The position numbers and the translations under genes were made by a program. From a bacterium (lineage in GTDB: Bacteria > Auribacterota > UBA3054): a stretch of DNA of 53,017 bases. The notes beneath the pieces were generated by a model. That model saw only the letters and a program-made list of their open reading frames with translations, did not search any database and was not told the origin of the DNA. The DNA lies in the NCBI GenBank assembly GCA_017649705.1, contig JAGCGH010000032.1:1-53017 (forward strand), given 5' to 3'. Shown here piece by piece: positions 1-53,017 of this stretch (its first letter is position 1; every line of letters begins with the position of its first letter).

Positions 1-405
1 CTCTAGCAGCTCACGGAAGATCCCTGGGATCACATCTACGATCATTACCGCGAAGGCGACATCGTCACCGGCAAGATCACGAACCTTACCACCTTCGGCG
101 CCTTCATTCAGCTTGACACCGACATCGAAGGCCTCATCCACATTTCCGAGCTGAGCCAGAATCAGGTCCAGAACGTGAAGGAAGTGGTGCAGGTCGGACA
201 GGAAGTCACCGGCAAGATCGTCAGGATCGACCCCACTGACCGCAAGATCGCCGTCAGCCTGAAGGAATACGAGCGCGAGACCGCTCCGGCCCCCGAACCC
301 GAAGAGCAGCCCGCCGAGGAAGAAGCTCCCGTCAGCAACGAGCCCAAGGAGCCCTTCACCTCCGGCATCGACCTGAACGCCGTCATCCAGCGCAAGGACA
401 AGTAA
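1..405 (+). CDS. rpsA: 30S ribosomal protein S1, C-terminal fragment
   Basis: This is the 3' end of the S1 gene; the 5' part lies outside the window. The product binds mRNA on the small ribosomal subunit and helps start translation. What is visible is one complete S1 (OB-fold) domain, running from EGDIVTGKITNLTTFGAF to DRKIAVSLKEYE and including the GLIHISEL motif. An acidic, proline-rich tail follows (PEPEEQPAEEEAP), then a short conserved-looking end. The frame is open from base 7, but bases 4-6 read TAG just before QLTEDPW, where S1 proteins usually have a lysine (AAG). Because this is the very edge of the window, an assembly or trimming error is the likeliest cause. The identity of the domain is secure; the state of the full gene cannot be judged here. 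Confidence 0.85.
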
Positions 406-440
406 GCCTCTTCCGGCCGTATTTTCAGGGGAAAGCAGCC

Positions 441-469
441 TTGACTTTTAGAAGTCAAATCACTATAAT
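441..469 (+). promoter_or_regulatory. sigma70-type promoter of tRNA-Asp
   Basis: TTGACT (441-446) and a perfect TATAAT (464-469) are separated by 17 bp, and the tRNA starts 24 bp downstream. The -35 box is part of a perfect 7-bp inverted repeat, TTGACTT-TTAG-AAGTCAA (441-458). That may simply be chance, or may give a weak hairpin at the end of the rpsA transcript. Confidence 0.85.
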
Positions 470-493
470 CTTTCCCACATACTGAGAAAACGC

Positions 494-570
494 GCGGGAG
501 TAGCTCAACTGGTTAGAGCGCCGCCCTGTCACGGCGGAGGTTGCGAGTTCAAGTCTCGTCTCTCGCGCCA
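494..570 (+). tRNA. tRNA-Asp (anticodon GTC)
   Basis: A full 77-nt cloverleaf can be folded by eye. The acceptor stem GCGGGAG pairs with CUCUCGC, the D arm is GCTC/GAGC, and the anticodon stem CCGCC/GGCGG has loop CTGTCAC with anticodon GTC at 528-530. The T arm is GCGAG-TTCAAGT-CTCGT, the discriminator base is G and CCA is encoded. It has its own promoter upstream and a terminator 12 bp downstream, so it is a single-gene unit. Confidence 0.97.
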
Positions 571-581
571 CTCATTTAAAA

Positions 582-610
582 AGCCCTCCATTTCGGAGGG
601 CTTTTTTGTT
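582..610 (+). terminator. rho-independent terminator after tRNA-Asp
   Basis: A stem AGCCCTCC/GGAGGGCT with a short loop is followed by a run of T residues. It lies directly after the tRNA-Asp gene. Confidence 0.9.
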
Positions 611-693
611 TTCAGGCCCGGCTTTTTCCGCGGGCGGAAGGGGCCCGCGGGAAGGGGGCTGCCGTATTCGGCGCCGTCCGGGGTAAAAAACAG

Positions 694-699
694 TATAAT
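694..699 (+). promoter_or_regulatory. -10 box just upstream of the 708 start codon
   Basis: A perfect TATAAT ends only 8 bp before the ATG at 708. No convincing -35 box and no Shine-Dalgarno sequence are seen. If this -10 is used, transcription would begin at or within a base or two of the start codon, giving a leaderless mRNA. A distal promoter is the alternative. Confidence 0.5.
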
Positions 700-707
700 A
701 AAAAGAT

Positions 708-2084
708 ATGAACAAACTTTTATTTATACTCGCGCTTTGCGCGCTGACGGCGGGATTTTTCTTTCCCATAAGGCGCGCTTTCTCCCCCAAGGGCGGCCTG
801 TCCGCCTGCACGCAGGAATCGGGGATCTTTATGGGCAACTTCTCGCTGAAGGAGGAGTTTTCCACCAACCTTACCGCCGCTTTCTCCGTGCCCTGGGGAC
901 TTACGCTGGCCGTGGCGGCGCCCTCGGGCATTCCCAAGGAGGGCGAGCTTTGGGTGAGAGTCACCGAGCCGGAGACTCAGGAGCTCTGCCTGGAGCGCCT
1001 GGTGGCCTTCAGGGACGCGGCGGCGGTCAAAGCCTTCGGATCCGAACCGGCTTTGGGCCTGCCCTTCACCTTCATCTTGGACAGCGAGGAAGAGATCAAA
1101 AAGATCGACGTGACCAAGGGACCGTTTTTCATCTCGGAGGGACAGAAGGGCGTTTTCCCCGGAAAGGCCTACGCTTGGGAGATCGGATTGAGAAGCCCCG
1201 GGGCGGAGTTCGAGGGATCCCTTTGGCTGGTGGCTAAGGAAGCGGGGGCCCGCAGCGCCTTTTTGGGACGCTACACCCAGATCTTGTCCGGGCTTTACGC
1301 TTTCTTCTTCGCCCTGATCATTGTGTCGCTCGTTTGGCTCTGGCACAGCGGATCCCTTTACCGCTTCGTCAGGGAAAAGCTGGCGGCGGTAGTTTTGATC
1401 TTGGTTTTCGGCTCTCTTTCCGCTTTCGGCGAGAAGCAGAACCCGACTTTGACTTTCGCCACCCCGGAGAGCGATCTGGTGGAAACGCTGGAAGTCATGA
1501 CGCCGCCTTTATCCTCCGGCACGCTTTTGAAAAACGGCGGAGATCGGATCTTCTCCAAGGGGCAGATGCGCATCGTCATAAAGGAAGGCGCGGCCTGGAA
1601 CACGCTGCCTCTCTCGGGCAACTGCAGCCTTTCCTTTTGCTTTTTGGATTCCCTGAACAAAGGCGAAGCTTACGCCCGCCCCAGGGAGAGATGCCAGGTC
1701 TCGGCCTTGGGAAGCGTCTCCCTGGAGGAGAGCTCTTTCCTTGAGCTGACCAGGCATCTCGGGCCGCCGGAATTGGTCGGCACGGGCAGCTGCTCCTTCG
1801 CCTCCTGGACCTTCACGGACGGCAGCTCGCTTTTCGCGGCCTACGACGGCGACGATTGCTACCGCCTGGAAAGGCAGCCCGGGACTCCGGAACATTACCT
1901 CGACCTGAGGCGCTACGGCGGACCAAGCCCCGAATGGGCCAAGTGGCCCTGGCGCTTTTTCCATCTCGGCATGCTGCTGTTCCTGCTTTTGTGCGCCTGC
2001 GCGCTGATGGCCAGGGCGTACGTTTACACCCGGGGCGCCGGAAAGTGCCTGCGCGCCGTCAAAAAAGCCTCCGGGGAGGAATGA
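708..2084 (+). CDS. Membrane protein of unknown function
   Basis: I do not recognise the family of this 458-residue protein. It starts with a hydrophobic segment (about residues 4-22) that could be a signal anchor or signal peptide. Two close hydrophobic helices follow (about 190-213 and 222-240), and a last membrane helix lies at about 418-438 before a short basic tail. Between them are two soluble segments (about 30-185 and 245-412) rich in glycine and serine with scattered cysteines, so export of these parts is plausible. The stop codon precedes the next gene with no spacing, and it heads a run of plus-strand genes up to lnt, so co-transcription is likely. No catalytic motif is visible. 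The ATG at 708 is chosen because it opens the hydrophobic N-terminus. Confidence 0.7.
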   Translation: MNKLLFILALCALTAGFFFPIRRAFSPKGGLSACTQESGIFMGNFSLKEEFSTNLTAAFSVPWGLTLAVAAPSGIPKEGELWVRVTEPETQELCLERLVAFRDAAAVKAFGSEPALGLPFTFILDSEEEIKKIDVTKGPFFISEGQKGVFPGKAYAWEIGLRSPGAEFEGSLWLVAKEAGARSAFLGRYTQILSGLYAFFFALIIVSLVWLWHSGSLYRFVREKLAAVVLILVFGSLSAFGEKQNPTLTFATPESDLVETLEVMTPPLSSGTLLKNGGDRIFSKGQMRIVIKEGAAWNTLPLSGNCSLSFCFLDSLNKGEAYARPRERCQVSALGSVSLEESSFLELTRHLGPPELVGTGSCSFASWTFTDGSSLFAAYDGDDCYRLERQPGTPEHYLDLRRYGGPSPEWAKWPWRFFHLGMLLFLLLCACALMARAYVYTRGAGKCLRAVKKASGEE

Positions 2085-2726
2085 ATGAGCGTTGAAAGGA
2101 AGGCAACCAAAGGCGAGATCATCGCCAACGTCGCCACCCACGCCGTGGGCTCCCTTCTGGCCGTGGCGGGGCTGGTGCTTCTGGTGGTCTTCTCTTCCTT
2201 TCACGGCACGGCGAGGCACATAGTCAGCTGCTCCATTTACGGGGCGACCTTGTGGCTGATGTTCGTGATGTCCACCATCTACCATTCGCTTCCGGGCGGC
2301 ACGGCCAAGAAGACGCTCAGGATCTTCGACCACTGCGCCATCTATCTGGTCATTGCCGGCACCTACACGCCCTTCACCCTGACGGTCCTGCCTCCGGGCT
2401 GGGGCTGGTCTATTTTCGGCGTGGTATGGGGGCTGGCCATCCTGGGCATCGTGCAGAAAATATTTTTCATCAACCGCTGGCCGCTTCTCTCCACCGTGCT
2501 TTACATCCTGATGGGCTGGATCATCGTCATCGCCGCCAAGCCCATGTTCGACCGCCTGCCCGCGGGCGGCATCGCTTTCCTGGTGGCCGGAGGCGTGGCC
2601 TACACCCTGGGCGCCATCTTTTACATTTTCGACGACAGGCCGTATCTGCACGCCGTGTGGCACGTTTTCGTGCTGGTGGGCGCGGTCTGCCAGTATCTGA
2701 GCATCTTTTTATTCGTGATCCCCTGA
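2085..2726 (+). CDS. Hemolysin III / TrhA family membrane protein
   Basis: This 213-residue, seven-helix membrane protein belongs to the hemolysin III (YqfA/TrhA, PAQR-related) family. Family marks are HAVGSLLAVAGLVLLV at the start, STIYHSLP near residue 63-70, the FDHCAIYLVIAGTYTPFTL segment, and HAVWHVFVLVGA near the C-terminus. The conserved histidines and aspartate (YHS, FDH, HAVWH) are those thought to bind a metal in the PAQR superfamily. Length is normal. Members are linked to membrane-lipid homeostasis; direct haemolysis is only shown for a few and should not be assumed. The start codon follows the upstream stop with no gap, and an AGGA motif sits just before it, so translation is probably coupled. 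Confidence 0.88.
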   Translation: MSVERKATKGEIIANVATHAVGSLLAVAGLVLLVVFSSFHGTARHIVSCSIYGATLWLMFVMSTIYHSLPGGTAKKTLRIFDHCAIYLVIAGTYTPFTLTVLPPGWGWSIFGVVWGLAILGIVQKIFFINRWPLLSTVLYILMGWIIVIAAKPMFDRLPAGGIAFLVAGGVAYTLGAIFYIFDDRPYLHAVWHVFVLVGAVCQYLSIFLFVIP

Positions 2727-2733
2727 TTTTTTC

Positions 2734-4056
2734 ATGAGCGCGGAAGGCAGAACTTTTCATTGGAAGACCCTCTTTTATTTGGGGCTCGCCGGGCTCTTGG
2801 CTTTCCTGGCCGGGATCCTTCTGAGTTTTGTTTTCCTCACCGCGGTGGCCAGGGAACTGGAGTCCGGCTACGCCGCCACAGCCGCCACTTGGGCCAAGGC
2901 CTGCCAGCACGAGATGACCACCAGGGGGGAACTTGGGCTTTTGCAGCAGGAGATGGAGATAAACGGAGCCAGCCTCCAAAGGCAGGGGATAACCTTCGTG
3001 GAAGTCGTTTCCCTGAGCGGGCTGGTGCTTCTGCACAGCGACGAGGACATGCTGGGCGAGACGGTGCCCCTGACCCTCAGCCAAAGCGGCGCCCTGAAGG
3101 GCGAGAGTTTCAGGAAGATCGCCGGCAGCGGGGACCAGACCAGGATCATGATAACCACCCCGCTTGTAAACTACGACCAGATCTGGGGCGCGCTGACAAT
3201 AAGCCTGAAGCCGAGGAAGGAGCACATCTGGCCCCTGAGGGCCGGCATGATAAAAAGAAGCAGCGTCCTATGGCTGCTCTCGGCGGACATCCTGCTTTTC
3301 CTTTTCTGCCTTTACATGACCGCCGCAAGTTCCAGGAACGCCAGGAACGATCTGATCAGGCGGGAAAACGATCTCAGGAAGCGGGAGCTGGCGGCGGTCA
3401 GCGCCGGCTTGGCCCACGAAGTCAAAAACTCCCTGAACGGCATCACGCTGAACGCCCAGCTCCTGAAGGAGAGCCTTAAGGAAAGCGGCGCCCGGGAGAG
3501 CCAGGTAAGAAAGTTGGAAAGGATCGAAAAGGAAGCCCTGTCTTCCGGGGAGATGCTGGCGGCGTTTTTGAATTACGCGGGGCAGTCGAATTTCGTCCGG
3601 AAGGAAATGAACCTCGCGGCCCTCATAAACGAGCTGGGCCAGTTTTTCCAGGAGGCCGGCGGCAAGGATTCCGTGGAGGTCGCCTTCTCCGCCGGGGAGA
3701 ACCTAAGGAGCGTCATGGCCTGCGAGAACAGTTTGCGCCACGCTCTCACCAACCTTATGTGGAACGCCCTGGAGGCCGTGAAGGGCCGCGTCGGCGCGAA
3801 GGTGGAGCTGACGGCCGTCCAGAAAGGCGGCGAGATAGTAATAAGCGTCCGGGACAACGGTCCGGGGATCCCCCGTGACCTGAGGGGAAAAATCTTCGAG
3901 GCCTTTTACACCACCAAGAAAAGCGGCGCCGGCTTGGGTCTCGCGGTGGCGAAAAAAGCCGCACTGGAGCACGGCGGCCGGCTGGAGCTCGCGGAAACGA
4001 AGGAAGGCTGCCAATTTGTCCTTAGCTTTCCCTATGAGACGGAAGAAAGAAAATGA
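2734..4056 (+). CDS. Sensor histidine kinase (NtrB/ZraS-like)
   Basis: This is a membrane-bound sensor kinase of 440 residues. A first membrane helix at about 13-36 is followed by a sensing region of about 140 residues outside the membrane. A second helix at about 177-196 leads to the cytoplasmic kinase. The HisKA motif LAHEVKNSLNG places the phospho-acceptor at His228. The ATP-binding part shows the N box (NLMWNALEAV), the G1 box (DNGPGIP), the F box (FEAFYTTK) and the G2 box (GAGLGLAV). No HAMP domain is obvious. The gene overlaps the next by 4 bp (ATGA), so it almost certainly works with that sigma54-dependent regulator. The signal it senses cannot be told from sequence. Confidence 0.93.
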   Translation: MSAEGRTFHWKTLFYLGLAGLLAFLAGILLSFVFLTAVARELESGYAATAATWAKACQHEMTTRGELGLLQQEMEINGASLQRQGITFVEVVSLSGLVLLHSDEDMLGETVPLTLSQSGALKGESFRKIAGSGDQTRIMITTPLVNYDQIWGALTISLKPRKEHIWPLRAGMIKRSSVLWLLSADILLFLFCLYMTAASSRNARNDLIRRENDLRKRELAAVSAGLAHEVKNSLNGITLNAQLLKESLKESGARESQVRKLERIEKEALSSGEMLAAFLNYAGQSNFVRKEMNLAALINELGQFFQEAGGKDSVEVAFSAGENLRSVMACENSLRHALTNLMWNALEAVKGRVGAKVELTAVQKGGEIVISVRDNGPGIPRDLRGKIFEAFYTTKKSGAGLGLAVAKKAALEHGGRLELAETKEGCQFVLSFPYETEERK

Positions 4057-5435
4057 ATAAGGAAAAACATCTCATCCTGATAGCGGAGGACGAGGACATC
4101 GTCCGGGAAACGCTGGCCGAGGAATTCGGCGACCGGGGCTTCGAAGTCCTGGAAGCCTCCGACGGTCTGCAGGCTTTGAAGCTGGCCCGGGAGAAAGACC
4201 CAGACCTGCTTCTGACGGATCTGAAAATGCCCGGGCTGGACGGCATGGAGCTGGTGGAGAAACTCGCCCAGGAGCTTCCCATAATCTTGATGACGGCCTA
4301 CGGCACGGTCTCCAACGCGGTCCTGGCCATGGAAAGGGGCGCCTTTTCCTTCGTGGAAAAACCCATAGACTGGCAGCATCTTTTCGCTTTGGTGGAAAAG
4401 GCCCTGCAGCACGGGGCCCTGAAGCGGGAGAACAAGGATCTCCTAGAGCGGGTGGAAAGATCCGCCTTCGGAAACATCATCGGAGAATCGGCGGTTATGA
4501 AGGAGGTCTTTTCCAAGATCCGCCAGGTGGCCGCTTCCGACGCCGCGGTATTGGTGACCGGGGAAAGCGGCACCGGCAAAGAGCTGGTCGTTTCCGCCAT
4601 CCAGTCCCTCAGCCCCAGGGCCAACAAGCCCTTCATCAAACTCAACTGCGCGGCCATTCCGGAAAATCTTTTGGAGAGCGAGCTCTTCGGACATGAGAAG
4701 GGCGCCTTTACCGGCGCCGAGCAGCAGCGCAAGGGAAAATTCGAGCTGGCCGACGGTGGCACGCTTTTCATGGACGAGATCGCGGAGATGAAGCCCGCCC
4801 TTCAGGCCAAGCTGCTCAGGGTCCTTCAGGACGGGGAATTCACCAGGCTCGGGGGCTCCAAGCCCATAAGGACTGACGTCAGGATCCTCTGCGCCACCAA
4901 CGCGGACATCAGGGAGCGGATAAAGGAAGGCTTGTTCCGCTCAGACCTCTACTACAGGATCGGCGTTTTTTCCATCGAGCTTCCGCCCCTCAGGGAAAGG
5001 AAGAACGATATAGTCATCCTAGCGGAGCACTTCCTGAAAAGTTCTTCGGACAGTTATTCCAAAAAGCTTAAAGGCTTTTCCAGAGAAGCGCTGGCGGCGC
5101 TCATGGAATACGACTGGCCCGGCAACGTAAGGCAGCTGAAGAACGCCGTGGAATACGCCACGCTGATGGCGGCCCCTTCCGGGGAGATAACCCTCGATTG
5201 CCTGCCGGAGGACGTAAGATCAACTGCGGGATCCGGCGCGCCCCAAAAGAAAGACGAAGAAACATTGAGAGCGCCGGAATGGGAGACTCCCTTGTCGCTT
5301 AAGGAAATGGAGAAGAAAGCCATCGAGGCGGCGCTGAAGCGCCACAACGGCAACAAGGCCGCGGCCGCCAAGGAGCTGGGCATCGGATTGAAGACCATCT
5401 ACCGCAAGGTGGAGGAATACAAGATAGAAGGATGA
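4053..5435 (+). CDS. Sigma54-dependent response regulator (NtrC/AtoC/ZraR type)
   Basis: A 460-residue activator of sigma54 promoters with the usual three parts. The receiver domain (about 5-120) has acidic residues EDED at its start, phospho-acceptor Asp56 in LLTDLKMPG, and Lys103. The AAA+ domain (about 140-370) has Walker A GESGTGKE at 170-177, the sigma54-contacting loop GAFTGA at 217-222 and Walker B FMDE at 239-242. A Fis-type helix-turn-helix lies at the C-terminus (about 425-458, GNKAAAAKELGIGLKTIYRK). It is partnered with the overlapping upstream kinase. Lgt starts 4 bp downstream, so envelope lipoprotein genes may share its transcript. I did not find a convincing -24/-12 promoter in the window, so its targets are unknown. 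Confidence 0.95.
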   Translation: MNKEKHLILIAEDEDIVRETLAEEFGDRGFEVLEASDGLQALKLAREKDPDLLLTDLKMPGLDGMELVEKLAQELPIILMTAYGTVSNAVLAMERGAFSFVEKPIDWQHLFALVEKALQHGALKRENKDLLERVERSAFGNIIGESAVMKEVFSKIRQVAASDAAVLVTGESGTGKELVVSAIQSLSPRANKPFIKLNCAAIPENLLESELFGHEKGAFTGAEQQRKGKFELADGGTLFMDEIAEMKPALQAKLLRVLQDGEFTRLGGSKPIRTDVRILCATNADIRERIKEGLFRSDLYYRIGVFSIELPPLRERKNDIVILAEHFLKSSSDSYSKKLKGFSREALAALMEYDWPGNVRQLKNAVEYATLMAAPSGEITLDCLPEDVRSTAGSGAPQKKDEETLRAPEWETPLSLKEMEKKAIEAALKRHNGNKAAAAKELGIGLKTIYRKVEEYKIEG

Positions 5436-5439
5436 AATT

Positions 5440-6243
5440 ATGACGACTTATTGGGTCCACGATCTTGATCCCGTGCTGCTGCACATAGGCCCCCTGGCCA
5501 TCCGCTGGTACGGCGTGATGTACGTTCTGGGGCTTTTCATCGCGGTCTGGTGGCTGGGGAAAAGGCAGGAGAAAGGCCTTTTCGCCCTGCCCAAAAAGGA
5601 GACCATCCAGGAGATGGCCTTCTACGGCTTCCTGGGGATCCTCATAGGCGGCCGGCTCGGCAACTGCTTCTTGTACAACGCGCCTTATTTCCTCACCCAT
5701 CCCCTTGACATCATAAAAGTCTGGGAGGGCGGCATGAGCTTTCACGGCGGCATGGTGGGCGCGGCGGTGGGCCTTTATCTTTGCTCCCGCAAGATCAAAG
5801 TGCCCTTCATGCACCTACTGGACAACACGGCCGTCGTCAGCACGGTTGGTCTGGGGCTGGGAAGGCTGGCCAATTTCATCAACGGCGAACTGCACGGCAA
5901 GGTGACGGAGGTCAGGTGGGCCGTCATTTTCCCCCAGGTGGACAACCTGCCCAGGCATCCGGTGCAGCTTTACCAGGCTTTCACCGACGGCGTGGTCTTG
6001 CTTATAATCATGTTTTTATTCTCCCGCAAGCCCAGAAGAAACGGTTTTCTGAGCGGCGTCTTCGGAGTGTCCTACGGAATACTGCGCATATTGACCGAGC
6101 CCTTCCGGGCGGAGGACAAAGTTTTGGCGGGCTTTTTTGGCCTGACGAAAGGGCAGATCTACAGCGTCCTGACTTTGCTCGCGGGGATCGCGCTCCTTGT
6201 TTGGAGCGCCGGGCAGCCTGTCATAAAGAGGGAAGAGGAGTAG
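5440..6243 (+). CDS. lgt: Prolipoprotein diacylglyceryl transferase
   Basis: Lgt transfers a diacylglyceryl group from phosphatidylglycerol to the lipobox cysteine of prolipoproteins in the inner membrane, the first step of lipoprotein maturation. The 267-residue product has the family motifs RWYGVMYVLGL near the start, GGRLGNCFLYN, GGMSFHGGMVG, the signature GRLANFINGELHGK and HPVQLYQ. Several membrane helices are evident and the length is typical. The next gene, lnt, starts directly after its stop, so the first and last enzymes of lipoprotein processing are made together. The window itself encodes several lipobox proteins that would be substrates (start positions 9402, 28013, 37460 and 37661). 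Confidence 0.97.
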   Translation: MTTYWVHDLDPVLLHIGPLAIRWYGVMYVLGLFIAVWWLGKRQEKGLFALPKKETIQEMAFYGFLGILIGGRLGNCFLYNAPYFLTHPLDIIKVWEGGMSFHGGMVGAAVGLYLCSRKIKVPFMHLLDNTAVVSTVGLGLGRLANFINGELHGKVTEVRWAVIFPQVDNLPRHPVQLYQAFTDGVVLLIIMFLFSRKPRRNGFLSGVFGVSYGILRILTEPFRAEDKVLAGFFGLTKGQIYSVLTLLAGIALLVWSAGQPVIKREEE

Positions 6244-7785
6244 ATGAGTTTCGTACTTCCCATATCCGCCGCCTTAAGCGCCCTGCTGCTCGTTCTGTCT
6301 TTCCCGAAGTTCGATCTTTTCTTTTTGGCGCCGGTGGCTTTCGCGCCTTTCTTTTGCGCGCTTCTGAAAAGGCGGGGGCGCTCCTTTAGGGAAGGCTGGA
6401 TCGGGGAGGCCTTGTCCGCTTTCCTCCTTTGCTTCCTTTGGTACACGGGCTGCGTCTGGTGGATCTCATATGTTACATTGGCCGGCATGCTGGCCCTGTG
6501 CGCCTTCATCGCTTTTCTTTTCGCGCTGTTCATCCTCGGCGCCATGTTCCTTCTTCGAAAAGGCTATCCCATGGCGCCGGCCCTGGCTTTGGGGTATCTT
6601 TTCTTCGAACTGACCGTCTCCTATCTTTTCACCGGCTTTCCCTGGCTGGCCCTGGGGTACGCCTTTTACGACCGGCCGGTGCTTATACAGGCCGCCGATA
6701 TATTCGGACCGCATTTTCTGAGTTTCGCCCTGGTATTCGTTTCCGGAGCCGTGGCTGAGCTGGCGGTCGGGGAAAAGAAAACCAGGTTCGTTCCCCTGGC
6801 GGCCTCCGCCCTGCTTTGGCTCGCCATCGCCCTGTACGGCTCATTTATGATCCGCTCCCTCGGCAAAGAGAAGCCTCTGAAAACATTCCGCGCTTCCATG
6901 GTCCAGCTGAACCTTCCCCCGGAGCTGAAGCACGACGAGACAAGGGACGAGCAGACGCTTAAAGATTATATGGAGGCCACCAGGGCAGCCGCCGGGAAAG
7001 CGGACATAGTCCTCTGGCCCGAGACCGGAGTCCCGGGTATCTACAACGACTACGCCAACCCCGCGGTGGACAAGCTCCGCGCTTTCCGCCGGGAGGTCAA
7101 GACGCCCGTTTTGTGCGGGCTCACCTGGGCGGAAAAGGACAATGGCGGAAAAATAAATTTCTTCAACGCCGCGGCGCTCCTCGACAATTCGGCCATGCTG
7201 CCTCAGGAGCGCTATTACAAAAAGCATCTGGTGATCTTCGGGGAATACGTCCCCTTGGAGCGCTTTCTGCCTTTCCTGCATCTTCTGACGCCCATATCCG
7301 GCAGCTATTCGCCGGGCGAGCGCTCCCACGTGCTGAACTTGAAAAAAGACAGGGAGACGGTGAAGCTCGGCGCGCTCATCTGCTTCGAGGACGTCTTTCC
7401 GTCCCTGGCAAGGGAGGCCGCGGAGGAAGGCGCGGAAGTGTTGGTCAACATCACCAACGACGGCTGGTTCTTCGATTCGCCCGGCCCTTACCAGCACGCC
7501 GCCCTGGCCCGCTTCCGGGCGGTGGAGAACAGAAAGGAGCTGCTTAGATCCTCCAATACAGGAGTGACGGCGCTGGTGGACCGCCTGGGAAGGGAAAAGG
7601 GGCGCTTCATAGTCGACGGAAAAAGCGTCATGGTGGGCGGAACTTTCGACTGCGAGGCGGAAGTCTTTCCATCGCGCAAAACTTTCTACACCGCCTGGGG
7701 CGACAAGAGCGTCGCGCTCCTTGGGATCGTGGCGCTTTTAGTTTTCGCGCTTCCCGCTTTTGCCGGGAAGGATATGGTAAAATAA
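6244..7785 (+). CDS. lnt: Apolipoprotein N-acyltransferase
   Basis: Lnt adds the third acyl chain to the N-terminal cysteine of lipoproteins in the inner membrane and marks a diderm envelope. The 513-residue product has an N-terminal membrane part with multiple helices (about 1-210) and a nitrilase-like domain (about 220-490). The catalytic triad is visible: Glu260 in WPETGVPG, Lys326 in YYKKHLV and Cys380 in LICFEDVF. The GEYVP and NITNDGWF motifs are also present. A last hydrophobic helix closes the protein. The start codon follows the lgt stop immediately, with a GAGGAG ribosome site inside the end of lgt. Confidence 0.96.
   Translation: MSFVLPISAALSALLLVLSFPKFDLFFLAPVAFAPFFCALLKRRGRSFREGWIGEALSAFLLCFLWYTGCVWWISYVTLAGMLALCAFIAFLFALFILGAMFLLRKGYPMAPALALGYLFFELTVSYLFTGFPWLALGYAFYDRPVLIQAADIFGPHFLSFALVFVSGAVAELAVGEKKTRFVPLAASALLWLAIALYGSFMIRSLGKEKPLKTFRASMVQLNLPPELKHDETRDEQTLKDYMEATRAAAGKADIVLWPETGVPGIYNDYANPAVDKLRAFRREVKTPVLCGLTWAEKDNGGKINFFNAAALLDNSAMLPQERYYKKHLVIFGEYVPLERFLPFLHLLTPISGSYSPGERSHVLNLKKDRETVKLGALICFEDVFPSLAREAAEEGAEVLVNITNDGWFFDSPGPYQHAALARFRAVENRKELLRSSNTGVTALVDRLGREKGRFIVDGKSVMVGGTFDCEAEVFPSRKTFYTAWGDKSVALLGIVALLVFALPAFAGKDMVK
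7775..7783 (+). promoter_or_regulatory. possible extended -10 promoter element before pssA
   Basis: TGGTAAAAT overlaps the end of lnt, about 60 bp before pssA. The same TGG-TA(A/T)AAT string occurs ahead of three other transcription units in this window (11870, 37608 and 48604), which makes it a candidate extended -10 element. No good -35 box is seen. Confidence 0.35.
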
Positions 7786-7841
7786 TAAATCACAGATTCA
7801 GAGTTAGTTTTATTTAGAGCTTTTTATCCGGAGCAGTAATT

Positions 7842-8672
7842 TTGAAAAACAATCTGAAAAACAAAATGAAAGACAAGGTCAAGGGCAAGATCCATATCCT
7901 GCCTAACCTTGTCACCGCCTGCAATCTGGTCATGGGCGTCAACGCCATCATGCTCTCCCTTTCCGCCCTGGCCGCCAACGATCTGAGCCCCAAGCGCCTT
8001 ACCAAGGCCGCCATGTGCGTTTTTCTGGGCATGATCTTCGACGTCTTCGACGGTTTCGTGGCGAGATTGACCAAGACCTCCAGCCGCTTCGGCATGGAGC
8101 TGGACTCCCTGGCGGATCTGGTGACATTCGGCGTAGCCCCCGCGGTTCTGATGTACGTTTTCGTCCTGCAGGGCATTCCTGATCCCGTTAAGAAACTGGC
8201 CATTCCCTGCTGTATGGTCTATGCCTGCTGCGCCGCCCTGAGATTGGCCCGCTTCAACGCCCAGATAGAGGACGAGGGCAAGACTTTTTCCGGCATACCG
8301 ACTCCGGAGGCCGCGGGCGTCATTATTTCGTACCTTCTTTTGATCTCCCACGGTTACCTTGATCCCGACGCCAACTACGTCCTGAGCCTGGCGCACAATT
8401 TCCTGACGCCCTTCGCCATGGTGGGACTTGGTCTTCTGATGGTGGCCACCGTGCGCTTCCCGGCCCCCGCCAAGCAGATCGTCTGGCAAAGGCACCCCTT
8501 CGTTTATCTTGTCTTGATCGTTTTCCTTCTGGTGGCCTTGCTGTACCGCCCCGGCCTTGTTCTGCCTTTCATCTTCGTGGGATATCTTGTGTACGGCCTG
8601 CTGCAGGCTGCCCGGCGCGCGCTTTTCCCGCCCAAACAGAAAGAAAACGAACCGGACAGCAGAGAGGAATAA
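7842..8672 (+). CDS. pssA: CDP-diacylglycerol--serine O-phosphatidyltransferase
   Basis: PssA condenses CDP-diacylglycerol with L-serine to give phosphatidylserine, the precursor of phosphatidylethanolamine. The 276-residue membrane protein carries the CDP-alcohol phosphotransferase signature as FDGFVARLTK...G..ELDSLAD (aspartates and DG-AR spaced as in the family), followed by LVTFGVAPA, typical of PssA. About eight hydrophobic helices follow the basic N-terminus. I chose the TTG at 7842 because GGAG at 7830-7833 lies 8 bp before it; an ATG at 7866 is the alternative. The stop codon shares its last base with the ATG of truB. No phosphatidylserine decarboxylase gene is seen nearby. Confidence 0.93.
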   Translation: MKNNLKNKMKDKVKGKIHILPNLVTACNLVMGVNAIMLSLSALAANDLSPKRLTKAAMCVFLGMIFDVFDGFVARLTKTSSRFGMELDSLADLVTFGVAPAVLMYVFVLQGIPDPVKKLAIPCCMVYACCAALRLARFNAQIEDEGKTFSGIPTPEAAGVIISYLLLISHGYLDPDANYVLSLAHNFLTPFAMVGLGLLMVATVRFPAPAKQIVWQRHPFVYLVLIVFLLVALLYRPGLVLPFIFVGYLVYGLLQAARRALFPPKQKENEPDSREE

Positions 8673-9409
8673 TGGCCCGGGAGCAGAATGAGGTTCAGGG
8701 AATAATCCCCGTCGACAAGCCGAAGGACTGGACTTCCCACGACGTCATAGCCAAATTAAGGGGCGCCTTCAGGATAAAAAAGATCGGACACTCCGGGACC
8801 CTGGACCCGATGGCGACGGGACTTCTGGCGGTCCTTTGCGGCAGGAGCACGAAGCTCTCCGACGCGCTGATGGCCTCCCAAAAGACATACGAGATGACGG
8901 TCCGTTTCGGCCTTGAGACCAACACCCAGGACATAACCGGCGAGGTCGTGAAGGAAAGCCCTCTTCCGGAAGACTTCGGGATCGAGGCGGTTTCGAAGAT
9001 CCTCCCGGAATTCAGAGGGGAGATAGAGCAGCTGCCGCCCATGTTCTCCGCCCTCAAGGTGAAGGGGAAAAAACTTTACGACATAGCGAGGAGAGGGCAG
9101 GAAGTCGAAAGGGAAAAGCGCCCGGTCACGATCTACGGGCTGGAGCTCCTGGCTCTTGAAGGAGACACGGCGAGATTCCGCTGCGTCTGCTCCAAGGGGA
9201 CTTACGTCAGGACTCTTGCCCACGACATCGGGCAAAAGCTTGGCTGCGGCGCGGCCCTCACCGAACTCAGAAGGACCAGCGGCAGTTTCCTCTCCATAGA
9301 GGAAGCCAAAAGCCTCGAGGAGGTTTTGAGCTGGGACTTGGAAAGACTGAGAGCGGAAGCGGAGAAGAATCTGGAAAAAGTAACCACGGCATTAAACGGC
9401 AATGCTTAG
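8672..9409 (+). CDS. truB: tRNA pseudouridine(55) synthase
   Basis: TruB makes the pseudouridine at position 55 in the T loop of most tRNAs. The 245-residue product shows the family start GIIPVDKPKDWTSHDV and the catalytic motif GHSGTLDPMATG, with nucleophile Asp45. The KTYEMTVRFG segment and CSKGTYVRTLAHDIG further downstream are also typical. The length is on the short side, without the extra C-terminal PUA domain of some members. Its start overlaps the pssA stop by one base, and the end overlaps the next gene by 8 bp, so it lies in one transcript with lipid and metal-uptake genes. Confidence 0.96.
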   Translation: MAREQNEVQGIIPVDKPKDWTSHDVIAKLRGAFRIKKIGHSGTLDPMATGLLAVLCGRSTKLSDALMASQKTYEMTVRFGLETNTQDITGEVVKESPLPEDFGIEAVSKILPEFRGEIEQLPPMFSALKVKGKKLYDIARRGQEVEREKRPVTIYGLELLALEGDTARFRCVCSKGTYVRTLAHDIGQKLGCGAALTELRRTSGSFLSIEEAKSLEEVLSWDLERLRAEAEKNLEKVTTALNGNA

Positions 9410-10304
9410 AACGTCGGACATAAACTTACTCGCGAAAGCGGCGAAAGCGGGCTTCCTGGCCCTCGCAGCGCTTCTTTTGGCCTCCTGCGCCCCCAGGGCG
9501 GAGGAGAATGTCGACATCTACGTTTCCATACCGCCTCTGCTGCCCTTCGCCCAGAGACTGGCCGGCCCCGACGTAAAATGCGAAAGCTTCATGCCCTCCG
9601 GCGCCAACCCCCATTCCTATGAGCCTTCCCCCAGGAAAGGATCGGGCTACTACGCTTCGAAACTTTTCATCATGACAGGGCTGCCCTTCGAGCAGGAGCT
9701 CGTCAAAAGGACGGCCAAGGGCAAAGGCCCCGAAGTTTTGGATCTCTTCCACGCCGTTTACAAGGAAGAGGACCACGACGAAGATCACGATCACGACCAT
9801 GACCACGAAGAGCATCACGGACATCACCACGACCCGCACATCTGGCTCTCGCCAAAACTGATGCTGCAAATGGTCGGCCTTATGGCGGAGAAGATAGAGA
9901 CGCTCTATCCCGAAAAGAAGGCAGAGATAGAAAAAAGGAAGGAAGAGCTTGAAGCTGAGCTCGCCGCCTTCGATGAGGAACTGAAAGAAACTTTCGAAAA
10001 CGGTCCCAAGACTTTCCTGACCTTCCATCCCGCCTATTCCTGCTTCGCCTGCGATTACGGCCTCACTGAGATCGCCGTGGAGAAAGAAGGTTCCGAACCG
10101 ACGCCCAAAAGCCTGGCGGAATCTCTCAGAAAAGCCGGCGAAGAAAAACTGAATTATCTCATCATCCAGCCCGGCCTGAACGAAAGGCTCGCCAGCCACA
10201 TCGCCAGATCCGCCGATCTTAAGATCATAAAAAGGGACGCCCTTTCCACCAACTACTACGGCGAACTGAGAGCCCTTGCCAAAAACATAAAGGGGGAGGA
10301 ATAA
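9402..10304 (+). CDS. Metal ABC transporter substrate-binding lipoprotein (ZnuA-like)
   Basis: This is the metal-capturing part of a zinc or manganese importer of the cluster 9 (ZnuA/PsaA) family. It is a 300-residue lipoprotein with lipobox LLASC, acylated at Cys29. Likely metal ligands are His71 in NPHSYEP, His146 in DPHIWLSP, the histidine in TFHPAYSC and an acidic residue near the C-terminus. Residues about 124-146 form a loop of alternating His, Asp and Glu, a feature of zinc-specific members that is thought to sense or shuttle zinc. That makes zinc more likely than manganese, although specificity is inferred. The ATPase gene begins on its last base. No Zur box was recognised upstream; the gene appears to depend on the pssA-truB transcript. 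Confidence 0.93.
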   Translation: MLRTSDINLLAKAAKAGFLALAALLLASCAPRAEENVDIYVSIPPLLPFAQRLAGPDVKCESFMPSGANPHSYEPSPRKGSGYYASKLFIMTGLPFEQELVKRTAKGKGPEVLDLFHAVYKEEDHDEDHDHDHDHEEHHGHHHDPHIWLSPKLMLQMVGLMAEKIETLYPEKKAEIEKRKEELEAELAAFDEELKETFENGPKTFLTFHPAYSCFACDYGLTEIAVEKEGSEPTPKSLAESLRKAGEEKLNYLIIQPGLNERLASHIARSADLKIIKRDALSTNYYGELRALAKNIKGEE

Positions 10305-11053
10305 TGGCCGACGTCATCATGAGATTCGAAGGCGTCACCTTCGGCTACGGACCGCACCTGGTCCTCGACGACGTCTCCTTCTCCATCAGAGCCGGAGAAT
10401 ACGTCGGCATCGTGGGCCCCAACGGCGGCGGCAAGACCACCCTTCTGAAACTGGTCCTCGGACTTCTGAAACCTCAGAAAGGGAAAATAACGCTTTTCGG
10501 CAAAGACCCGGAGGAGACCAGGTCCCGCATCGGCTACGTTCCCCAGTATTTCAACGTGGACAGGCAGTTCCCCATCAACGTGGCGGCGCTTATTGAAGCC
10601 GGTCTTCTGAACCGCCGTGGCTTCCTGCCCATGAGCAAAAAGGAAGCCAGGGAAAAGATCGCCGAGGCTTTGAAAAGCGTTTACCTGGACGGCTACCAGA
10701 CCAGGGCCGTAGGGGAGCTCTCCGGCGGAGAGCTGCAGCGCGTCCTCATAGCGAGAGCCCTTGTCTCCAGCCCGGAGATACTGCTTCTGGACGAGCCCAC
10801 CGCCAACGTTGACCCCGCGGTGGGAATCAGCCTTTACGGCCTTTTCCAGGAACTCAACAAGGACCACACCATCATCATCGTTTCCCACGACATCGGCTTC
10901 GTGACTTCCAGCGTCACTTCCATTCTCTGCCTCAACGAGAAACTCTACCAGCACGACGGCTCGAAGCTTACTCCGGAAGTCATAGAATCCCTTTACGGCG
11001 GACACGTCCATCTTGTGAACCACTGCCACCACTGCCACGGGGAGGAGGAATAA
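10304..11053 (+). CDS. Metal ABC transporter ATP-binding protein (ZnuC-like)
   Basis: This ATPase of the metal importer has 249 residues. The Walker A motif GPNGGGKTT is at 38-46, the ABC signature is LSGGELQR, Walker B is ILLLDEPT, and the switch histidine is in IIIVSHDIGF. The protein ends in an unusual tail rich in His and Cys (HLVNHCHHCHGEEE) that could bind the transported metal. ZnuC proteins often end in histidines, so a role in sensing cytoplasmic zinc is reasonable but unproven. It overlaps the genes on both sides by one base, showing tight translational coupling. Confidence 0.94.
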   Translation: MADVIMRFEGVTFGYGPHLVLDDVSFSIRAGEYVGIVGPNGGGKTTLLKLVLGLLKPQKGKITLFGKDPEETRSRIGYVPQYFNVDRQFPINVAALIEAGLLNRRGFLPMSKKEAREKIAEALKSVYLDGYQTRAVGELSGGELQRVLIARALVSSPEILLLDEPTANVDPAVGISLYGLFQELNKDHTIIIVSHDIGFVTSSVTSILCLNEKLYQHDGSKLTPEVIESLYGGHVHLVNHCHHCHGEEE

Positions 11054-11853
11054 TGCAGATCGATCCCTTCCTTCTGAAAGCTCTCCTGGCGGGACTTTTG
11101 ATCTCTTTAGCCTGCGGCATCGTGGGCAGCCTCGTGGTGGTCAGAAGACTGACCTTCATCACCGGCGGCATCGCCCACGCCGTTTTGGGCGGCGTCGGCG
11201 TGGCGCTCTTCTTTAACATCGCCCCCGTCTGGGGCATCTTCATCAGTGGACAGCTGGCCGCCCTTGTTTTGGGCATCGTCAGCAGAAGAGTCAAGCGCTA
11301 CGAGGAGCCCATTATCGCGGCTCTCTGGTCCATCGGCATGGCCCTGGGCGTTCTTTTGGCCGCGCTCTCCCCGGGCTATCAGAGCGATCTGATGAGCTAC
11401 CTTTTCGGCAACATACTGCTGATCTCTCCCTACGACATCCTGAACGTCGTTATCCTGGACGCCGTCATCATCCTCATCACCGCCCTTTTCTACAAGCCCC
11501 TCCGCATCGTGTGCTTCGATGAGGAATACGCCACCCTTAGAGGACTTCCCACGGATTTCTTCTATCTGCTTCTGCTTTCCCTCATTGCCCTCACCGTCAT
11601 CTGCGTCATGCGCGTGGTGGGTCTCATCATGGTCATCGCCCTGATGGCGCTGCCGCCCACCATGATGCTCAGGCACACCAACCGCCTCCACATCGTCATG
11701 CTGGGCTCCTCTCTTATCAGCGCCGCCCTCATAGCCGCCGGTCTTCTCATATCTTTCCGCTTCGACTGGCCCTCCGGCGCGACCATCGTGCTTCTCACAG
11801 GACTGGTCTTCCTGCTTAAGATCATCATCTCCGAACTCCGCGCCAAAGCCTGA
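11053..11853 (+). CDS. Metal ABC transporter permease (ZnuB-like)
   Basis: This is the membrane channel of the same importer, of the ABC-3 family (ZnuB/MntB). The 266-residue product has about eight to nine hydrophobic helices. Family features include LLAGLLISLACGIVGSLVVVRR at the N-terminus (given here in outline only), GGIAHAVLGGVG, and VGLIMVIALMALPP in the second half. The gene ends the pssA-truB-znu run. A promoter for the following fic gene begins at its stop codon. Confidence 0.94.
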   Translation: MQIDPFLLKALLAGLLISLACGIVGSLVVVRRLTFITGGIAHAVLGGVGVALFFNIAPVWGIFISGQLAALVLGIVSRRVKRYEEPIIAALWSIGMALGVLLAALSPGYQSDLMSYLFGNILLISPYDILNVVILDAVIILITALFYKPLRIVCFDEEYATLRGLPTDFFYLLLLSLIALTVICVMRVVGLIMVIALMALPPTMMLRHTNRLHIVMLGSSLISAALIAAGLLISFRFDWPSGATIVLLTGLVFLLKIIISELRAKA

Positions 11854-11878
11854 AAAAACCAGGCTAAAATGGTATAAT
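11850..11878 (+). promoter_or_regulatory. promoter of the fic gene
   Basis: CTGAAA (11850-11855) and a perfect TATAAT (11873-11878) are 17 bp apart, with TGG just before the -10 box. The fic start lies 22 bp further on, with an AAAAGG ribosome site between. Confidence 0.75.
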
Positions 11879-11900
11879 ATAAGCCGAATAAAAGGCCTTT

Positions 11901-12452
11901 ATGACGCAAAGAGAAATAGACGCAGCCAGCCTTGAAAAGGCTAAAAAAATATTCGAAACAGGCGAAGTTTACGGTTTTGAGACCGGGACCGTCGCCGGGC
12001 TTTGCGCCATTCATTCCGCGCTTTTCAAAGGCCTTTACGACTTTGCCGGCCAGATAAGGAAACTCAACATTTCCAAAGGCAATTTGCGTTTTGCCAACGC
12101 TCTTTATCTTTCCCGGATCCTTCCGGTCATTGAAAAAATGCCCGAAGACACTTTCGATGATATCGTAAAAAAATATGTTGAAATGAACATCGCGCATCCC
12201 TTTATGGAAGGCAACGGCCGGGCCGCGCGCATCTGGCTCGACATGATCCTGAAAAAGCGGCTGGGAAAAGTCGTCAACTGGAGCCTCATTGAAAAAGACC
12301 AGTACCTTTCCGCCATGGAAAGAAGCCCCGTCAACGACCTTGAGATCAAAACACTTTTAAACAAAGCTTTGACCACCGAAACGGCCAGCCGGGAATTAAT
12401 TATGAAAGGCTTGGAACGTTCCTACTATTACGAAGGCTTGGAACCAAAATAA
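11901..12452 (+). CDS. Class III Fic domain AMP-transferase
   Basis: Fic proteins transfer AMP (or another nucleotide part) from ATP to hydroxyl groups of target proteins. The 183-residue product is a single Fic domain with the complete active-site motif [12 protein letters not shown]: the catalytic His, the acidic residue and the phosphate-binding GNGR are all intact. Near the C-terminus SYYYEG matches the inhibitory pattern (S/T)xxxE(G/N). There, as in the class III enzyme NmFic, a glutamate from the last helix blocks productive ATP binding. It is therefore a self-inhibited enzyme, and no separate antitoxin is expected; none is seen upstream. In class III proteins, activity depends on protein concentration and self-modification. 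The target is unknown. It has its own promoter and a small DUF3006 gene follows after 17 bp. Confidence 0.92.
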
Positions 12453-12469
12453 ACAGGGAGGGAGATCCT

Positions 12470-12679
12470 ATGCGTTTGATCATAGACAGAATCGAAGAAA
12501 ACGTCATCGTGGCGGAACTGCCGAACATGAAGACCGTAAACCTGCCTCTTGCCGTCGCCCCCAACGCGAAGGAAGGGGACTACCTTCAGATCTCGCTCAT
12601 AAGAAAAGAGAAGCGCAAAAGATCCAAGCTGGCTCAGGAGATCGCGGATCTGGAAGCCGAGCTCCGGGAAAAAGACTAA
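12470..12679 (+). CDS. DUF3006 family small protein
   Basis: A 69-residue protein that opens with MRLIIDRIEENVIVAELP, the pattern of DUF3006 proteins (a small beta-barrel-like fold of unknown role). The second half is charged and helical (RKEKRKRSKLAQEIADLEAE) and may form a coiled coil. A strong GGGAGG ribosome site precedes the ATG. The gene follows fic closely and may be co-transcribed with it, but nothing suggests it is an antitoxin. Its stop codon lies 18 bp from the displaced 3' end of hemW that faces it, so the two genes were probably once convergent neighbours. Confidence 0.8.
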   Translation: MRLIIDRIEENVIVAELPNMKTVNLPLAVAPNAKEGDYLQISLIRKEKRKRSKLAQEIADLEAELREKD

Positions 12680-12699
12680 ACGCAAAGCCACCTTTCCTT

Positions 12700-12742
12700 A
12701 CACAAACTCCGCCATGACGATGTTGGCGAGTTCAACGCCGCG
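12700..12742. repeat. 43-bp direct repeat, left copy (displaced hemW 3' end)
   Basis: It is identical to 19752-19794 over 43 bp, with sequence on both sides differing. Read on the minus strand it encodes RGVELANIVMAEFV, the exact C-terminus of the HemW-like protein, and is followed at once by an in-frame TAA (12698-12700). Its position just past the convergent DUF3006 stop suggests this is the original end of the hemW gene. Confidence 0.95.
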
Positions 12743-12777
12743 AGCATCGGAGAAAAACATCAATTTGCCTTCACAAT

Positions 12778-12806
12778 TTGACAGCCTTTGCTATTTATGA
12801 GAAAAT
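12778..12806 (+). promoter_or_regulatory. promoter of the island operon
   Basis: A perfect TTGACA (12778-12783) is followed after 17 bp by GAAAAT (12801-12806), which matches four of six -10 positions. The first gene starts at 12831 with a GGAGG ribosome site between. The four island genes lie so close together that this promoter could serve all of them. Confidence 0.5.
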
Positions 12807-12830
12807 ATGTTTAAAAATCGGAGGCACGAT

Positions 12831-14831
12831 ATGCGCAACATTCTCAAAATGTTATTTCTCATTTCTTTGATGACTTTCTGCATCTTTGCAAGTGAAGAAA
12901 TACCAGGGTCTATCAACGCCGACACCCTCCAGGGCCTCACCTCTTTTGCTTTCATGACCACCAACGACTTTGAAACTATCAAAGTCACAATAGAAAAACT
13001 CAAAAGCAGCGCCGAAGCCTGTGCCGACAGCATAGTGGACCTCCAGCTGGGGCTTTCATCCTTAAACCACGAGGAACGCCTCGTAAGGGAAAAAGACCTC
13101 AATAAGATCATTGAAGACTATTCCAAAATCAGTTCCGAACTAGTCATATCCAGCGTAGAAAACCAAGGCGACAGGACAGACGATATACAAGCTTTGCAAG
13201 CCGCTCTTGAAGCTCTTGAAGCGGAACTAACCTCTCTTCAGAATTACGTCCATAAATATCTTGGTCATCTTAAATCAGAAGAAGAAACATGGTATTTCAC
13301 CATAGACGGCGCTCTTCTTGGAACAAACGCGAGCATGGTCGCCACTCCTTCCTCAATAAGTAGCACAGTGCTTATAGGCCAGACTTTCCAGGTCAAAAAC
13401 AACTCAAACATCAGAAAGATCAAGATCAAGGCGGAATTATCCGCTCCTCCCTATAACTGCGTATTCCTTTCTCCTTACAGCCCAACCATTACTACAAACA
13501 CATTTGTTTACGCTAGTTCCGCAATAAATGAAGGCAATAACATTTATTCGTATAATTTCAACGATTATCCTGTTTCCACAAATTCCATTTATATATTCGG
13601 CGTAAGAGGAAGGAACTCCTACTCCCAGATCTGCCTGAACAAATGCAATGATGCTTACACCGGAGCGACCAACTGCCTCTGGCTCGGCACAGGCAGCAGG
13701 TACAGCTTAGACGCTCTCTCCGAGTTTGATCTGACCGCACAGCCTAATTGGGACCTTTGCTTCGACATAAGTTTTACGAGTATAACCAATCTCATCGTCA
13801 GCAAAGACGGTATCGAGATAAAGAACGACGCCAGTTTAAAAATAAATGATCAGGAAGCAGCAACTGTTCCTGAAGTAAACGCCAGGATAATGGAAGCCAG
13901 CCAAAGCATATATCAGTCCATAAGCAATCACGTCTTCGGAACGACATCCATAGCGAACGGCTCCATCACTTCCGATAAACTAGCCAACAACGCTGTAACA
14001 GCGGCCAAAATAGGAACCAACGCAGTTACGACCATTAAAATATCCAATGGCGCGATAACTGAAAGCAAAATAGATACCGGCGCGGTAACTGAAAACAAAA
14101 TAGCACTTGGAGCCGTCACAACAGCCAAGATAGACAACGAAGCTGTAACGACAAGCAAAATAGCGGATAGTTCCATAACCGAAAGCAAACTGTCCACCAA
14201 CTCTGTTTCCACTGCAATAATAAAAGACAATGCTATAACCGCCGCCAAAATAAACAATGGCGCAATAAACGGGAACAAGATACAATCTAACGCCATCGCT
14301 TCTTCCCACATATCAGCTCATGCGATAACGGCTGAAAAACTAGCTGCAAATTCAATCCAATTGTCCCATTTTACGGAATTCCTTAAGAGCAATTTGGTTT
14401 TATCTTCAGGCGGCTCAGTAACAGGCAAATTAGAAGTAACAGATTTCATATTTAGAAATTCTGGCGATTGGCATATTGGTACGGAAACAAATCGGACCGA
14501 TTTGATTATTGACAATCAAGAAGGAAATATTGCGACACTTGATGGCGATTTAAATTTAATTGCAAACGGAGAAAACAAAAGCATCAAAGCATTAAGTTTT
14601 CTTCAAATAAATTATCCGGGACAATGCGGAAAATTAGTGATCCCTGCTGGGGACACTTATGCAATTATTTGCGAGACTTTATCTCCAAATGCCGTTATAA
14701 ACATTACGCCAGCCCAAGATACTTTACTTAGATATTGGGTTGATATAGATATTTCAGGACAAGCCACAATCAATATTTCAGACACATGTAATACTAATCT
14801 GTATTTTTACTATTCCATACTGAAAAAATAA
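12831..14831 (+). CDS. Secreted protein with tail-fibre-like decapeptide repeats
   Basis: A signal peptide (MRNILKMLFLISLMTFCIFA) is followed by a helical region likely to form a coiled coil (about 30-145). A beta-rich domain comes next (about 150-310). Residues about 375-505 hold roughly a dozen repeats of ten residues with the pattern (G/N)AVTxxKIxx. The C-terminal domain has about 150 residues. Such AVTxxKI repeats occur in phage tail fibres and other fibrous trimeric proteins, so a surface or particle-attached fibre is plausible. The start at 12831 is chosen over the in-frame ATG at 12807 because GGAGG lies 6 bp before it and it opens the signal peptide. Base composition is intermediate up to about 14390, then turns clearly AT-rich, so the gene looks like a mosaic. 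The partner, host and function are unknown. Confidence 0.7.
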   Translation: MRNILKMLFLISLMTFCIFASEEIPGSINADTLQGLTSFAFMTTNDFETIKVTIEKLKSSAEACADSIVDLQLGLSSLNHEERLVREKDLNKIIEDYSKISSELVISSVENQGDRTDDIQALQAALEALEAELTSLQNYVHKYLGHLKSEEETWYFTIDGALLGTNASMVATPSSISSTVLIGQTFQVKNNSNIRKIKIKAELSAPPYNCVFLSPYSPTITTNTFVYASSAINEGNNIYSYNFNDYPVSTNSIYIFGVRGRNSYSQICLNKCNDAYTGATNCLWLGTGSRYSLDALSEFDLTAQPNWDLCFDISFTSITNLIVSKDGIEIKNDASLKINDQEAATVPEVNARIMEASQSIYQSISNHVFGTTSIANGSITSDKLANNAVTAAKIGTNAVTTIKISNGAITESKIDTGAVTENKIALGAVTTAKIDNEAVTTSKIADSSITESKLSTNSVSTAIIKDNAITAAKINNGAINGNKIQSNAIASSHISAHAITAEKLAANSIQLSHFTEFLKSNLVLSSGGSVTGKLEVTDFIFRNSGDWHIGTETNRTDLIIDNQEGNIATLDGDLNLIANGENKSIKALSFLQINYPGQCGKLVIPAGDTYAIICETLSPNAVINITPAQDTLLRYWVDIDISGQATINISDTCNTNLYFYYSILKK

Positions 14832-14843
14832 AGAACAATCCTC

Positions 14844-16304
14844 ATGAGAAAAAATATTATAAATATTGTAATAGTATTGTTGTTTATATTTGCATCAGCT
14901 TATGTTGAGGCTGAGGTAATTTCACCTCTTCTTCGTTGTTTAAGGTTTGATTTAAATCATATGATAGATGACGTAACCATTCATAGTTCTGTAAATCTTG
15001 ATAATGACGATTGGATAACTATAAATAAAGATGAAAATATGTTTTATTTTATTGCAGACAATGATAATGAAAATCTTGAAAATAAATTTTTGGTTAGTTA
15101 CAGCGGGACTTGGCCAACACCGGAAGCTCATCAGGATCCACATACATTTCAATATGAGCCCCAAATGAACGGTTATATTTATTGCCAATGGGATGTAACT
15201 AACGGCACGCCGGTTGAAGCTGATCAAACAATTACCAACCGTATTTTACGCTCGTATGAAGGTATTCAAATGGATAACGATGTTGACATCTATACATTTT
15301 TACCAACCAATAGTGTTTATTGCATAGAAATGCCTGTAAATTCACGTGTGACAATGTCAATAGACTTAAACATGTCTGATTTTTCAAATATAAGTTTTGA
15401 ATGTACAACAAATGTTCATAACTGTTCGCAAGGTTTTACTAAAAGATGCTATAAAGATGATTGGATAATTGGCGAAAAATATTATATAAAACTCTACTGC
15501 TCAAACAGCAACGATTATTATGAGGCTGATCAAAATTATATTTTTACAATTAGAAATGTACAACCTGTTGTGTTGATTCACGGAATAAATTCGCATCCGA
15601 CATTTCCTGGAGATCCCGAAACAGCATTTTTAGAAATAAAAAGAGTTTTACCACATGCAGATGATCTTCGTCCAATAGTTTTTTTTGACTTTCCTTGGAA
15701 TCCCAAAAACACAAAATATGACCAATATATAGGTGAAAACAATTTGGATAAAAATATATTGTATGGTTATATTTATGATATTTTCATTAACTACAAATTA
15801 AAACCAATTGTTTTTTCTCATTCAATGGGAGGAATATTAATTGTTTGTCAAATAGAAGAAAGAGAAAGCATTGTAAGTCTAATTAGGAATTATGTGTTTT
15901 TTGGTACGCCTTTTTGCGGCTCCGATGCTGCTTCTTATCCGTTCGCTGGATTTTTTTCAAACACTTCTAGCGATAACATTGACCGTTTAAGAAGAGGGAC
16001 CAAGGATGTGTGGGTTTTTATGAGCAAAATACCTACAAGTTTTTTAAATTCCTATTCAACTTTTTTTATAGGAACAGATAATATTTTACGAGGAAAAGAT
16101 TATGGAATTAGTTGGCATAAAAATGGCGGAAAAGATTGTGATGGTGTTGTTTCTATATCATCAGCCAATTTATCCGGGACAATGCATAGGTCAAACGAAC
16201 GCATAAAAGTTAACTATAATCATACCGAAATGAAAGAACTAGTGTTTCCACTTTCGGGTGATTATTTAGATATATACAATAAATTAAAAAGTCATATTAA
16301 TTGA
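14844..16304 (+). CDS. Secreted alpha/beta hydrolase (lipase-like) with N-terminal beta domain
   Basis: The 486-residue product has a signal peptide (about 1-23). An N-terminal beta-sandwich part of about 200 residues follows; its DNDVDIYTF segment resembles the bacterial pre-peptidase C-terminal type of domain. Then comes an alpha/beta hydrolase domain. The latter starts with VVLIHGINSHP (oxyanion loop) and has the nucleophile elbow SHSMGG with catalytic Ser327. A later Asp (KDCDGVVS) and His (NYNHTEMKE) suit the catalytic triad, with the order and spacing of lipases such as LipA/EstA types. It probably hydrolyses an ester outside the cytoplasm; the substrate is unknown. It lies 12 bp after the fibre-like gene and overlaps or abuts the next. 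Codon use is strongly AT-biased, unlike the core genes. Confidence 0.78.
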   Translation: MRKNIINIVIVLLFIFASAYVEAEVISPLLRCLRFDLNHMIDDVTIHSSVNLDNDDWITINKDENMFYFIADNDNENLENKFLVSYSGTWPTPEAHQDPHTFQYEPQMNGYIYCQWDVTNGTPVEADQTITNRILRSYEGIQMDNDVDIYTFLPTNSVYCIEMPVNSRVTMSIDLNMSDFSNISFECTTNVHNCSQGFTKRCYKDDWIIGEKYYIKLYCSNSNDYYEADQNYIFTIRNVQPVVLIHGINSHPTFPGDPETAFLEIKRVLPHADDLRPIVFFDFPWNPKNTKYDQYIGENNLDKNILYGYIYDIFINYKLKPIVFSHSMGGILIVCQIEERESIVSLIRNYVFFGTPFCGSDAASYPFAGFFSNTSSDNIDRLRRGTKDVWVFMSKIPTSFLNSYSTFFIGTDNILRGKDYGISWHKNGGKDCDGVVSISSANLSGTMHRSNERIKVNYNHTEMKELVFPLSGDYLDIYNKLKSHIN

Positions 16305-16309
16305 TAATT

Positions 16310-17455
16310 ATGATAAACAAATTGTTATTTTTTGTGATAATAACCTGTAATTTAATTTACGGTTTATATGAAATAGAATATAACGCCGCTATTGAAATCC
16401 AGGAGATCTTGGACAATAATATTGATGATTATAAATTGCAATATAATTTGGATGATAAAGATCCAATATCTTGGAATAATTTTTCTTATAATAATTCAGA
16501 AAAACAAGGAAATATTAAATATCTTGCCTCCGGTTTATTTATTGACTCTGTTTTAACAAGCAAAAGCGTTGCATTAAGATTGGTAAATAATTTTAACGTT
16601 AGCGATGTTCATTATATTAACATTGTTCCAGAACTTACTACATTTATTAAAATATCCTTAAAGAATGGCACTAATTTTTCATCTCAAGTATATTCAAGAC
16701 ATACTAATAATTTGCCATATAGTGAAATCTATTTTCATGTAAAACCTAAAAATAATTTTTGGGTAAATTTGATAAGATTAATATTTCCTTATATGTATGA
16801 TTTGCTGACACCTAATTCTATCATGAATTTTACTTGGGAACTTATTAATTGTGATATTGAAAATGCAAGTTTGTTTTTAATAATTTTAAATGACAACGAC
16901 ACCATTTTGTCAAAAACAAACGTGACTGGTTTGTCTGGGTATAGCATTAATATGTCTGAGGATGTTTTCCCGTGCGGAAAATATTGGTGGATGATAAGCG
17001 TAGAGGATAACATCGATTGCATTATTTGCTCGGAAAAAAGATGCTTTTATATTTCTAATAGTGTTGATTCTGATTCGGATGGTTACAACGATACAGTGGA
17101 AATTGCCAGAGATTCCAATCCTTATGATCGTGGGGATATTCCATTGATAATAATTTCCGATCCTGTTTGTTCAAATTCGTATTATGGTCAGCAGTATTAC
17201 AACATTTTGAAAGTTAATGACGAGCAAAATAGGGTTTATTGGAACGCTCCAGGTATTCTTCCTTCGGGTTTGATATTGTCTCAAGAAGGAGTTTTGTTTG
17301 GCATTCCAAGAGAAAACGGAGTTTTCCTTTTTGATGTCGAGGTTTTAAACGAAATTGGGAAAAGAGACATAAAGAGATTTTATATGAATATAAAAGATCC
17401 TAATCAGTCTCAAATAAAAAGCGGCGTGGGAGCTTACACTAACAAGGAGAATTAA
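16310..17455 (+). CDS. Exported protein with calcium-binding-type repeat and He_PIG-like Ig domain
   Basis: The protein has a signal peptide (MINKLLFFVIITCNLIYG) and mainly beta-rich sequence. A region near the middle ends in GKYWWMISVED, an Ig/fibronectin-like pattern. Then DSDSDGYNDTVEIARDSNP matches the aspartate-rich calcium-binding loops of thrombospondin type 3 repeats. The last 90 residues fit the putative Ig pattern LPSGLILSQEGVLFGIP...GVFLFDV (He_PIG type). Such proteins are usually surface or secreted. Two starts are possible: ATG at 16310 (used here) or TTG at 16301, which would overlap the upstream stop. It has no obvious Shine-Dalgarno sequence and may rely on coupling. No enzyme motif is seen. 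Confidence 0.65.
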   Translation: MINKLLFFVIITCNLIYGLYEIEYNAAIEIQEILDNNIDDYKLQYNLDDKDPISWNNFSYNNSEKQGNIKYLASGLFIDSVLTSKSVALRLVNNFNVSDVHYINIVPELTTFIKISLKNGTNFSSQVYSRHTNNLPYSEIYFHVKPKNNFWVNLIRLIFPYMYDLLTPNSIMNFTWELINCDIENASLFLIILNDNDTILSKTNVTGLSGYSINMSEDVFPCGKYWWMISVEDNIDCIICSEKRCFYISNSVDSDSDGYNDTVEIARDSNPYDRGDIPLIIISDPVCSNSYYGQQYYNILKVNDEQNRVYWNAPGILPSGLILSQEGVLFGIPRENGVFLFDVEVLNEIGKRDIKRFYMNIKDPNQSQIKSGVGAYTNKEN

Positions 17456-17459
17456 TAAT

Positions 17460-19658
17460 ATGAAATGTATTGTTTTATTATTTATTTGTTTTTTAGCGGT
17501 CTTGTCAGCTTACGGTGCAAAGATAACTAAAAATGACTTTCAAAACGATTACAAGCTGCCGGTGGTCATAGATGTTCCCAATTATGATGATGTGAAAAAA
17601 GGGTATGAGATCCAGGAACAGATATTGCAGCCGGGTGATTATTATCAAAGCGGAAAAGACGAAAACGGTTTCATTTTTAAACAATATGGCTTGATGCCAG
17701 GTTTAGCTACTAATAAAATGTTGCTTGAAAACGCAAAAATTCCGAACTATTTTCAGGCGCTGAATGATTCAAGGCAAAGCGAATACCAGATATTGAAAAA
17801 TGGCGTCAACGCAATAATTATTACTAATTGTGTTTCAATGGCACCGAAGCTTATGGAGGTTAAATATACCCCTAATTTTATAACATCAAATGCTTTTTTC
17901 ATTTCAAATCTTACTGAAACAAATGTTTTATATACTCTTGTCGCTTCAAATCGCGGCCCCCAAATTTTATTTTTAAACACGGATTTAGATCGCAAGGGAA
18001 ACATGTATTTTTTTATGCTGAAACCCAAACAAACAGCTAAATTTTACTTGATATTTAATTTCCTTGAACTGCCTAATTTTGTTGAGAAAAGCAGATTTGA
18101 TGTTGCTTTATATATTGGCTATTATTATCCTCATAATCATATGTTTGGAAATTTGAAAGTTGGAGAAATTATGCCTTTTATTAAGAACGAAAATTATAAA
18201 GCTCCGCAATCACCTATTATAATTTCTCCCTCAAACGGTAGTCGTTTTACAACTTTGAAAGATGTCAAATTTATTTTTAAAAGCAATATTAAAAACAAGT
18301 CAAGATATATTGCTGAACCTAATGGTAAAGGAGAAAGAATTGATTTGAATGGGACTCTTTATAAAATAAATTCAAATGACTCAATTAATTTAAATTTAGT
18401 TGCTCCTTACCTGAATGATATTAGCGCTGAATTGGCAGCTTTAAAAAAATACAACAAAATTAATAAAGATGATGAATTTTTCTTTATCAAAAATCGTAAT
18501 GTTAGTCCGGGTAATTACATATGGAGAATTACTAAACAGAGCTTTGATGACAAAACTGTTGTTTCCGACTGGGGCTGGCTTTCCGTTGGAGAAAAGATAT
18601 CTAAACCAAAAGAACGGCCGCCCAAAGGGCGTTCAATTGCCAAAAACATGCTACAATATTCAAAAAAATATAAATTTTTCTTTTGTATCGAAGAATATAC
18701 AAAAGGCATTGCCTTGGAGGGAAATAATATGAGCTTGGCCTCACTAAGCAACGCTTATTTTGCTTTCCCTTTGCCAAAAGGAATAAAATTGGAGCCTAAA
18801 AAGTATGGCGGCTATTTTACCGGTGTTCCTGAAGAAGTCGGCCGTTTTACCAATTATTGGATAGGTATTAATCGAAACAGTTTTTGTAATGTAGAGACGC
18901 AGAAATACATTTTTGTTGTGCACAACGATCAGAATAAGATAGTGTCTCGCTCGCTGTATCATTTGAATAAGGGTGCAATCGTTCATGATCTTACGGTAAA
19001 TGTTCCCTTTAATTTCAAAGCGAAAGAATATTACGATGAATTCTATAAAAAGGACGGGCTTGAATTTGATGCGAAGGCGGAAACAAAATTCCAGTCTTTA
19101 TTGCCTTTGGGATTAAGCGAGGAGAGAAAAGCAGACGGAGATTTTGCGATCATCGGCACGCCCAAAGAGGGCGGAATTTTCACTAATGTTTTAGTTATAA
19201 GTAGCAACGATTCATCTATTGAGCAAAAACATATATTTAGAATCCAGGATATCGGGGAGCCTCCGGCGCAGAAAAAGATAAGGAAACAAGACAGCATCGA
19301 GAACGACTGGTACGATCAGAGCAGAATAATTTATCATAACTGTTATATAGGAATTGAGACTTATTATTGTCTAGCCAACGATGTGTTCTGGTATAAGCCA
19401 AAAGAATTCACCAAAGAATTCCAATATGAGCTGCTAAATGAACTGCCAAAGGGCTTAAAGATAGCAATGCATGAACCTGATAAGAGATATGACTACTACA
19501 AGCTTCCTCCGCTAATTTCAATTTGCGGGGAACCCCAGGAAGAGGGAGTGTTTACCACCGTGATCAAATATATAGAAAACGGTAGGGAATTTGAGAGAAA
19601 ACACATTTTCAGGATCAGGAAAGAGCCCAGGAGTTACGAGGTTTATGATGTGGACTAG
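17460..19658 (+). CDS. Large exported protein with three He_PIG-like Ig repeats
   Basis: This 732-residue protein begins with a signal peptide (MKCIVLLFICFLAVLSAYGA). The N-terminal 230 residues are not recognisable. A segment near 245-380 holds an Ig-like fold ending in GNYIWRITKQ. The C-terminal half has three related domains, each with a proline-leucine-glycine-leucine type strand and a closing GxPxExGxFT: LPKGIKLEP...GVPEEVGRFTN, LPLGLSEER...GTPKEGGIFTN and LPKGLKIAM...GEPQEEGVFTT. They match the putative Ig (He_PIG) pattern also seen at the end of the preceding gene, suggesting that the two arose by domain sharing. An AAGGAG ribosome site precedes the ATG, 4 bp after the previous stop. 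It ends the island operon. Confidence 0.62.
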   Translation: MKCIVLLFICFLAVLSAYGAKITKNDFQNDYKLPVVIDVPNYDDVKKGYEIQEQILQPGDYYQSGKDENGFIFKQYGLMPGLATNKMLLENAKIPNYFQALNDSRQSEYQILKNGVNAIIITNCVSMAPKLMEVKYTPNFITSNAFFISNLTETNVLYTLVASNRGPQILFLNTDLDRKGNMYFFMLKPKQTAKFYLIFNFLELPNFVEKSRFDVALYIGYYYPHNHMFGNLKVGEIMPFIKNENYKAPQSPIIISPSNGSRFTTLKDVKFIFKSNIKNKSRYIAEPNGKGERIDLNGTLYKINSNDSINLNLVAPYLNDISAELAALKKYNKINKDDEFFFIKNRNVSPGNYIWRITKQSFDDKTVVSDWGWLSVGEKISKPKERPPKGRSIAKNMLQYSKKYKFFFCIEEYTKGIALEGNNMSLASLSNAYFAFPLPKGIKLEPKKYGGYFTGVPEEVGRFTNYWIGINRNSFCNVETQKYIFVVHNDQNKIVSRSLYHLNKGAIVHDLTVNVPFNFKAKEYYDEFYKKDGLEFDAKAETKFQSLLPLGLSEERKADGDFAIIGTPKEGGIFTNVLVISSNDSSIEQKHIFRIQDIGEPPAQKKIRKQDSIENDWYDQSRIIYHNCYIGIETYYCLANDVFWYKPKEFTKEFQYELLNELPKGLKIAMHEPDKRYDYYKLPPLISICGEPQEEGVFTTVIKYIENGREFERKHIFRIRKEPRSYEVYDVD

Positions 19659-19749
19659 ACTATAAAATTTTATTGGGGCTATTATATTTTCAAAAGGCAA
19701 TATTTGCATTGTGTTAAACAATCTTTATATTTACTTGATAAAACTTTAA

Positions 19750-21234
19750 TCACACAAACTCCGCCATGACGATGTTGGCGAGTTCAACGCCGCGGCGGGT
19801 GAGTTTCAGGGTGCTGCCTTTGCAGGTCACGAGTTTGCGGTCGGAGAGGTCTTCTATTTGTTTTTGGAATAATTCTTCATCTTGGGGCGTCAATTTGACG
19901 CCCTCGCTTTTTCTGAGGCCGAGGTAGATGCGTTCCCCGAGTTTTTGGATCTTGTTGAGGGGTTTGGCGGTGATCAATTTCCAGGCTTGGTCCATGCGGG
20001 CGCGCCTTGCAATGTTTCGATAGGGGAAGCGGCAGTAGCTGTGGGCGCCGGGGCCTAAGCCGAGGTAGTGTTTCTCGGTGTCCCAGTAAGTGGAGTTGTG
20101 GCGTGAATAGTAATTGGGTTTTGCGGCGTTGGAGATCTCGTACATCTCGTAGCCCTGTTCTTTTATGAGTTTTCTGGCCAGCCAGTATTCTTTCATGGTC
20201 ACGGCGTCGCTAGGGAGCGTCGGATTCTCCTTTTGGAGAGGCGTGCCTTTTTCCACTGAGAGGGCGTAGAAGGAAATGTGCTCGGGATGCCAGGAGAGGA
20301 GTTCTATTACGCTTTTTTGCCAGGAGGAGATGGTTTGATGCGGCAGGCCGTACATGAGATCTAAGGAAATGTTTTCGAAGCCGTTTTTCCTGAGCGTTTG
20401 GTAGGCTTCTTTCGCTTGCTGGGCGGTGTGCAGGCGGCCCAGGTAATGGAGCTCGTTATCCTGGAGGGACTGGACGCCCAGGCTTATTCTGTTTACGCCG
20501 GCTTGTTGCCAGAATTTTAGGTCCTCAGGGCGAAATGCGGCGGGGTTCGCCTCCAGGGTGCATTCGATATTATCGGGCCAGCGAACGGCCGCTTTTACGG
20601 CCTCAGAGATTCTCAGAAGGGCATCGCCGGGGAGAAGAGAGGGCGTTCCTCCGCCGAAATAAACGCTGGATAATTCCCGGTAGGGCATGAGGGGAAGAAG
20701 CGTTCTGATTTGATGGATGAGCGCTTCGGCGTATTCCTGAATTTCGTTGTTTTGCGGAGGATGACTATAGAAGGCGCAGTAGCGGCATTTTCTTAAGCAG
20801 AAGGGGACGTGGATGTAGAGCGCCAGTTTTTGGGGAGGGGCGGTCCTGGGAAGGGAGATCTGTTCCGCCAGGGCTTTGGCAAGGGGAATGTCGTTGGGAA
20901 GAAGAGCGTATTTTGCGAGGTCTTCTCTTTTTACCCAGGCTAATTTGGCGTGCTCCAGGGGAACGGGCTCGGAGCCTTGGAGTTTGGCGCTGACGCCCAC
21001 CAATCTTATGTTGGTGGTCTTGTCATAGACGATGCCGGTGGGGATGATGTCGGCGGCGAGCTCTTCTTTGATCTCGCGTTGGGCGCATTGGGCGAAGGTC
21101 TCGCCGGGCTTTCTTTTACCGCCGGGAAATTCCCAGCCGCCGGGCTTTCCCGGTTTATCGAGGCGCAGCGCCAGAAGTATCCTGCCTTTATCTTCGATGA
21201 CCGCCGCGGATACTTCAATTGGGTCGTTATTCAA
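19750..21234 (-). CDS. Nudix hydrolase fused to HemW-like radical SAM protein
   Basis: This 494-residue protein joins two enzymes. Residues about 5-128 are a MutT-type Nudix domain: the box runs from Gly39 through Glu45 to REIKEE (53-58), matching GX5EX7REUXEE, so hydrolysis of an oxidised or damaged nucleotide is likely. Residues about 135-494 are a HemW-like radical SAM protein. IHVPFCLRKCRYC holds the iron-sulfur cysteines 146, 150 and 153, followed by YFGGGTPSLL, GVQSLQDNELHYLGR and LMYGLPHQT. The second-cluster cysteine of true HemN is absent, which fits HemW (haem chaperone) rather than coproporphyrinogen oxidase. I am not aware of this as a common fusion. It overlaps fabF by 8 bp and is transcribed with it. 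Its last 14 codons are the repeat that bounds the island. Confidence 0.9.
   Translation of the reverse strand: MNNDPIEVSAAVIEDKGRILLALRLDKPGKPGGWEFPGGKRKPGETFAQCAQREIKEELAADIIPTGIVYDKTTNIRLVGVSAKLQGSEPVPLEHAKLAWVKREDLAKYALLPNDIPLAKALAEQISLPRTAPPQKLALYIHVPFCLRKCRYCAFYSHPPQNNEIQEYAEALIHQIRTLLPLMPYRELSSVYFGGGTPSLLPGDALLRISEAVKAAVRWPDNIECTLEANPAAFRPEDLKFWQQAGVNRISLGVQSLQDNELHYLGRLHTAQQAKEAYQTLRKNGFENISLDLMYGLPHQTISSWQKSVIELLSWHPEHISFYALSVEKGTPLQKENPTLPSDAVTMKEYWLARKLIKEQGYEMYEISNAAKPNYYSRHNSTYWDTEKHYLGLGPGAHSYCRFPYRNIARRARMDQAWKLITAKPLNKIQKLGERIYLGLRKSEGVKLTPQDEELFQKQIEDLSDRKLVTCKGSTLKLTRRGVELANIVMAEFV
19752..19794. repeat. 43-bp direct repeat, right copy (functional hemW 3' end)
   Basis: It is identical to 12700-12742. 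It encodes the last 14 codons of the HemW-like gene on the minus strand, followed by TGA at 19750-19752. With the left copy it brackets the AT-rich island. Confidence 0.95.
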
Positions 21235-22480
21235 AGCGCTTGAAGAGAAGGACGGCGTTGTGGCCGCCGAAGCCGAAGGTGTCGGACATGGCCGCGCGGA
21301 TCTTTAATTCCCGGGCTTTGTTGGGGACATAGTCCAGGTCGCATTCCGGATCGGGCTCCTCATAGTTGATGGTGGGGGGAACGATGCCGGTCTCGATGGC
21401 TTTGACGCAGAAGACGGCCTCAATGCCGCCGCAGCCCGCCACGCAGTGTCCCGTCATGGATTTGGTGGAAGAGACGCAGAGCTCTCGGGCGTGATCGCCG
21501 AAGACTGTCTTGATGGCGTTCGTTTCCATGACGTCGTTGTGGTGGGTGGAGGTGCCGTGGGCGTTGATGTAATCGACGGTGTTGGGATCTATTTCGGCTC
21601 TTTCGATGGCCTGGCGCATGGCCAGGGAAACGAAGGATCCGGTAGGCTCTGGGGCGGTCACGTGATAGGCGTCCGTGGATTGTCCGACGCCGCCTAATTC
21701 GCAGTAGATTCTGGCGCCTCGCTTCTTGGCGTGGGCGAGAGTCTCAAGCACGATGACGCCGGCGCCTTCGGAAATAACGAAGCCGGATCTGTTGCGGTCG
21801 AAGGGTCGGCTCACTCTTGTGGGGTCGCCGTCGCCGTCCCAGGCGGAAAGGGCGCGCATGTTTGCGAAGGTGGCGATGGAGAGCTTGCAGACCGGGGCTT
21901 CCGAACCGCCGCAGATGGCGATCTGTTCAAAGCCGGCTCTTAGTCTCAAAAAAGCGGTGGAGATGGCGTCGTTGCCGGAGGCGCAGGCGGTGGCCACGCC
22001 GCAGGTGAAGCCGTGGATGCCGTAGCGCATGGCTATGGTATGGGCGCCAACGTCCGCCGTCCCGGAGGGGACCAGAAAAGGCGTGACGCGGCCCGGACCT
22101 TTCTCGAACATGACGCCGCAGGTCTTCTGGATGTTGTCGATGCCGCCGATGCCGGAGCCCATGATTATGCAGACGTCGTGATTGTCGCCGCGGGTGGCGA
22201 AATCTATTCCGCTGTCGCGGACGGCTTCCATGCCGGCGTTGACGGCGTGGAGGACCGAGCGGTCGTAGCGGGCGGCGTCTCTTTCGCTGAATCCGCCGGG
22301 CGAAGGATCGTAATGGCACTCGCCGGCGATGTGGACTTTGTTGTCGGTGGAATCAAAAAGCGTGATAGGGCCGATACCAGATCTGCCGTTTATGACGCTA
22401 TCCCAGTTCTCGGCGACCCCGTAGCCCGTGGGGGCGACGGCGCCGAGGCCGGTAACTACAATTCTTTGTTCATCTGTCAT
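21227..22480 (-). CDS. fabF: Beta-ketoacyl-ACP synthase II
   Basis: FabF elongates acyl-ACP by condensing it with malonyl-ACP in fatty acid synthesis. The 417-residue product begins MTDEQRIVVTGLGAVAPTG. It carries the catalytic triad: cysteine in ATACASGND, histidine in INAHGTSTHHND and histidine in STKSMTGHCVAG. The usual Thr in the first motif (TACATG) is replaced by Ser (TACASG). The length is normal. I placed the start at 22480, not at an upstream TTG, because the family N-terminus begins here. A good promoter has its -10 box only 9 bp upstream and no ribosome site is visible, so the mRNA may be leaderless. The Nudix-HemW gene follows with an 8-bp overlap. Confidence 0.95.
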   Translation of the reverse strand: MTDEQRIVVTGLGAVAPTGYGVAENWDSVINGRSGIGPITLFDSTDNKVHIAGECHYDPSPGGFSERDAARYDRSVLHAVNAGMEAVRDSGIDFATRGDNHDVCIIMGSGIGGIDNIQKTCGVMFEKGPGRVTPFLVPSGTADVGAHTIAMRYGIHGFTCGVATACASGNDAISTAFLRLRAGFEQIAICGGSEAPVCKLSIATFANMRALSAWDGDGDPTRVSRPFDRNRSGFVISEGAGVIVLETLAHAKKRGARIYCELGGVGQSTDAYHVTAPEPTGSFVSLAMRQAIERAEIDPNTVDYINAHGTSTHHNDVMETNAIKTVFGDHARELCVSSTKSMTGHCVAGCGGIEAVFCVKAIETGIVPPTINYEEPDPECDLDYVPNKARELKIRAAMSDTFGFGGHNAVLLFKRFE

Positions 22481-22489
22481 AGTATAAAT

Positions 22490-22519
22490 ATTATAACTTA
22501 TTGCCAGGTGATAATTCAA
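22490..22519 (-). promoter_or_regulatory. promoter of fabF (possibly leaderless)
   Basis: On the minus strand TTGAAT (22519-22514) and a perfect TATAAT (22495-22490) are 18 bp apart. The predicted transcription start falls at or next to the fabF ATG (22480). Confidence 0.7.
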
Positions 22520-22560
22520 GACCGAAAGCAAATGGCGTTTGCGATCTTTCCCTATCTGTA

Positions 22561-22595
22561 AAAAAGGGGAGCGCTTTTTTTCGCTCCCCCTTTTT
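22561..22595. terminator. terminator between tRNA-Arg and fabF
   Basis: The stem GGGGAGCG/CGCTCCCC is flanked by A residues on one side and T residues on the other. It would end the minus-strand tRNA-Arg transcript and could act in both directions. Confidence 0.8.
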
Positions 22596-22600
22596 GTGAG

Positions 22601-22677
<77 letters not shown>

Positions 22678-22704
22678 GCGGTGATCTTTTATTACGTAGG
22701 GTAA

Positions 22705-22733
22705 ATTGTATCTAAATGCCTTTTTTAAAGCAA
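22705..22733 (-). promoter_or_regulatory. promoter of tRNA-Arg
   Basis: On the minus strand TTGCTT (22733-22728) and TACAAT (22710-22705) are 17 bp apart, 27 bp before the tRNA. Confidence 0.75.
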
Positions 22734-22744
22734 ACGGGCGCCTC

Positions 22745-24256
22745 TTAAGCCTCGCCGTTCTCGAAAAGAGCCCTGAGGGCGGTCTTGTAGATCTTGCCCG
22801 TGGCGTTCCTGGGCAGGGCCTCCACGATCCTAAGTTCCCTGGGGATCTTGTAGGGCGCCAGCTTGTCCCTTAAAAACTGCCGCATCTCAAGCTCCGTCAA
22901 GGTCTGCCCTTCCTTCAGGGCCACGAAGGCCACGGGCGTTTCGCCCCTCAGCTCGTCGTTTCTGCCGATGACCGCGACTTCTTTTATGGCGGGATGGCGC
23001 ATGAGGTATTCCTCTATCTCCCTGGGATAGACGTTGAGTCCGCCCACAAGGAGCATGTCTTTCTTGCGGTCTTTTATGGAAAAATAGCCGTCCTCGTCGA
23101 CGAAGCCAAGGTCTCCGGTGTAGACCCAGCCGTCCACGAGAGTCTTTGCGGTCTCTTCCGGCTGGTTGAGATAGGCCAGGAAGTTGGAGGGGCTCTTCAC
23201 GGCGATCTCGCCGACGCTGCCAGTTGGGAGCTCCTTTTTGTCGTCGCTCATTATTTTCATCTCGACGCCTTCCAAGGGGAATCCGATGGTGCCGACTTTC
23301 ACCGGGCCGTGCACGGGGTTGAAGGCGGTGGCGGGGCCGCATTCCGTGGGGCCGTCGCCTTCGGCGATGGTAAGGCCGTACTTAGAAAGGAAGTTTTCGC
23401 CCACCACCGCGGGCAGGGGCGCGCCGCCGGAGACGCAGATGCGCCAGGAGGGGATCTTGGGGGGAGCTTCCACGTTGGCCAGGACGGCGTACATGGCGGG
23501 AACGCCCAGGAAAACAGTGGCCTCTCTCTTCTTCATTTCCTCCAGGACTTTCAGGGGCTGGAAGTTTTCTATGATGAGCATGGTGGAGTGGCAGGACAAA
23601 GTCATGAGAAGGCAGGCGGTGCCGGCGTAGGCGTGGAAAAGAGGAAGGACGGTGACCATCACTTCCCCGGTCTCATGGCAGTCCAGGCCCTTGTGGCACA
23701 TCCTGGCGTTCGCCAAAAGCTGTTTGTCGGTCAAAAGCGCGCCCTTGGGATGCCCGGTGGTCCCGGAGGTGTAGATGCAGACGGCGACTTCCGAAAGGTC
23801 GGAAGGGAAGAAGGGGAGAGCTTTGAGAAGCGCGGGATCGGTCTTTTTAACGCCCACGGAATACTTGCCGAAGGTTATGGTCCCGGCGTCCGTTCCGTTG
23901 ATGGCTTCGCCTTTTCCCGCCACGTGGATGGAAAGGGGAACGCAGGCGTCCTTTATGATGTATTCCAGCTCTTCCCTGGCCAGGCGGTGGTTGACAGGCA
24001 GGACCTTGGCGCCCAGGCGCAGAATGGCGTGGTAGGCGATGACGAAGGAAGGCGAGTTGGGCAGGGCCAGGAGCACGAAGCGGCCTTTAAGATCGCCGAA
24101 ACTATTTAGTTTTCCGGCGAGTTCGCAGACCAGATCGAAGGTCTCCTTGTAAGTCACGGTGTCCTCCCCGAAATACATGTAGGGAGTGTCGGGCCATTTT
24201 TCGGCCGTCTCCTGAAGAAGGGCGGCTATTTTCTTGCTTTCTTTTTGCTCCAGCAT
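22745..24256 (-). CDS. Long-chain fatty acid--CoA ligase-like AMP-forming synthetase
   Basis: This 503-residue adenylate-forming enzyme activates a carboxylic acid with ATP and joins it to a thiol such as CoA. Motifs are all in place: the P-loop CIYTSGTTGHPKGALLT, a GDGPTECGP-type A5 region, YTGDLGFVDEDGYFSIKDRKKDM, GGLNVYPREIEE, and the catalytic lysine in NATGKIYKTALR near the end. It looks like a fatty acid-CoA ligase by overall sequence, but acid specificity is not readable. AAGGAG lies before the ATG. It is alone on the minus strand and diverges from the nrdD leader. A role in recycling or importing fatty acids next to fabF is possible. Confidence 0.88.
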   Translation of the reverse strand: MLEQKESKKIAALLQETAEKWPDTPYMYFGEDTVTYKETFDLVCELAGKLNSFGDLKGRFVLLALPNSPSFVIAYHAILRLGAKVLPVNHRLAREELEYIIKDACVPLSIHVAGKGEAINGTDAGTITFGKYSVGVKKTDPALLKALPFFPSDLSEVAVCIYTSGTTGHPKGALLTDKQLLANARMCHKGLDCHETGEVMVTVLPLFHAYAGTACLLMTLSCHSTMLIIENFQPLKVLEEMKKREATVFLGVPAMYAVLANVEAPPKIPSWRICVSGGAPLPAVVGENFLSKYGLTIAEGDGPTECGPATAFNPVHGPVKVGTIGFPLEGVEMKIMSDDKKELPTGSVGEIAVKSPSNFLAYLNQPEETAKTLVDGWVYTGDLGFVDEDGYFSIKDRKKDMLLVGGLNVYPREIEEYLMRHPAIKEVAVIGRNDELRGETPVAFVALKEGQTLTELEMRQFLRDKLAPYKIPRELRIVEALPRNATGKIYKTALRALFENGEA

Positions 24257-24375
24257 ATATAAGCTCCTTATCTTTTTTCGATTTTATCAAAAGGCGCCGG
24301 GATTTTTCTATAAAGCGGTCATGGGCGGCGGGAGGGAAAGGGCGCAAGGAAGCGTCTGAAAAGCCGGGATGAGGT

Positions 24376-24384
24376 TGTGGATAA
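24376..24384 (-). promoter_or_regulatory. consensus DnaA box upstream of nrdD
   Basis: The minus strand reads TTATCCACA, an exact match to the high-affinity DnaA box, 65 bp upstream of the nrdD -35 box. DnaA is known to regulate nrdAB in E. coli, so a role in linking dNTP supply to replication is plausible. A single 9-mer could also be chance. Confidence 0.5.
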
Positions 24385-24448
24385 CTCCTCTCAAAAGCCC
24401 TCCCCCGGGGGCCTAAACGGGCTAAGAAAGGGGCTTCTAGGGGGGCTA

Positions 24449-24477
24449 TTGACTTTCAGGAATGAATGTAATACAAT
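24449..24477 (+). promoter_or_regulatory. sigma70-type promoter of nrdD-nrdG
   Basis: TTGACT (24449-24454) and TACAAT (24472-24477) are 17 bp apart. Transcription would start near 24484, leaving a leader of about 165 nt. Confidence 0.8.
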
Positions 24478-24485
24478 GGAGGCCC

Positions 24486-24501
24486 ACAATCAATATTGTG
24501 G
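24486..24501. promoter_or_regulatory. NrdR-like box 1
   Basis: ACAATCAATATTGTGG agrees with about 12 of 16 positions of the NrdR consensus and lies at the predicted transcription start. It is also the core of a perfect 8-bp hairpin stem (24483-24502). Confidence 0.55.
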
Positions 24502-24518
24502 GTTTTGCGAAAGGCAAA

Positions 24519-24534
24519 ACACAATATCTTGTGG
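24519..24534. promoter_or_regulatory. NrdR-like box 2
   Basis: ACACAATATCTTGTGG is close to the full NrdR consensus. It starts 33 bp after box 1, about three helical turns, as expected for paired NrdR boxes. NrdR represses ribonucleotide reductase genes when (d)ATP is ample. No nrdR gene lies in the window. Confidence 0.7.
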
Positions 24535-24647
24535 CGGTGAGCGAAAAAAGCGAAAGCTTCGCGAAGCCTTAAAAAGACAAGTAATAGGAATCATTCCTAA
24601 AAATATTAAACCCAACACCAAGACCCCCAAAGGAAGGACCAAAACTT

Positions 24648-26960
24648 ATGATCACGGAAATCATCAAACGCGACGGACGCCGAGTCCCCTTCGATGAAAG
24701 TAAGATCGCCGAGGCGATAAAAAAAGCCTTTGCCGCCACCGGCTTCCCCCAGGACGAAAAAGCCGCCGCCGAATTAGCTGGCGAAGTTTCCCGCCGCGTT
24801 GAGGAAACTTTTCAGGACGTTCCCGATGTGGAAGGCATACAGGACGTGGTGGAGCAAGTGCTCATAGACGCCGGACACGTCAGGACCGCCAAAGCCTACA
24901 TTCTTTACAGAGCCAACAGAAGCCGCGTGCGCCAGATGAACACGAGGCTTATGAAGATATACGAAGACATCACTTTCAAGGATGCCATCGATTCCGATAT
25001 TAAAAGAGAGAACGCCAACATCGACGGCAACACCGCCATGGGCTCCATGCTGAAATACGGCAGCGAAGGCGCCAAGCAGTTCTATGAAATGTTCATCCTG
25101 AAGCCGGAGCACGCCAAGGCGCACCGCGAGGGCGACATTCACATCCACGACATGGATTTCTACACCCTGACCACCACCTGCTGCCAGATCGACCTTCTGA
25201 AGCTCTTCAAAGGCGGCTTCACCACCGGGCACGGCGTCTTGAGGGAACCGAATTCCATCGCCAGCTATTCCGCCCTGGCCTGCATCGCCATCCAGGCGAA
25301 CCAGAACGACCAGCACGGCGGACAGTCCATCGTGAACTTCGACTACGGCCTGGCTCCCGGCGTCAAGAAGACCTATGCCAAGCAGTACCGCAAGAACATC
25401 CTCACCTATATAGAGCTGCTTGACACCGAGAAACTGGAAGCCGCCACCAAGGTCGAGGAAGATCTGAAAGAGCAGGGCCTCACCGCCACCATCGAAAAGG
25501 GCGAGGAATACGCTCTGAAAGAAGCGGAAGAACTGCAGAAGATCGGCCTTCCCGCGGAAGAGATCAAGAAGGCCCAGGAATTCGCCGCCAAGAAAGCCTA
25601 TAAGGAAACCGACAAGGAGACCTACCAGGCGGTGGAGGCGCTCATCCACAACCTCAACACCATGCACTCCAGAGCCGGCGCGCAGACGCCTTTCTCCTCC
25701 GTCAACTACGGCATGGACACTTCCGCCGAGGGCCGCATGGTCGTGAGGAACATGCTCCTGGCCACGGAAGCCGGTCTGGGACACGGCGAGACGCCCATCT
25801 TCCCCATCCAGATCTTCCGCGTGAAGGAAGGCATCAACTACAACGAAGGCGAACCGAACTACGACCTCTTCAAGCTGGCCTGCAGAGTCAGCGCCAAGCG
25901 CCTCTTCCCCAACTTCTCCTTCCAGGACGCGCCCTTCAACAAGGCCTTCTATAAGGAAGGACATCCCGAGACCGAGATCGCCTACATGGGCTGCCGCACC
26001 AGGGTCATCAGCAACGTCTACGATCCTTCCAAGGCCATTTCCAACAGCCGCGGCAACCTCAGCTTCACCACCATCAACCTGCCCAGGCTGGCGATACTGG
26101 CCCACGGCAACATCGACGTCTTCTTCCAGTCCCTCGACAGGAAGATCGATCTGGTCATCGACCAGCTCTTGTCCCGCTTCGCCATCCAGTGCCACAAGAA
26201 AGTCAGGAACTTCCCGTTCCTGATGGGCGCCGGCGTCTGGCTCGACAGCGAGAAACTGGGCCCCGACGACGAGGTGGGCGAAGTCTTGAAGCACGGCACG
26301 CTCTCCTGCGGCTTCATCGGCTTGGCTGAGACCTTGAAGAGCCTAATAGGCGAGCATCACGGCGAATCCGTGAAAGCCCAGAATTTGGGTCTCGAGATCA
26401 TCGGACATATGCGCGACAGGATGGACCAGGCCAGCAAAGACTACGGCCTGAACTTCTCCCTTCTGGCCACGCCGGCTGAAGGTTTGAGCGGCCGCTTCGT
26501 CAAGATGGACCGCAAGCGCTTCGGCGTGATGCCCGGCATCACGGACCACGAATTCTACACCAACAGCTTCCACATCCCGGTGTATTTCCCCATCAGCGCC
26601 CGCGACAAGATCAGGCTCGAAGCCCCCTACCACAATCTCACCAACGCCGGCCACATCACCTACGTGGAATTGGACGGCGATCCCAGCCAGAACCTGGAAG
26701 CCTTCGAGAAGATCATCCGCATGATGCACGACTACGGCGTGGGCTACGGCTCCGTCAACCACGCGGTGGACAGAGACCCGGTCTGCGGCTTCAACGGAAT
26801 CATCGGCGACACCTGCCCGCACTGCGGCAGAAAAGAAGAGGACGGGCTCGGAAACTTCCAGCGCATCCGCCGCATCACCGGATACCTGGTGGGCACCCTT
26901 GAGCGCTTCAACAACGCCAAGCGCGCGGAAGTGGAAGAACGCGTCAAACACAACGTCTGA
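24648..26960 (+). CDS. nrdD: Anaerobic ribonucleoside-triphosphate reductase
   Basis: NrdD makes dNTPs from NTPs without oxygen, using a glycyl radical. The 770-residue product starts with an ATP-cone domain (about 1-95, RDGRRVPFDESKIAEAIKKA) for allosteric control. The catalytic barrel follows and has a NrdD-typical HIHDMDFYTLTTTCCQ region. Near the end, RRITGYL carries the radical Gly745. The zinc site just before shows three cysteines (VCG and CPHC); where a fourth would be expected in a CxxC pair the protein has Asp (DPVC). An extra charged helical part (about 265-330) separates two blocks of the barrel. A ribosome site AAGGAAGGA precedes the ATG. nrdG follows after 7 bp, and NrdR-like boxes control the promoter. 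Confidence 0.97.
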   Translation: MITEIIKRDGRRVPFDESKIAEAIKKAFAATGFPQDEKAAAELAGEVSRRVEETFQDVPDVEGIQDVVEQVLIDAGHVRTAKAYILYRANRSRVRQMNTRLMKIYEDITFKDAIDSDIKRENANIDGNTAMGSMLKYGSEGAKQFYEMFILKPEHAKAHREGDIHIHDMDFYTLTTTCCQIDLLKLFKGGFTTGHGVLREPNSIASYSALACIAIQANQNDQHGGQSIVNFDYGLAPGVKKTYAKQYRKNILTYIELLDTEKLEAATKVEEDLKEQGLTATIEKGEEYALKEAEELQKIGLPAEEIKKAQEFAAKKAYKETDKETYQAVEALIHNLNTMHSRAGAQTPFSSVNYGMDTSAEGRMVVRNMLLATEAGLGHGETPIFPIQIFRVKEGINYNEGEPNYDLFKLACRVSAKRLFPNFSFQDAPFNKAFYKEGHPETEIAYMGCRTRVISNVYDPSKAISNSRGNLSFTTINLPRLAILAHGNIDVFFQSLDRKIDLVIDQLLSRFAIQCHKKVRNFPFLMGAGVWLDSEKLGPDDEVGEVLKHGTLSCGFIGLAETLKSLIGEHHGESVKAQNLGLEIIGHMRDRMDQASKDYGLNFSLLATPAEGLSGRFVKMDRKRFGVMPGITDHEFYTNSFHIPVYFPISARDKIRLEAPYHNLTNAGHITYVELDGDPSQNLEAFEKIIRMMHDYGVGYGSVNHAVDRDPVCGFNGIIGDTCPHCGRKEEDGLGNFQRIRRITGYLVGTLERFNNAKRAEVEERVKHNV

Positions 26961-26967
26961 TAAAAAG

Positions 26968-27474
26968 ATGAAATTTCGTTTGGCCGGTTTTCTCTCCGAA
27001 TCCATAACGGACGGGACGGGCTTTCGGGCGGTGGTCTTTTTCCAAGGCTGCCTGAGAGCCTGCCCCGGCTGTCAGAATCCGCAGACCCACGACCCTATGG
27101 GCGGAACGGAATCGACGACGGAAGAGACGATAGAAAAGATCCTCTCCGATCCTTATCTGGACGGCGTGACGCTCTCCGGCGGCGAGCCCTTCTTCCAGCC
27201 CGAACCCGCAGCGGTTATAGCGGAGGCTGTCAAAGCCGCGGGGAAGAACGTCTGGGCTTTCACGGGCTACACTTACGAAGAGCTTGAAAAAGGAATAGCA
27301 GAGGGAAGGAAAGACTGGGAAAGGCTTCTGAAGACCGTCGACGTTCTGGTGGACGGGCCTTTCCTCCTGGCGGAAAAAAGTCTGGAACTGAAGTTCCGGG
27401 GCAGCCGCAACCAGCGCATCCTGAAACTGGAGAACGGCAAGGTCGCCGGAAGGCTGGACGAGCCGGGGAAATAA
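26968..27474 (+). CDS. nrdG: Anaerobic ribonucleotide reductase activating protein
   Basis: NrdG is the radical SAM activase that makes the glycyl radical on NrdD. The 168-residue product has the iron-sulfur motif CLRACPGC within FFQGCLRACPGCQNPQTHD, then the SAM-binding glycines in GVTLSGGEPFFQP and the typical VLVDGPFL segment. Length is as usual. The start at 26968 is chosen because the family N-terminus (MKFRLAGFLSESITDG) begins there; longer in-frame starts lie within nrdD. A strong terminator follows. Confidence 0.95.
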   Translation: MKFRLAGFLSESITDGTGFRAVVFFQGCLRACPGCQNPQTHDPMGGTESTTEETIEKILSDPYLDGVTLSGGEPFFQPEPAAVIAEAVKAAGKNVWAFTGYTYEELEKGIAEGRKDWERLLKTVDVLVDGPFLLAEKSLELKFRGSRNQRILKLENGKVAGRLDEPGK

Positions 27475-27510
27475 AAGATCTTTTGGGTGTGTGTGTTTTG
27501 GTATGTTTTG

Positions 27511-27539
27511 GCGGAAGGCTTCGGCCTTCCGCTTTTTTT
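27511..27539 (+). terminator. terminator of nrdD-nrdG
   Basis: The stem GCGGAAGGC/GCCTTCCGC with a short loop is followed by seven T residues. Confidence 0.92.
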
Positions 27540-27560
27540 ATTTTTCCGCCCGGGCGGCGG

Positions 27561-27593
27561 AAACAAAAAACGGCTCCCCGCAGAGGGAGCCGC
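27561..27593 (-). terminator. terminator of the minus-strand lipoprotein gene
   Basis: On the minus strand GCGGCTCCC and GGGGAGCCG form a stem that is followed by TTTTTTG. It lies 34 bp after the stop codon at 27627. Confidence 0.88.
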
Positions 27594-27626
27594 TAATGGA
27601 TCCAAGCTTTTCAAAAGAAAAGAGAC

Positions 27627-28013
27627 TTAAAGCTTGATCACGCTTTCAAACTCTTCCTCCGGCTGGTTGGCGTCGATGAATCCCAGGTCCAGCTGGACCT
27701 TGTCGCCCTTCAGCAGGCTGTAATAATAAGTGCGGAGAGTGCGGGCGTCGCTCTCGTTCTCCGTCAGGCTGTAAAAGTAGCGGCTTCTGCCCTGGTCGTT
27801 CATGACGGTCAGCCTGAGATAAGTAGCCTTTACGGTCTTGTCGCTGAGGAAGCCCTTCTCGACTCTGTCCATCTCCATGATCTGCTTGTCGATCAAAGTG
27901 CCGGTGAAATATTTTTTGGTGGAAGCGAGATCGTCTTTGGAAAGGGATTGCGTGGCGCAGCCGCATAAAATTATCAACGCGAACAAAGTTCCTAAAAGAT
28001 GACGAATTTGCAT
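27627..28013 (-). CDS. Small lipoprotein of unknown function
   Basis: A 128-residue lipoprotein with signal peptide MQIRHLLGTLFALIILCGC; the lipobox LCGC is acylated at Cys19. The mature part is mixed alpha/beta with the segments YLRLTVMNDQGRSRYFYSL and KGDKVQLDLGFID, which look like a small beta-barrel or OB-like domain. I do not recognise the family. No lysine-rich or Asp sorting signal stands out after the cysteine (ATQS), which would fit outer-membrane sorting in a Lol system. It has its own ribosome site (GGAG) and terminator. HU lies upstream on the same strand with a terminator between them. Confidence 0.75.
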   Translation of the reverse strand: MQIRHLLGTLFALIILCGCATQSLSKDDLASTKKYFTGTLIDKQIMEMDRVEKGFLSDKTVKATYLRLTVMNDQGRSRYFYSLTENESDARTLRTYYYSLLKGDKVQLDLGFIDANQPEEEFESVIKL

Positions 28014-28054
28014 ATTGATTTCTCCGGTATTAAAAGACTGGCTGTAAAGGCATA

Positions 28055-28090
28055 TTAAAAAAAGGCTGCGGACAAAATGTCCGCAGCGCT
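28055..28090 (-). terminator. terminator of the HU gene
   Basis: On the minus strand GCTGCGGACA and TGTCCGCAGC form a 10-bp stem with a short loop, followed by CTTTTTTT. Confidence 0.92.
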
Positions 28091-28109
28091 TAATGAACCA
28101 AGAGACAAA

Positions 28110-28400
28110 TTACTTGCCGAGCAGAGCGGAGCTGGCTTTGAACTTGACCACGGTCTTGGCCGCGATCTTGATCTGCTGTTTGGTCTTGGGGTTGATGCCC
28201 TTGCGAGCTTTGCGCTTCGCGGTGCCGAAGGTGCCGAAGCCGACGATGGCGACTTTGCCGCCCTTCTTCAGGGTTTTCTGGACGGAGCCGAGCACGGAGG
28301 CGACGGCGGCGGCAGCCTGTTTCTTGGTGATGCCCGCTTCAGAAGCGACGGCTTCTACGAGCTGACCTTTGTTGAGGTTTCCGGTTTTTTTGGTAGCCAT
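28110..28400 (-). CDS. HU-family DNA-binding protein
   Basis: This is a 96-residue histone-like protein that bends DNA and helps compact the chromosome. It shows LNKGQLVEAVASEAGITKKQ at the N-terminus, VAIVGFGTFGTAKRKARKG for the body and start of the arm, and the INPKTKQQI arm segment with the Pro that intercalates into DNA. IKIAAKTVVKFKASSALL closes it. The start at 28400 has AGGAG before it. The basic N-terminal MATKKT extension is short. The promoter upstream is close to consensus, as expected for an abundant protein. Confidence 0.95.
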   Translation of the reverse strand: MATKKTGNLNKGQLVEAVASEAGITKKQAAAAVASVLGSVQKTLKKGGKVAIVGFGTFGTAKRKARKGINPKTKQQIKIAAKTVVKFKASSALLGK

Positions 28401-28707
28401 AAATAATCTCCTACAGATTGTTTTGGTGTTTGATTTTTTTGTGTGGTTCCGCGCCAAACTTTCGGCGCGGCACGCAAAAAAGATAAAGTAATTTTTTTAT
28501 CGCTGTAATTATACTTAAAATCAAGGCTTTATGTCAATATCCATTTCACCAACCCCTTTAATCTCGTGGGAAGGGGAGAACGGCCGAGGGAGATATCACG
28601 CAATATAAAGCACTTATGACGAGACTCTCTTGGAGAGTTTGTTACCATAAGAAAAATCTGGGTGTTTTTGTTAAAATAAACGGAAGATATGAAAATGGAG
28701 GAAATGA
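28401..28707. other. 307-bp divergent intergenic region between HU and the GspK-like gene
   Basis: No protein gene is seen. On the HU side the mRNA leader has a hairpin with CCGCGCC/GGCGCGG stems (28449-28470) and a consensus promoter. On the other side a small ACTCTC/GAGAGT palindrome (28624-28638) and an AT-rich stretch with TTAAAAT (28671-28677) lead to a GGAGG ribosome site. Confidence 0.7.
28508..28537 (-). promoter_or_regulatory. consensus promoter of the HU gene
   Basis: On the minus strand a perfect TTGACA (28537-28532) and a perfect TATAAT (28513-28508) are 18 bp apart, about 108 bp before the start codon. Confidence 0.9.
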
Positions 28708-31700
28708 ATGATAATTCGCAGAAACTTCTATCATGAGAGACCGAAAGGCGTGGCGCTTCTGGCGGTGCTGACAGTTCTGACAGTGCTGTCTCTTTTGGCC
28801 GCGACCTTTTCCACTTTCATGACAATGGAAAGCCAGACCAGCGTGACGACGCTTGCCAAGTCGCAGTCGGATCTGCTGGCGCAGTCCGCTCTGGAGCACG
28901 CGCTGAGCGTTCTTCGCCAGGACGTTTACGCTTCCCCCGGTTGGGATTCTTACGACGAACCATGGTTCAGCGAATTCATCGCGAAGCCCCATTCTGAAAA
29001 TCAAGTCAACATTTCCGAAGCCCTGGCTCATTCTCCCGCCAAAGATATTCCCGCGGTTCCTCCCTCCCGCTGGTTCTATGTGAGAGACAATCAGGGCAAC
29101 ATTCAGGGGCGCTACGCCATCTCGGTGGAAGACGAAGCATCCAAGATCAACGTCAACATCGCCTCCGCCGCCGGAGCCGCCGATCAGAACGAAGGCTTCT
29201 CCACCAGGGAAGTGGTGCTCTCGGACGGCCAGCCCAGGGACGGCCGAGGACTGCCCATCTCCAAAGATGCCACCCAGAAGATCGTGAAATTCCGCTACGG
29301 CCGCGACGAGAAACCCGGCCAGGCCAACGTGGACGACAACTACAACCTCCCGCTTTTCGCCAGCGACAAGATCGACAACAACGCCAACCACAAAGTCGAC
29401 GAAGCCGGCGAAGGCTTGGATGAAGCGGAAGAGTTCATGCCCGCCCGTCCCCGCTGGGACGATATGGCGTTCTCCTCCATGCAGGACGTAATAGACCTGT
29501 GCATGCCCGGACAGCGCAACGCCGCCACGGAATGGCTCCGCCATCTCGGCACGACGTACACCCAGACCAGGGACATGTACGTCGATTCCAACGACAAGAT
29601 CTACAACAGGGTCAACATCAACGTGGCGGAGCGCGAACAGATCAGAAGGATCTTCAGAAGAGCCAACTCCGACTACAAGTTCGAGCCCTCCACGATAGCC
29701 TTGCAGAGCCTGGTGGCCAACGTCATCGACTTCCGCGACGAGAACCATGTGCTGACCACAGTGGGCAACGAATACGGCGTGGAAGCGGTGAACTTCAACG
29801 AGATCATGGCCAACGACGGCTCCTTCAGTTTCGAAGCGGACCGCATCATGCTGGGCAGCGACCCCACGGACAACGCGCACCTGTTCTCCAAGTGGTACAA
29901 CTACAGCGGCAACGGAAACATCACCTACTCTTTCCCCATCAACAGCAAAGCCCCCTCCGGCGGCGGCTCCGTAATTTACTTCGGCAAGCGCGAGAGCTAC
30001 GGCAGCGGATACCGCGTCAACCTCGCCGACGCTCCCAGGAGAAACTACAACGGCACCATGTGGCGCAACTTCAAAAGGCTTCTCCAGAGAAGGTGGGGCG
30101 GCATTCCGAAAAACCTCCTGAAGGGCGGCACGCTTATTCTCGTCAACAACAACAACGAGAAACTGGGCTATTACCCCATCATTGAAAACAGCGGCGACAA
30201 CATCCACGTGGGCTGCGGCGGCACGCTCTGCAAAGCCGACCACTTCACCAACGACCAGCTCTTCGCCAGCATCTACACTGGCTGGGCCTGGGAGAGCCAA
30301 CATGCCGCGGTGATCTCCATTGTTCCGAGAGCCCAGGACATCTGGGCCTTCCCGACCCAGATCAACAAGGACATCAATCCTCCCAAGGATCTCTACTACT
30401 ACGCCTTCATCGGCGAGCAGAACTTCTCCGGCTCCTTCGGCACCAGCGGCGACTCCACCATGTCGAAAGTCATGGGAAAGAGCTACACCGTGCAGTGGAA
30501 AGGCTTCAACGAATACATGGACCTGGACGGCGAAGCCAACAAATATTCCGAGACGCGCATGGTGGAATTGACCAAGGACGACCTCAAGGGCAGCGAGATG
30601 AAACTGCCCGGCGGCGAGGACAGAGTCTGGATGAAACGCTATCCCTACAAGGACGGCGACGCGGTGCGGGCCGTAGACGGCCTGGTGCCGCTATTGGTCT
30701 CCACGGCTAAGAACACCGGCCTTAAAGGCGTCAACACCTCCTCTTCCATCCTGGCCAACACTAAAAACGACTTCGACGTCGTTTACATCCAGCGCCCGGA
30801 CATCGTGGAGCTCATTAACATCAGCGACAAGGACATCAGTCTGCGCAACTGGAGAGTGGTCATCAACACCGGCGACTACGCCGACCAGATCGCAATATTG
30901 GAGCACGCGCCCCACTTCAACGCCAGGATCGGCAACCTCTACGACGACCCCAACCCGGTCATTCCCGCCAACGGATATTTTTACCTGACCAACAACAAGG
31001 CGGTCTTCGACTACACCTTCGGCGCCTCCAAGAACGGCACCTGGGGCGACAACGTGAAAGAGTCGTACCCCTGCTACGAACTGCCCGACATTCTCTGGGG
31101 CGTCCGCTATAAGATTTCCCGCGTGAGCGGCGACAAGCTTTGGTTCAGCGGCGCCAACTGGAAGCACGACCAGATGAAATACGAGATCATCGAGATCCAC
31201 AGCAAGCGCACCGAGAGCGGCCGCAACGGCGTGACGGGCATCAGAAAATCCGTCCACCACAGCGGCAGCAACTGGATCCAGGCCCAGCCCGGCATCAGCT
31301 GGACCACGGACGGCGCCAAGAGCGGCGACGACGCCATGTTCCTGGGGATCCCCAGAGAGGGCGGCTTCCTTTCCATGACCATGAAGAACGAGTACAGCCA
31401 GATCGCGGCCCGTACCGTGGAATACGGCACCCTGAAGCCCAACGAGCTGACTTACTCCACCCAGAAAGACGACCCCACCCACTACACCTGGGTGAAGACC
31501 AGCAAGCCCACCATCGGCGGCACCTTGAAAGACGCTGAGAACCACAACATGAGGACCAGGGAGGAAAGCCGCGCTTATGTGAAGAACGCCCCCTACGCCA
31601 CCGTGGGCGAACTGCGCCGCGTCAGACGTTCCGGCGACTGGGAAAACATCGGGACCAGCAGCAAGATCCAGGAAGCCAACCGCTACATGCAGGCCATCGC

Positions 31701-32841
31701 CAAGAGCTTCACCACCTACGGCGTCAGAATGGACGCGGAGGAGGAAGGCGCCCATTTGAGCGGCTGGCGCCCGGCTTTCGGCACGGTGGCCAAATCCGAC
31801 GCCGGCAGGCTGCAGGCCACGGAAAGCAACTGGGAGCCCTCCATCTGGGACGGTCAGAAGCTGAGGATCAGCAGCGGCAAACAGAAAGACCAGGTCTTCG
31901 TCATCAAGAACAGCACCGCCTCCACCATCACCCCGGACGGCTACTCCGTGGGCGCCCAGGACACCCTGAGAGTGCACAAGGGCGACAAATTCAACGTGGG
32001 CCCGGGCTACGGTTCCGCCATGTACTACACCAGGCAGCCCCAGGACAAGGGCGAATGGGAGTGGGTGGAAAAAGGCCTGACCAAACAGCCCTACGGCCTT
32101 TACATCTTCGGTCTTAACGACTCCATCAAGACCACCGAGTTCCTGGAAGAGAACCACAACGCCAAGATCAAGGTGGAAGTCTTCAACTACGACACCAAGG
32201 ATTACGAGGAATTCCCCAAGACAAGCGTAAAGGACAAAGACCAGAGCGATCCTTACCAGATCCCCATTCCCCGCCATCTGCAGTACAACAAGTCCGACGG
32301 CTTCTTCTGCGGCATGATAGGACCCGAGCACGTATCCAGTAAGGGCGGCATCAAGATCAGGCTCACCCCCTCCGGACTCCACGACTCCGACTGCTCCGGC
32401 TTCGCCTGGTTCGACTACGCTTATCTGACGCCCTGCTCGGCCCAGGGGCAGATCAACATCAACACCGCCTCTCCCAGAGTCCTGGCCAGTCTCCCGGGCG
32501 TGACGCCGAAACTGGCCGACGACATTTACAAGGGCATAGCCCAGAACGGCAAGACCAAGCTTAAACCCTACAAGAACATCACCGACATCCTTTCCGTCAG
32601 AGGCATGAGCGTGGAGCGCTACGGCAAGATGTGCGCCCTCATCACCACCAGGAGCGACCAGTTCAGAGTCCGCATCCTGGCGGAATCTTTGAACGACGTG
32701 GACAAGGACGGCGAATTCAACGAGAAGAAGGGGGACTACGTGACCTCCTACACCTCCCAGGACGTGGTGGTCGACCGCCAGGCCCTGATGGACGGCGAAA
32801 TAGGCGAATCCAGCTTCCGCTTCCTCTCCAGGCAGCAGTAA
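28708..32841 (+). CDS. Giant GspK-like minor pseudopilin with lamin-tail-like insert
   Basis: The N-terminus is a prepilin signal: a basic leader ending KG at residue 14, then the hydrophobic helix VALLAVLTVLTVLSLLAATF. There is no Glu at position +5, as is typical of GspK, the tip pseudopilin of type II secretion. The C-terminus also matches GspK: QININTASPRVLASLPGV (about 1247-1265), a helix-hairpin-helix-like region, and TTRSDQFRVRILAE near 1315. The protein is 1377 residues, about four times the usual length. Weaker INVNIA-type segments occur near 147 and 300. Residues about 683-770 (DIVELINISDKDISLRNWRV) look like a lamin-tail domain, and the remainder of the insert is beta-rich. No other secretion gene is nearby. 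It has GGAGG before the ATG and its own terminator. Confidence 0.8.
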   Translation: MIIRRNFYHERPKGVALLAVLTVLTVLSLLAATFSTFMTMESQTSVTTLAKSQSDLLAQSALEHALSVLRQDVYASPGWDSYDEPWFSEFIAKPHSENQVNISEALAHSPAKDIPAVPPSRWFYVRDNQGNIQGRYAISVEDEASKINVNIASAAGAADQNEGFSTREVVLSDGQPRDGRGLPISKDATQKIVKFRYGRDEKPGQANVDDNYNLPLFASDKIDNNANHKVDEAGEGLDEAEEFMPARPRWDDMAFSSMQDVIDLCMPGQRNAATEWLRHLGTTYTQTRDMYVDSNDKIYNRVNINVAEREQIRRIFRRANSDYKFEPSTIALQSLVANVIDFRDENHVLTTVGNEYGVEAVNFNEIMANDGSFSFEADRIMLGSDPTDNAHLFSKWYNYSGNGNITYSFPINSKAPSGGGSVIYFGKRESYGSGYRVNLADAPRRNYNGTMWRNFKRLLQRRWGGIPKNLLKGGTLILVNNNNEKLGYYPIIENSGDNIHVGCGGTLCKADHFTNDQLFASIYTGWAWESQHAAVISIVPRAQDIWAFPTQINKDINPPKDLYYYAFIGEQNFSGSFGTSGDSTMSKVMGKSYTVQWKGFNEYMDLDGEANKYSETRMVELTKDDLKGSEMKLPGGEDRVWMKRYPYKDGDAVRAVDGLVPLLVSTAKNTGLKGVNTSSSILANTKNDFDVVYIQRPDIVELINISDKDISLRNWRVVINTGDYADQIAILEHAPHFNARIGNLYDDPNPVIPANGYFYLTNNKAVFDYTFGASKNGTWGDNVKESYPCYELPDILWGVRYKISRVSGDKLWFSGANWKHDQMKYEIIEIHSKRTESGRNGVTGIRKSVHHSGSNWIQAQPGISWTTDGAKSGDDAMFLGIPREGGFLSMTMKNEYSQIAARTVEYGTLKPNELTYSTQKDDPTHYTWVKTSKPTIGGTLKDAENHNMRTREESRAYVKNAPYATVGELRRVRRSGDWENIGTSSKIQEANRYMQAIAKSFTTYGVRMDAEEEGAHLSGWRPAFGTVAKSDAGRLQATESNWEPSIWDGQKLRISSGKQKDQVFVIKNSTASTITPDGYSVGAQDTLRVHKGDKFNVGPGYGSAMYYTRQPQDKGEWEWVEKGLTKQPYGLYIFGLNDSIKTTEFLEENHNAKIKVEVFNYDTKDYEEFPKTSVKDKDQSDPYQIPIPRHLQYNKSDGFFCGMIGPEHVSSKGGIKIRLTPSGLHDSDCSGFAWFDYAYLTPCSAQGQININTASPRVLASLPGVTPKLADDIYKGIAQNGKTKLKPYKNITDILSVRGMSVERYGKMCALITTRSDQFRVRILAESLNDVDKDGEFNEKKGDYVTSYTSQDVVVDRQALMDGEIGESSFRFLSRQQ

Positions 32842-32858
32842 GCGATCAAAACGATTTA

Positions 32859-32890
32859 GGAGCCGGCCCAACCGGCTCCTTTATTTTTTC
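32859..32890 (+). terminator. terminator of the GspK-like gene
   Basis: The stem AGGAGCCGG/CCGGCTCCT with loop CCCAA is followed by a T-rich tail. Confidence 0.9.
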
Positions 32891-32903
32891 AGAGGAAAAA
32901 CAT

Positions 32904-34388
32904 ATGCGAGATTTTTTCGACAACCTCCCCGACGTGAAATTAGGCATCGTGGCCGTTTCCAGGGACTGTTTTCCCAAGAGCCTTTCCGAGAGCAGAAGGG
33001 AAAAAATAGTCGAGGCCTACGCGGAAAGGCAAGGCTACATCCACGAGTGCCCGGTGGTGGTGGAGAACGAACTGGACGCCATGAAGGCTCTCGTGGACTT
33101 AACGGCGAACGGAGTCGAGGCGCTGGTGGTCTTTCTCGGGAACTTCGGGCCCGAGACATCCGAGACGCTGCTCATAAAATATTTCAAGGGCCCCGCCATG
33201 GTCATCGCAGCGGCGGAGGAAGCGCAGGATAAGCTCCTGGACGACCGGGGCGACGCCTACTGCGGACTTCTGAACGCCAGCTACAACCTGAAATTGAGGA
33301 ACCTCAAGGCCTACATTCCCGAGCGCCCCGTGGGCACGGCGGAGGAATGCGCGAATTTGATCGGGGAGTTCCGGACCATCGCCAACGCCATAGTCGGATT
33401 GCAGAACCTGAAGATCATCTCCTTCGGACCCAGACCCCAGGATTTCCTGGCCTGCAACGCGCCCATCAAGCGCCTCTACGACCTGGGCGTGGAAGTCGAG
33501 GAGAATTCCGAACTGGACCTTTTCGAGGCCTTTAAGAAACACGAGGGCGACAAGCGAATACCGGAAGTCGTAGAAGACATGGCCAACGAACTGGGGAACG
33601 GCAACAAGAAGCCCGAGATCTTAAGTAAGCTCGCGCAGTACGAGCTGACGCTCCTGGACTGGGTGGAAGGCCACAAGGGCATGCGCAAGTACGCCGTCAT
33701 CGCCGGCAAATGCTGGCCGGCTTTCCAGACCCAGTTCGGATTCGTGACCTGCTACGTCAACAGCCGCATGGCGAGGCAGGGTATCCCCGTGGCCTGCGAG
33801 GTGGACATCTACGGCGCCCTGAGCGAATACCTGGGCATGCTGGTGAGCCGCGACGTGGTCACGCTGCTTGACATCAACAACACCGTTCCCCAAGACCAGT
33901 ACGAAGCGGCCATTCAAAACAGGTACCCCTACGCGGGAAGCGACGTTTTCATGGGCTTCCACTGCGGCAACACAGCCAGCAGCAAGCTTTCCTTCTGCGA
34001 GATGAGAAACCAGAAGATCATGGCCAGGAGCCTGCCCGCGGAAGTCACCAACGGAACCTTGGAAGGGGACATCGCCCCAAGCAAGGTCACCATCTTCAGG
34101 CTGCAGAGCACCGCGGACTCCATCCTGAGAGCCTACGCGGCGGAAGGCGAAGTATTGAACGTGCCCACCCATTCCTTCGGCTCCATCGGCGTCATCGCAG
34201 TTCCCGAGATGGCGCGCTTCTACCGCCACGTCCTCATCGAGAAAAATTTCCCGCACCACACCGCCGTGACTTTCTCTCACAACGGCAAAGTTCTTTACGA
34301 AGTCTTCAAGCTCTTGGGCCTGGCGACGGATGAGATATATTTCAACCGCGCCAAGGGCGACCGCTATCCCACGGAGAATCCTTTCTAA
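32904..34388 (+). CDS. L-fucose/arabinose isomerase family protein
   Basis: This 494-residue protein belongs to the L-fucose isomerase-like family, which interconverts aldoses and ketoses with a divalent metal. Typical segments are VVFLGNFGPETSETLL near the N-terminus, CWPAFQTQFG and CEVDIYGALSEYL in the middle, and FHCGNTASSKL and PTHSFGSIGV towards the end. The Glu and Asp of CEVDIYG and the histidine of GFHCGN would suit metal or substrate binding. The exact sugar cannot be told. A xylulokinase begins immediately after the stop, so a pentose (for example an arabinose or xylose route giving xylulose or ribulose) is as likely as fucose. The start at 32904 has AGAGG before it. Confidence 0.82.
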   Translation: MRDFFDNLPDVKLGIVAVSRDCFPKSLSESRREKIVEAYAERQGYIHECPVVVENELDAMKALVDLTANGVEALVVFLGNFGPETSETLLIKYFKGPAMVIAAAEEAQDKLLDDRGDAYCGLLNASYNLKLRNLKAYIPERPVGTAEECANLIGEFRTIANAIVGLQNLKIISFGPRPQDFLACNAPIKRLYDLGVEVEENSELDLFEAFKKHEGDKRIPEVVEDMANELGNGNKKPEILSKLAQYELTLLDWVEGHKGMRKYAVIAGKCWPAFQTQFGFVTCYVNSRMARQGIPVACEVDIYGALSEYLGMLVSRDVVTLLDINNTVPQDQYEAAIQNRYPYAGSDVFMGFHCGNTASSKLSFCEMRNQKIMARSLPAEVTNGTLEGDIAPSKVTIFRLQSTADSILRAYAAEGEVLNVPTHSFGSIGVIAVPEMARFYRHVLIEKNFPHHTAVTFSHNGKVLYEVFKLLGLATDEIYFNRAKGDRYPTENPF

Positions 34389-35843
34389 ATGTTCGTCGGC
34401 ATCGATCTCGGCACCTCGGGAGTCAAGCTGCTTCTGCTTGATAAAGAGGGAAGAATACTCGGCGCGCGCACCGAGGAATATCCGCTGTCCTTTCCCAAGC
34501 CAGGGTGGTCTGAACAGGATCCGAACGAATGGCTCTCTCAGACGAAAGCTGCCCTCGCGCAACTTCTCTCCGAGCACGGCAACCCCGAAGTGGACGCCCT
34601 GGGCATCGGGGGACAAATGCACGGGCTCGTCATCCTGGACGAACGTGACGAAGTGATAAGGCCCGCCATCCTTTGGAACGACGGCCGCACCGTCAAGGAA
34701 ACGGAATATCTCAACGAAAAGATCGGCAAGGAGAAACTCTCAGCCTATACCGGCAACATCGCCTTCGCGGGCTTCACCGCGCCGAAGATCCTCTGGATAA
34801 AAAACAACGAGCCGGAGAATTTTAAAAAGATAAAAAAGATAATGCTGCCCAAGGATTATCTTGTTTACAAACTCACAGGCGCGTTCGCGACGGACTACAG
34901 CGACGCTTCCGGCATGCTTTTATTGGACGTCAAAAACAAAAGGTGGTCTAATGAGATGCTCGCGATCTGCGGCGTCAGATCGGAACAGCTGCCAACGCTC
35001 CACGAAAGCTATGAGGCGGTGGGGAAGGTAACAGACGCGATCAAATTTGAGCTCGGCCTAAAGGGCGAAGCGATAGTCGCCGCGGGCGCCGGCGACAACG
35101 CCGCGGCCGCCGTGGGAACCGGCGCCGTGGGTCCCTCCAAATGCAACCTTTCCATTGGTACCTCCGGCACTATTTTCATCACCAGCGATAAATTCCTTGT
35201 CGATCCAAAGAACAGCCTGCACGCCTTCTGCCACGCGGACGGCGCCTTCCATCTTATGGGCTGTATGCTTTCAGCCGCCAGCTGCAACAAGTGGTTCATG
35301 GACGAGATACTGAGGGAAAAGGACTACGCCAGGGAACAGGCGGAAATCAAAACGCTGGGTGAGAACAAGGTTTTCTTCCTGCCCTACCTGATGGGGGAGA
35401 GAAGCCCCCACAACGATCCCCTTGTCAGAGCCATGTTCTACGGCATGAGCCTGGATACCTCGCGAAGCCAGATGTACCAGAGCGTTCTGGAAGGCGTGGC
35501 CTACGGCCTCAGGGATTCCCTGGAAGTGGCCAGGGGCATGGGACTAGAAATAAATTCCGCCACCCTTTGCGGCGGCGGCGCCAAAAGCCCGCTTTGGCGC
35601 GCGATCCTCTCTAACGTTCTGAAACTGGAGCTCAAGATCCCCGCCAACGAGGAAGGACCGGCTTTGGGCGGCGCCATCCTCGCGGCCGCCGCGGCAGGGT
35701 ATTTTCGCAACCTTCACGATGCGGCAAAGCAAATCGTCAAAATAAAAGAGACCCTCGCGCCGAAAGGTAAGCTTATGGCAAAATACGACGAGGGCTACGC
35801 CTTCTTCCGCAAGCTCTACCCGGCGGTGAAAGGCTTGAAATAA
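34389..35843 (+). CDS. xylB: Xylulokinase (FGGY family)
   Basis: The FGGY sugar kinase of 484 residues phosphorylates D-xylulose to xylulose 5-phosphate for entry into the pentose phosphate pathway. It begins MFVGIDLGTSGVKLLLLD, the first ATP-binding strand-loop. GIGGQMHGLVILD and PAILWNDGRT are typical of xylulokinases. The catalytic aspartate is in AGAGDNAA and the second phosphate motif is in SIGTSGTIF. GGGAKSPLWRAIL near the end is the FGGY signature region. It abuts the isomerase gene with no spacing; the two form a small sugar operon ended by a terminator. No sugar transporter or regulator is next to it. Confidence 0.92.
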   Translation: MFVGIDLGTSGVKLLLLDKEGRILGARTEEYPLSFPKPGWSEQDPNEWLSQTKAALAQLLSEHGNPEVDALGIGGQMHGLVILDERDEVIRPAILWNDGRTVKETEYLNEKIGKEKLSAYTGNIAFAGFTAPKILWIKNNEPENFKKIKKIMLPKDYLVYKLTGAFATDYSDASGMLLLDVKNKRWSNEMLAICGVRSEQLPTLHESYEAVGKVTDAIKFELGLKGEAIVAAGAGDNAAAAVGTGAVGPSKCNLSIGTSGTIFITSDKFLVDPKNSLHAFCHADGAFHLMGCMLSAASCNKWFMDEILREKDYAREQAEIKTLGENKVFFLPYLMGERSPHNDPLVRAMFYGMSLDTSRSQMYQSVLEGVAYGLRDSLEVARGMGLEINSATLCGGGAKSPLWRAILSNVLKLELKIPANEEGPALGGAILAAAAAGYFRNLHDAAKQIVKIKETLAPKGKLMAKYDEGYAFFRKLYPAVKGLK

Positions 35844-35878
35844 AAAAAAGACCTTGCCTCGCGGCAAGGTCTTTTTGC
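35844..35878. terminator. bidirectional terminator between xylB and a convergent gene
   Basis: A run of A residues, the stem GACCTTGCC/GGCAAGGTC with loop TCGC, and a run of T residues form a symmetric terminator serving both convergent genes. Confidence 0.92.
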
Positions 35879-35895
35879 TTAGTTTAAAGCTATGA

Positions 35896-37116
35896 TCACC
35901 TGGTGGCTTCGAAACTGGCTTCCTGTTTGCGGCCGTCGTCCAGATAGACGCCCTTGAAGCTCTTCGGGGTGATGGTTCCCTTGATGACGTCGGGAGTGCT
36001 CTCTCCGGGTTCGCTTCCTGTGAAGTTGGTGCCGTTGACGGTGCCCTGGTAGAAGTCGGTGTCGGTGTCGCCGTCCGGCTCGGTCTTGATGAGGGTGAAG
36101 GTGGCCTGGCCGTTCTGGGTGATGGAAACTTTGGCGGTCAGGGTATCCACGTCGCCGTCGTCATCGATATATTTGCCGGTGTAGGTGTAATCGCCGCTCT
36201 GAAGAGCCGTGGCGACTTTCTGCAGGACCTGGGAGAAGGAGGCGTTGGGGTCGCTGATGGCTTCTTTTATGGCCTCGCCTTTGGAGACGACGTTCTGCAG
36301 CGTCGAGGGGGATCCCTGCAGCTTGCCGCTGAAGGTCGCTTCCTTGAAGAAGCCGTCGTCGTATTTGGCGCCCTGGATGGTGCCGTTCGCGACGGTGCCT
36401 TTGATGCTGTCGGGGGTCAGCTCGATGCCGTGGTGGAATTCCTTGGCGGAGAAAGTGCCGTTCTTCAGGGTGCCTTCGTAGAGGCTGGAGTCGGTGTCGC
36501 CGTCGGCTTCCGTTTTGAGAAGGGTGAAGCGGGCCGCGCCGGTCTCCTTGTTGGTGAAGTCGACGGTCAGCGTCAGGCTTTTGACTTCGCCGTCGTCGTC
36601 GATGTACTGGCCTTTGTAGACCTGCTGTTCCATGGAAGCGGCCTGGATTGTTGTCTCAGGCTGAGCGGTGGTTTGCGGTGCCTGGGGCTGGGCGGGCTGT
36701 TGGACCTGAGCCGGCTGGGGGGCGGCAGGCGCGGTTGGCGCAGCCGGGGGTTCCGGTCTCTTGTGTCCGCCTTCGCCGGTCCTGATCCAGGCCAGGGTGT
36801 TCTCGTCCTTGTCGACGATGGAGGCTCTGAAATTGTCTTTGCTGAGTTTTCCTACCAGAGCGGTCTTGCCGTCCTTGTCCTGGGCGATGAAGCTGCCGAA
36901 AGAGACCTGGCCTTTGAAGGAGTAGGTCTGGGGCTCGGCTTCCGCGGTCACCACCTGGAAAGTGCTGCCCTCAGTGCCTGGAATGACGGTGACGACGCAG
37001 GCAACTTCTTCCTGACGGTTTTTGGAGAATTTGCCCTTGAAGGTCTGGATGTCGTCCGCGACGGCTAAGGACACGCAAAGCAGCACCGCGGCGGCTGTGA
37101 AGAATTTAAGTTTCAT
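35896..37116 (-). CDS. Secreted protein with repeated acidic beta domains
   Basis: A 406-residue exported protein with a signal peptide (MKLKFFTAAAVLLCVSLAVA). It has three related parts. The first (about 21-115) is a weak copy. A linker rich in Pro, Gln and Ala (about 118-165) follows. Two clear copies (about 168-262 and 315-406) each start with Y(K/T)G(Q/K)YIDDDG and contain TL(L/I)KTE.DGDTD and a TPD.IKGT strand. The alternating strands and DDDG/DGDTD turns suggest a beta-sandwich or meander that may bind calcium; this is inference. I do not recognise the family. The promoter is an extended -10 type, and AAAGGAG lies before the ATG. Confidence 0.7.
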   Translation of the reverse strand: MKLKFFTAAAVLLCVSLAVADDIQTFKGKFSKNRQEEVACVVTVIPGTEGSTFQVVTAEAEPQTYSFKGQVSFGSFIAQDKDGKTALVGKLSKDNFRASIVDKDENTLAWIRTGEGGHKRPEPPAAPTAPAAPQPAQVQQPAQPQAPQTTAQPETTIQAASMEQQVYKGQYIDDDGEVKSLTLTVDFTNKETGAARFTLLKTEADGDTDSSLYEGTLKNGTFSAKEFHHGIELTPDSIKGTVANGTIQGAKYDDGFFKEATFSGKLQGSPSTLQNVVSKGEAIKEAISDPNASFSQVLQKVATALQSGDYTYTGKYIDDDGDVDTLTAKVSITQNGQATFTLIKTEPDGDTDTDFYQGTVNGTNFTGSEPGESTPDVIKGTITPKSFKGVYLDDGRKQEASFEATR

Positions 37117-37162
37117 GTTAAAACTCCTTTTGTTAAAAAATTACGAAGGACTCTTCCCTAAA

Positions 37163-37171
37163 ATTATAGCA
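37163..37171 (-). promoter_or_regulatory. extended -10 promoter of the repeat-domain gene
   Basis: The minus strand reads TGCTATAAT (37171-37163), an ideal extended -10, 46 bp before the start codon. No clear -35 is needed or seen. Confidence 0.7.
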
Positions 37172-37221
37172 AAAACACAAAAGAGCTTCTTTACCGGAAC
37201 ATTGCGAAAGGGAGGGGCGAA

Positions 37222-37254
37222 ATAAAAAGAGGCGCGCAGAAAGCGCGCCTCTTT
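37222..37254 (-). terminator. terminator after tRNA-Gly
   Basis: On the minus strand GAGGCGCGC and GCGCGCCTC form a 9-bp stem with a 5-nt loop, followed by TTTTTAT. Confidence 0.9.
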
Positions 37255-37329
37255 TGGAGCGGGCGATGGGAATCGAACCCACGACGTTCAGCTTGGGAAG
37301 CTGACATTCTACCGCTGAATTACGCCCGC
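37255..37329 (-). tRNA. tRNA-Gly (anticodon CCC)
   Basis: A 75-nt cloverleaf: acceptor GCGGGCG/CGCCCGC, D arm ATTC/GAAT, anticodon stem TCAGC/GCTGA with loop TTCCCAA, T arm GTGGG-TTCGATT-CCCAT, discriminator T and encoded CCA. The anticodon CCC reads GGG. It lies 17 bp after the small lipoprotein gene on the same strand and is probably transcribed from the same promoter. Confidence 0.96.
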
Positions 37330-37346
37330 GAAACTTTTATGACAAA

Positions 37347-37460
37347 TTATTTGCCCTGGATGGCGTCGAGGGCTTTGTCAAGTTTCTGGCCGGGGGTCGG
37401 CTCTTTTTTGCAAGCAGAAAGGGCCAAAACGGCGACGAGGACGATAAGCAAATATTTCAT
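37347..37460 (-). CDS. 37-residue lipoprotein
   Basis: A very small lipoprotein. MKYLLIVLVAVLALSAC is a complete lipoprotein signal with lipobox LSAC (Cys17). It leaves a mature peptide of about 21 residues, KKEPTPGQKLDKALDAIQGK after the cysteine. An AAGGAG ribosome site lies 7 bp before the ATG, and a near-consensus promoter is further upstream, so it is very likely expressed. The overall plan (short lipopeptide with an amphipathic charged helix) recalls entericidins, but the similarity is only general. tRNA-Gly follows on the same strand. Confidence 0.8.
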   Translation of the reverse strand: MKYLLIVLVAVLALSACKKEPTPGQKLDKALDAIQGK

Positions 37461-37507
37461 GACTTTTCTCCTTAAAATTGGTTAGTGGGTTGAGAAACAA
37501 CACTATT

Positions 37508-37536
37508 ATTCTACAAAGTTTGATTTTTACAGTCAA
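37508..37536 (-). promoter_or_regulatory. promoter of the 37-residue lipoprotein and tRNA-Gly
   Basis: On the minus strand TTGACT (37536-37531) and TAGAAT (37513-37508) are 17 bp apart, 48 bp before the start codon. Confidence 0.8.
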
Positions 37537-37660
37537 GCGGATGGCCGGCTTCGGCGAGGGGGGGCGGAGAGGGTAAAGGATAGGCTTTTGGCCTATGGCG
37601 CGGCTTATGGTAAAATATCATATGGATAGACTTATATTACGCTTAATTAAGGAGACCTTA

Positions 37661-38233
37661 ATGAAAACCAGATCCATGGCGCTTGCCGCGCTGTGCGCTT
37701 TCCTTTTGTTCGCGGAAGGGTGCGCGGTCTTGAGTTCCGTGAAGACCGTGACGGAGTGCGATTTCGCCTTCGCCGGGCTGGACAGCTTCAGCTACGCCGG
37801 CGTGAAGCTGGACAAGCTTGCCAATCCCTCCTCCCTTTCCCTCACCGACACCATAAACATTCTGACCGCCCTTAGGGACAAGAAAGCCAAGCTGACTTTC
37901 AACGCCCTGGTGGACATCGACAATCCCCACTCCGGCTCCGCTTCCGTGGAAAAACTGGACTGGAAACTTTTCCTGGAGGGGAAGGAACTTTTGACGGGCG
38001 TCAACACGGACACCATAAAAATAGACCCCAACAGCAAGACCAAGGCGACCATCCAGGCCAACATCGATCCGACCACCGTCCTTTCCGGCGGAACGCTGGA
38101 GGATCTCTGGACGCTTTACTGCAAGCTCTCCGGCAGGGAGACTTCCAAAAAGGCGAATTTGATGCTGCAGCTTAAGCCCACGGTGGGCGGCCGCAGCTAT
38201 CCGGACTACCTCAAGCTGGAGAAAACTTTATAA
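37661..38233 (+). CDS. LEA type 2 (WHy-like) lipoprotein
   Basis: A 190-residue lipoprotein with a signal peptide ending in FAEGC (Cys at about 21). AEGC is an unusual lipobox, but the hydrophobic run and the cysteine position fit. The mature part has the LEA type 2 pattern: VKLDKLANPSSLSL, then FNALVDIDNPHSGSASVEKLDWKLFLEGKEL. This fold occurs in bacterial outer-membrane lipoproteins and in plant stress proteins; its job in bacteria is not well defined. I chose 37661 because AAGGAG precedes it and it opens the signal peptide. A TGGTAAAAT element lies about 45 bp upstream as a possible promoter. purA starts 63 bp after its stop. Confidence 0.8.
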   Translation: MKTRSMALAALCAFLLFAEGCAVLSSVKTVTECDFAFAGLDSFSYAGVKLDKLANPSSLSLTDTINILTALRDKKAKLTFNALVDIDNPHSGSASVEKLDWKLFLEGKELLTGVNTDTIKIDPNSKTKATIQANIDPTTVLSGGTLEDLWTLYCKLSGRETSKKANLMLQLKPTVGGRSYPDYLKLEKTL

Positions 38234-38284
38234 GGGAATCAAGGCGCCTGGAAGCGCTTTCAAATATTAAAAAATCAAGATTAA

Positions 38285-39781
<1,497 letters not shown>

Positions 39782-39790
39782 AAGGGAAAA

Positions 39791-40573
39791 ATGAAATTAG
39801 CCTGCAGCACAGACCTGTTGATACCGCTTAGCGACGACCTTGACGCCGCGGTGCACAAAGCCGCGGAAAGGCATCTGCACGGCCTGGCCATCTCCCTGAC
39901 GCCGGCCTCGCCTTTTCACATGGGCATCCTCTCCCCGGGGAACATATCTTTCCTGAAAGAGGCGAGAGCCCATCACGTGAAAGTGATGTGCCTTTACGGT
40001 CTGACGCTTTTCGGCAGGGAGCCGGAGGCGGAGAAGAGCTATCTTAAGAAGGCCGTCTGCTATTCCCACGCCGTGGGAAGCGAGCTGGTCAGCCTGCGGG
40101 TGGGTTTCAAGCCCGGGGAAAGGCCCCCGGAATCCCTGAGGGAGATCATTGCGGAATCTGCCGATTTCGCCGAGGATCTGGACGTCTGCCTGGGGATAGA
40201 GCCCAGGATCGATTCCGCCGTGGACAGCCTCTCTTCCGCCCTCGATCTGATCGATTCCGTGAACAGCAGCCACTTCGGGCTTGTCTACAATCCGGCTTTC
40301 CATCGTTTCTCCGAGGAAAAGATGCCCATTAACGCCGCGGAAGTTATAAAGAGCTATCTTCTGATGGTGGTGCTGACGCCGGAGGAGGGGACAGATCCCG
40401 AGGAGACCCACCGTTCGCTCCTGCTTCTGCACAAGGCCGGTTTCGAAGACTACGTCCTCTGCCACGCGGAGGGGCACGAGGCTGAGCATCTCAGCGAGGC
40501 CGCGGAGCAGACGGAGGGCTTGATGAAATACCTCAAGGAACTGGAAAAAGAGGACCGCTTCACCTCATGCTGA
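39791..40573 (+). CDS. TIM-barrel protein of the sugar isomerase/epimerase type
   Basis: A 260-residue protein resembling the xylose isomerase-like TIM-barrel (AP endonuclease 2) superfamily. It starts MKLACSTDLLIPLSDDLDAA. Strand-like segments carry LHGLAISL, VKVMCLYGLTLF, GSELVSLRVG, VCLGIEPRID and FGLVYNPAFH, which follow the barrel order and include a glutamate (GIEPR) where metal-binding members have one. Later metal ligands are not clear, so the activity may be lost or different. It sits 9 bp after purA and overlaps the following hydrolase gene by 7 bp. No substrate can be named. Confidence 0.6.
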   Translation: MKLACSTDLLIPLSDDLDAAVHKAAERHLHGLAISLTPASPFHMGILSPGNISFLKEARAHHVKVMCLYGLTLFGREPEAEKSYLKKAVCYSHAVGSELVSLRVGFKPGERPPESLREIIAESADFAEDLDVCLGIEPRIDSAVDSLSSALDLIDSVNSSHFGLVYNPAFHRFSEEKMPINAAEVIKSYLLMVVLTPEEGTDPEETHRSLLLLHKAGFEDYVLCHAEGHEAEHLSEAAEQTEGLMKYLKELEKEDRFTSC

Positions 40574-41454
40574 CGACGCTTCTTGTGATCATCGCCGTGG
40601 GCATCGGGCTTTGGACTTTCGTTCCCGGGATCTGGTGCTACTTCAAGATCACCCGCCAGGCCGGAAAGAAAACTTTTTCAAGCCTGCCCGGGGATTTCGG
40701 GTATGCTTACAGCGAGATGCGCGTAAAGGGCGAAGGCGGCGTGGAGCTGGCGGTCTGGTACATCCCGGCCAAGGACAAGAAAGGCGTGGTCATAGCCAGC
40801 CATAATTTGGGCGGCAACAAGAGCAGCGCCTTCACTTACCTGAGGCCTTACGTGGAGGAGGGCTATTCTCTGGTGATGTATGATTTCCGGGGACACGGGG
40901 ACAGCGAGAAGGCTTACTGCACCATGGGGTATCAAGAGACCAGGGACCTTGAGATCCTGACGGATTACGTATCCTCGGAGCTGGCGGAGGGGTTGCCTAT
41001 CTTCTACTGGGGCTTTTCCCTGGGGGCGACCATCTCGCTTCTGGCGGCGGCCCAGAACGGCAAGGTCAGGGCGGTCATCGCCCACAGCCCTTTCGTCAGC
41101 CTGCCGCAAGTCCTCAAGCATTACGCCAGGACCTTCTACCACGTGCCCAGCCGGGCCTGCGCCTTTTTGGTGCTTTCTTTGCTTAAGCGCTTCCAGGGCG
41201 TCAGGGCGGAGGAGGTGGACGTGGCCCGGGCGGCCAGGCATCTGGAAGACATGCCGATCCTTTTGATCGGCGGCGCCAGGGACCGCCAGGTGCCGGAGGA
41301 ATGGCTTATGCGCCTTTCCGCTCTTTTGCCGAAGGCGGAGCTTCTGTTGGGCCCCTACGGCCACTGGGAGCTCCCTTTCACGGAAGTTTACAACGTTTCG
41401 TCGCGTCCTGACATAGAGCGCGGCATTGCATTTTTAAAGGAACATACATGTTGA
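40567..41454 (+). CDS. Membrane-anchored alpha/beta hydrolase
   Basis: A 295-residue hydrolase with an N-terminal membrane anchor (about 3-25). The alpha/beta hydrolase domain has VVIASHNLGGNKSS (oxyanion region) and YDFRGHGDSEKA. The nucleophile elbow is GFSLGAT (catalytic Ser). Asp and His are plausible in LIGGARDRQVP and GPYGHWE. It looks like the S9/Bem46-type serine hydrolases of unknown substrate found in many bacteria. Length is normal. Its start lies inside the preceding gene and its end inside the next. Confidence 0.85.
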   Translation: MLTTLLVIIAVGIGLWTFVPGIWCYFKITRQAGKKTFSSLPGDFGYAYSEMRVKGEGGVELAVWYIPAKDKKGVVIASHNLGGNKSSAFTYLRPYVEEGYSLVMYDFRGHGDSEKAYCTMGYQETRDLEILTDYVSSELAEGLPIFYWGFSLGATISLLAAAQNGKVRAVIAHSPFVSLPQVLKHYARTFYHVPSRACAFLVLSLLKRFQGVRAEEVDVARAARHLEDMPILLIGGARDRQVPEEWLMRLSALLPKAELLLGPYGHWELPFTEVYNVSSRPDIERGIAFLKEHTC

Positions 41455-42815
41455 TGCGATTGCAAAAATATCTCTCCGAGCACGGGATCTGCTCCCGCCG
41501 CCGGGCCGAGGAGCACATCCTGGCCGGCCGGGTCAGGGTGAACGGGGAAACTGTCACCGTCCTGGGAACGAAAGTCGATCCGGAAAAGGATCTGGTGGAA
41601 TACGACCAGGAAGTGGTGGAGACGCCGCAGAAGCTGCGTTACATCGTTTTGAACAAGCCCTACGGAATAGTGACCTCCTGCCTGCAGAAGGGGGAAGTGA
41701 CGATAAAAGACCTGGTGGACGTGAAGGAAAGGCTCTTCCCGGTGGGAAGGCTGGACAAGGACAGCATAGGACTAGTCCTGATGACCAACGACGGCACGCT
41801 GGCCTACCGGCTCATGCATCCCAAATTCATGCATGAAAAGGAATACGTGGTGGACACCGTGGACCCCGTGACGGAGGGCATGCTGGAGAAGATCGCCAAG
41901 GGCGTGAAAATAGAAGGGGTAATGACTTCCCAGTGCAAAGTCCTGAAGATCGGCCCCCGGCGCTTCAGGATCGTTCTGAAGGAAGGCCGCAACCGCCAGA
42001 TCAGAAAGATGGTCAGCAAGGTGGGCACCGACGTCGCGCGCCTGGAAAGGATCAGGATAGAGAACGTGAGGCTTGGTTCGCTTCCCCAGGGCGCCTGGCG
42101 GGAACTGACCTTCGAGGAGGAATACGAACTCTTCCAGCGGGCGGGCCTGGTCAGGCACGCGGAGGCCCTGAAGTCCTCCAACCGCAAGAGCCCCAGGAAG
42201 GACCCGGAAGTCCATTTGAGCGAATGGGCGAAGAAACGCCAGGAGAGAAAAGCTTCCTCCGGCCCGGAGGAGGATTTCGAAGAGGCTCCCTCCCCGGAAA
42301 GCTTTGAGAAAGGCGGGGAAGAGGTCTCCTATTTCGGCGGGGAAAAAGACGCCGCTTTCGGTTTCGCCGCGAAAAAGCCCGCCGCGAAAAGATCCCGGGG
42401 GCAAAGGCTGAAGGAAAAAGAAAAACCCGAGGACCTCATATCGGAGCTCGACCACACTCCCGAAAGGCCTTCGGGGGAAAGGGAGGGAAGGCCCTTCGGC
42501 GACAAAAAGAGACCCCCGCGCTCCCGGGACGGCTTCAGACGGCCGGCCAGGGCGAGGAACATGGAAAAAAGAAAAAGGACCGGCGATTTCAAAAACAGAA
42601 GGGAAGAGGAAGGCTACCATGAGCGCTACGGAATGGGCAAACCGGCCCGGGACTACGAGCGCTCCGGAGGAAAAGAAGGCCGTCCCCGCTTCGGAAAAAA
42701 GCCCGCTTCCGGCTTCAGGAAAGAGGAAGGCGGCAGAAATCGCTTCGGCGCTAAAAAACCCTCCGGCCGCTCCTTCAAGGGATCGGCGAGAGGCGGCCTG
42801 AAAAGAAAAAAGTGA
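41448..42815 (+). CDS. RsuA/RluB-family pseudouridine synthase with long basic tail
   Basis: The first 240 residues are a normal rRNA pseudouridine synthase. An S4 RNA-binding domain (about 3-50, RLQKYLSEHGICSRRRAEE) is followed by the catalytic domain, with the active Asp103 in GRLDKDSIGLVLMTNDG. KEGRNRQIRKM and VARLERIRI complete the family pattern, and RluB-type activity on 23S rRNA is the most likely. The remaining 210 residues are low-complexity, rich in Arg, Lys, Gly, Glu and Phe, and look disordered. Many RluB proteins have such RNA-binding tails, though often shorter. The start is ATG 41448 (MLMRLQKY); ATG 41454 is possible. It overlaps the previous gene by 7 bp. Confidence 0.9.
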   Translation: MLMRLQKYLSEHGICSRRRAEEHILAGRVRVNGETVTVLGTKVDPEKDLVEYDQEVVETPQKLRYIVLNKPYGIVTSCLQKGEVTIKDLVDVKERLFPVGRLDKDSIGLVLMTNDGTLAYRLMHPKFMHEKEYVVDTVDPVTEGMLEKIAKGVKIEGVMTSQCKVLKIGPRRFRIVLKEGRNRQIRKMVSKVGTDVARLERIRIENVRLGSLPQGAWRELTFEEEYELFQRAGLVRHAEALKSSNRKSPRKDPEVHLSEWAKKRQERKASSGPEEDFEEAPSPESFEKGGEEVSYFGGEKDAAFGFAAKKPAAKRSRGQRLKEKEKPEDLISELDHTPERPSGEREGRPFGDKKRPPRSRDGFRRPARARNMEKRKRTGDFKNRREEEGYHERYGMGKPARDYERSGGKEGRPRFGKKPASGFRKEEGGRNRFGAKKPSGRSFKGSARGGLKRKK

Positions 42816-42823
42816 GGTGAAGC

Positions 42824-43456
42824 ATGGAATTGAAACCGTATTTTCTCTATGAACGCTACCCCGCTCTCAGGGAATGCGAAAAGGCCATAGAAGAGGCCGC
42901 GCGCATCCTTGACGAAACTTACAAAAAAGGCGGCAGGATCTACTGCTGCGGCAACGGCGGCAGCGCCGCGGACTGCGAGCACATCGTGGGGGAACTGATG
43001 AAGGGCTTTTTGAAAAAGCGCCCCCTCGCGGCCGGGGAAAAGGAGGTTCTCTCCGCCTTCGGCAAGGAGGGCGAATACCTATCCGCCAATCTCCAGGGAG
43101 CCATACCCGCGGTCTCGCTGGTCAACTCCGTGGGATTGGGAACGGCCTTCGCCAACGACGTGGCGCCGGAACTCGTTTTCGCCCAGCAGATCTACGGCCT
43201 GGGCAGGGAAGGGGACGCGCTTATAGCCATCAGCACTTCCGGCAACTCCAAAAACGTGATCTACGCCATATTGGCCGCCAAGGCGAGGGGCGTCAAGGTC
43301 ATCGGGCTCACGGGAGCGGGCGGCGGAAAAATGGCGCCCCTCTGCGACTGCCCCGTTCTGACGCCCTCCCACAGCACGCCGGAAATTCAGGAATACCACC
43401 TGAGCATTTACCACTATCTCTGCCAGAAGGTGGAAAAAAACAATTTCCCCGAATGA
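42824..43456 (+). CDS. SIS-domain phosphoheptose isomerase (GmhA-like)
   Basis: GmhA isomerises sedoheptulose 7-phosphate to D-glycero-D-manno-heptose 7-phosphate, the first step to the heptose of lipopolysaccharide core. The 210-residue product has YCCGNGGSAADCEHIVGEL for the substrate-binding loop, AISTSGNSKNVI for the phosphate loop and STPEIQEYHL near the end with the Glu and His expected in the active site. A longer middle section (about 64-90) is unlike E. coli GmhA. The related DiaA replication protein is the alternative. The neighbouring polysaccharide genes favour a heptose role. Confidence 0.85.
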   Translation: MELKPYFLYERYPALRECEKAIEEAARILDETYKKGGRIYCCGNGGSAADCEHIVGELMKGFLKKRPLAAGEKEVLSAFGKEGEYLSANLQGAIPAVSLVNSVGLGTAFANDVAPELVFAQQIYGLGREGDALIAISTSGNSKNVIYAILAAKARGVKVIGLTGAGGGKMAPLCDCPVLTPSHSTPEIQEYHLSIYHYLCQKVEKNNFPE

Positions 43457-43467
43457 TCTGATCTCTG

Positions 43468-44787
43468 ATGGGCACGCTTTCCTACAACCTTAAGATGCTC
43501 TGGCGCCTTTTCGGCAAGCGCAATCCTGAGTTCCACCGCCAGGTCAACGAACTGGCGGAGTGGCGGGACATGGACACCGAGAGCCGCCACGTGGAGCAGA
43601 TCCTGAAGCTGGCCCATACTTTGACGGTGGCGAAGAAAAGCGTTTACTACCGCGACATGCTCTCGAATTTCAAAGCCAAGCAGAACGCCATCGACTTTTT
43701 GAAGACGCTGCCATATTTGGAAAAGGAAGCGCTGCGGGCCCGTCCGGAGCTTTTTCTGACGGGGGAGAAGCTGACCGCTCCCGCCTACACCAGCGGAACC
43801 ACCGGAACGCCCCTGCAATTAAGGCGCAGCTGGCGCTCCATCGCCAGGGAGGAGGCGGGCTTCTTCTCCTGGTACTGCCAGGCCGGCTGGCGCCCGGGCT
43901 GGCCCATGATCGTTTTGAGAGGCGATCTTGTGACGCCCCAGGACCGCCAGGTCCCGCCCTTCGGGGTGCATGATTTCATCGGCCGCCGCTGGGTCTTGTC
44001 TTCCTATCACATGTCCGACGCCACCCTGCCCTGGTACGTGGACACCATCCGCTCCTCCGGAAGCATCTTCATGAGCGCTTATCCCAGCTCCGCCTACATC
44101 CTGGCGGAGTATCTCTGGCGGAAGGGGCTGAGGCCTCTGCAAATGCGGGCCGTCTTCTTGGCTTCCGAGACCGTGAGCCAGGAGATGATCGACCTTATCA
44201 GCGAATTCATCGGCCCGGTGCACGTGCAGTACGGCATGGCGGAGAGAGTCTGCTGGATGACCACCTGCCAGGCGGGCTGCTACCACGAGGACACCAGCTA
44301 CGGCTTCACGGAATACGCGCCCTTGGGCGACGGCCGCTATGAGATCGTGGCCACCAGCTTCATCAACGACGCCCAGCCGCTCATACGCTACCAGACCGGG
44401 GACATCGCCATCGGACCCTTCGGCTGGAAAGACCGCTGCGAATGCGGCGCCAGGGGGCCGGGCTGCCGCCAGATCCTGGGCAGGGAGGACGACCTTTACG
44501 TTCTGCCCGACGGCCGGAAGATCGGGAGGCTGGACCATGTCTTCAAGGCCGTGCCGCACATCGTGGCGGCCCAGATAATCCAGCACGACCTCTACCACAC
44601 GGAGATAATAATAGTGCCGGACATCCATTACGAGCAGTCTTCCGAAAAAGTGATCCGCGGGAAATTCCTGGAGAGGACTTCCCCGGACATCGCCATACAG
44701 TTCACTTACCGTTCTTTCCTGCCCAGGACCGCCAGAGGGAAGTTCAGGGCGGTAGTTTCCAAAGTCGCAAAGGATTACCATGGATAA
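43468..44787 (+). CDS. CapK-like adenylate-forming protein (PaaK family)
   Basis: A 439-residue member of the phenylacetate-CoA ligase/CapK (coenzyme F390 synthetase) family. AYTSGTTGTPLQLRRS is the P-loop. QYGMAERVCWM holds the A5-type motif. PLIRYQTGDIA carries the aspartate that contacts ribose, and TARGKFRAVVSK near the end has the catalytic lysine region. In capsule and exopolysaccharide loci such proteins are thought to activate an acid for polymer modification; the substrate is unknown. Four cysteines in CECGARGPGC-type spacing occur before the C-terminal domain, a known feature of this group. It overlaps the heparinase-like gene by 8 bp. Confidence 0.85.
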   Translation: MGTLSYNLKMLWRLFGKRNPEFHRQVNELAEWRDMDTESRHVEQILKLAHTLTVAKKSVYYRDMLSNFKAKQNAIDFLKTLPYLEKEALRARPELFLTGEKLTAPAYTSGTTGTPLQLRRSWRSIAREEAGFFSWYCQAGWRPGWPMIVLRGDLVTPQDRQVPPFGVHDFIGRRWVLSSYHMSDATLPWYVDTIRSSGSIFMSAYPSSAYILAEYLWRKGLRPLQMRAVFLASETVSQEMIDLISEFIGPVHVQYGMAERVCWMTTCQAGCYHEDTSYGFTEYAPLGDGRYEIVATSFINDAQPLIRYQTGDIAIGPFGWKDRCECGARGPGCRQILGREDDLYVLPDGRKIGRLDHVFKAVPHIVAAQIIQHDLYHTEIIIVPDIHYEQSSEKVIRGKFLERTSPDIAIQFTYRSFLPRTARGKFRAVVSKVAKDYHG

Positions 44788-46717
44788 GAAAAAACTTTGC
44801 TGGTATCTGTACCGGTTCTCCAAAATGTCATTGAAGGAGATCGCCTGGAGGCTGGACTGCCTCGTCAACCAGCCCGACCTCAGGAAAATGCCCGAGGTCT
44901 CGCTGGAGCTGGCGAAAAAGCAGCTGGAGCAGGAGCTTTCGCCCCTGGGCTTCCGCATAAGGAACGATTTCAAAGCTGCGCCGGAAGCGGAAAAGAAACT
45001 TTTGGAAAAAGCGGAGAGGATACTGCGCCACGAATTCGACTTCTTTTCTGAGAGCGTGAAGCTGGAGGGGACGATCTCCTGGCTCAGGGATCCCCTAAAC
45101 GGCGCCGAGACGCCCAGGAAGGATTTCCTGGAAATAAACTACCGCGACCTCAAGAGCGACGCGTCGGTCATGCGCGTCTGGTTCCTCAACCGCCACACGC
45201 ACCTGGTGACGTTGTCCCAGGCTTACGCCGTGAGCGGCCGGGAGGAGTTCGCGGAGGAGATAGCGGAGGAGCTGGACGGCTGGCAGAAGGAGTGCCATTA
45301 TCCCTACGGGCTGCCCTGGGCGACCGCCATGGAAGCCGCCATGCGGCTTTTGTCCTGGACTTTCGTTTACCGCTTCCTTTCGCAGAATAGGCCGAAGTGC
45401 CTGAACGAGCGCTTCGCCGTCTACTTTTTCACCGCGGTGAAGCAGCATTACGCTTACGTGAAATTCAACCGCTCCCGCTACAGCAGCGCCAACAACCACG
45501 CCCTGGCGGAACTGGCGGCCCTTCTGTGCGCCAGGGAGACCTGGCCCCTTCTTTTCGAGGATGAAAAGGACGACTTGTCCAAGGAGCTGGCGGACGAGGC
45601 GGCCTCTCAATTCGCCCCTTCGGGAGTCAACCTGGAGCAGGCCCTTTCTTACCACGCCTTCAGCCTGGAGCTTCTCTGCGCCGCGGCCTCCCAGTCCCGG
45701 GAACTTCTCGCCAAGATCTCGGAGCTTTTGGGGAAAGCGGCGGCTTTTTTGGACCGCGCCCGGGAAATTATGCCCCTTTGCGGGGAATACGGCGACAGCG
45801 ACGAGGCGGTGGCGACGGGAATATTGTCAAGAAGCGATGATTATTACAAAGAGGTGGCGAGCCTGGCCCGCGCGCTGTCCGATCCCAGCCCCAGGGAGGA
45901 GGCGGTCATAGGCGAGGATTTCCAATGGTACACCGGCGCCTGGAGCGAGAGCGAACCGCCCTCGGCGACGCTCGATCTTTCCAAGGAGTGCGGACTCTTT
46001 TGGAAAGGGAAGACCGGGGAAGGGCTCGAAGTTTCGTTTTTCTTCAAGACCGGGCCTCTGGGCTTGGGGAAACTGGCGGCCCACGGACACGCGGACGCCC
46101 TCTCCTTTATTATGAGCGTCAACGGAACGCCGGTCTTCATCGACAGCGGCACCGGATGCTATCATCAGAGCAGGAAATGGCGGGAATACTTCCGCTCCAC
46201 CGCGGCCCACAACGCCCTGGAGGCCAACGACCAGAGCCAGAGCATGAGCCTGGGTCCTTTCATGTGGCGGGAAAATTACCGCACGGAAACGGAGAACGCC
46301 AGAATGGACGAAGAGGGCTTCTCCTTTTCCGCCCGCCATTACGGCTACAAGAAACGGTTCAGCCTGACGCATCGCAGGATGTTTGAAATGGACGCCCCCA
46401 AAGGCTTGCTGCAGATGAAGGACGTGCTTTTGGGCTGCGACAACGTGCATATAAAGCAGTATTTCCACGTTTCGCCTTTGTGCGAAGCGGCCCAGACCGG
46501 CAACAAGACTTTCCTGGTAAAAGGCCCGGACTTTAAAATAGAGCTTTCCTTCATGGACGTCATGAGCGCCAGGATGGTCATGGGGGACGAAAAGAAGCCC
46601 CTGGGATTTGCCGCGGCGCACCTGGGGAAATGGACGCCCTGTCCGGTCATCGTGACGGAATCCAACTGCATCGGCCAGGACGAGCTCATAAGCCTTATCA
46701 AAATAACCCCGCTTTGA
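44780..46717 (+). CDS. Heparinase II/III-like polysaccharide lyase family protein
   Basis: A 645-residue protein of the heparinase II/III family. The helical barrel (about 90-380) has YPYGLPWATAMEAAMRLL and SANNHALAELAALL; its asparagine and histidine fit the usual active-site pair, and YHAFSLELL supplies a tyrosine. The beta-sheet part starts at about 395 and has the family motif AAHGHADALSFIMSVNGTPVFIDSG and TAAHNALEANDQSQS. No signal peptide is obvious, so it may act in the cytoplasm or be exported another way. In polysaccharide loci these proteins are thought to degrade or edit the polymer. It lies between the CapK-like and glycosyltransferase genes. Confidence 0.88.
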   Translation: MDKKKLCWYLYRFSKMSLKEIAWRLDCLVNQPDLRKMPEVSLELAKKQLEQELSPLGFRIRNDFKAAPEAEKKLLEKAERILRHEFDFFSESVKLEGTISWLRDPLNGAETPRKDFLEINYRDLKSDASVMRVWFLNRHTHLVTLSQAYAVSGREEFAEEIAEELDGWQKECHYPYGLPWATAMEAAMRLLSWTFVYRFLSQNRPKCLNERFAVYFFTAVKQHYAYVKFNRSRYSSANNHALAELAALLCARETWPLLFEDEKDDLSKELADEAASQFAPSGVNLEQALSYHAFSLELLCAAASQSRELLAKISELLGKAAAFLDRAREIMPLCGEYGDSDEAVATGILSRSDDYYKEVASLARALSDPSPREEAVIGEDFQWYTGAWSESEPPSATLDLSKECGLFWKGKTGEGLEVSFFFKTGPLGLGKLAAHGHADALSFIMSVNGTPVFIDSGTGCYHQSRKWREYFRSTAAHNALEANDQSQSMSLGPFMWRENYRTETENARMDEEGFSFSARHYGYKKRFSLTHRRMFEMDAPKGLLQMKDVLLGCDNVHIKQYFHVSPLCEAAQTGNKTFLVKGPDFKIELSFMDVMSARMVMGDEKKPLGFAAAHLGKWTPCPVIVTESNCIGQDELISLIKITPL

Positions 46718-46722
46718 AAGCA

Positions 46723-47907
46723 ATGCCCACCCACGTCCTAATAATCGTGGAAAACCTTCCCGTGCCCAGGGACTACAGAGTCTGGCTTATCGCCACCACT
46801 CTGAAAAGCAAAGGGTATGAGGTGACGGTCGTTTCGCCTTCCGACGACAGGGCGCCCAAGGGCGTCTACCGCAAGGATGGCGTTCTAATGATAAGGCACA
46901 AGCTTTACCAGGCCAAAAGCTGGCTTGGTTACGCCAGGGAATACGCGGAGGCCCTTCTGAGGGAACGGGCGATAATCAAAAAGATCTACGCGAAGAAACC
47001 TTTCCAGGTCATGCACGTCTGCGATCCGCCGGACCTTCTCTACCTTCTGGCCAAGCCTTATAAGAAGAAAGGCGTGAAGCTCGTTTTCGACCATCACGAT
47101 CTTTCCCCGGAACTGATACTGGCCAAAAGGAACGTCACTTCCTACGCAGAGCTAGGTTTCCTTTTCAAGGTCATGTACAAACTGCTTCTCCGCTTTGAAA
47201 GCAAGTCCGTTAAAAGCGCCGACATCGTTCTCACCACGAACGCGTCTTACCAAAACATAGAATTAGCGAGGGACGGCCTCGTCCCGGGAAAAAGTTTCGT
47301 CGTGCGCTCGGGACTGAGAAGGGAAGAGCTTATCCAAAACAGGGAAGCCGCCTGTTCAAACGTTCCAAGGCTCGTTTACATCGGAGTGATGGCGCGCCAG
47401 GACGGCGTCGACATTCTTTTGAAAGCGCTGGCGATCGTAAAGGAAAAACAAATGCGTGTCTCGCTTAAACTTCTGGGCGACGGCCCGGAGTTCGAGAATC
47501 TGAAAGCGCTGGCGAAAAAACTGAACATAGAAAGCGAAACGGAATTCTTGGGTTTCGTTCAGAAAGCGAAAGCGAAAGAAATACTATTGGCAAGCGACAT
47601 CGGCATAACCCCCGATCCCAAGACGCCGATGAACGACAACTCCACTATGCTGAAGACGCTGGACTACATGGCGGCGGGATTGCCGCAGGTGCTCTTCGAT
47701 CTGAAAGAGCACCGCGCCACTTGCAAAGACGCCGCGTATTATGTTGAACCGAGCAGTCCCGAAGCGCTGGCGGAAGGAATAATTACGCTTAGCAATTCTC
47801 CCGAACTTAGAGACGCTTTAAGCCAAAGATCTTTGGCGAGAAGCTGGGAATTGGCCTGGGAAGGGGACGGGGAGCCCCGTTTGTTGGAAGCCTATTCTAA
47901 GGCTTAA
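46723..47907 (+). CDS. Glycosyltransferase family 4
   Basis: A 394-residue GT-B glycosyltransferase of the GT4 type. It begins MPTHVLIIVENLPVPRDYRVW, and VMHVCDPPDLLYLLA plus FDHHDLSPEL form the acceptor half. The donor half has LVYIGVMARQDGVDILLKAL, LLGDGPEFENLKALA and a C-terminal segment ending in NDNSTMLKTLDYMAAGLPQV, where the family usually has EX7E. The start at 46723 lies 5 bp after the heparinase stop; longer in-frame starts lie inside that gene. It ends the purA-to-glycosyltransferase run and probably builds a surface glycan together with the two genes before it. Confidence 0.92.
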   Translation: MPTHVLIIVENLPVPRDYRVWLIATTLKSKGYEVTVVSPSDDRAPKGVYRKDGVLMIRHKLYQAKSWLGYAREYAEALLRERAIIKKIYAKKPFQVMHVCDPPDLLYLLAKPYKKKGVKLVFDHHDLSPELILAKRNVTSYAELGFLFKVMYKLLLRFESKSVKSADIVLTTNASYQNIELARDGLVPGKSFVVRSGLRREELIQNREAACSNVPRLVYIGVMARQDGVDILLKALAIVKEKQMRVSLKLLGDGPEFENLKALAKKLNIESETEFLGFVQKAKAKEILLASDIGITPDPKTPMNDNSTMLKTLDYMAAGLPQVLFDLKEHRATCKDAAYYVEPSSPEALAEGIITLSNSPELRDALSQRSLARSWELAWEGDGEPRLLEAYSKA

Positions 47908-47968
47908 CATTCTTTAACTAAATTATTTACGTTATAAAACCCGCGGCCTATTGTTTACCATAAAACAG

Positions 47969-48004
47969 TTGACTTGTAAATTGTTTACTAGTTTATGATA
48001 TAAT
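47969..48004 (+). promoter_or_regulatory. promoter region of the small membrane protein gene
   Basis: A perfect TATAAT lies at 47999-48004. The TTGACT at 47969-47974 is 24 bp upstream, too far for it but 19 bp from an overlapping TATGAT (47994-47999). Two direct copies of TTGTTTAC (47951-47958 and 47981-47988, 30 bp apart) flank the -35 and could bind a regulator. Confidence 0.5.
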
Positions 48005-48050
48005 GGTGGTGAACAAAATGAAAACGTCTAAAACCCAAAAGGAGGATGTT

Positions 48051-48251
48051 ATGAAAAAAAGTCAAATGATCGTTATCGCTTCCGCTCTCATAGCGTTCGT
48101 CGCGCTGACTTTCTTCACCTACAACGTGATCAGAGCGCTGTCTTCCGTCAGCCCGGATCCGCACTGCGGCATCAAGTACACGAAGTTCAACGCCGACACC
48201 CAGGTCTCCGGCGCCTTCGCGCTGAACTACATCATCAGCAAGTCCCGCTGA
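48051..48251 (+). CDS. Small membrane protein
   Basis: A 66-residue protein that starts MKKSQMIVIASALIAFVALTFF, one membrane helix or signal anchor. A short polar part follows with one cysteine (SPDPHCGIKYTKF) and NADTQVSGAFALNYIISKSR. I recognise no family. The start at 48051 is chosen because AAAGGAGG lies 7 bp upstream; the longer frame from 48003 lacks such a site. It stands alone between two terminator-like regions with a strong -10 box upstream. Confidence 0.72.
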   Translation: MKKSQMIVIASALIAFVALTFFTYNVIRALSSVSPDPHCGIKYTKFNADTQVSGAFALNYIISKSR

Positions 48252-48321
48252 AGCGTTCCCTCTTCGCACTCTATATATATAGGAACGCAGATCTGGGAAG
48301 ATCAAAACAATGTTTAAACAG

Positions 48322-48399
48322 GAGGCCGCGGGCATGAGGTGAACCCCAAAACTTGGACAAAGATTTGGGGTTCACATCAGCAGCGCGGCCTCTTTTTTT
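48322..48399 (+). terminator. two-part hairpin terminator
   Basis: An outer 9-bp stem GAGGCCGCG/CGCGGCCTC (48322-48330, 48384-48392) encloses a perfect 12-bp inner stem GTGAACCCCAAA/TTTGGGGTTCAC (48339-48350, 48364-48375). Eight unpaired bases lie on each side between them and the loop is 13 nt. A run of T residues follows. It would end the small membrane protein transcript. The shape is larger than a normal terminator. Confidence 0.8.
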
Positions 48400-48491
48400 A
48401 TAGAGGCTCCGGGGGAGGAAAAGCGGGGGAGATCTTTAAAAAGGCGCTTGCTAATTAGAAATTATGCTAGTCAAGGGGGTGCGGGGAAAAG

Positions 48492-48500
48492 TTATCCACA
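48492..48500 (+). promoter_or_regulatory. consensus DnaA box
   Basis: TTATCCACA is an exact DnaA box match. Its wider context GTTATCCACAACC is the same as that of the box at 24376-24384 on the other strand. No cluster of boxes or AT-rich origin module is seen around it. Confidence 0.4.
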
Positions 48501-48583
48501 ACCCGGAAGGGGGCTCTTACTATGCCTAAATGGCTAAAAACAAAATATTTATATTTTAACAGGGGCTTCCGCGGACCAATGCG

Positions 48584-48612
48584 TTGTTTTGATCCCTTGA
48601 TTTTGGTAAAAT
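48584..48612 (+). promoter_or_regulatory. promoter of the large beta-helix protein
   Basis: TTGTTT (48584-48589) and TAAAAT (48607-48612) are 17 bp apart, with TGG before the -10 box. The start codon is 130 bp downstream. Confidence 0.65.
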
Positions 48613-48624
48613 GAACACGATGGA

Positions 48625-48655
48625 CATCTAGCCGAAATTATAAACCGGCTGGATG
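48625..48655 (+). other. leader hairpin before the beta-helix gene
   Basis: CATCTAGCCG and CGGCTGGATG form a 10-bp stem with one G-U pair and an 11-nt loop near the predicted 5' end of the mRNA. It has no T run. A 5' hairpin of this kind can protect an mRNA from decay. Confidence 0.5.
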
Positions 48656-48742
48656 CCCTATCGAGACCGCACCCAATTTTTTTATTAACGGGATTATTCC
48701 AAAAAGTAATTCCAAACCTTTAACCAAAATAAAGAGGAAAGC

Positions 48743-51700
48743 ATGAAAAAATTCCTTTGTCTGGCGCTAATGCTTGCGTTAGCGTCCTACGTGTGGGCCG
48801 ACGCTCCGGCGAACGACAACGTCGCTGACGCCGCCGCTTACACGATCGGAACGGCTGTTACCGGCACCACGACTGAGGCTACGCTCGAAGCGGGCGAGTC
48901 TGACAAGATCGGCGAAGGCTGGGTCAACTCCGTTTGGTACAAATTCAACCTCGGCACGTCTTTCCAGCAGAAAGTCACGCTCGACATCAAAGCCACCGAA
49001 GGCAGCTCTCAGGACACCTGTCTTGTGATCGGCACCGGCACGAGCCTTGACGACATGGAGATCATCGTCGCCCAGGACACCAGCGTTGACGAGCACTATT
49101 CCGCCACCTTCGACGGTGACAAGGACTACTTCATCGGCATCTACGGCTGGAACGCCGATTCTTGCGGCGAGTTCTCCCTCACCAGTTCCAGCGTGCCCAT
49201 CAAGAGCTGGTACGCCTCTCCTGACGGCACCGGTTCCGGCGACAGCGCCGAAGATCCCTGCGATCTGAAGACCGCTTTCGCCAACGTGGCCGGCGGCAAT
49301 GCCGTTTACATGGCTCCGGGCACCTACGTCCTCTCCGAAGTTGGCGAAGCCGCCAATGTCCGCTGGACCGACGGTACCTTCCTGCTCCTCCAGACCGCTG
49401 GCGTCTCCGTCATCGGCGCTGGCAGCGACCAGACCATCATTCTGTGCGACCAGACGAATGACGTCGGCGTGGCCATCCTGGCCGCGGACATCACCTTCAA
49501 GGGCATCCAGATCCAGCATCCGATGGACATCAAGGGCAACGACTCCTGGGGCGGTGCTTTCTACGGCCTCACGGCTGCTCTGACCACCGTTGACGCGACC
49601 GGCCTCCACCTGGAAGACGTCTACGTTTACGTCGGCAGCGAAGGCGGCGTCACTGACGTCGACAGCGGCCAGCTCATTCGTCCCGCCTGCATCCAGACCA
49701 AGTGCGACAGCACGGTCACTGTGGAAGACTGCGCGTTCATCTCTTACGGCCTTTTGACCTCCTGCCAGATCAAGCCCTTCACTTGGGACGCTGCCGCGGA
49801 AGGCGACAAGACCGTGCACTTCAACTTCAGCCGCTGCACCTTCAGGAGCAACTACGACGTTATCCATGAAACGAGGCCTGATCAGATCGACCACAACAGC
49901 GCCATTTTCGGCAACGTTTGGTACAGCAACGTCGACACCGAAGTCAAGGTCGACAACTGCATCTTCCTGAACACCAAGTACCCCGTTGGCGAACAGGCCA
50001 ACGACGACGAAAGACAGTGGAGATTCACTGTCAAGAGATGCTTCATGCCCGAAGCTGACCTTGAAAGACAGACCCGCGCGGCCGTCGACTACGTCGAGTG
50101 CGACACTGTGATGGATCCTCAGGTCGAGACCGTCGGCTGGACCAGCTCCCTGGTCAAGGCCGGCAAAGGCTGCGTCATCCCGCAGTCTGTCATGGCCACG
50201 ATCGTTGATGAAGACTTCTCCTCTTATCCGGAAGGCGACATCAAGGGTCAGTACGGCTGGTCCGACGGCTACGGCAGCGACTACACAATCCAGGCTGTCA
50301 AAGACGGTGACAACACCTACGTCGAGATCCACTCCGCCGGCCTCACCGGCACCCACTACAATTTCGACAACCCCATCGCCACCGGTTGGGCCGAAGGCTC
50401 AGGCAACCCCTACCGCGCCTGGAAGTATTCTGCCAGGATGAAATTCACGGAAGTCGGCGGCGGCAACCCCTGGATCGGCTTCTGGGATCCGCAGTGCGTG
50501 GAAAGCCAGTTCGTCAAAGACGCTTCCGGCACCTTCCTGCAGTTCCGTCCGGATGGCGGATACACTGATTCTCAGCTCCGCATCCCCATCGGCGAATGGG
50601 TTGACTTCAGCATGACCGTCAGCGCCAACGCGGTCAACAAGAAACACAACGTTCTTTCCATCAGCGTCGACGGCGTTGAGGAAGAGATCAACTTCCCCGC
50701 CGGCCAGGAAAACGACACGGATATCTTCAAGACCTTCCGTTACTTCTTCTGGAGCGCCGGCACCACGCTGCAGCTCGACGCCATCAAGCTCGAGTACCTC
50801 TGCGACGGCCCGGCCAACGACTATCTCTCCCGCGCCACGACCGTCACTATCGGCGAAACCGTCTACGGCAACAACGAGTATGCCCGCGTGGAATCCGGCG
50901 AAAGCACGGATCAGATCAACTCCATTTGGTACACCTTCGAGGCCACTGACAACAGCGGCGTCGCGCTCAGCACCGAAGGCACTTGGGACGAGTTCAGCAA
51001 CGACACCATGATCGCTGTCTACTCCTCCATGGTCTCTAATCCGGCCTTCGAAGACCTGGATGAAGTCGTTCCTCTGACCGACACCGGCAGAGACGAGTCC
51101 TGCAAGTTCCAGAAGGAAGAAGGCAAGTACTATTTCGTAATGGTCGGCTCCTTCATCAAGAACGAAGCTCAGGCTGGCGGCATCAAGCTGACCACTGAAG
51201 ACGTCTACATTGGCGACCTCTACGTCGCTCCGGGAGCCACCGGCACCGGTCATTCCGAAGATGATCCTATGGGCAGCATCTCTGATGCTATGGCGCAGGT
51301 CTCTCCGGGCTTCTCTGTCAAGCTCGCTGCCGGCGAATACTCTATCGCCGACAACTACAACCAGACCGATGTCTGGGGCGCCGGCATGACCGTTCTGTGC
51401 TTCCAGGCTGAGAACGTCACCCTGCAGGGCGCTGGCCCTGACAAGACCACCATCGTGGTTCCCGCCGGCTACGTCGGCATCCGCATGGAGAAGAACGGCG
51501 CGTCCGTCCGCGACCTGACCGTCAAGGCCTACCGCACCGACAACATGCCGTACCACTACAACTGGCATATGCAGGGCGCCATCTGCGCCTGCAACTGCTC
51601 CGGCATGAGCGTCAGCAACGTCGCCATCTACTCCGAACAGAAGACCAACGAGATCCGTCCGTTCGCTATTTACAGCGTCACGAACTTCAAAGTTGACAGA

Positions 51701-53017
51701 GTGGCTGTCGAGGCTCCTGAGTGCTGCAGCCCTGTCTTCTTCGACAAGGTTCTCAACGTCTCGGTCAACTACCTGACCTCTTACGGCTGCAAGCTGAACG
51801 ACAACCCGGGCATCTACTGCGGCAACTGGCCGTGGGGCGTCAACGAAGGCCTGACCTTCAGGAACATCCTCGTTGCCAACGCTTACATGCCGTTCACGGT
51901 TGAGATCGATGAAGAAGTCTTCATCTATGACTCCATCTACTACGATTGCCCGAACGACAGCAACTTCAACGAAGACGCTGACGTCGTCGAAGAAGGCTGC
52001 GTGTCCTACGAAGCCGGCGTCAATGATCCTGGCTTCGAGACTCTCGACGGCTACATCCTGACCGCCACCAGCGCCATCTACAAGAACGCCGGTTGGCGCA
52101 CCGTCTCCGGCCCCGTGAACGACAACCTGGCTGACGCCATCGCTGTCGGCGAAGGCACCACTGAAGGCGACAACGTCAGAGCTACCGTGGAAGAAGGCGA
52201 GAACGAAGCTCACAAAGCTACCGTTTGGTACACCTTCACCCCGTCCGAAGACGGCGTCTATCTGATCGACGACTTCGGTTCCGGCGAACTTTCCGGCTAC
52301 GATGCCATGCTCTCCATCTACACTGTGGACGGCGAGGAAGTTTCCTTCGCCACCTTGGTTGCGGTCGTTGAGACGCAGGACACCGGCGTCGACGAGTCCT
52401 ACGAACTGAGAGCCACCGCCGGCACGACCTACTACATCTGCTGGGACGGCTACGACGCTTCTCAGGGCGAATTCACCATGCACATCACCAAGAAGTACGA
52501 AGGTCCTTGGTACATCGCTCCGGGCGCCACTGGCTCCGGTCAGAGTGCCGATGATCCTAGCGGCGACTTGGTCAAGGCTATGGAAGAAGTCGTTTCCGGC
52601 CAGACCATTAACCTGGCTGCCGGCGAATACTCCATCGCTGACTACAACAACCAGTACGACATCTGGGGCGCCGGCATGACCGCTCTGTGCTTCAAGGTCA
52701 CTGACGTCACCCTGAAGGGCGCTGGCCCCGACAAGACCACCATCGTGGTTCCTGCCGGCTACGTTGGCATCCGTATGGAACGCGACGGCGCTTCCGTCCA
52801 GGATCTGACCGTCAAGGCCTATCGTCCCGAAAACATGCCCTACCACTACAACTGGCATATGCAGGGCGCCATCTGCGCTTGCAACTGCGAAGGCATGAGC
52901 ATCAAGAACGTCGCTATCTACAGCGAACAGAAGACCGGCGAAATTCGTCCGTTCTCCGCTTACAGCGTTACCGGCCTGACTGTTGAAAGACTGGGCGTCG
53001 AGGCTCCTTACTGCGCC
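48743..53017 (+). CDS. Giant modular beta-helix surface protein, 3' end outside the window
   Basis: The frame is open from the ATG at 48743 to the window end (1425 codons, no stop). A signal peptide MKKFLCLALMLALASYVWA is followed by repeated modules. A jelly-roll-like domain of about 130 residues begins P(A/V)ND(N/Y)L..A (about 20-150, 690-820 and 1123-1254) and resembles the pre-peptidase C-terminal type. After each comes a right-handed beta-helix opening with WY(A/I)(S/A)P.G.GSG (DUF1565/pectate-lyase-like; about 155-486, 823-1122 and 1255 onward). Residues about 487-688 form a different, concanavalin/LamG-like domain. The second and third helices are nearly the same at DNA level. It is likely a secreted or surface protein binding or cutting polysaccharide. 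AGAGGAAA precedes the start. Confidence 0.85.
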   Translation, partial: MKKFLCLALMLALASYVWADAPANDNVADAAAYTIGTAVTGTTTEATLEAGESDKIGEGWVNSVWYKFNLGTSFQQKVTLDIKATEGSSQDTCLVIGTGTSLDDMEIIVAQDTSVDEHYSATFDGDKDYFIGIYGWNADSCGEFSLTSSSVPIKSWYASPDGTGSGDSAEDPCDLKTAFANVAGGNAVYMAPGTYVLSEVGEAANVRWTDGTFLLLQTAGVSVIGAGSDQTIILCDQTNDVGVAILAADITFKGIQIQHPMDIKGNDSWGGAFYGLTAALTTVDATGLHLEDVYVYVGSEGGVTDVDSGQLIRPACIQTKCDSTVTVEDCAFISYGLLTSCQIKPFTWDAAAEGDKTVHFNFSRCTFRSNYDVIHETRPDQIDHNSAIFGNVWYSNVDTEVKVDNCIFLNTKYPVGEQANDDERQWRFTVKRCFMPEADLERQTRAAVDYVECDTVMDPQVETVGWTSSLVKAGKGCVIPQSVMATIVDEDFSSYPEGDIKGQYGWSDGYGSDYTIQAVKDGDNTYVEIHSAGLTGTHYNFDNPIATGWAEGSGNPYRAWKYSARMKFTEVGGGNPWIGFWDPQCVESQFVKDASGTFLQFRPDGGYTDSQLRIPIGEWVDFSMTVSANAVNKKHNVLSISVDGVEEEINFPAGQENDTDIFKTFRYFFWSAGTTLQLDAIKLEYLCDGPANDYLSRATTVTIGETVYGNNEYARVESGESTDQINSIWYTFEATDNSGVALSTEGTWDEFSNDTMIAVYSSMVSNPAFEDLDEVVPLTDTGRDESCKFQKEEGKYYFVMVGSFIKNEAQAGGIKLTTEDVYIGDLYVAPGATGTGHSEDDPMGSISDAMAQVSPGFSVKLAAGEYSIADNYNQTDVWGAGMTVLCFQAENVTLQGAGPDKTTIVVPAGYVGIRMEKNGASVRDLTVKAYRTDNMPYHYNWHMQGAICACNCSGMSVSNVAIYSEQKTNEIRPFAIYSVTNFKVDRVAVEAPECCSPVFFDKVLNVSVNYLTSYGCKLNDNPGIYCGNWPWGVNEGLTFRNILVANAYMPFTVEIDEEVFIYDSIYYDCPNDSNFNEDADVVEEGCVSYEAGVNDPGFETLDGYILTATSAIYKNAGWRTVSGPVNDNLADAIAVGEGTTEGDNVRATVEEGENEAHKATVWYTFTPSEDGVYLIDDFGSGELSGYDAMLSIYTVDGEEVSFATLVAVVETQDTGVDESYELRATAGTTYYICWDGYDASQGEFTMHITKKYEGPWYIAPGATGSGQSADDPSGDLVKAMEEVVSGQTINLAAGEYSIADYNNQYDIWGAGMTALCFKVTDVTLKGAGPDKTTIVVPAGYVGIRMERDGASVQDLTVKAYRPENMPYHYNWHMQGAICACNCEGMSIKNVAIYSEQKTGEIRPFSAYSVTGLTVERLGVEAPYCA
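51221..51727 (+). repeat. long direct repeat inside the beta-helix gene, copy 1
   Basis: This segment matches 52511-53017 at an exact offset of 1,290 bp (430 codons). Long identical runs occur around 51440-51560 and 51600-51680. It encodes the start and first rungs of the second beta-helix. Confidence 0.9.
52511..53017 (+). repeat. long direct repeat inside the beta-helix gene, copy 2
   Basis: This copy encodes the start of the third beta-helix. The repeat is cut by the window end, so its full length is unknown. Confidence 0.9.

Follow-up and report, generated by a model that had tools for sequence, protein, structure and literature searches.

Accessory genes for surface structures are known to occupy fixed chromosomal slots in flexible genomic islands (Lopez-Perez et al. 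2014, PMC4033161) and in integrase-less hotspots (Oliveira et al. 2017, PMC5635113). The contents of such islands and hotspots are present, absent or swapped among close relatives, recombinases are lacking and the flanks carry signs of recombination, all of which is also found at the locus described here. Half of bacterial hotspots have no MGEs and 27% have neither integrases nor transposases, and double homologous recombination has been proposed (PMC5635113). Replacement islands, which code for exposed structures (PMC4033161), hold different genes at one locus in all strains. The present locus differs from flexible islands in that a small operon of four or five genes with its own promoter is found in several slots per genome, and from replacement islands in that related operons occupy different slots. 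Cis-mobilizable elements (CIMEs; PMC5704250) are alike in having direct repeats at a gene 3' end and no integrase or transfer gene.

The window, which is the whole stretch of 53,017 nucleotides that was analyzed, is one contig (C28) of a fragmented 2.12-Mb assembly (G000). It was compared with the seven other members of a genus set of eight genomes (G000-G007), all of which are fragmentary MAGs, 83-93% complete; the relatives, RGIG7788, RGIG10100 and RGIG7520 among them, are MAGs from the ruminant gut. The gap between the convergent genes DUF3006 and hemW has received a unit of four genes that runs from their promoter to the last stop codon. The features of the locus are listed below.

12470..12679, plus strand: DUF3006 gene, which borders the slot on the left and is accessory in the genus
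12700..12742, no strand: left 43-bp direct repeat, duplicating the hemW 3' end and continuous with the ancestral flank on that side
12743..19751, no strand: inserted AT-rich island by GC and GC3, absent here in all 7 other genus members
12778..12806, plus strand: sigma-70-like promoter TTGACA-17-GAAAAT with extended -10 TG, kept in the sister copy
12831..14831, plus strand: P0001, fibre-like exported protein, 666 aa
14844..16304, plus strand: P0002, secreted alpha/beta-hydrolase, 486 aa
16310..17455, plus strand: P0003, exported protein with TSP3-type Ca-binding motif and He_PIG (Ig-like) domain, 381 aa
17460..19658, plus strand: P0004, exported protein with He_PIG/Ig-like repeats, 732 aa
19750..21234, minus strand: hemW, a NUDIX-radical SAM fusion, coding kept to the last residue by the duplication
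19752..19794, no strand: right 43-bp repeat, the actual hemW 3' end, holding the inverted repeat AACTCCGCCA-N9-TGGCGAGTT

The GC content of the island is 28-45% versus 56-60% in its surroundings (about 58% in the genome), and the GC3 of its genes is 0.21-0.52 versus 0.64-0.80 in neighbouring genes. Four genes for exported proteins fill the island on one strand (12831-19658). An earlier note on this DNA had described four closely spaced genes behind one promoter with an entirely exported cargo, and both descriptions were borne out, the spacings being 12, 5 and 4 bp after two start corrections. The most likely start of P0001 is ATG 12831, behind a CGGAGG ribosome site, rather than 12807, because the sister copy begins at the same Met, and the start of P0003 is most likely ATG 16310 rather than TTG 16301. 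The TTGACA-17-GAAAAT sequence was the top plus-strand promoter match and lies 24 bp upstream of the P0001 start. Each of the four proteins is predicted to have a hydrophobic, signal-like N-terminal segment and no later TM-like segment. Searches of Pfam, NCBIfam and PHROGs detected no recombinase, replication or packaging gene in the island, as the note had stated, and gave no integrase hit for any of the four proteins. Membership in a prophage or ICE was rejected, as the same searches found no structural, packaging or conjugation genes. An assembly chimera was also rejected, since one false join cannot place the 43-bp repeat on both sides of the island.

The hemW slot was found empty in 7/7 other genus members. 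G007 and G006 contain DUF3006, a single copy of the 43-bp sequence and hemW at this site, while hemW directly follows Fic in G001 and an ABC permease in G002-G005, in all cases with no island. The order DUF3006, single copy and hemW in the sisters therefore indicates that the block is a gain at this site, accompanied by duplication of the hemW end. Loss of an ancestral operon from the other species, instead of a gain in G000, would agree with the presence of a related core locus in all genomes; it is nevertheless highly improbable in view of the empty site common to 7 relatives (two of them with a single repeat copy), the AT-rich GC3 and the repeat, which itself marks an insertion. The left side of the slot varies within the genus: the Fic and DUF3006 region (11901-12679) sits between a zinc ABC permease and hemW, with both genes in G000 and G006, Fic only in G001, DUF3006 only in G007 and neither in G002-G005. 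HemW carries an N-terminal NUDIX (MutT-like) domain, and this fusion appears to be genus-specific, since outside the genus the similarity of HemW relatives begins only at residue 135.

The 43-bp repeat is perfect, occurs only twice in the assembly and begins inside the hemW stop codon; hemW retains its last residue and now ends with TGA instead of TAA. The single copy of the sister differs at 3 positions from the two G000 copies, which are identical to each other and thus recent. The inverted repeat with its 9-bp centre had a shuffle p of 0.003 and was matched by 0.9% of the 43-mers of the window. These properties could be those of a non-autonomous integrative element (CIME-like or satellite), in which the repeats would be attL and attR and the integrase would come from another element; the note had likewise proposed a passenger moved by another element. 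A perfect repeat at the 3' end of a gene that stays intact (hemW), an att-like inverted repeat, and a small extra tyrosine recombinase on another contig (G000:C79) are in favor of this reading, but we regard it as rather unlikely. No flanking repeats comparable to these were found within hundreds of bp at the other operon copies, including the 94%-identical copy in G007, and no sequence derived from the 43-bp repeat was found at other operon loci, only empty hemW ends being matched. Flanking repeats were rejected as a hallmark of the family, a long perfect repeat being present at the window copy only. Unlike with CIMEs, there is no related ICE or IME, and the site is not reused: neither an integrase-bearing element at the hemW site, in 7 genus genomes, nor a matching integrase was found in our searches. 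Xer-exploiting elements (IMEX) enter dif-like sites; the target of this insertion is the coding end of hemW.

A partner for such a passenger was sought among the recombinases of the genome. The tyrosine recombinases of G000 are two of the Xer type and a tiny, unrelated one of 175 aa. No serine recombinase was found in the 4 genomes searched, while a control search found such enzymes in 10/14 reference genomes; a recombinase could be missing from these data because all of the genomes are fragmentary MAGs. The 175-aa protein consists of a catalytic domain only and is encoded on a 3.7-kb contig (L168; G000:C79), a small element that also codes for an ORF2/G2P-type rolling-circle Rep.

The same operon is present in the nearest sister species, G007, on contig C194 near nusG, that is, at another locus than hemW. 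The nusG-side site lacks the operon in G000 and G006, and the hemW site lacks it in G007. Identities between the two copies are 94% for P0002, 99% for P0003, 95% for P0004 and about 83% for P0001. Homology begins just upstream of the promoter and ends at the last stop codon, and thus the two copies share no element ends, which counts further against an attL/attR element. A second copy of the promoter and P0001 start lies downstream in G007 and forms an imperfect 106-nt direct repeat around the operon; the insertion boundaries there are not base-exact because the locus lies in a hypervariable gap. The dS values between G000 and G007 are 0.59 (P0001), 0.12 (P0002), 0.005 (P0003) and 0.17 (P0004), compared with 0.03-0.09 for 5/6 neighbouring genes, and operon identity reaches 97-100% mid-operon and falls toward both ends. 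In flank patches at 12500 and 20100, G007 is closer to the more distant G006 than to G000. These patterns are signs that the two operon copies are recombinational mosaics, and traces of homologous recombination are thus seen both within the island and in its flanks. Outside the island, the apolipoprotein N-acyltransferase gene (6244-7785) has a dS of 0.71 versus 0.03-0.09 in its neighbours, which suggests allele replacement at this gene.

Protein searches and gene maps were used to define the family to which the island belongs. AT-rich operons for a fibre-like protein, a secreted alpha/beta-hydrolase, a TSP3/Ig protein and an Ig-like protein are present in several copies per genome, and four kinds of loci were distinguished.

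Kind A: fibre, hydrolase, TSP3/Ig and P0004 genes, in the window, on G007 C194, twice on G002 C60, and on G002 C49 (cut by the contig end)
Kind B: five genes with longer relatives
Kind C: core locus with the GC of the host, next to a melibiase gene and holding relatives of the fibre, hydrolase and TSP3/Ig genes; found in 8/8 genomes (truncated at contig ends in G005 and G007)
Kind D: lone P0004-like genes in several places

The conserved foursome that the note had anticipated is thus confirmed in part: several AT-rich copies have the genes together, but P0004-like genes are also found alone elsewhere. In two more distant genomes of the same taxonomic order, the genes for fibre, hydrolase and TSP3 proteins are arranged alike. 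A gene set spanning two phyla was considered and rejected, as both distant matches (G012 and G013) belong to the order of this genus. Among 84,980 species' genomes, hydrolase relatives were confined to this genus and order, in a scan that leaves room for other relatives because it was based on one short motif.

Two slots in addition to hemW and nusG could be delimited to within a few bases. At the L132 slot, G006, G001, G000 and G005 are empty, and a G002 contig passes from the shared left flank into a fibre-type gene; G004, G003, G005 and G001 are empty at the L075 slot. At a tRNA-Leu slot an operon is common to G000 and G002, with proteins 73-95% identical versus 61-77% in the flanks, and the G005 version is broken by an IS3-like element. 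Both neighbours are known for nine copies, and six of these are in gaps between convergent genes. Slots are therefore empty or differently filled in close relatives, as in flexible islands, which fits the second proposal of the note, a swap cassette for surface proteins. An IS3-like transposase pair (HTH_Tnp_1 and rve) is located at L080:14476-15691, L089 and L129; it splits a fibre gene in G005 and adjoins TSP3/P0004 relatives in G006 and G007. A palindromic intergenic repeat, CACATATCCCC..CTCACGGACTACGC..CTCCGTGAG..GGGGATATGTG, is MITE- or REP-like and was found at L121, L122, L081 and L088 in several genus members.

None of the four window proteins has a curated Pfam assignment. P0001 comprises a coiled-coil-like N part, 15-residue pseudo-repeats and a conserved C-terminal domain. 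The pseudo-repeats match phage tail fibre families, and the modelled tip resembles receptor-binding tips of phage tailspikes and baseplates with modest significance (E about 0.003-0.03); this fold match is weak because model confidence is low (mean pLDDT 41.6, tip excepted). P0001 resembles phage tail fibres and tailspikes in its pseudo-repeat stalk and modelled C-terminal tip fold, and differs from them in its signal-like N-terminus and its place in a chromosomal operon with exported partners and no phage genes nearby. A decayed prophage or ICE that has lost its mobility genes, with P0001 as a leftover tail fibre, might be suspected from this likeness. Such an origin is very doubtful, however: none of the 4 genes is broken and all encode exported proteins, the unit is found again at many sites and at a core locus of host GC, the phage likeness of P0001 lies mainly in the repeats, and no convincing phage or viral relatives were found for P0002 and P0004, nor plasmid relatives for P0002. 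P0002 has an HSMGG nucleophile elbow and an invariant triad (Ser327-Asp433-His460), and its matches to hydrolase families lie below Pfam cut-offs. In its model, the alpha/beta-hydrolase fold with this triad is predicted and resembles lipases and esterases (Bacillus lipase A, BlEst2, LCAT/Abhydrolase_6); it differs from these in an extra N-terminal beta-sandwich that resembles the collagen-binding domain of ColG collagenase. TSP3 is found in 11/14 and He_PIG in 3/14 relatives of P0003, and P0004 weakly matches the SraP adhesin. Placement at the surface is based on the predicted signal-like N-termini and adhesive domains, from which a function in adhesion and ester cleavage may be inferred.

Taken together, the island is best read as an additive/replacement flexible genomic island that carries an undescribed surface operon. 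With a probability of roughly 0.6, we consider it one of the filled slots of a multi-copy family of surface-protein operons that extends across the genus and is spread by general recombination. This explanation is supported by the empty hemW site in 7 members, the same operon elsewhere in G007, the multi-copy family, the precise occupied/empty pairs at two further slots, the tRNA-Leu slot, the mosaic divergence between G000 and G007, the recombinant flank patches and the six copies in convergent gaps. Against it stand the resemblance of the perfect 43-bp repeat with its inverted repeat to a site-specific att site, and the fact that neither a donor molecule nor an intermediate was observed. The units would arrive as exogenous DNA, mostly through general recombination with no dedicated recombinase, by homologous exchange via shared flanks or operon ends and by occasional illegitimate insertion. 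This would explain mobility without a recombinase and fits both PMC5635113 and PMC4033161. A single illegitimate insertion, of which the 43-bp repeat would be the scar, would have duplicated the end of hemW while keeping the gene functional. One-sided (homology-facilitated) illegitimate recombination is among the processes reported in naturally competent bacteria and E. coli (PMC3240628), and could in principle leave such a duplication. Convergent 3'-3' gaps would be kept because insertion there is harmless and each unit brings its own promoter. A class of non-autonomous mobile surface operons, in which promoter-to-stop units enter 3'-3' gaps as discrete blocks by machinery yet to be found and diversify a fibre-esterase-adhesin complex, can be imagined and seems improbable.

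According to the general-recombination reading, the four exported proteins may cooperate at the cell surface. The fibre would form a stalk bearing a tailspike-like tip, the TSP3/Ig proteins would serve in adhesion and be stabilised by Ca, and the hydrolase would cut an ester of the bound polymer. Exchange would then diversify these proteins and so alter the adhesion range or hide cells from phages. The operon points, tentatively, to a surface complex of a phage-like fibre and a predicted esterase. This surface operon family of uncultured ruminant-gut bacteria provides clean empty/occupied site pairs, and therefore gain and swap of surface genes at integrase-less hotspots become directly testable. 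In the window and in other AT-rich copies, GC3 tends to be lowest mid-operon and to rise in the gene at one end, first or last, as though the operon edges adapted to the host before the middle.
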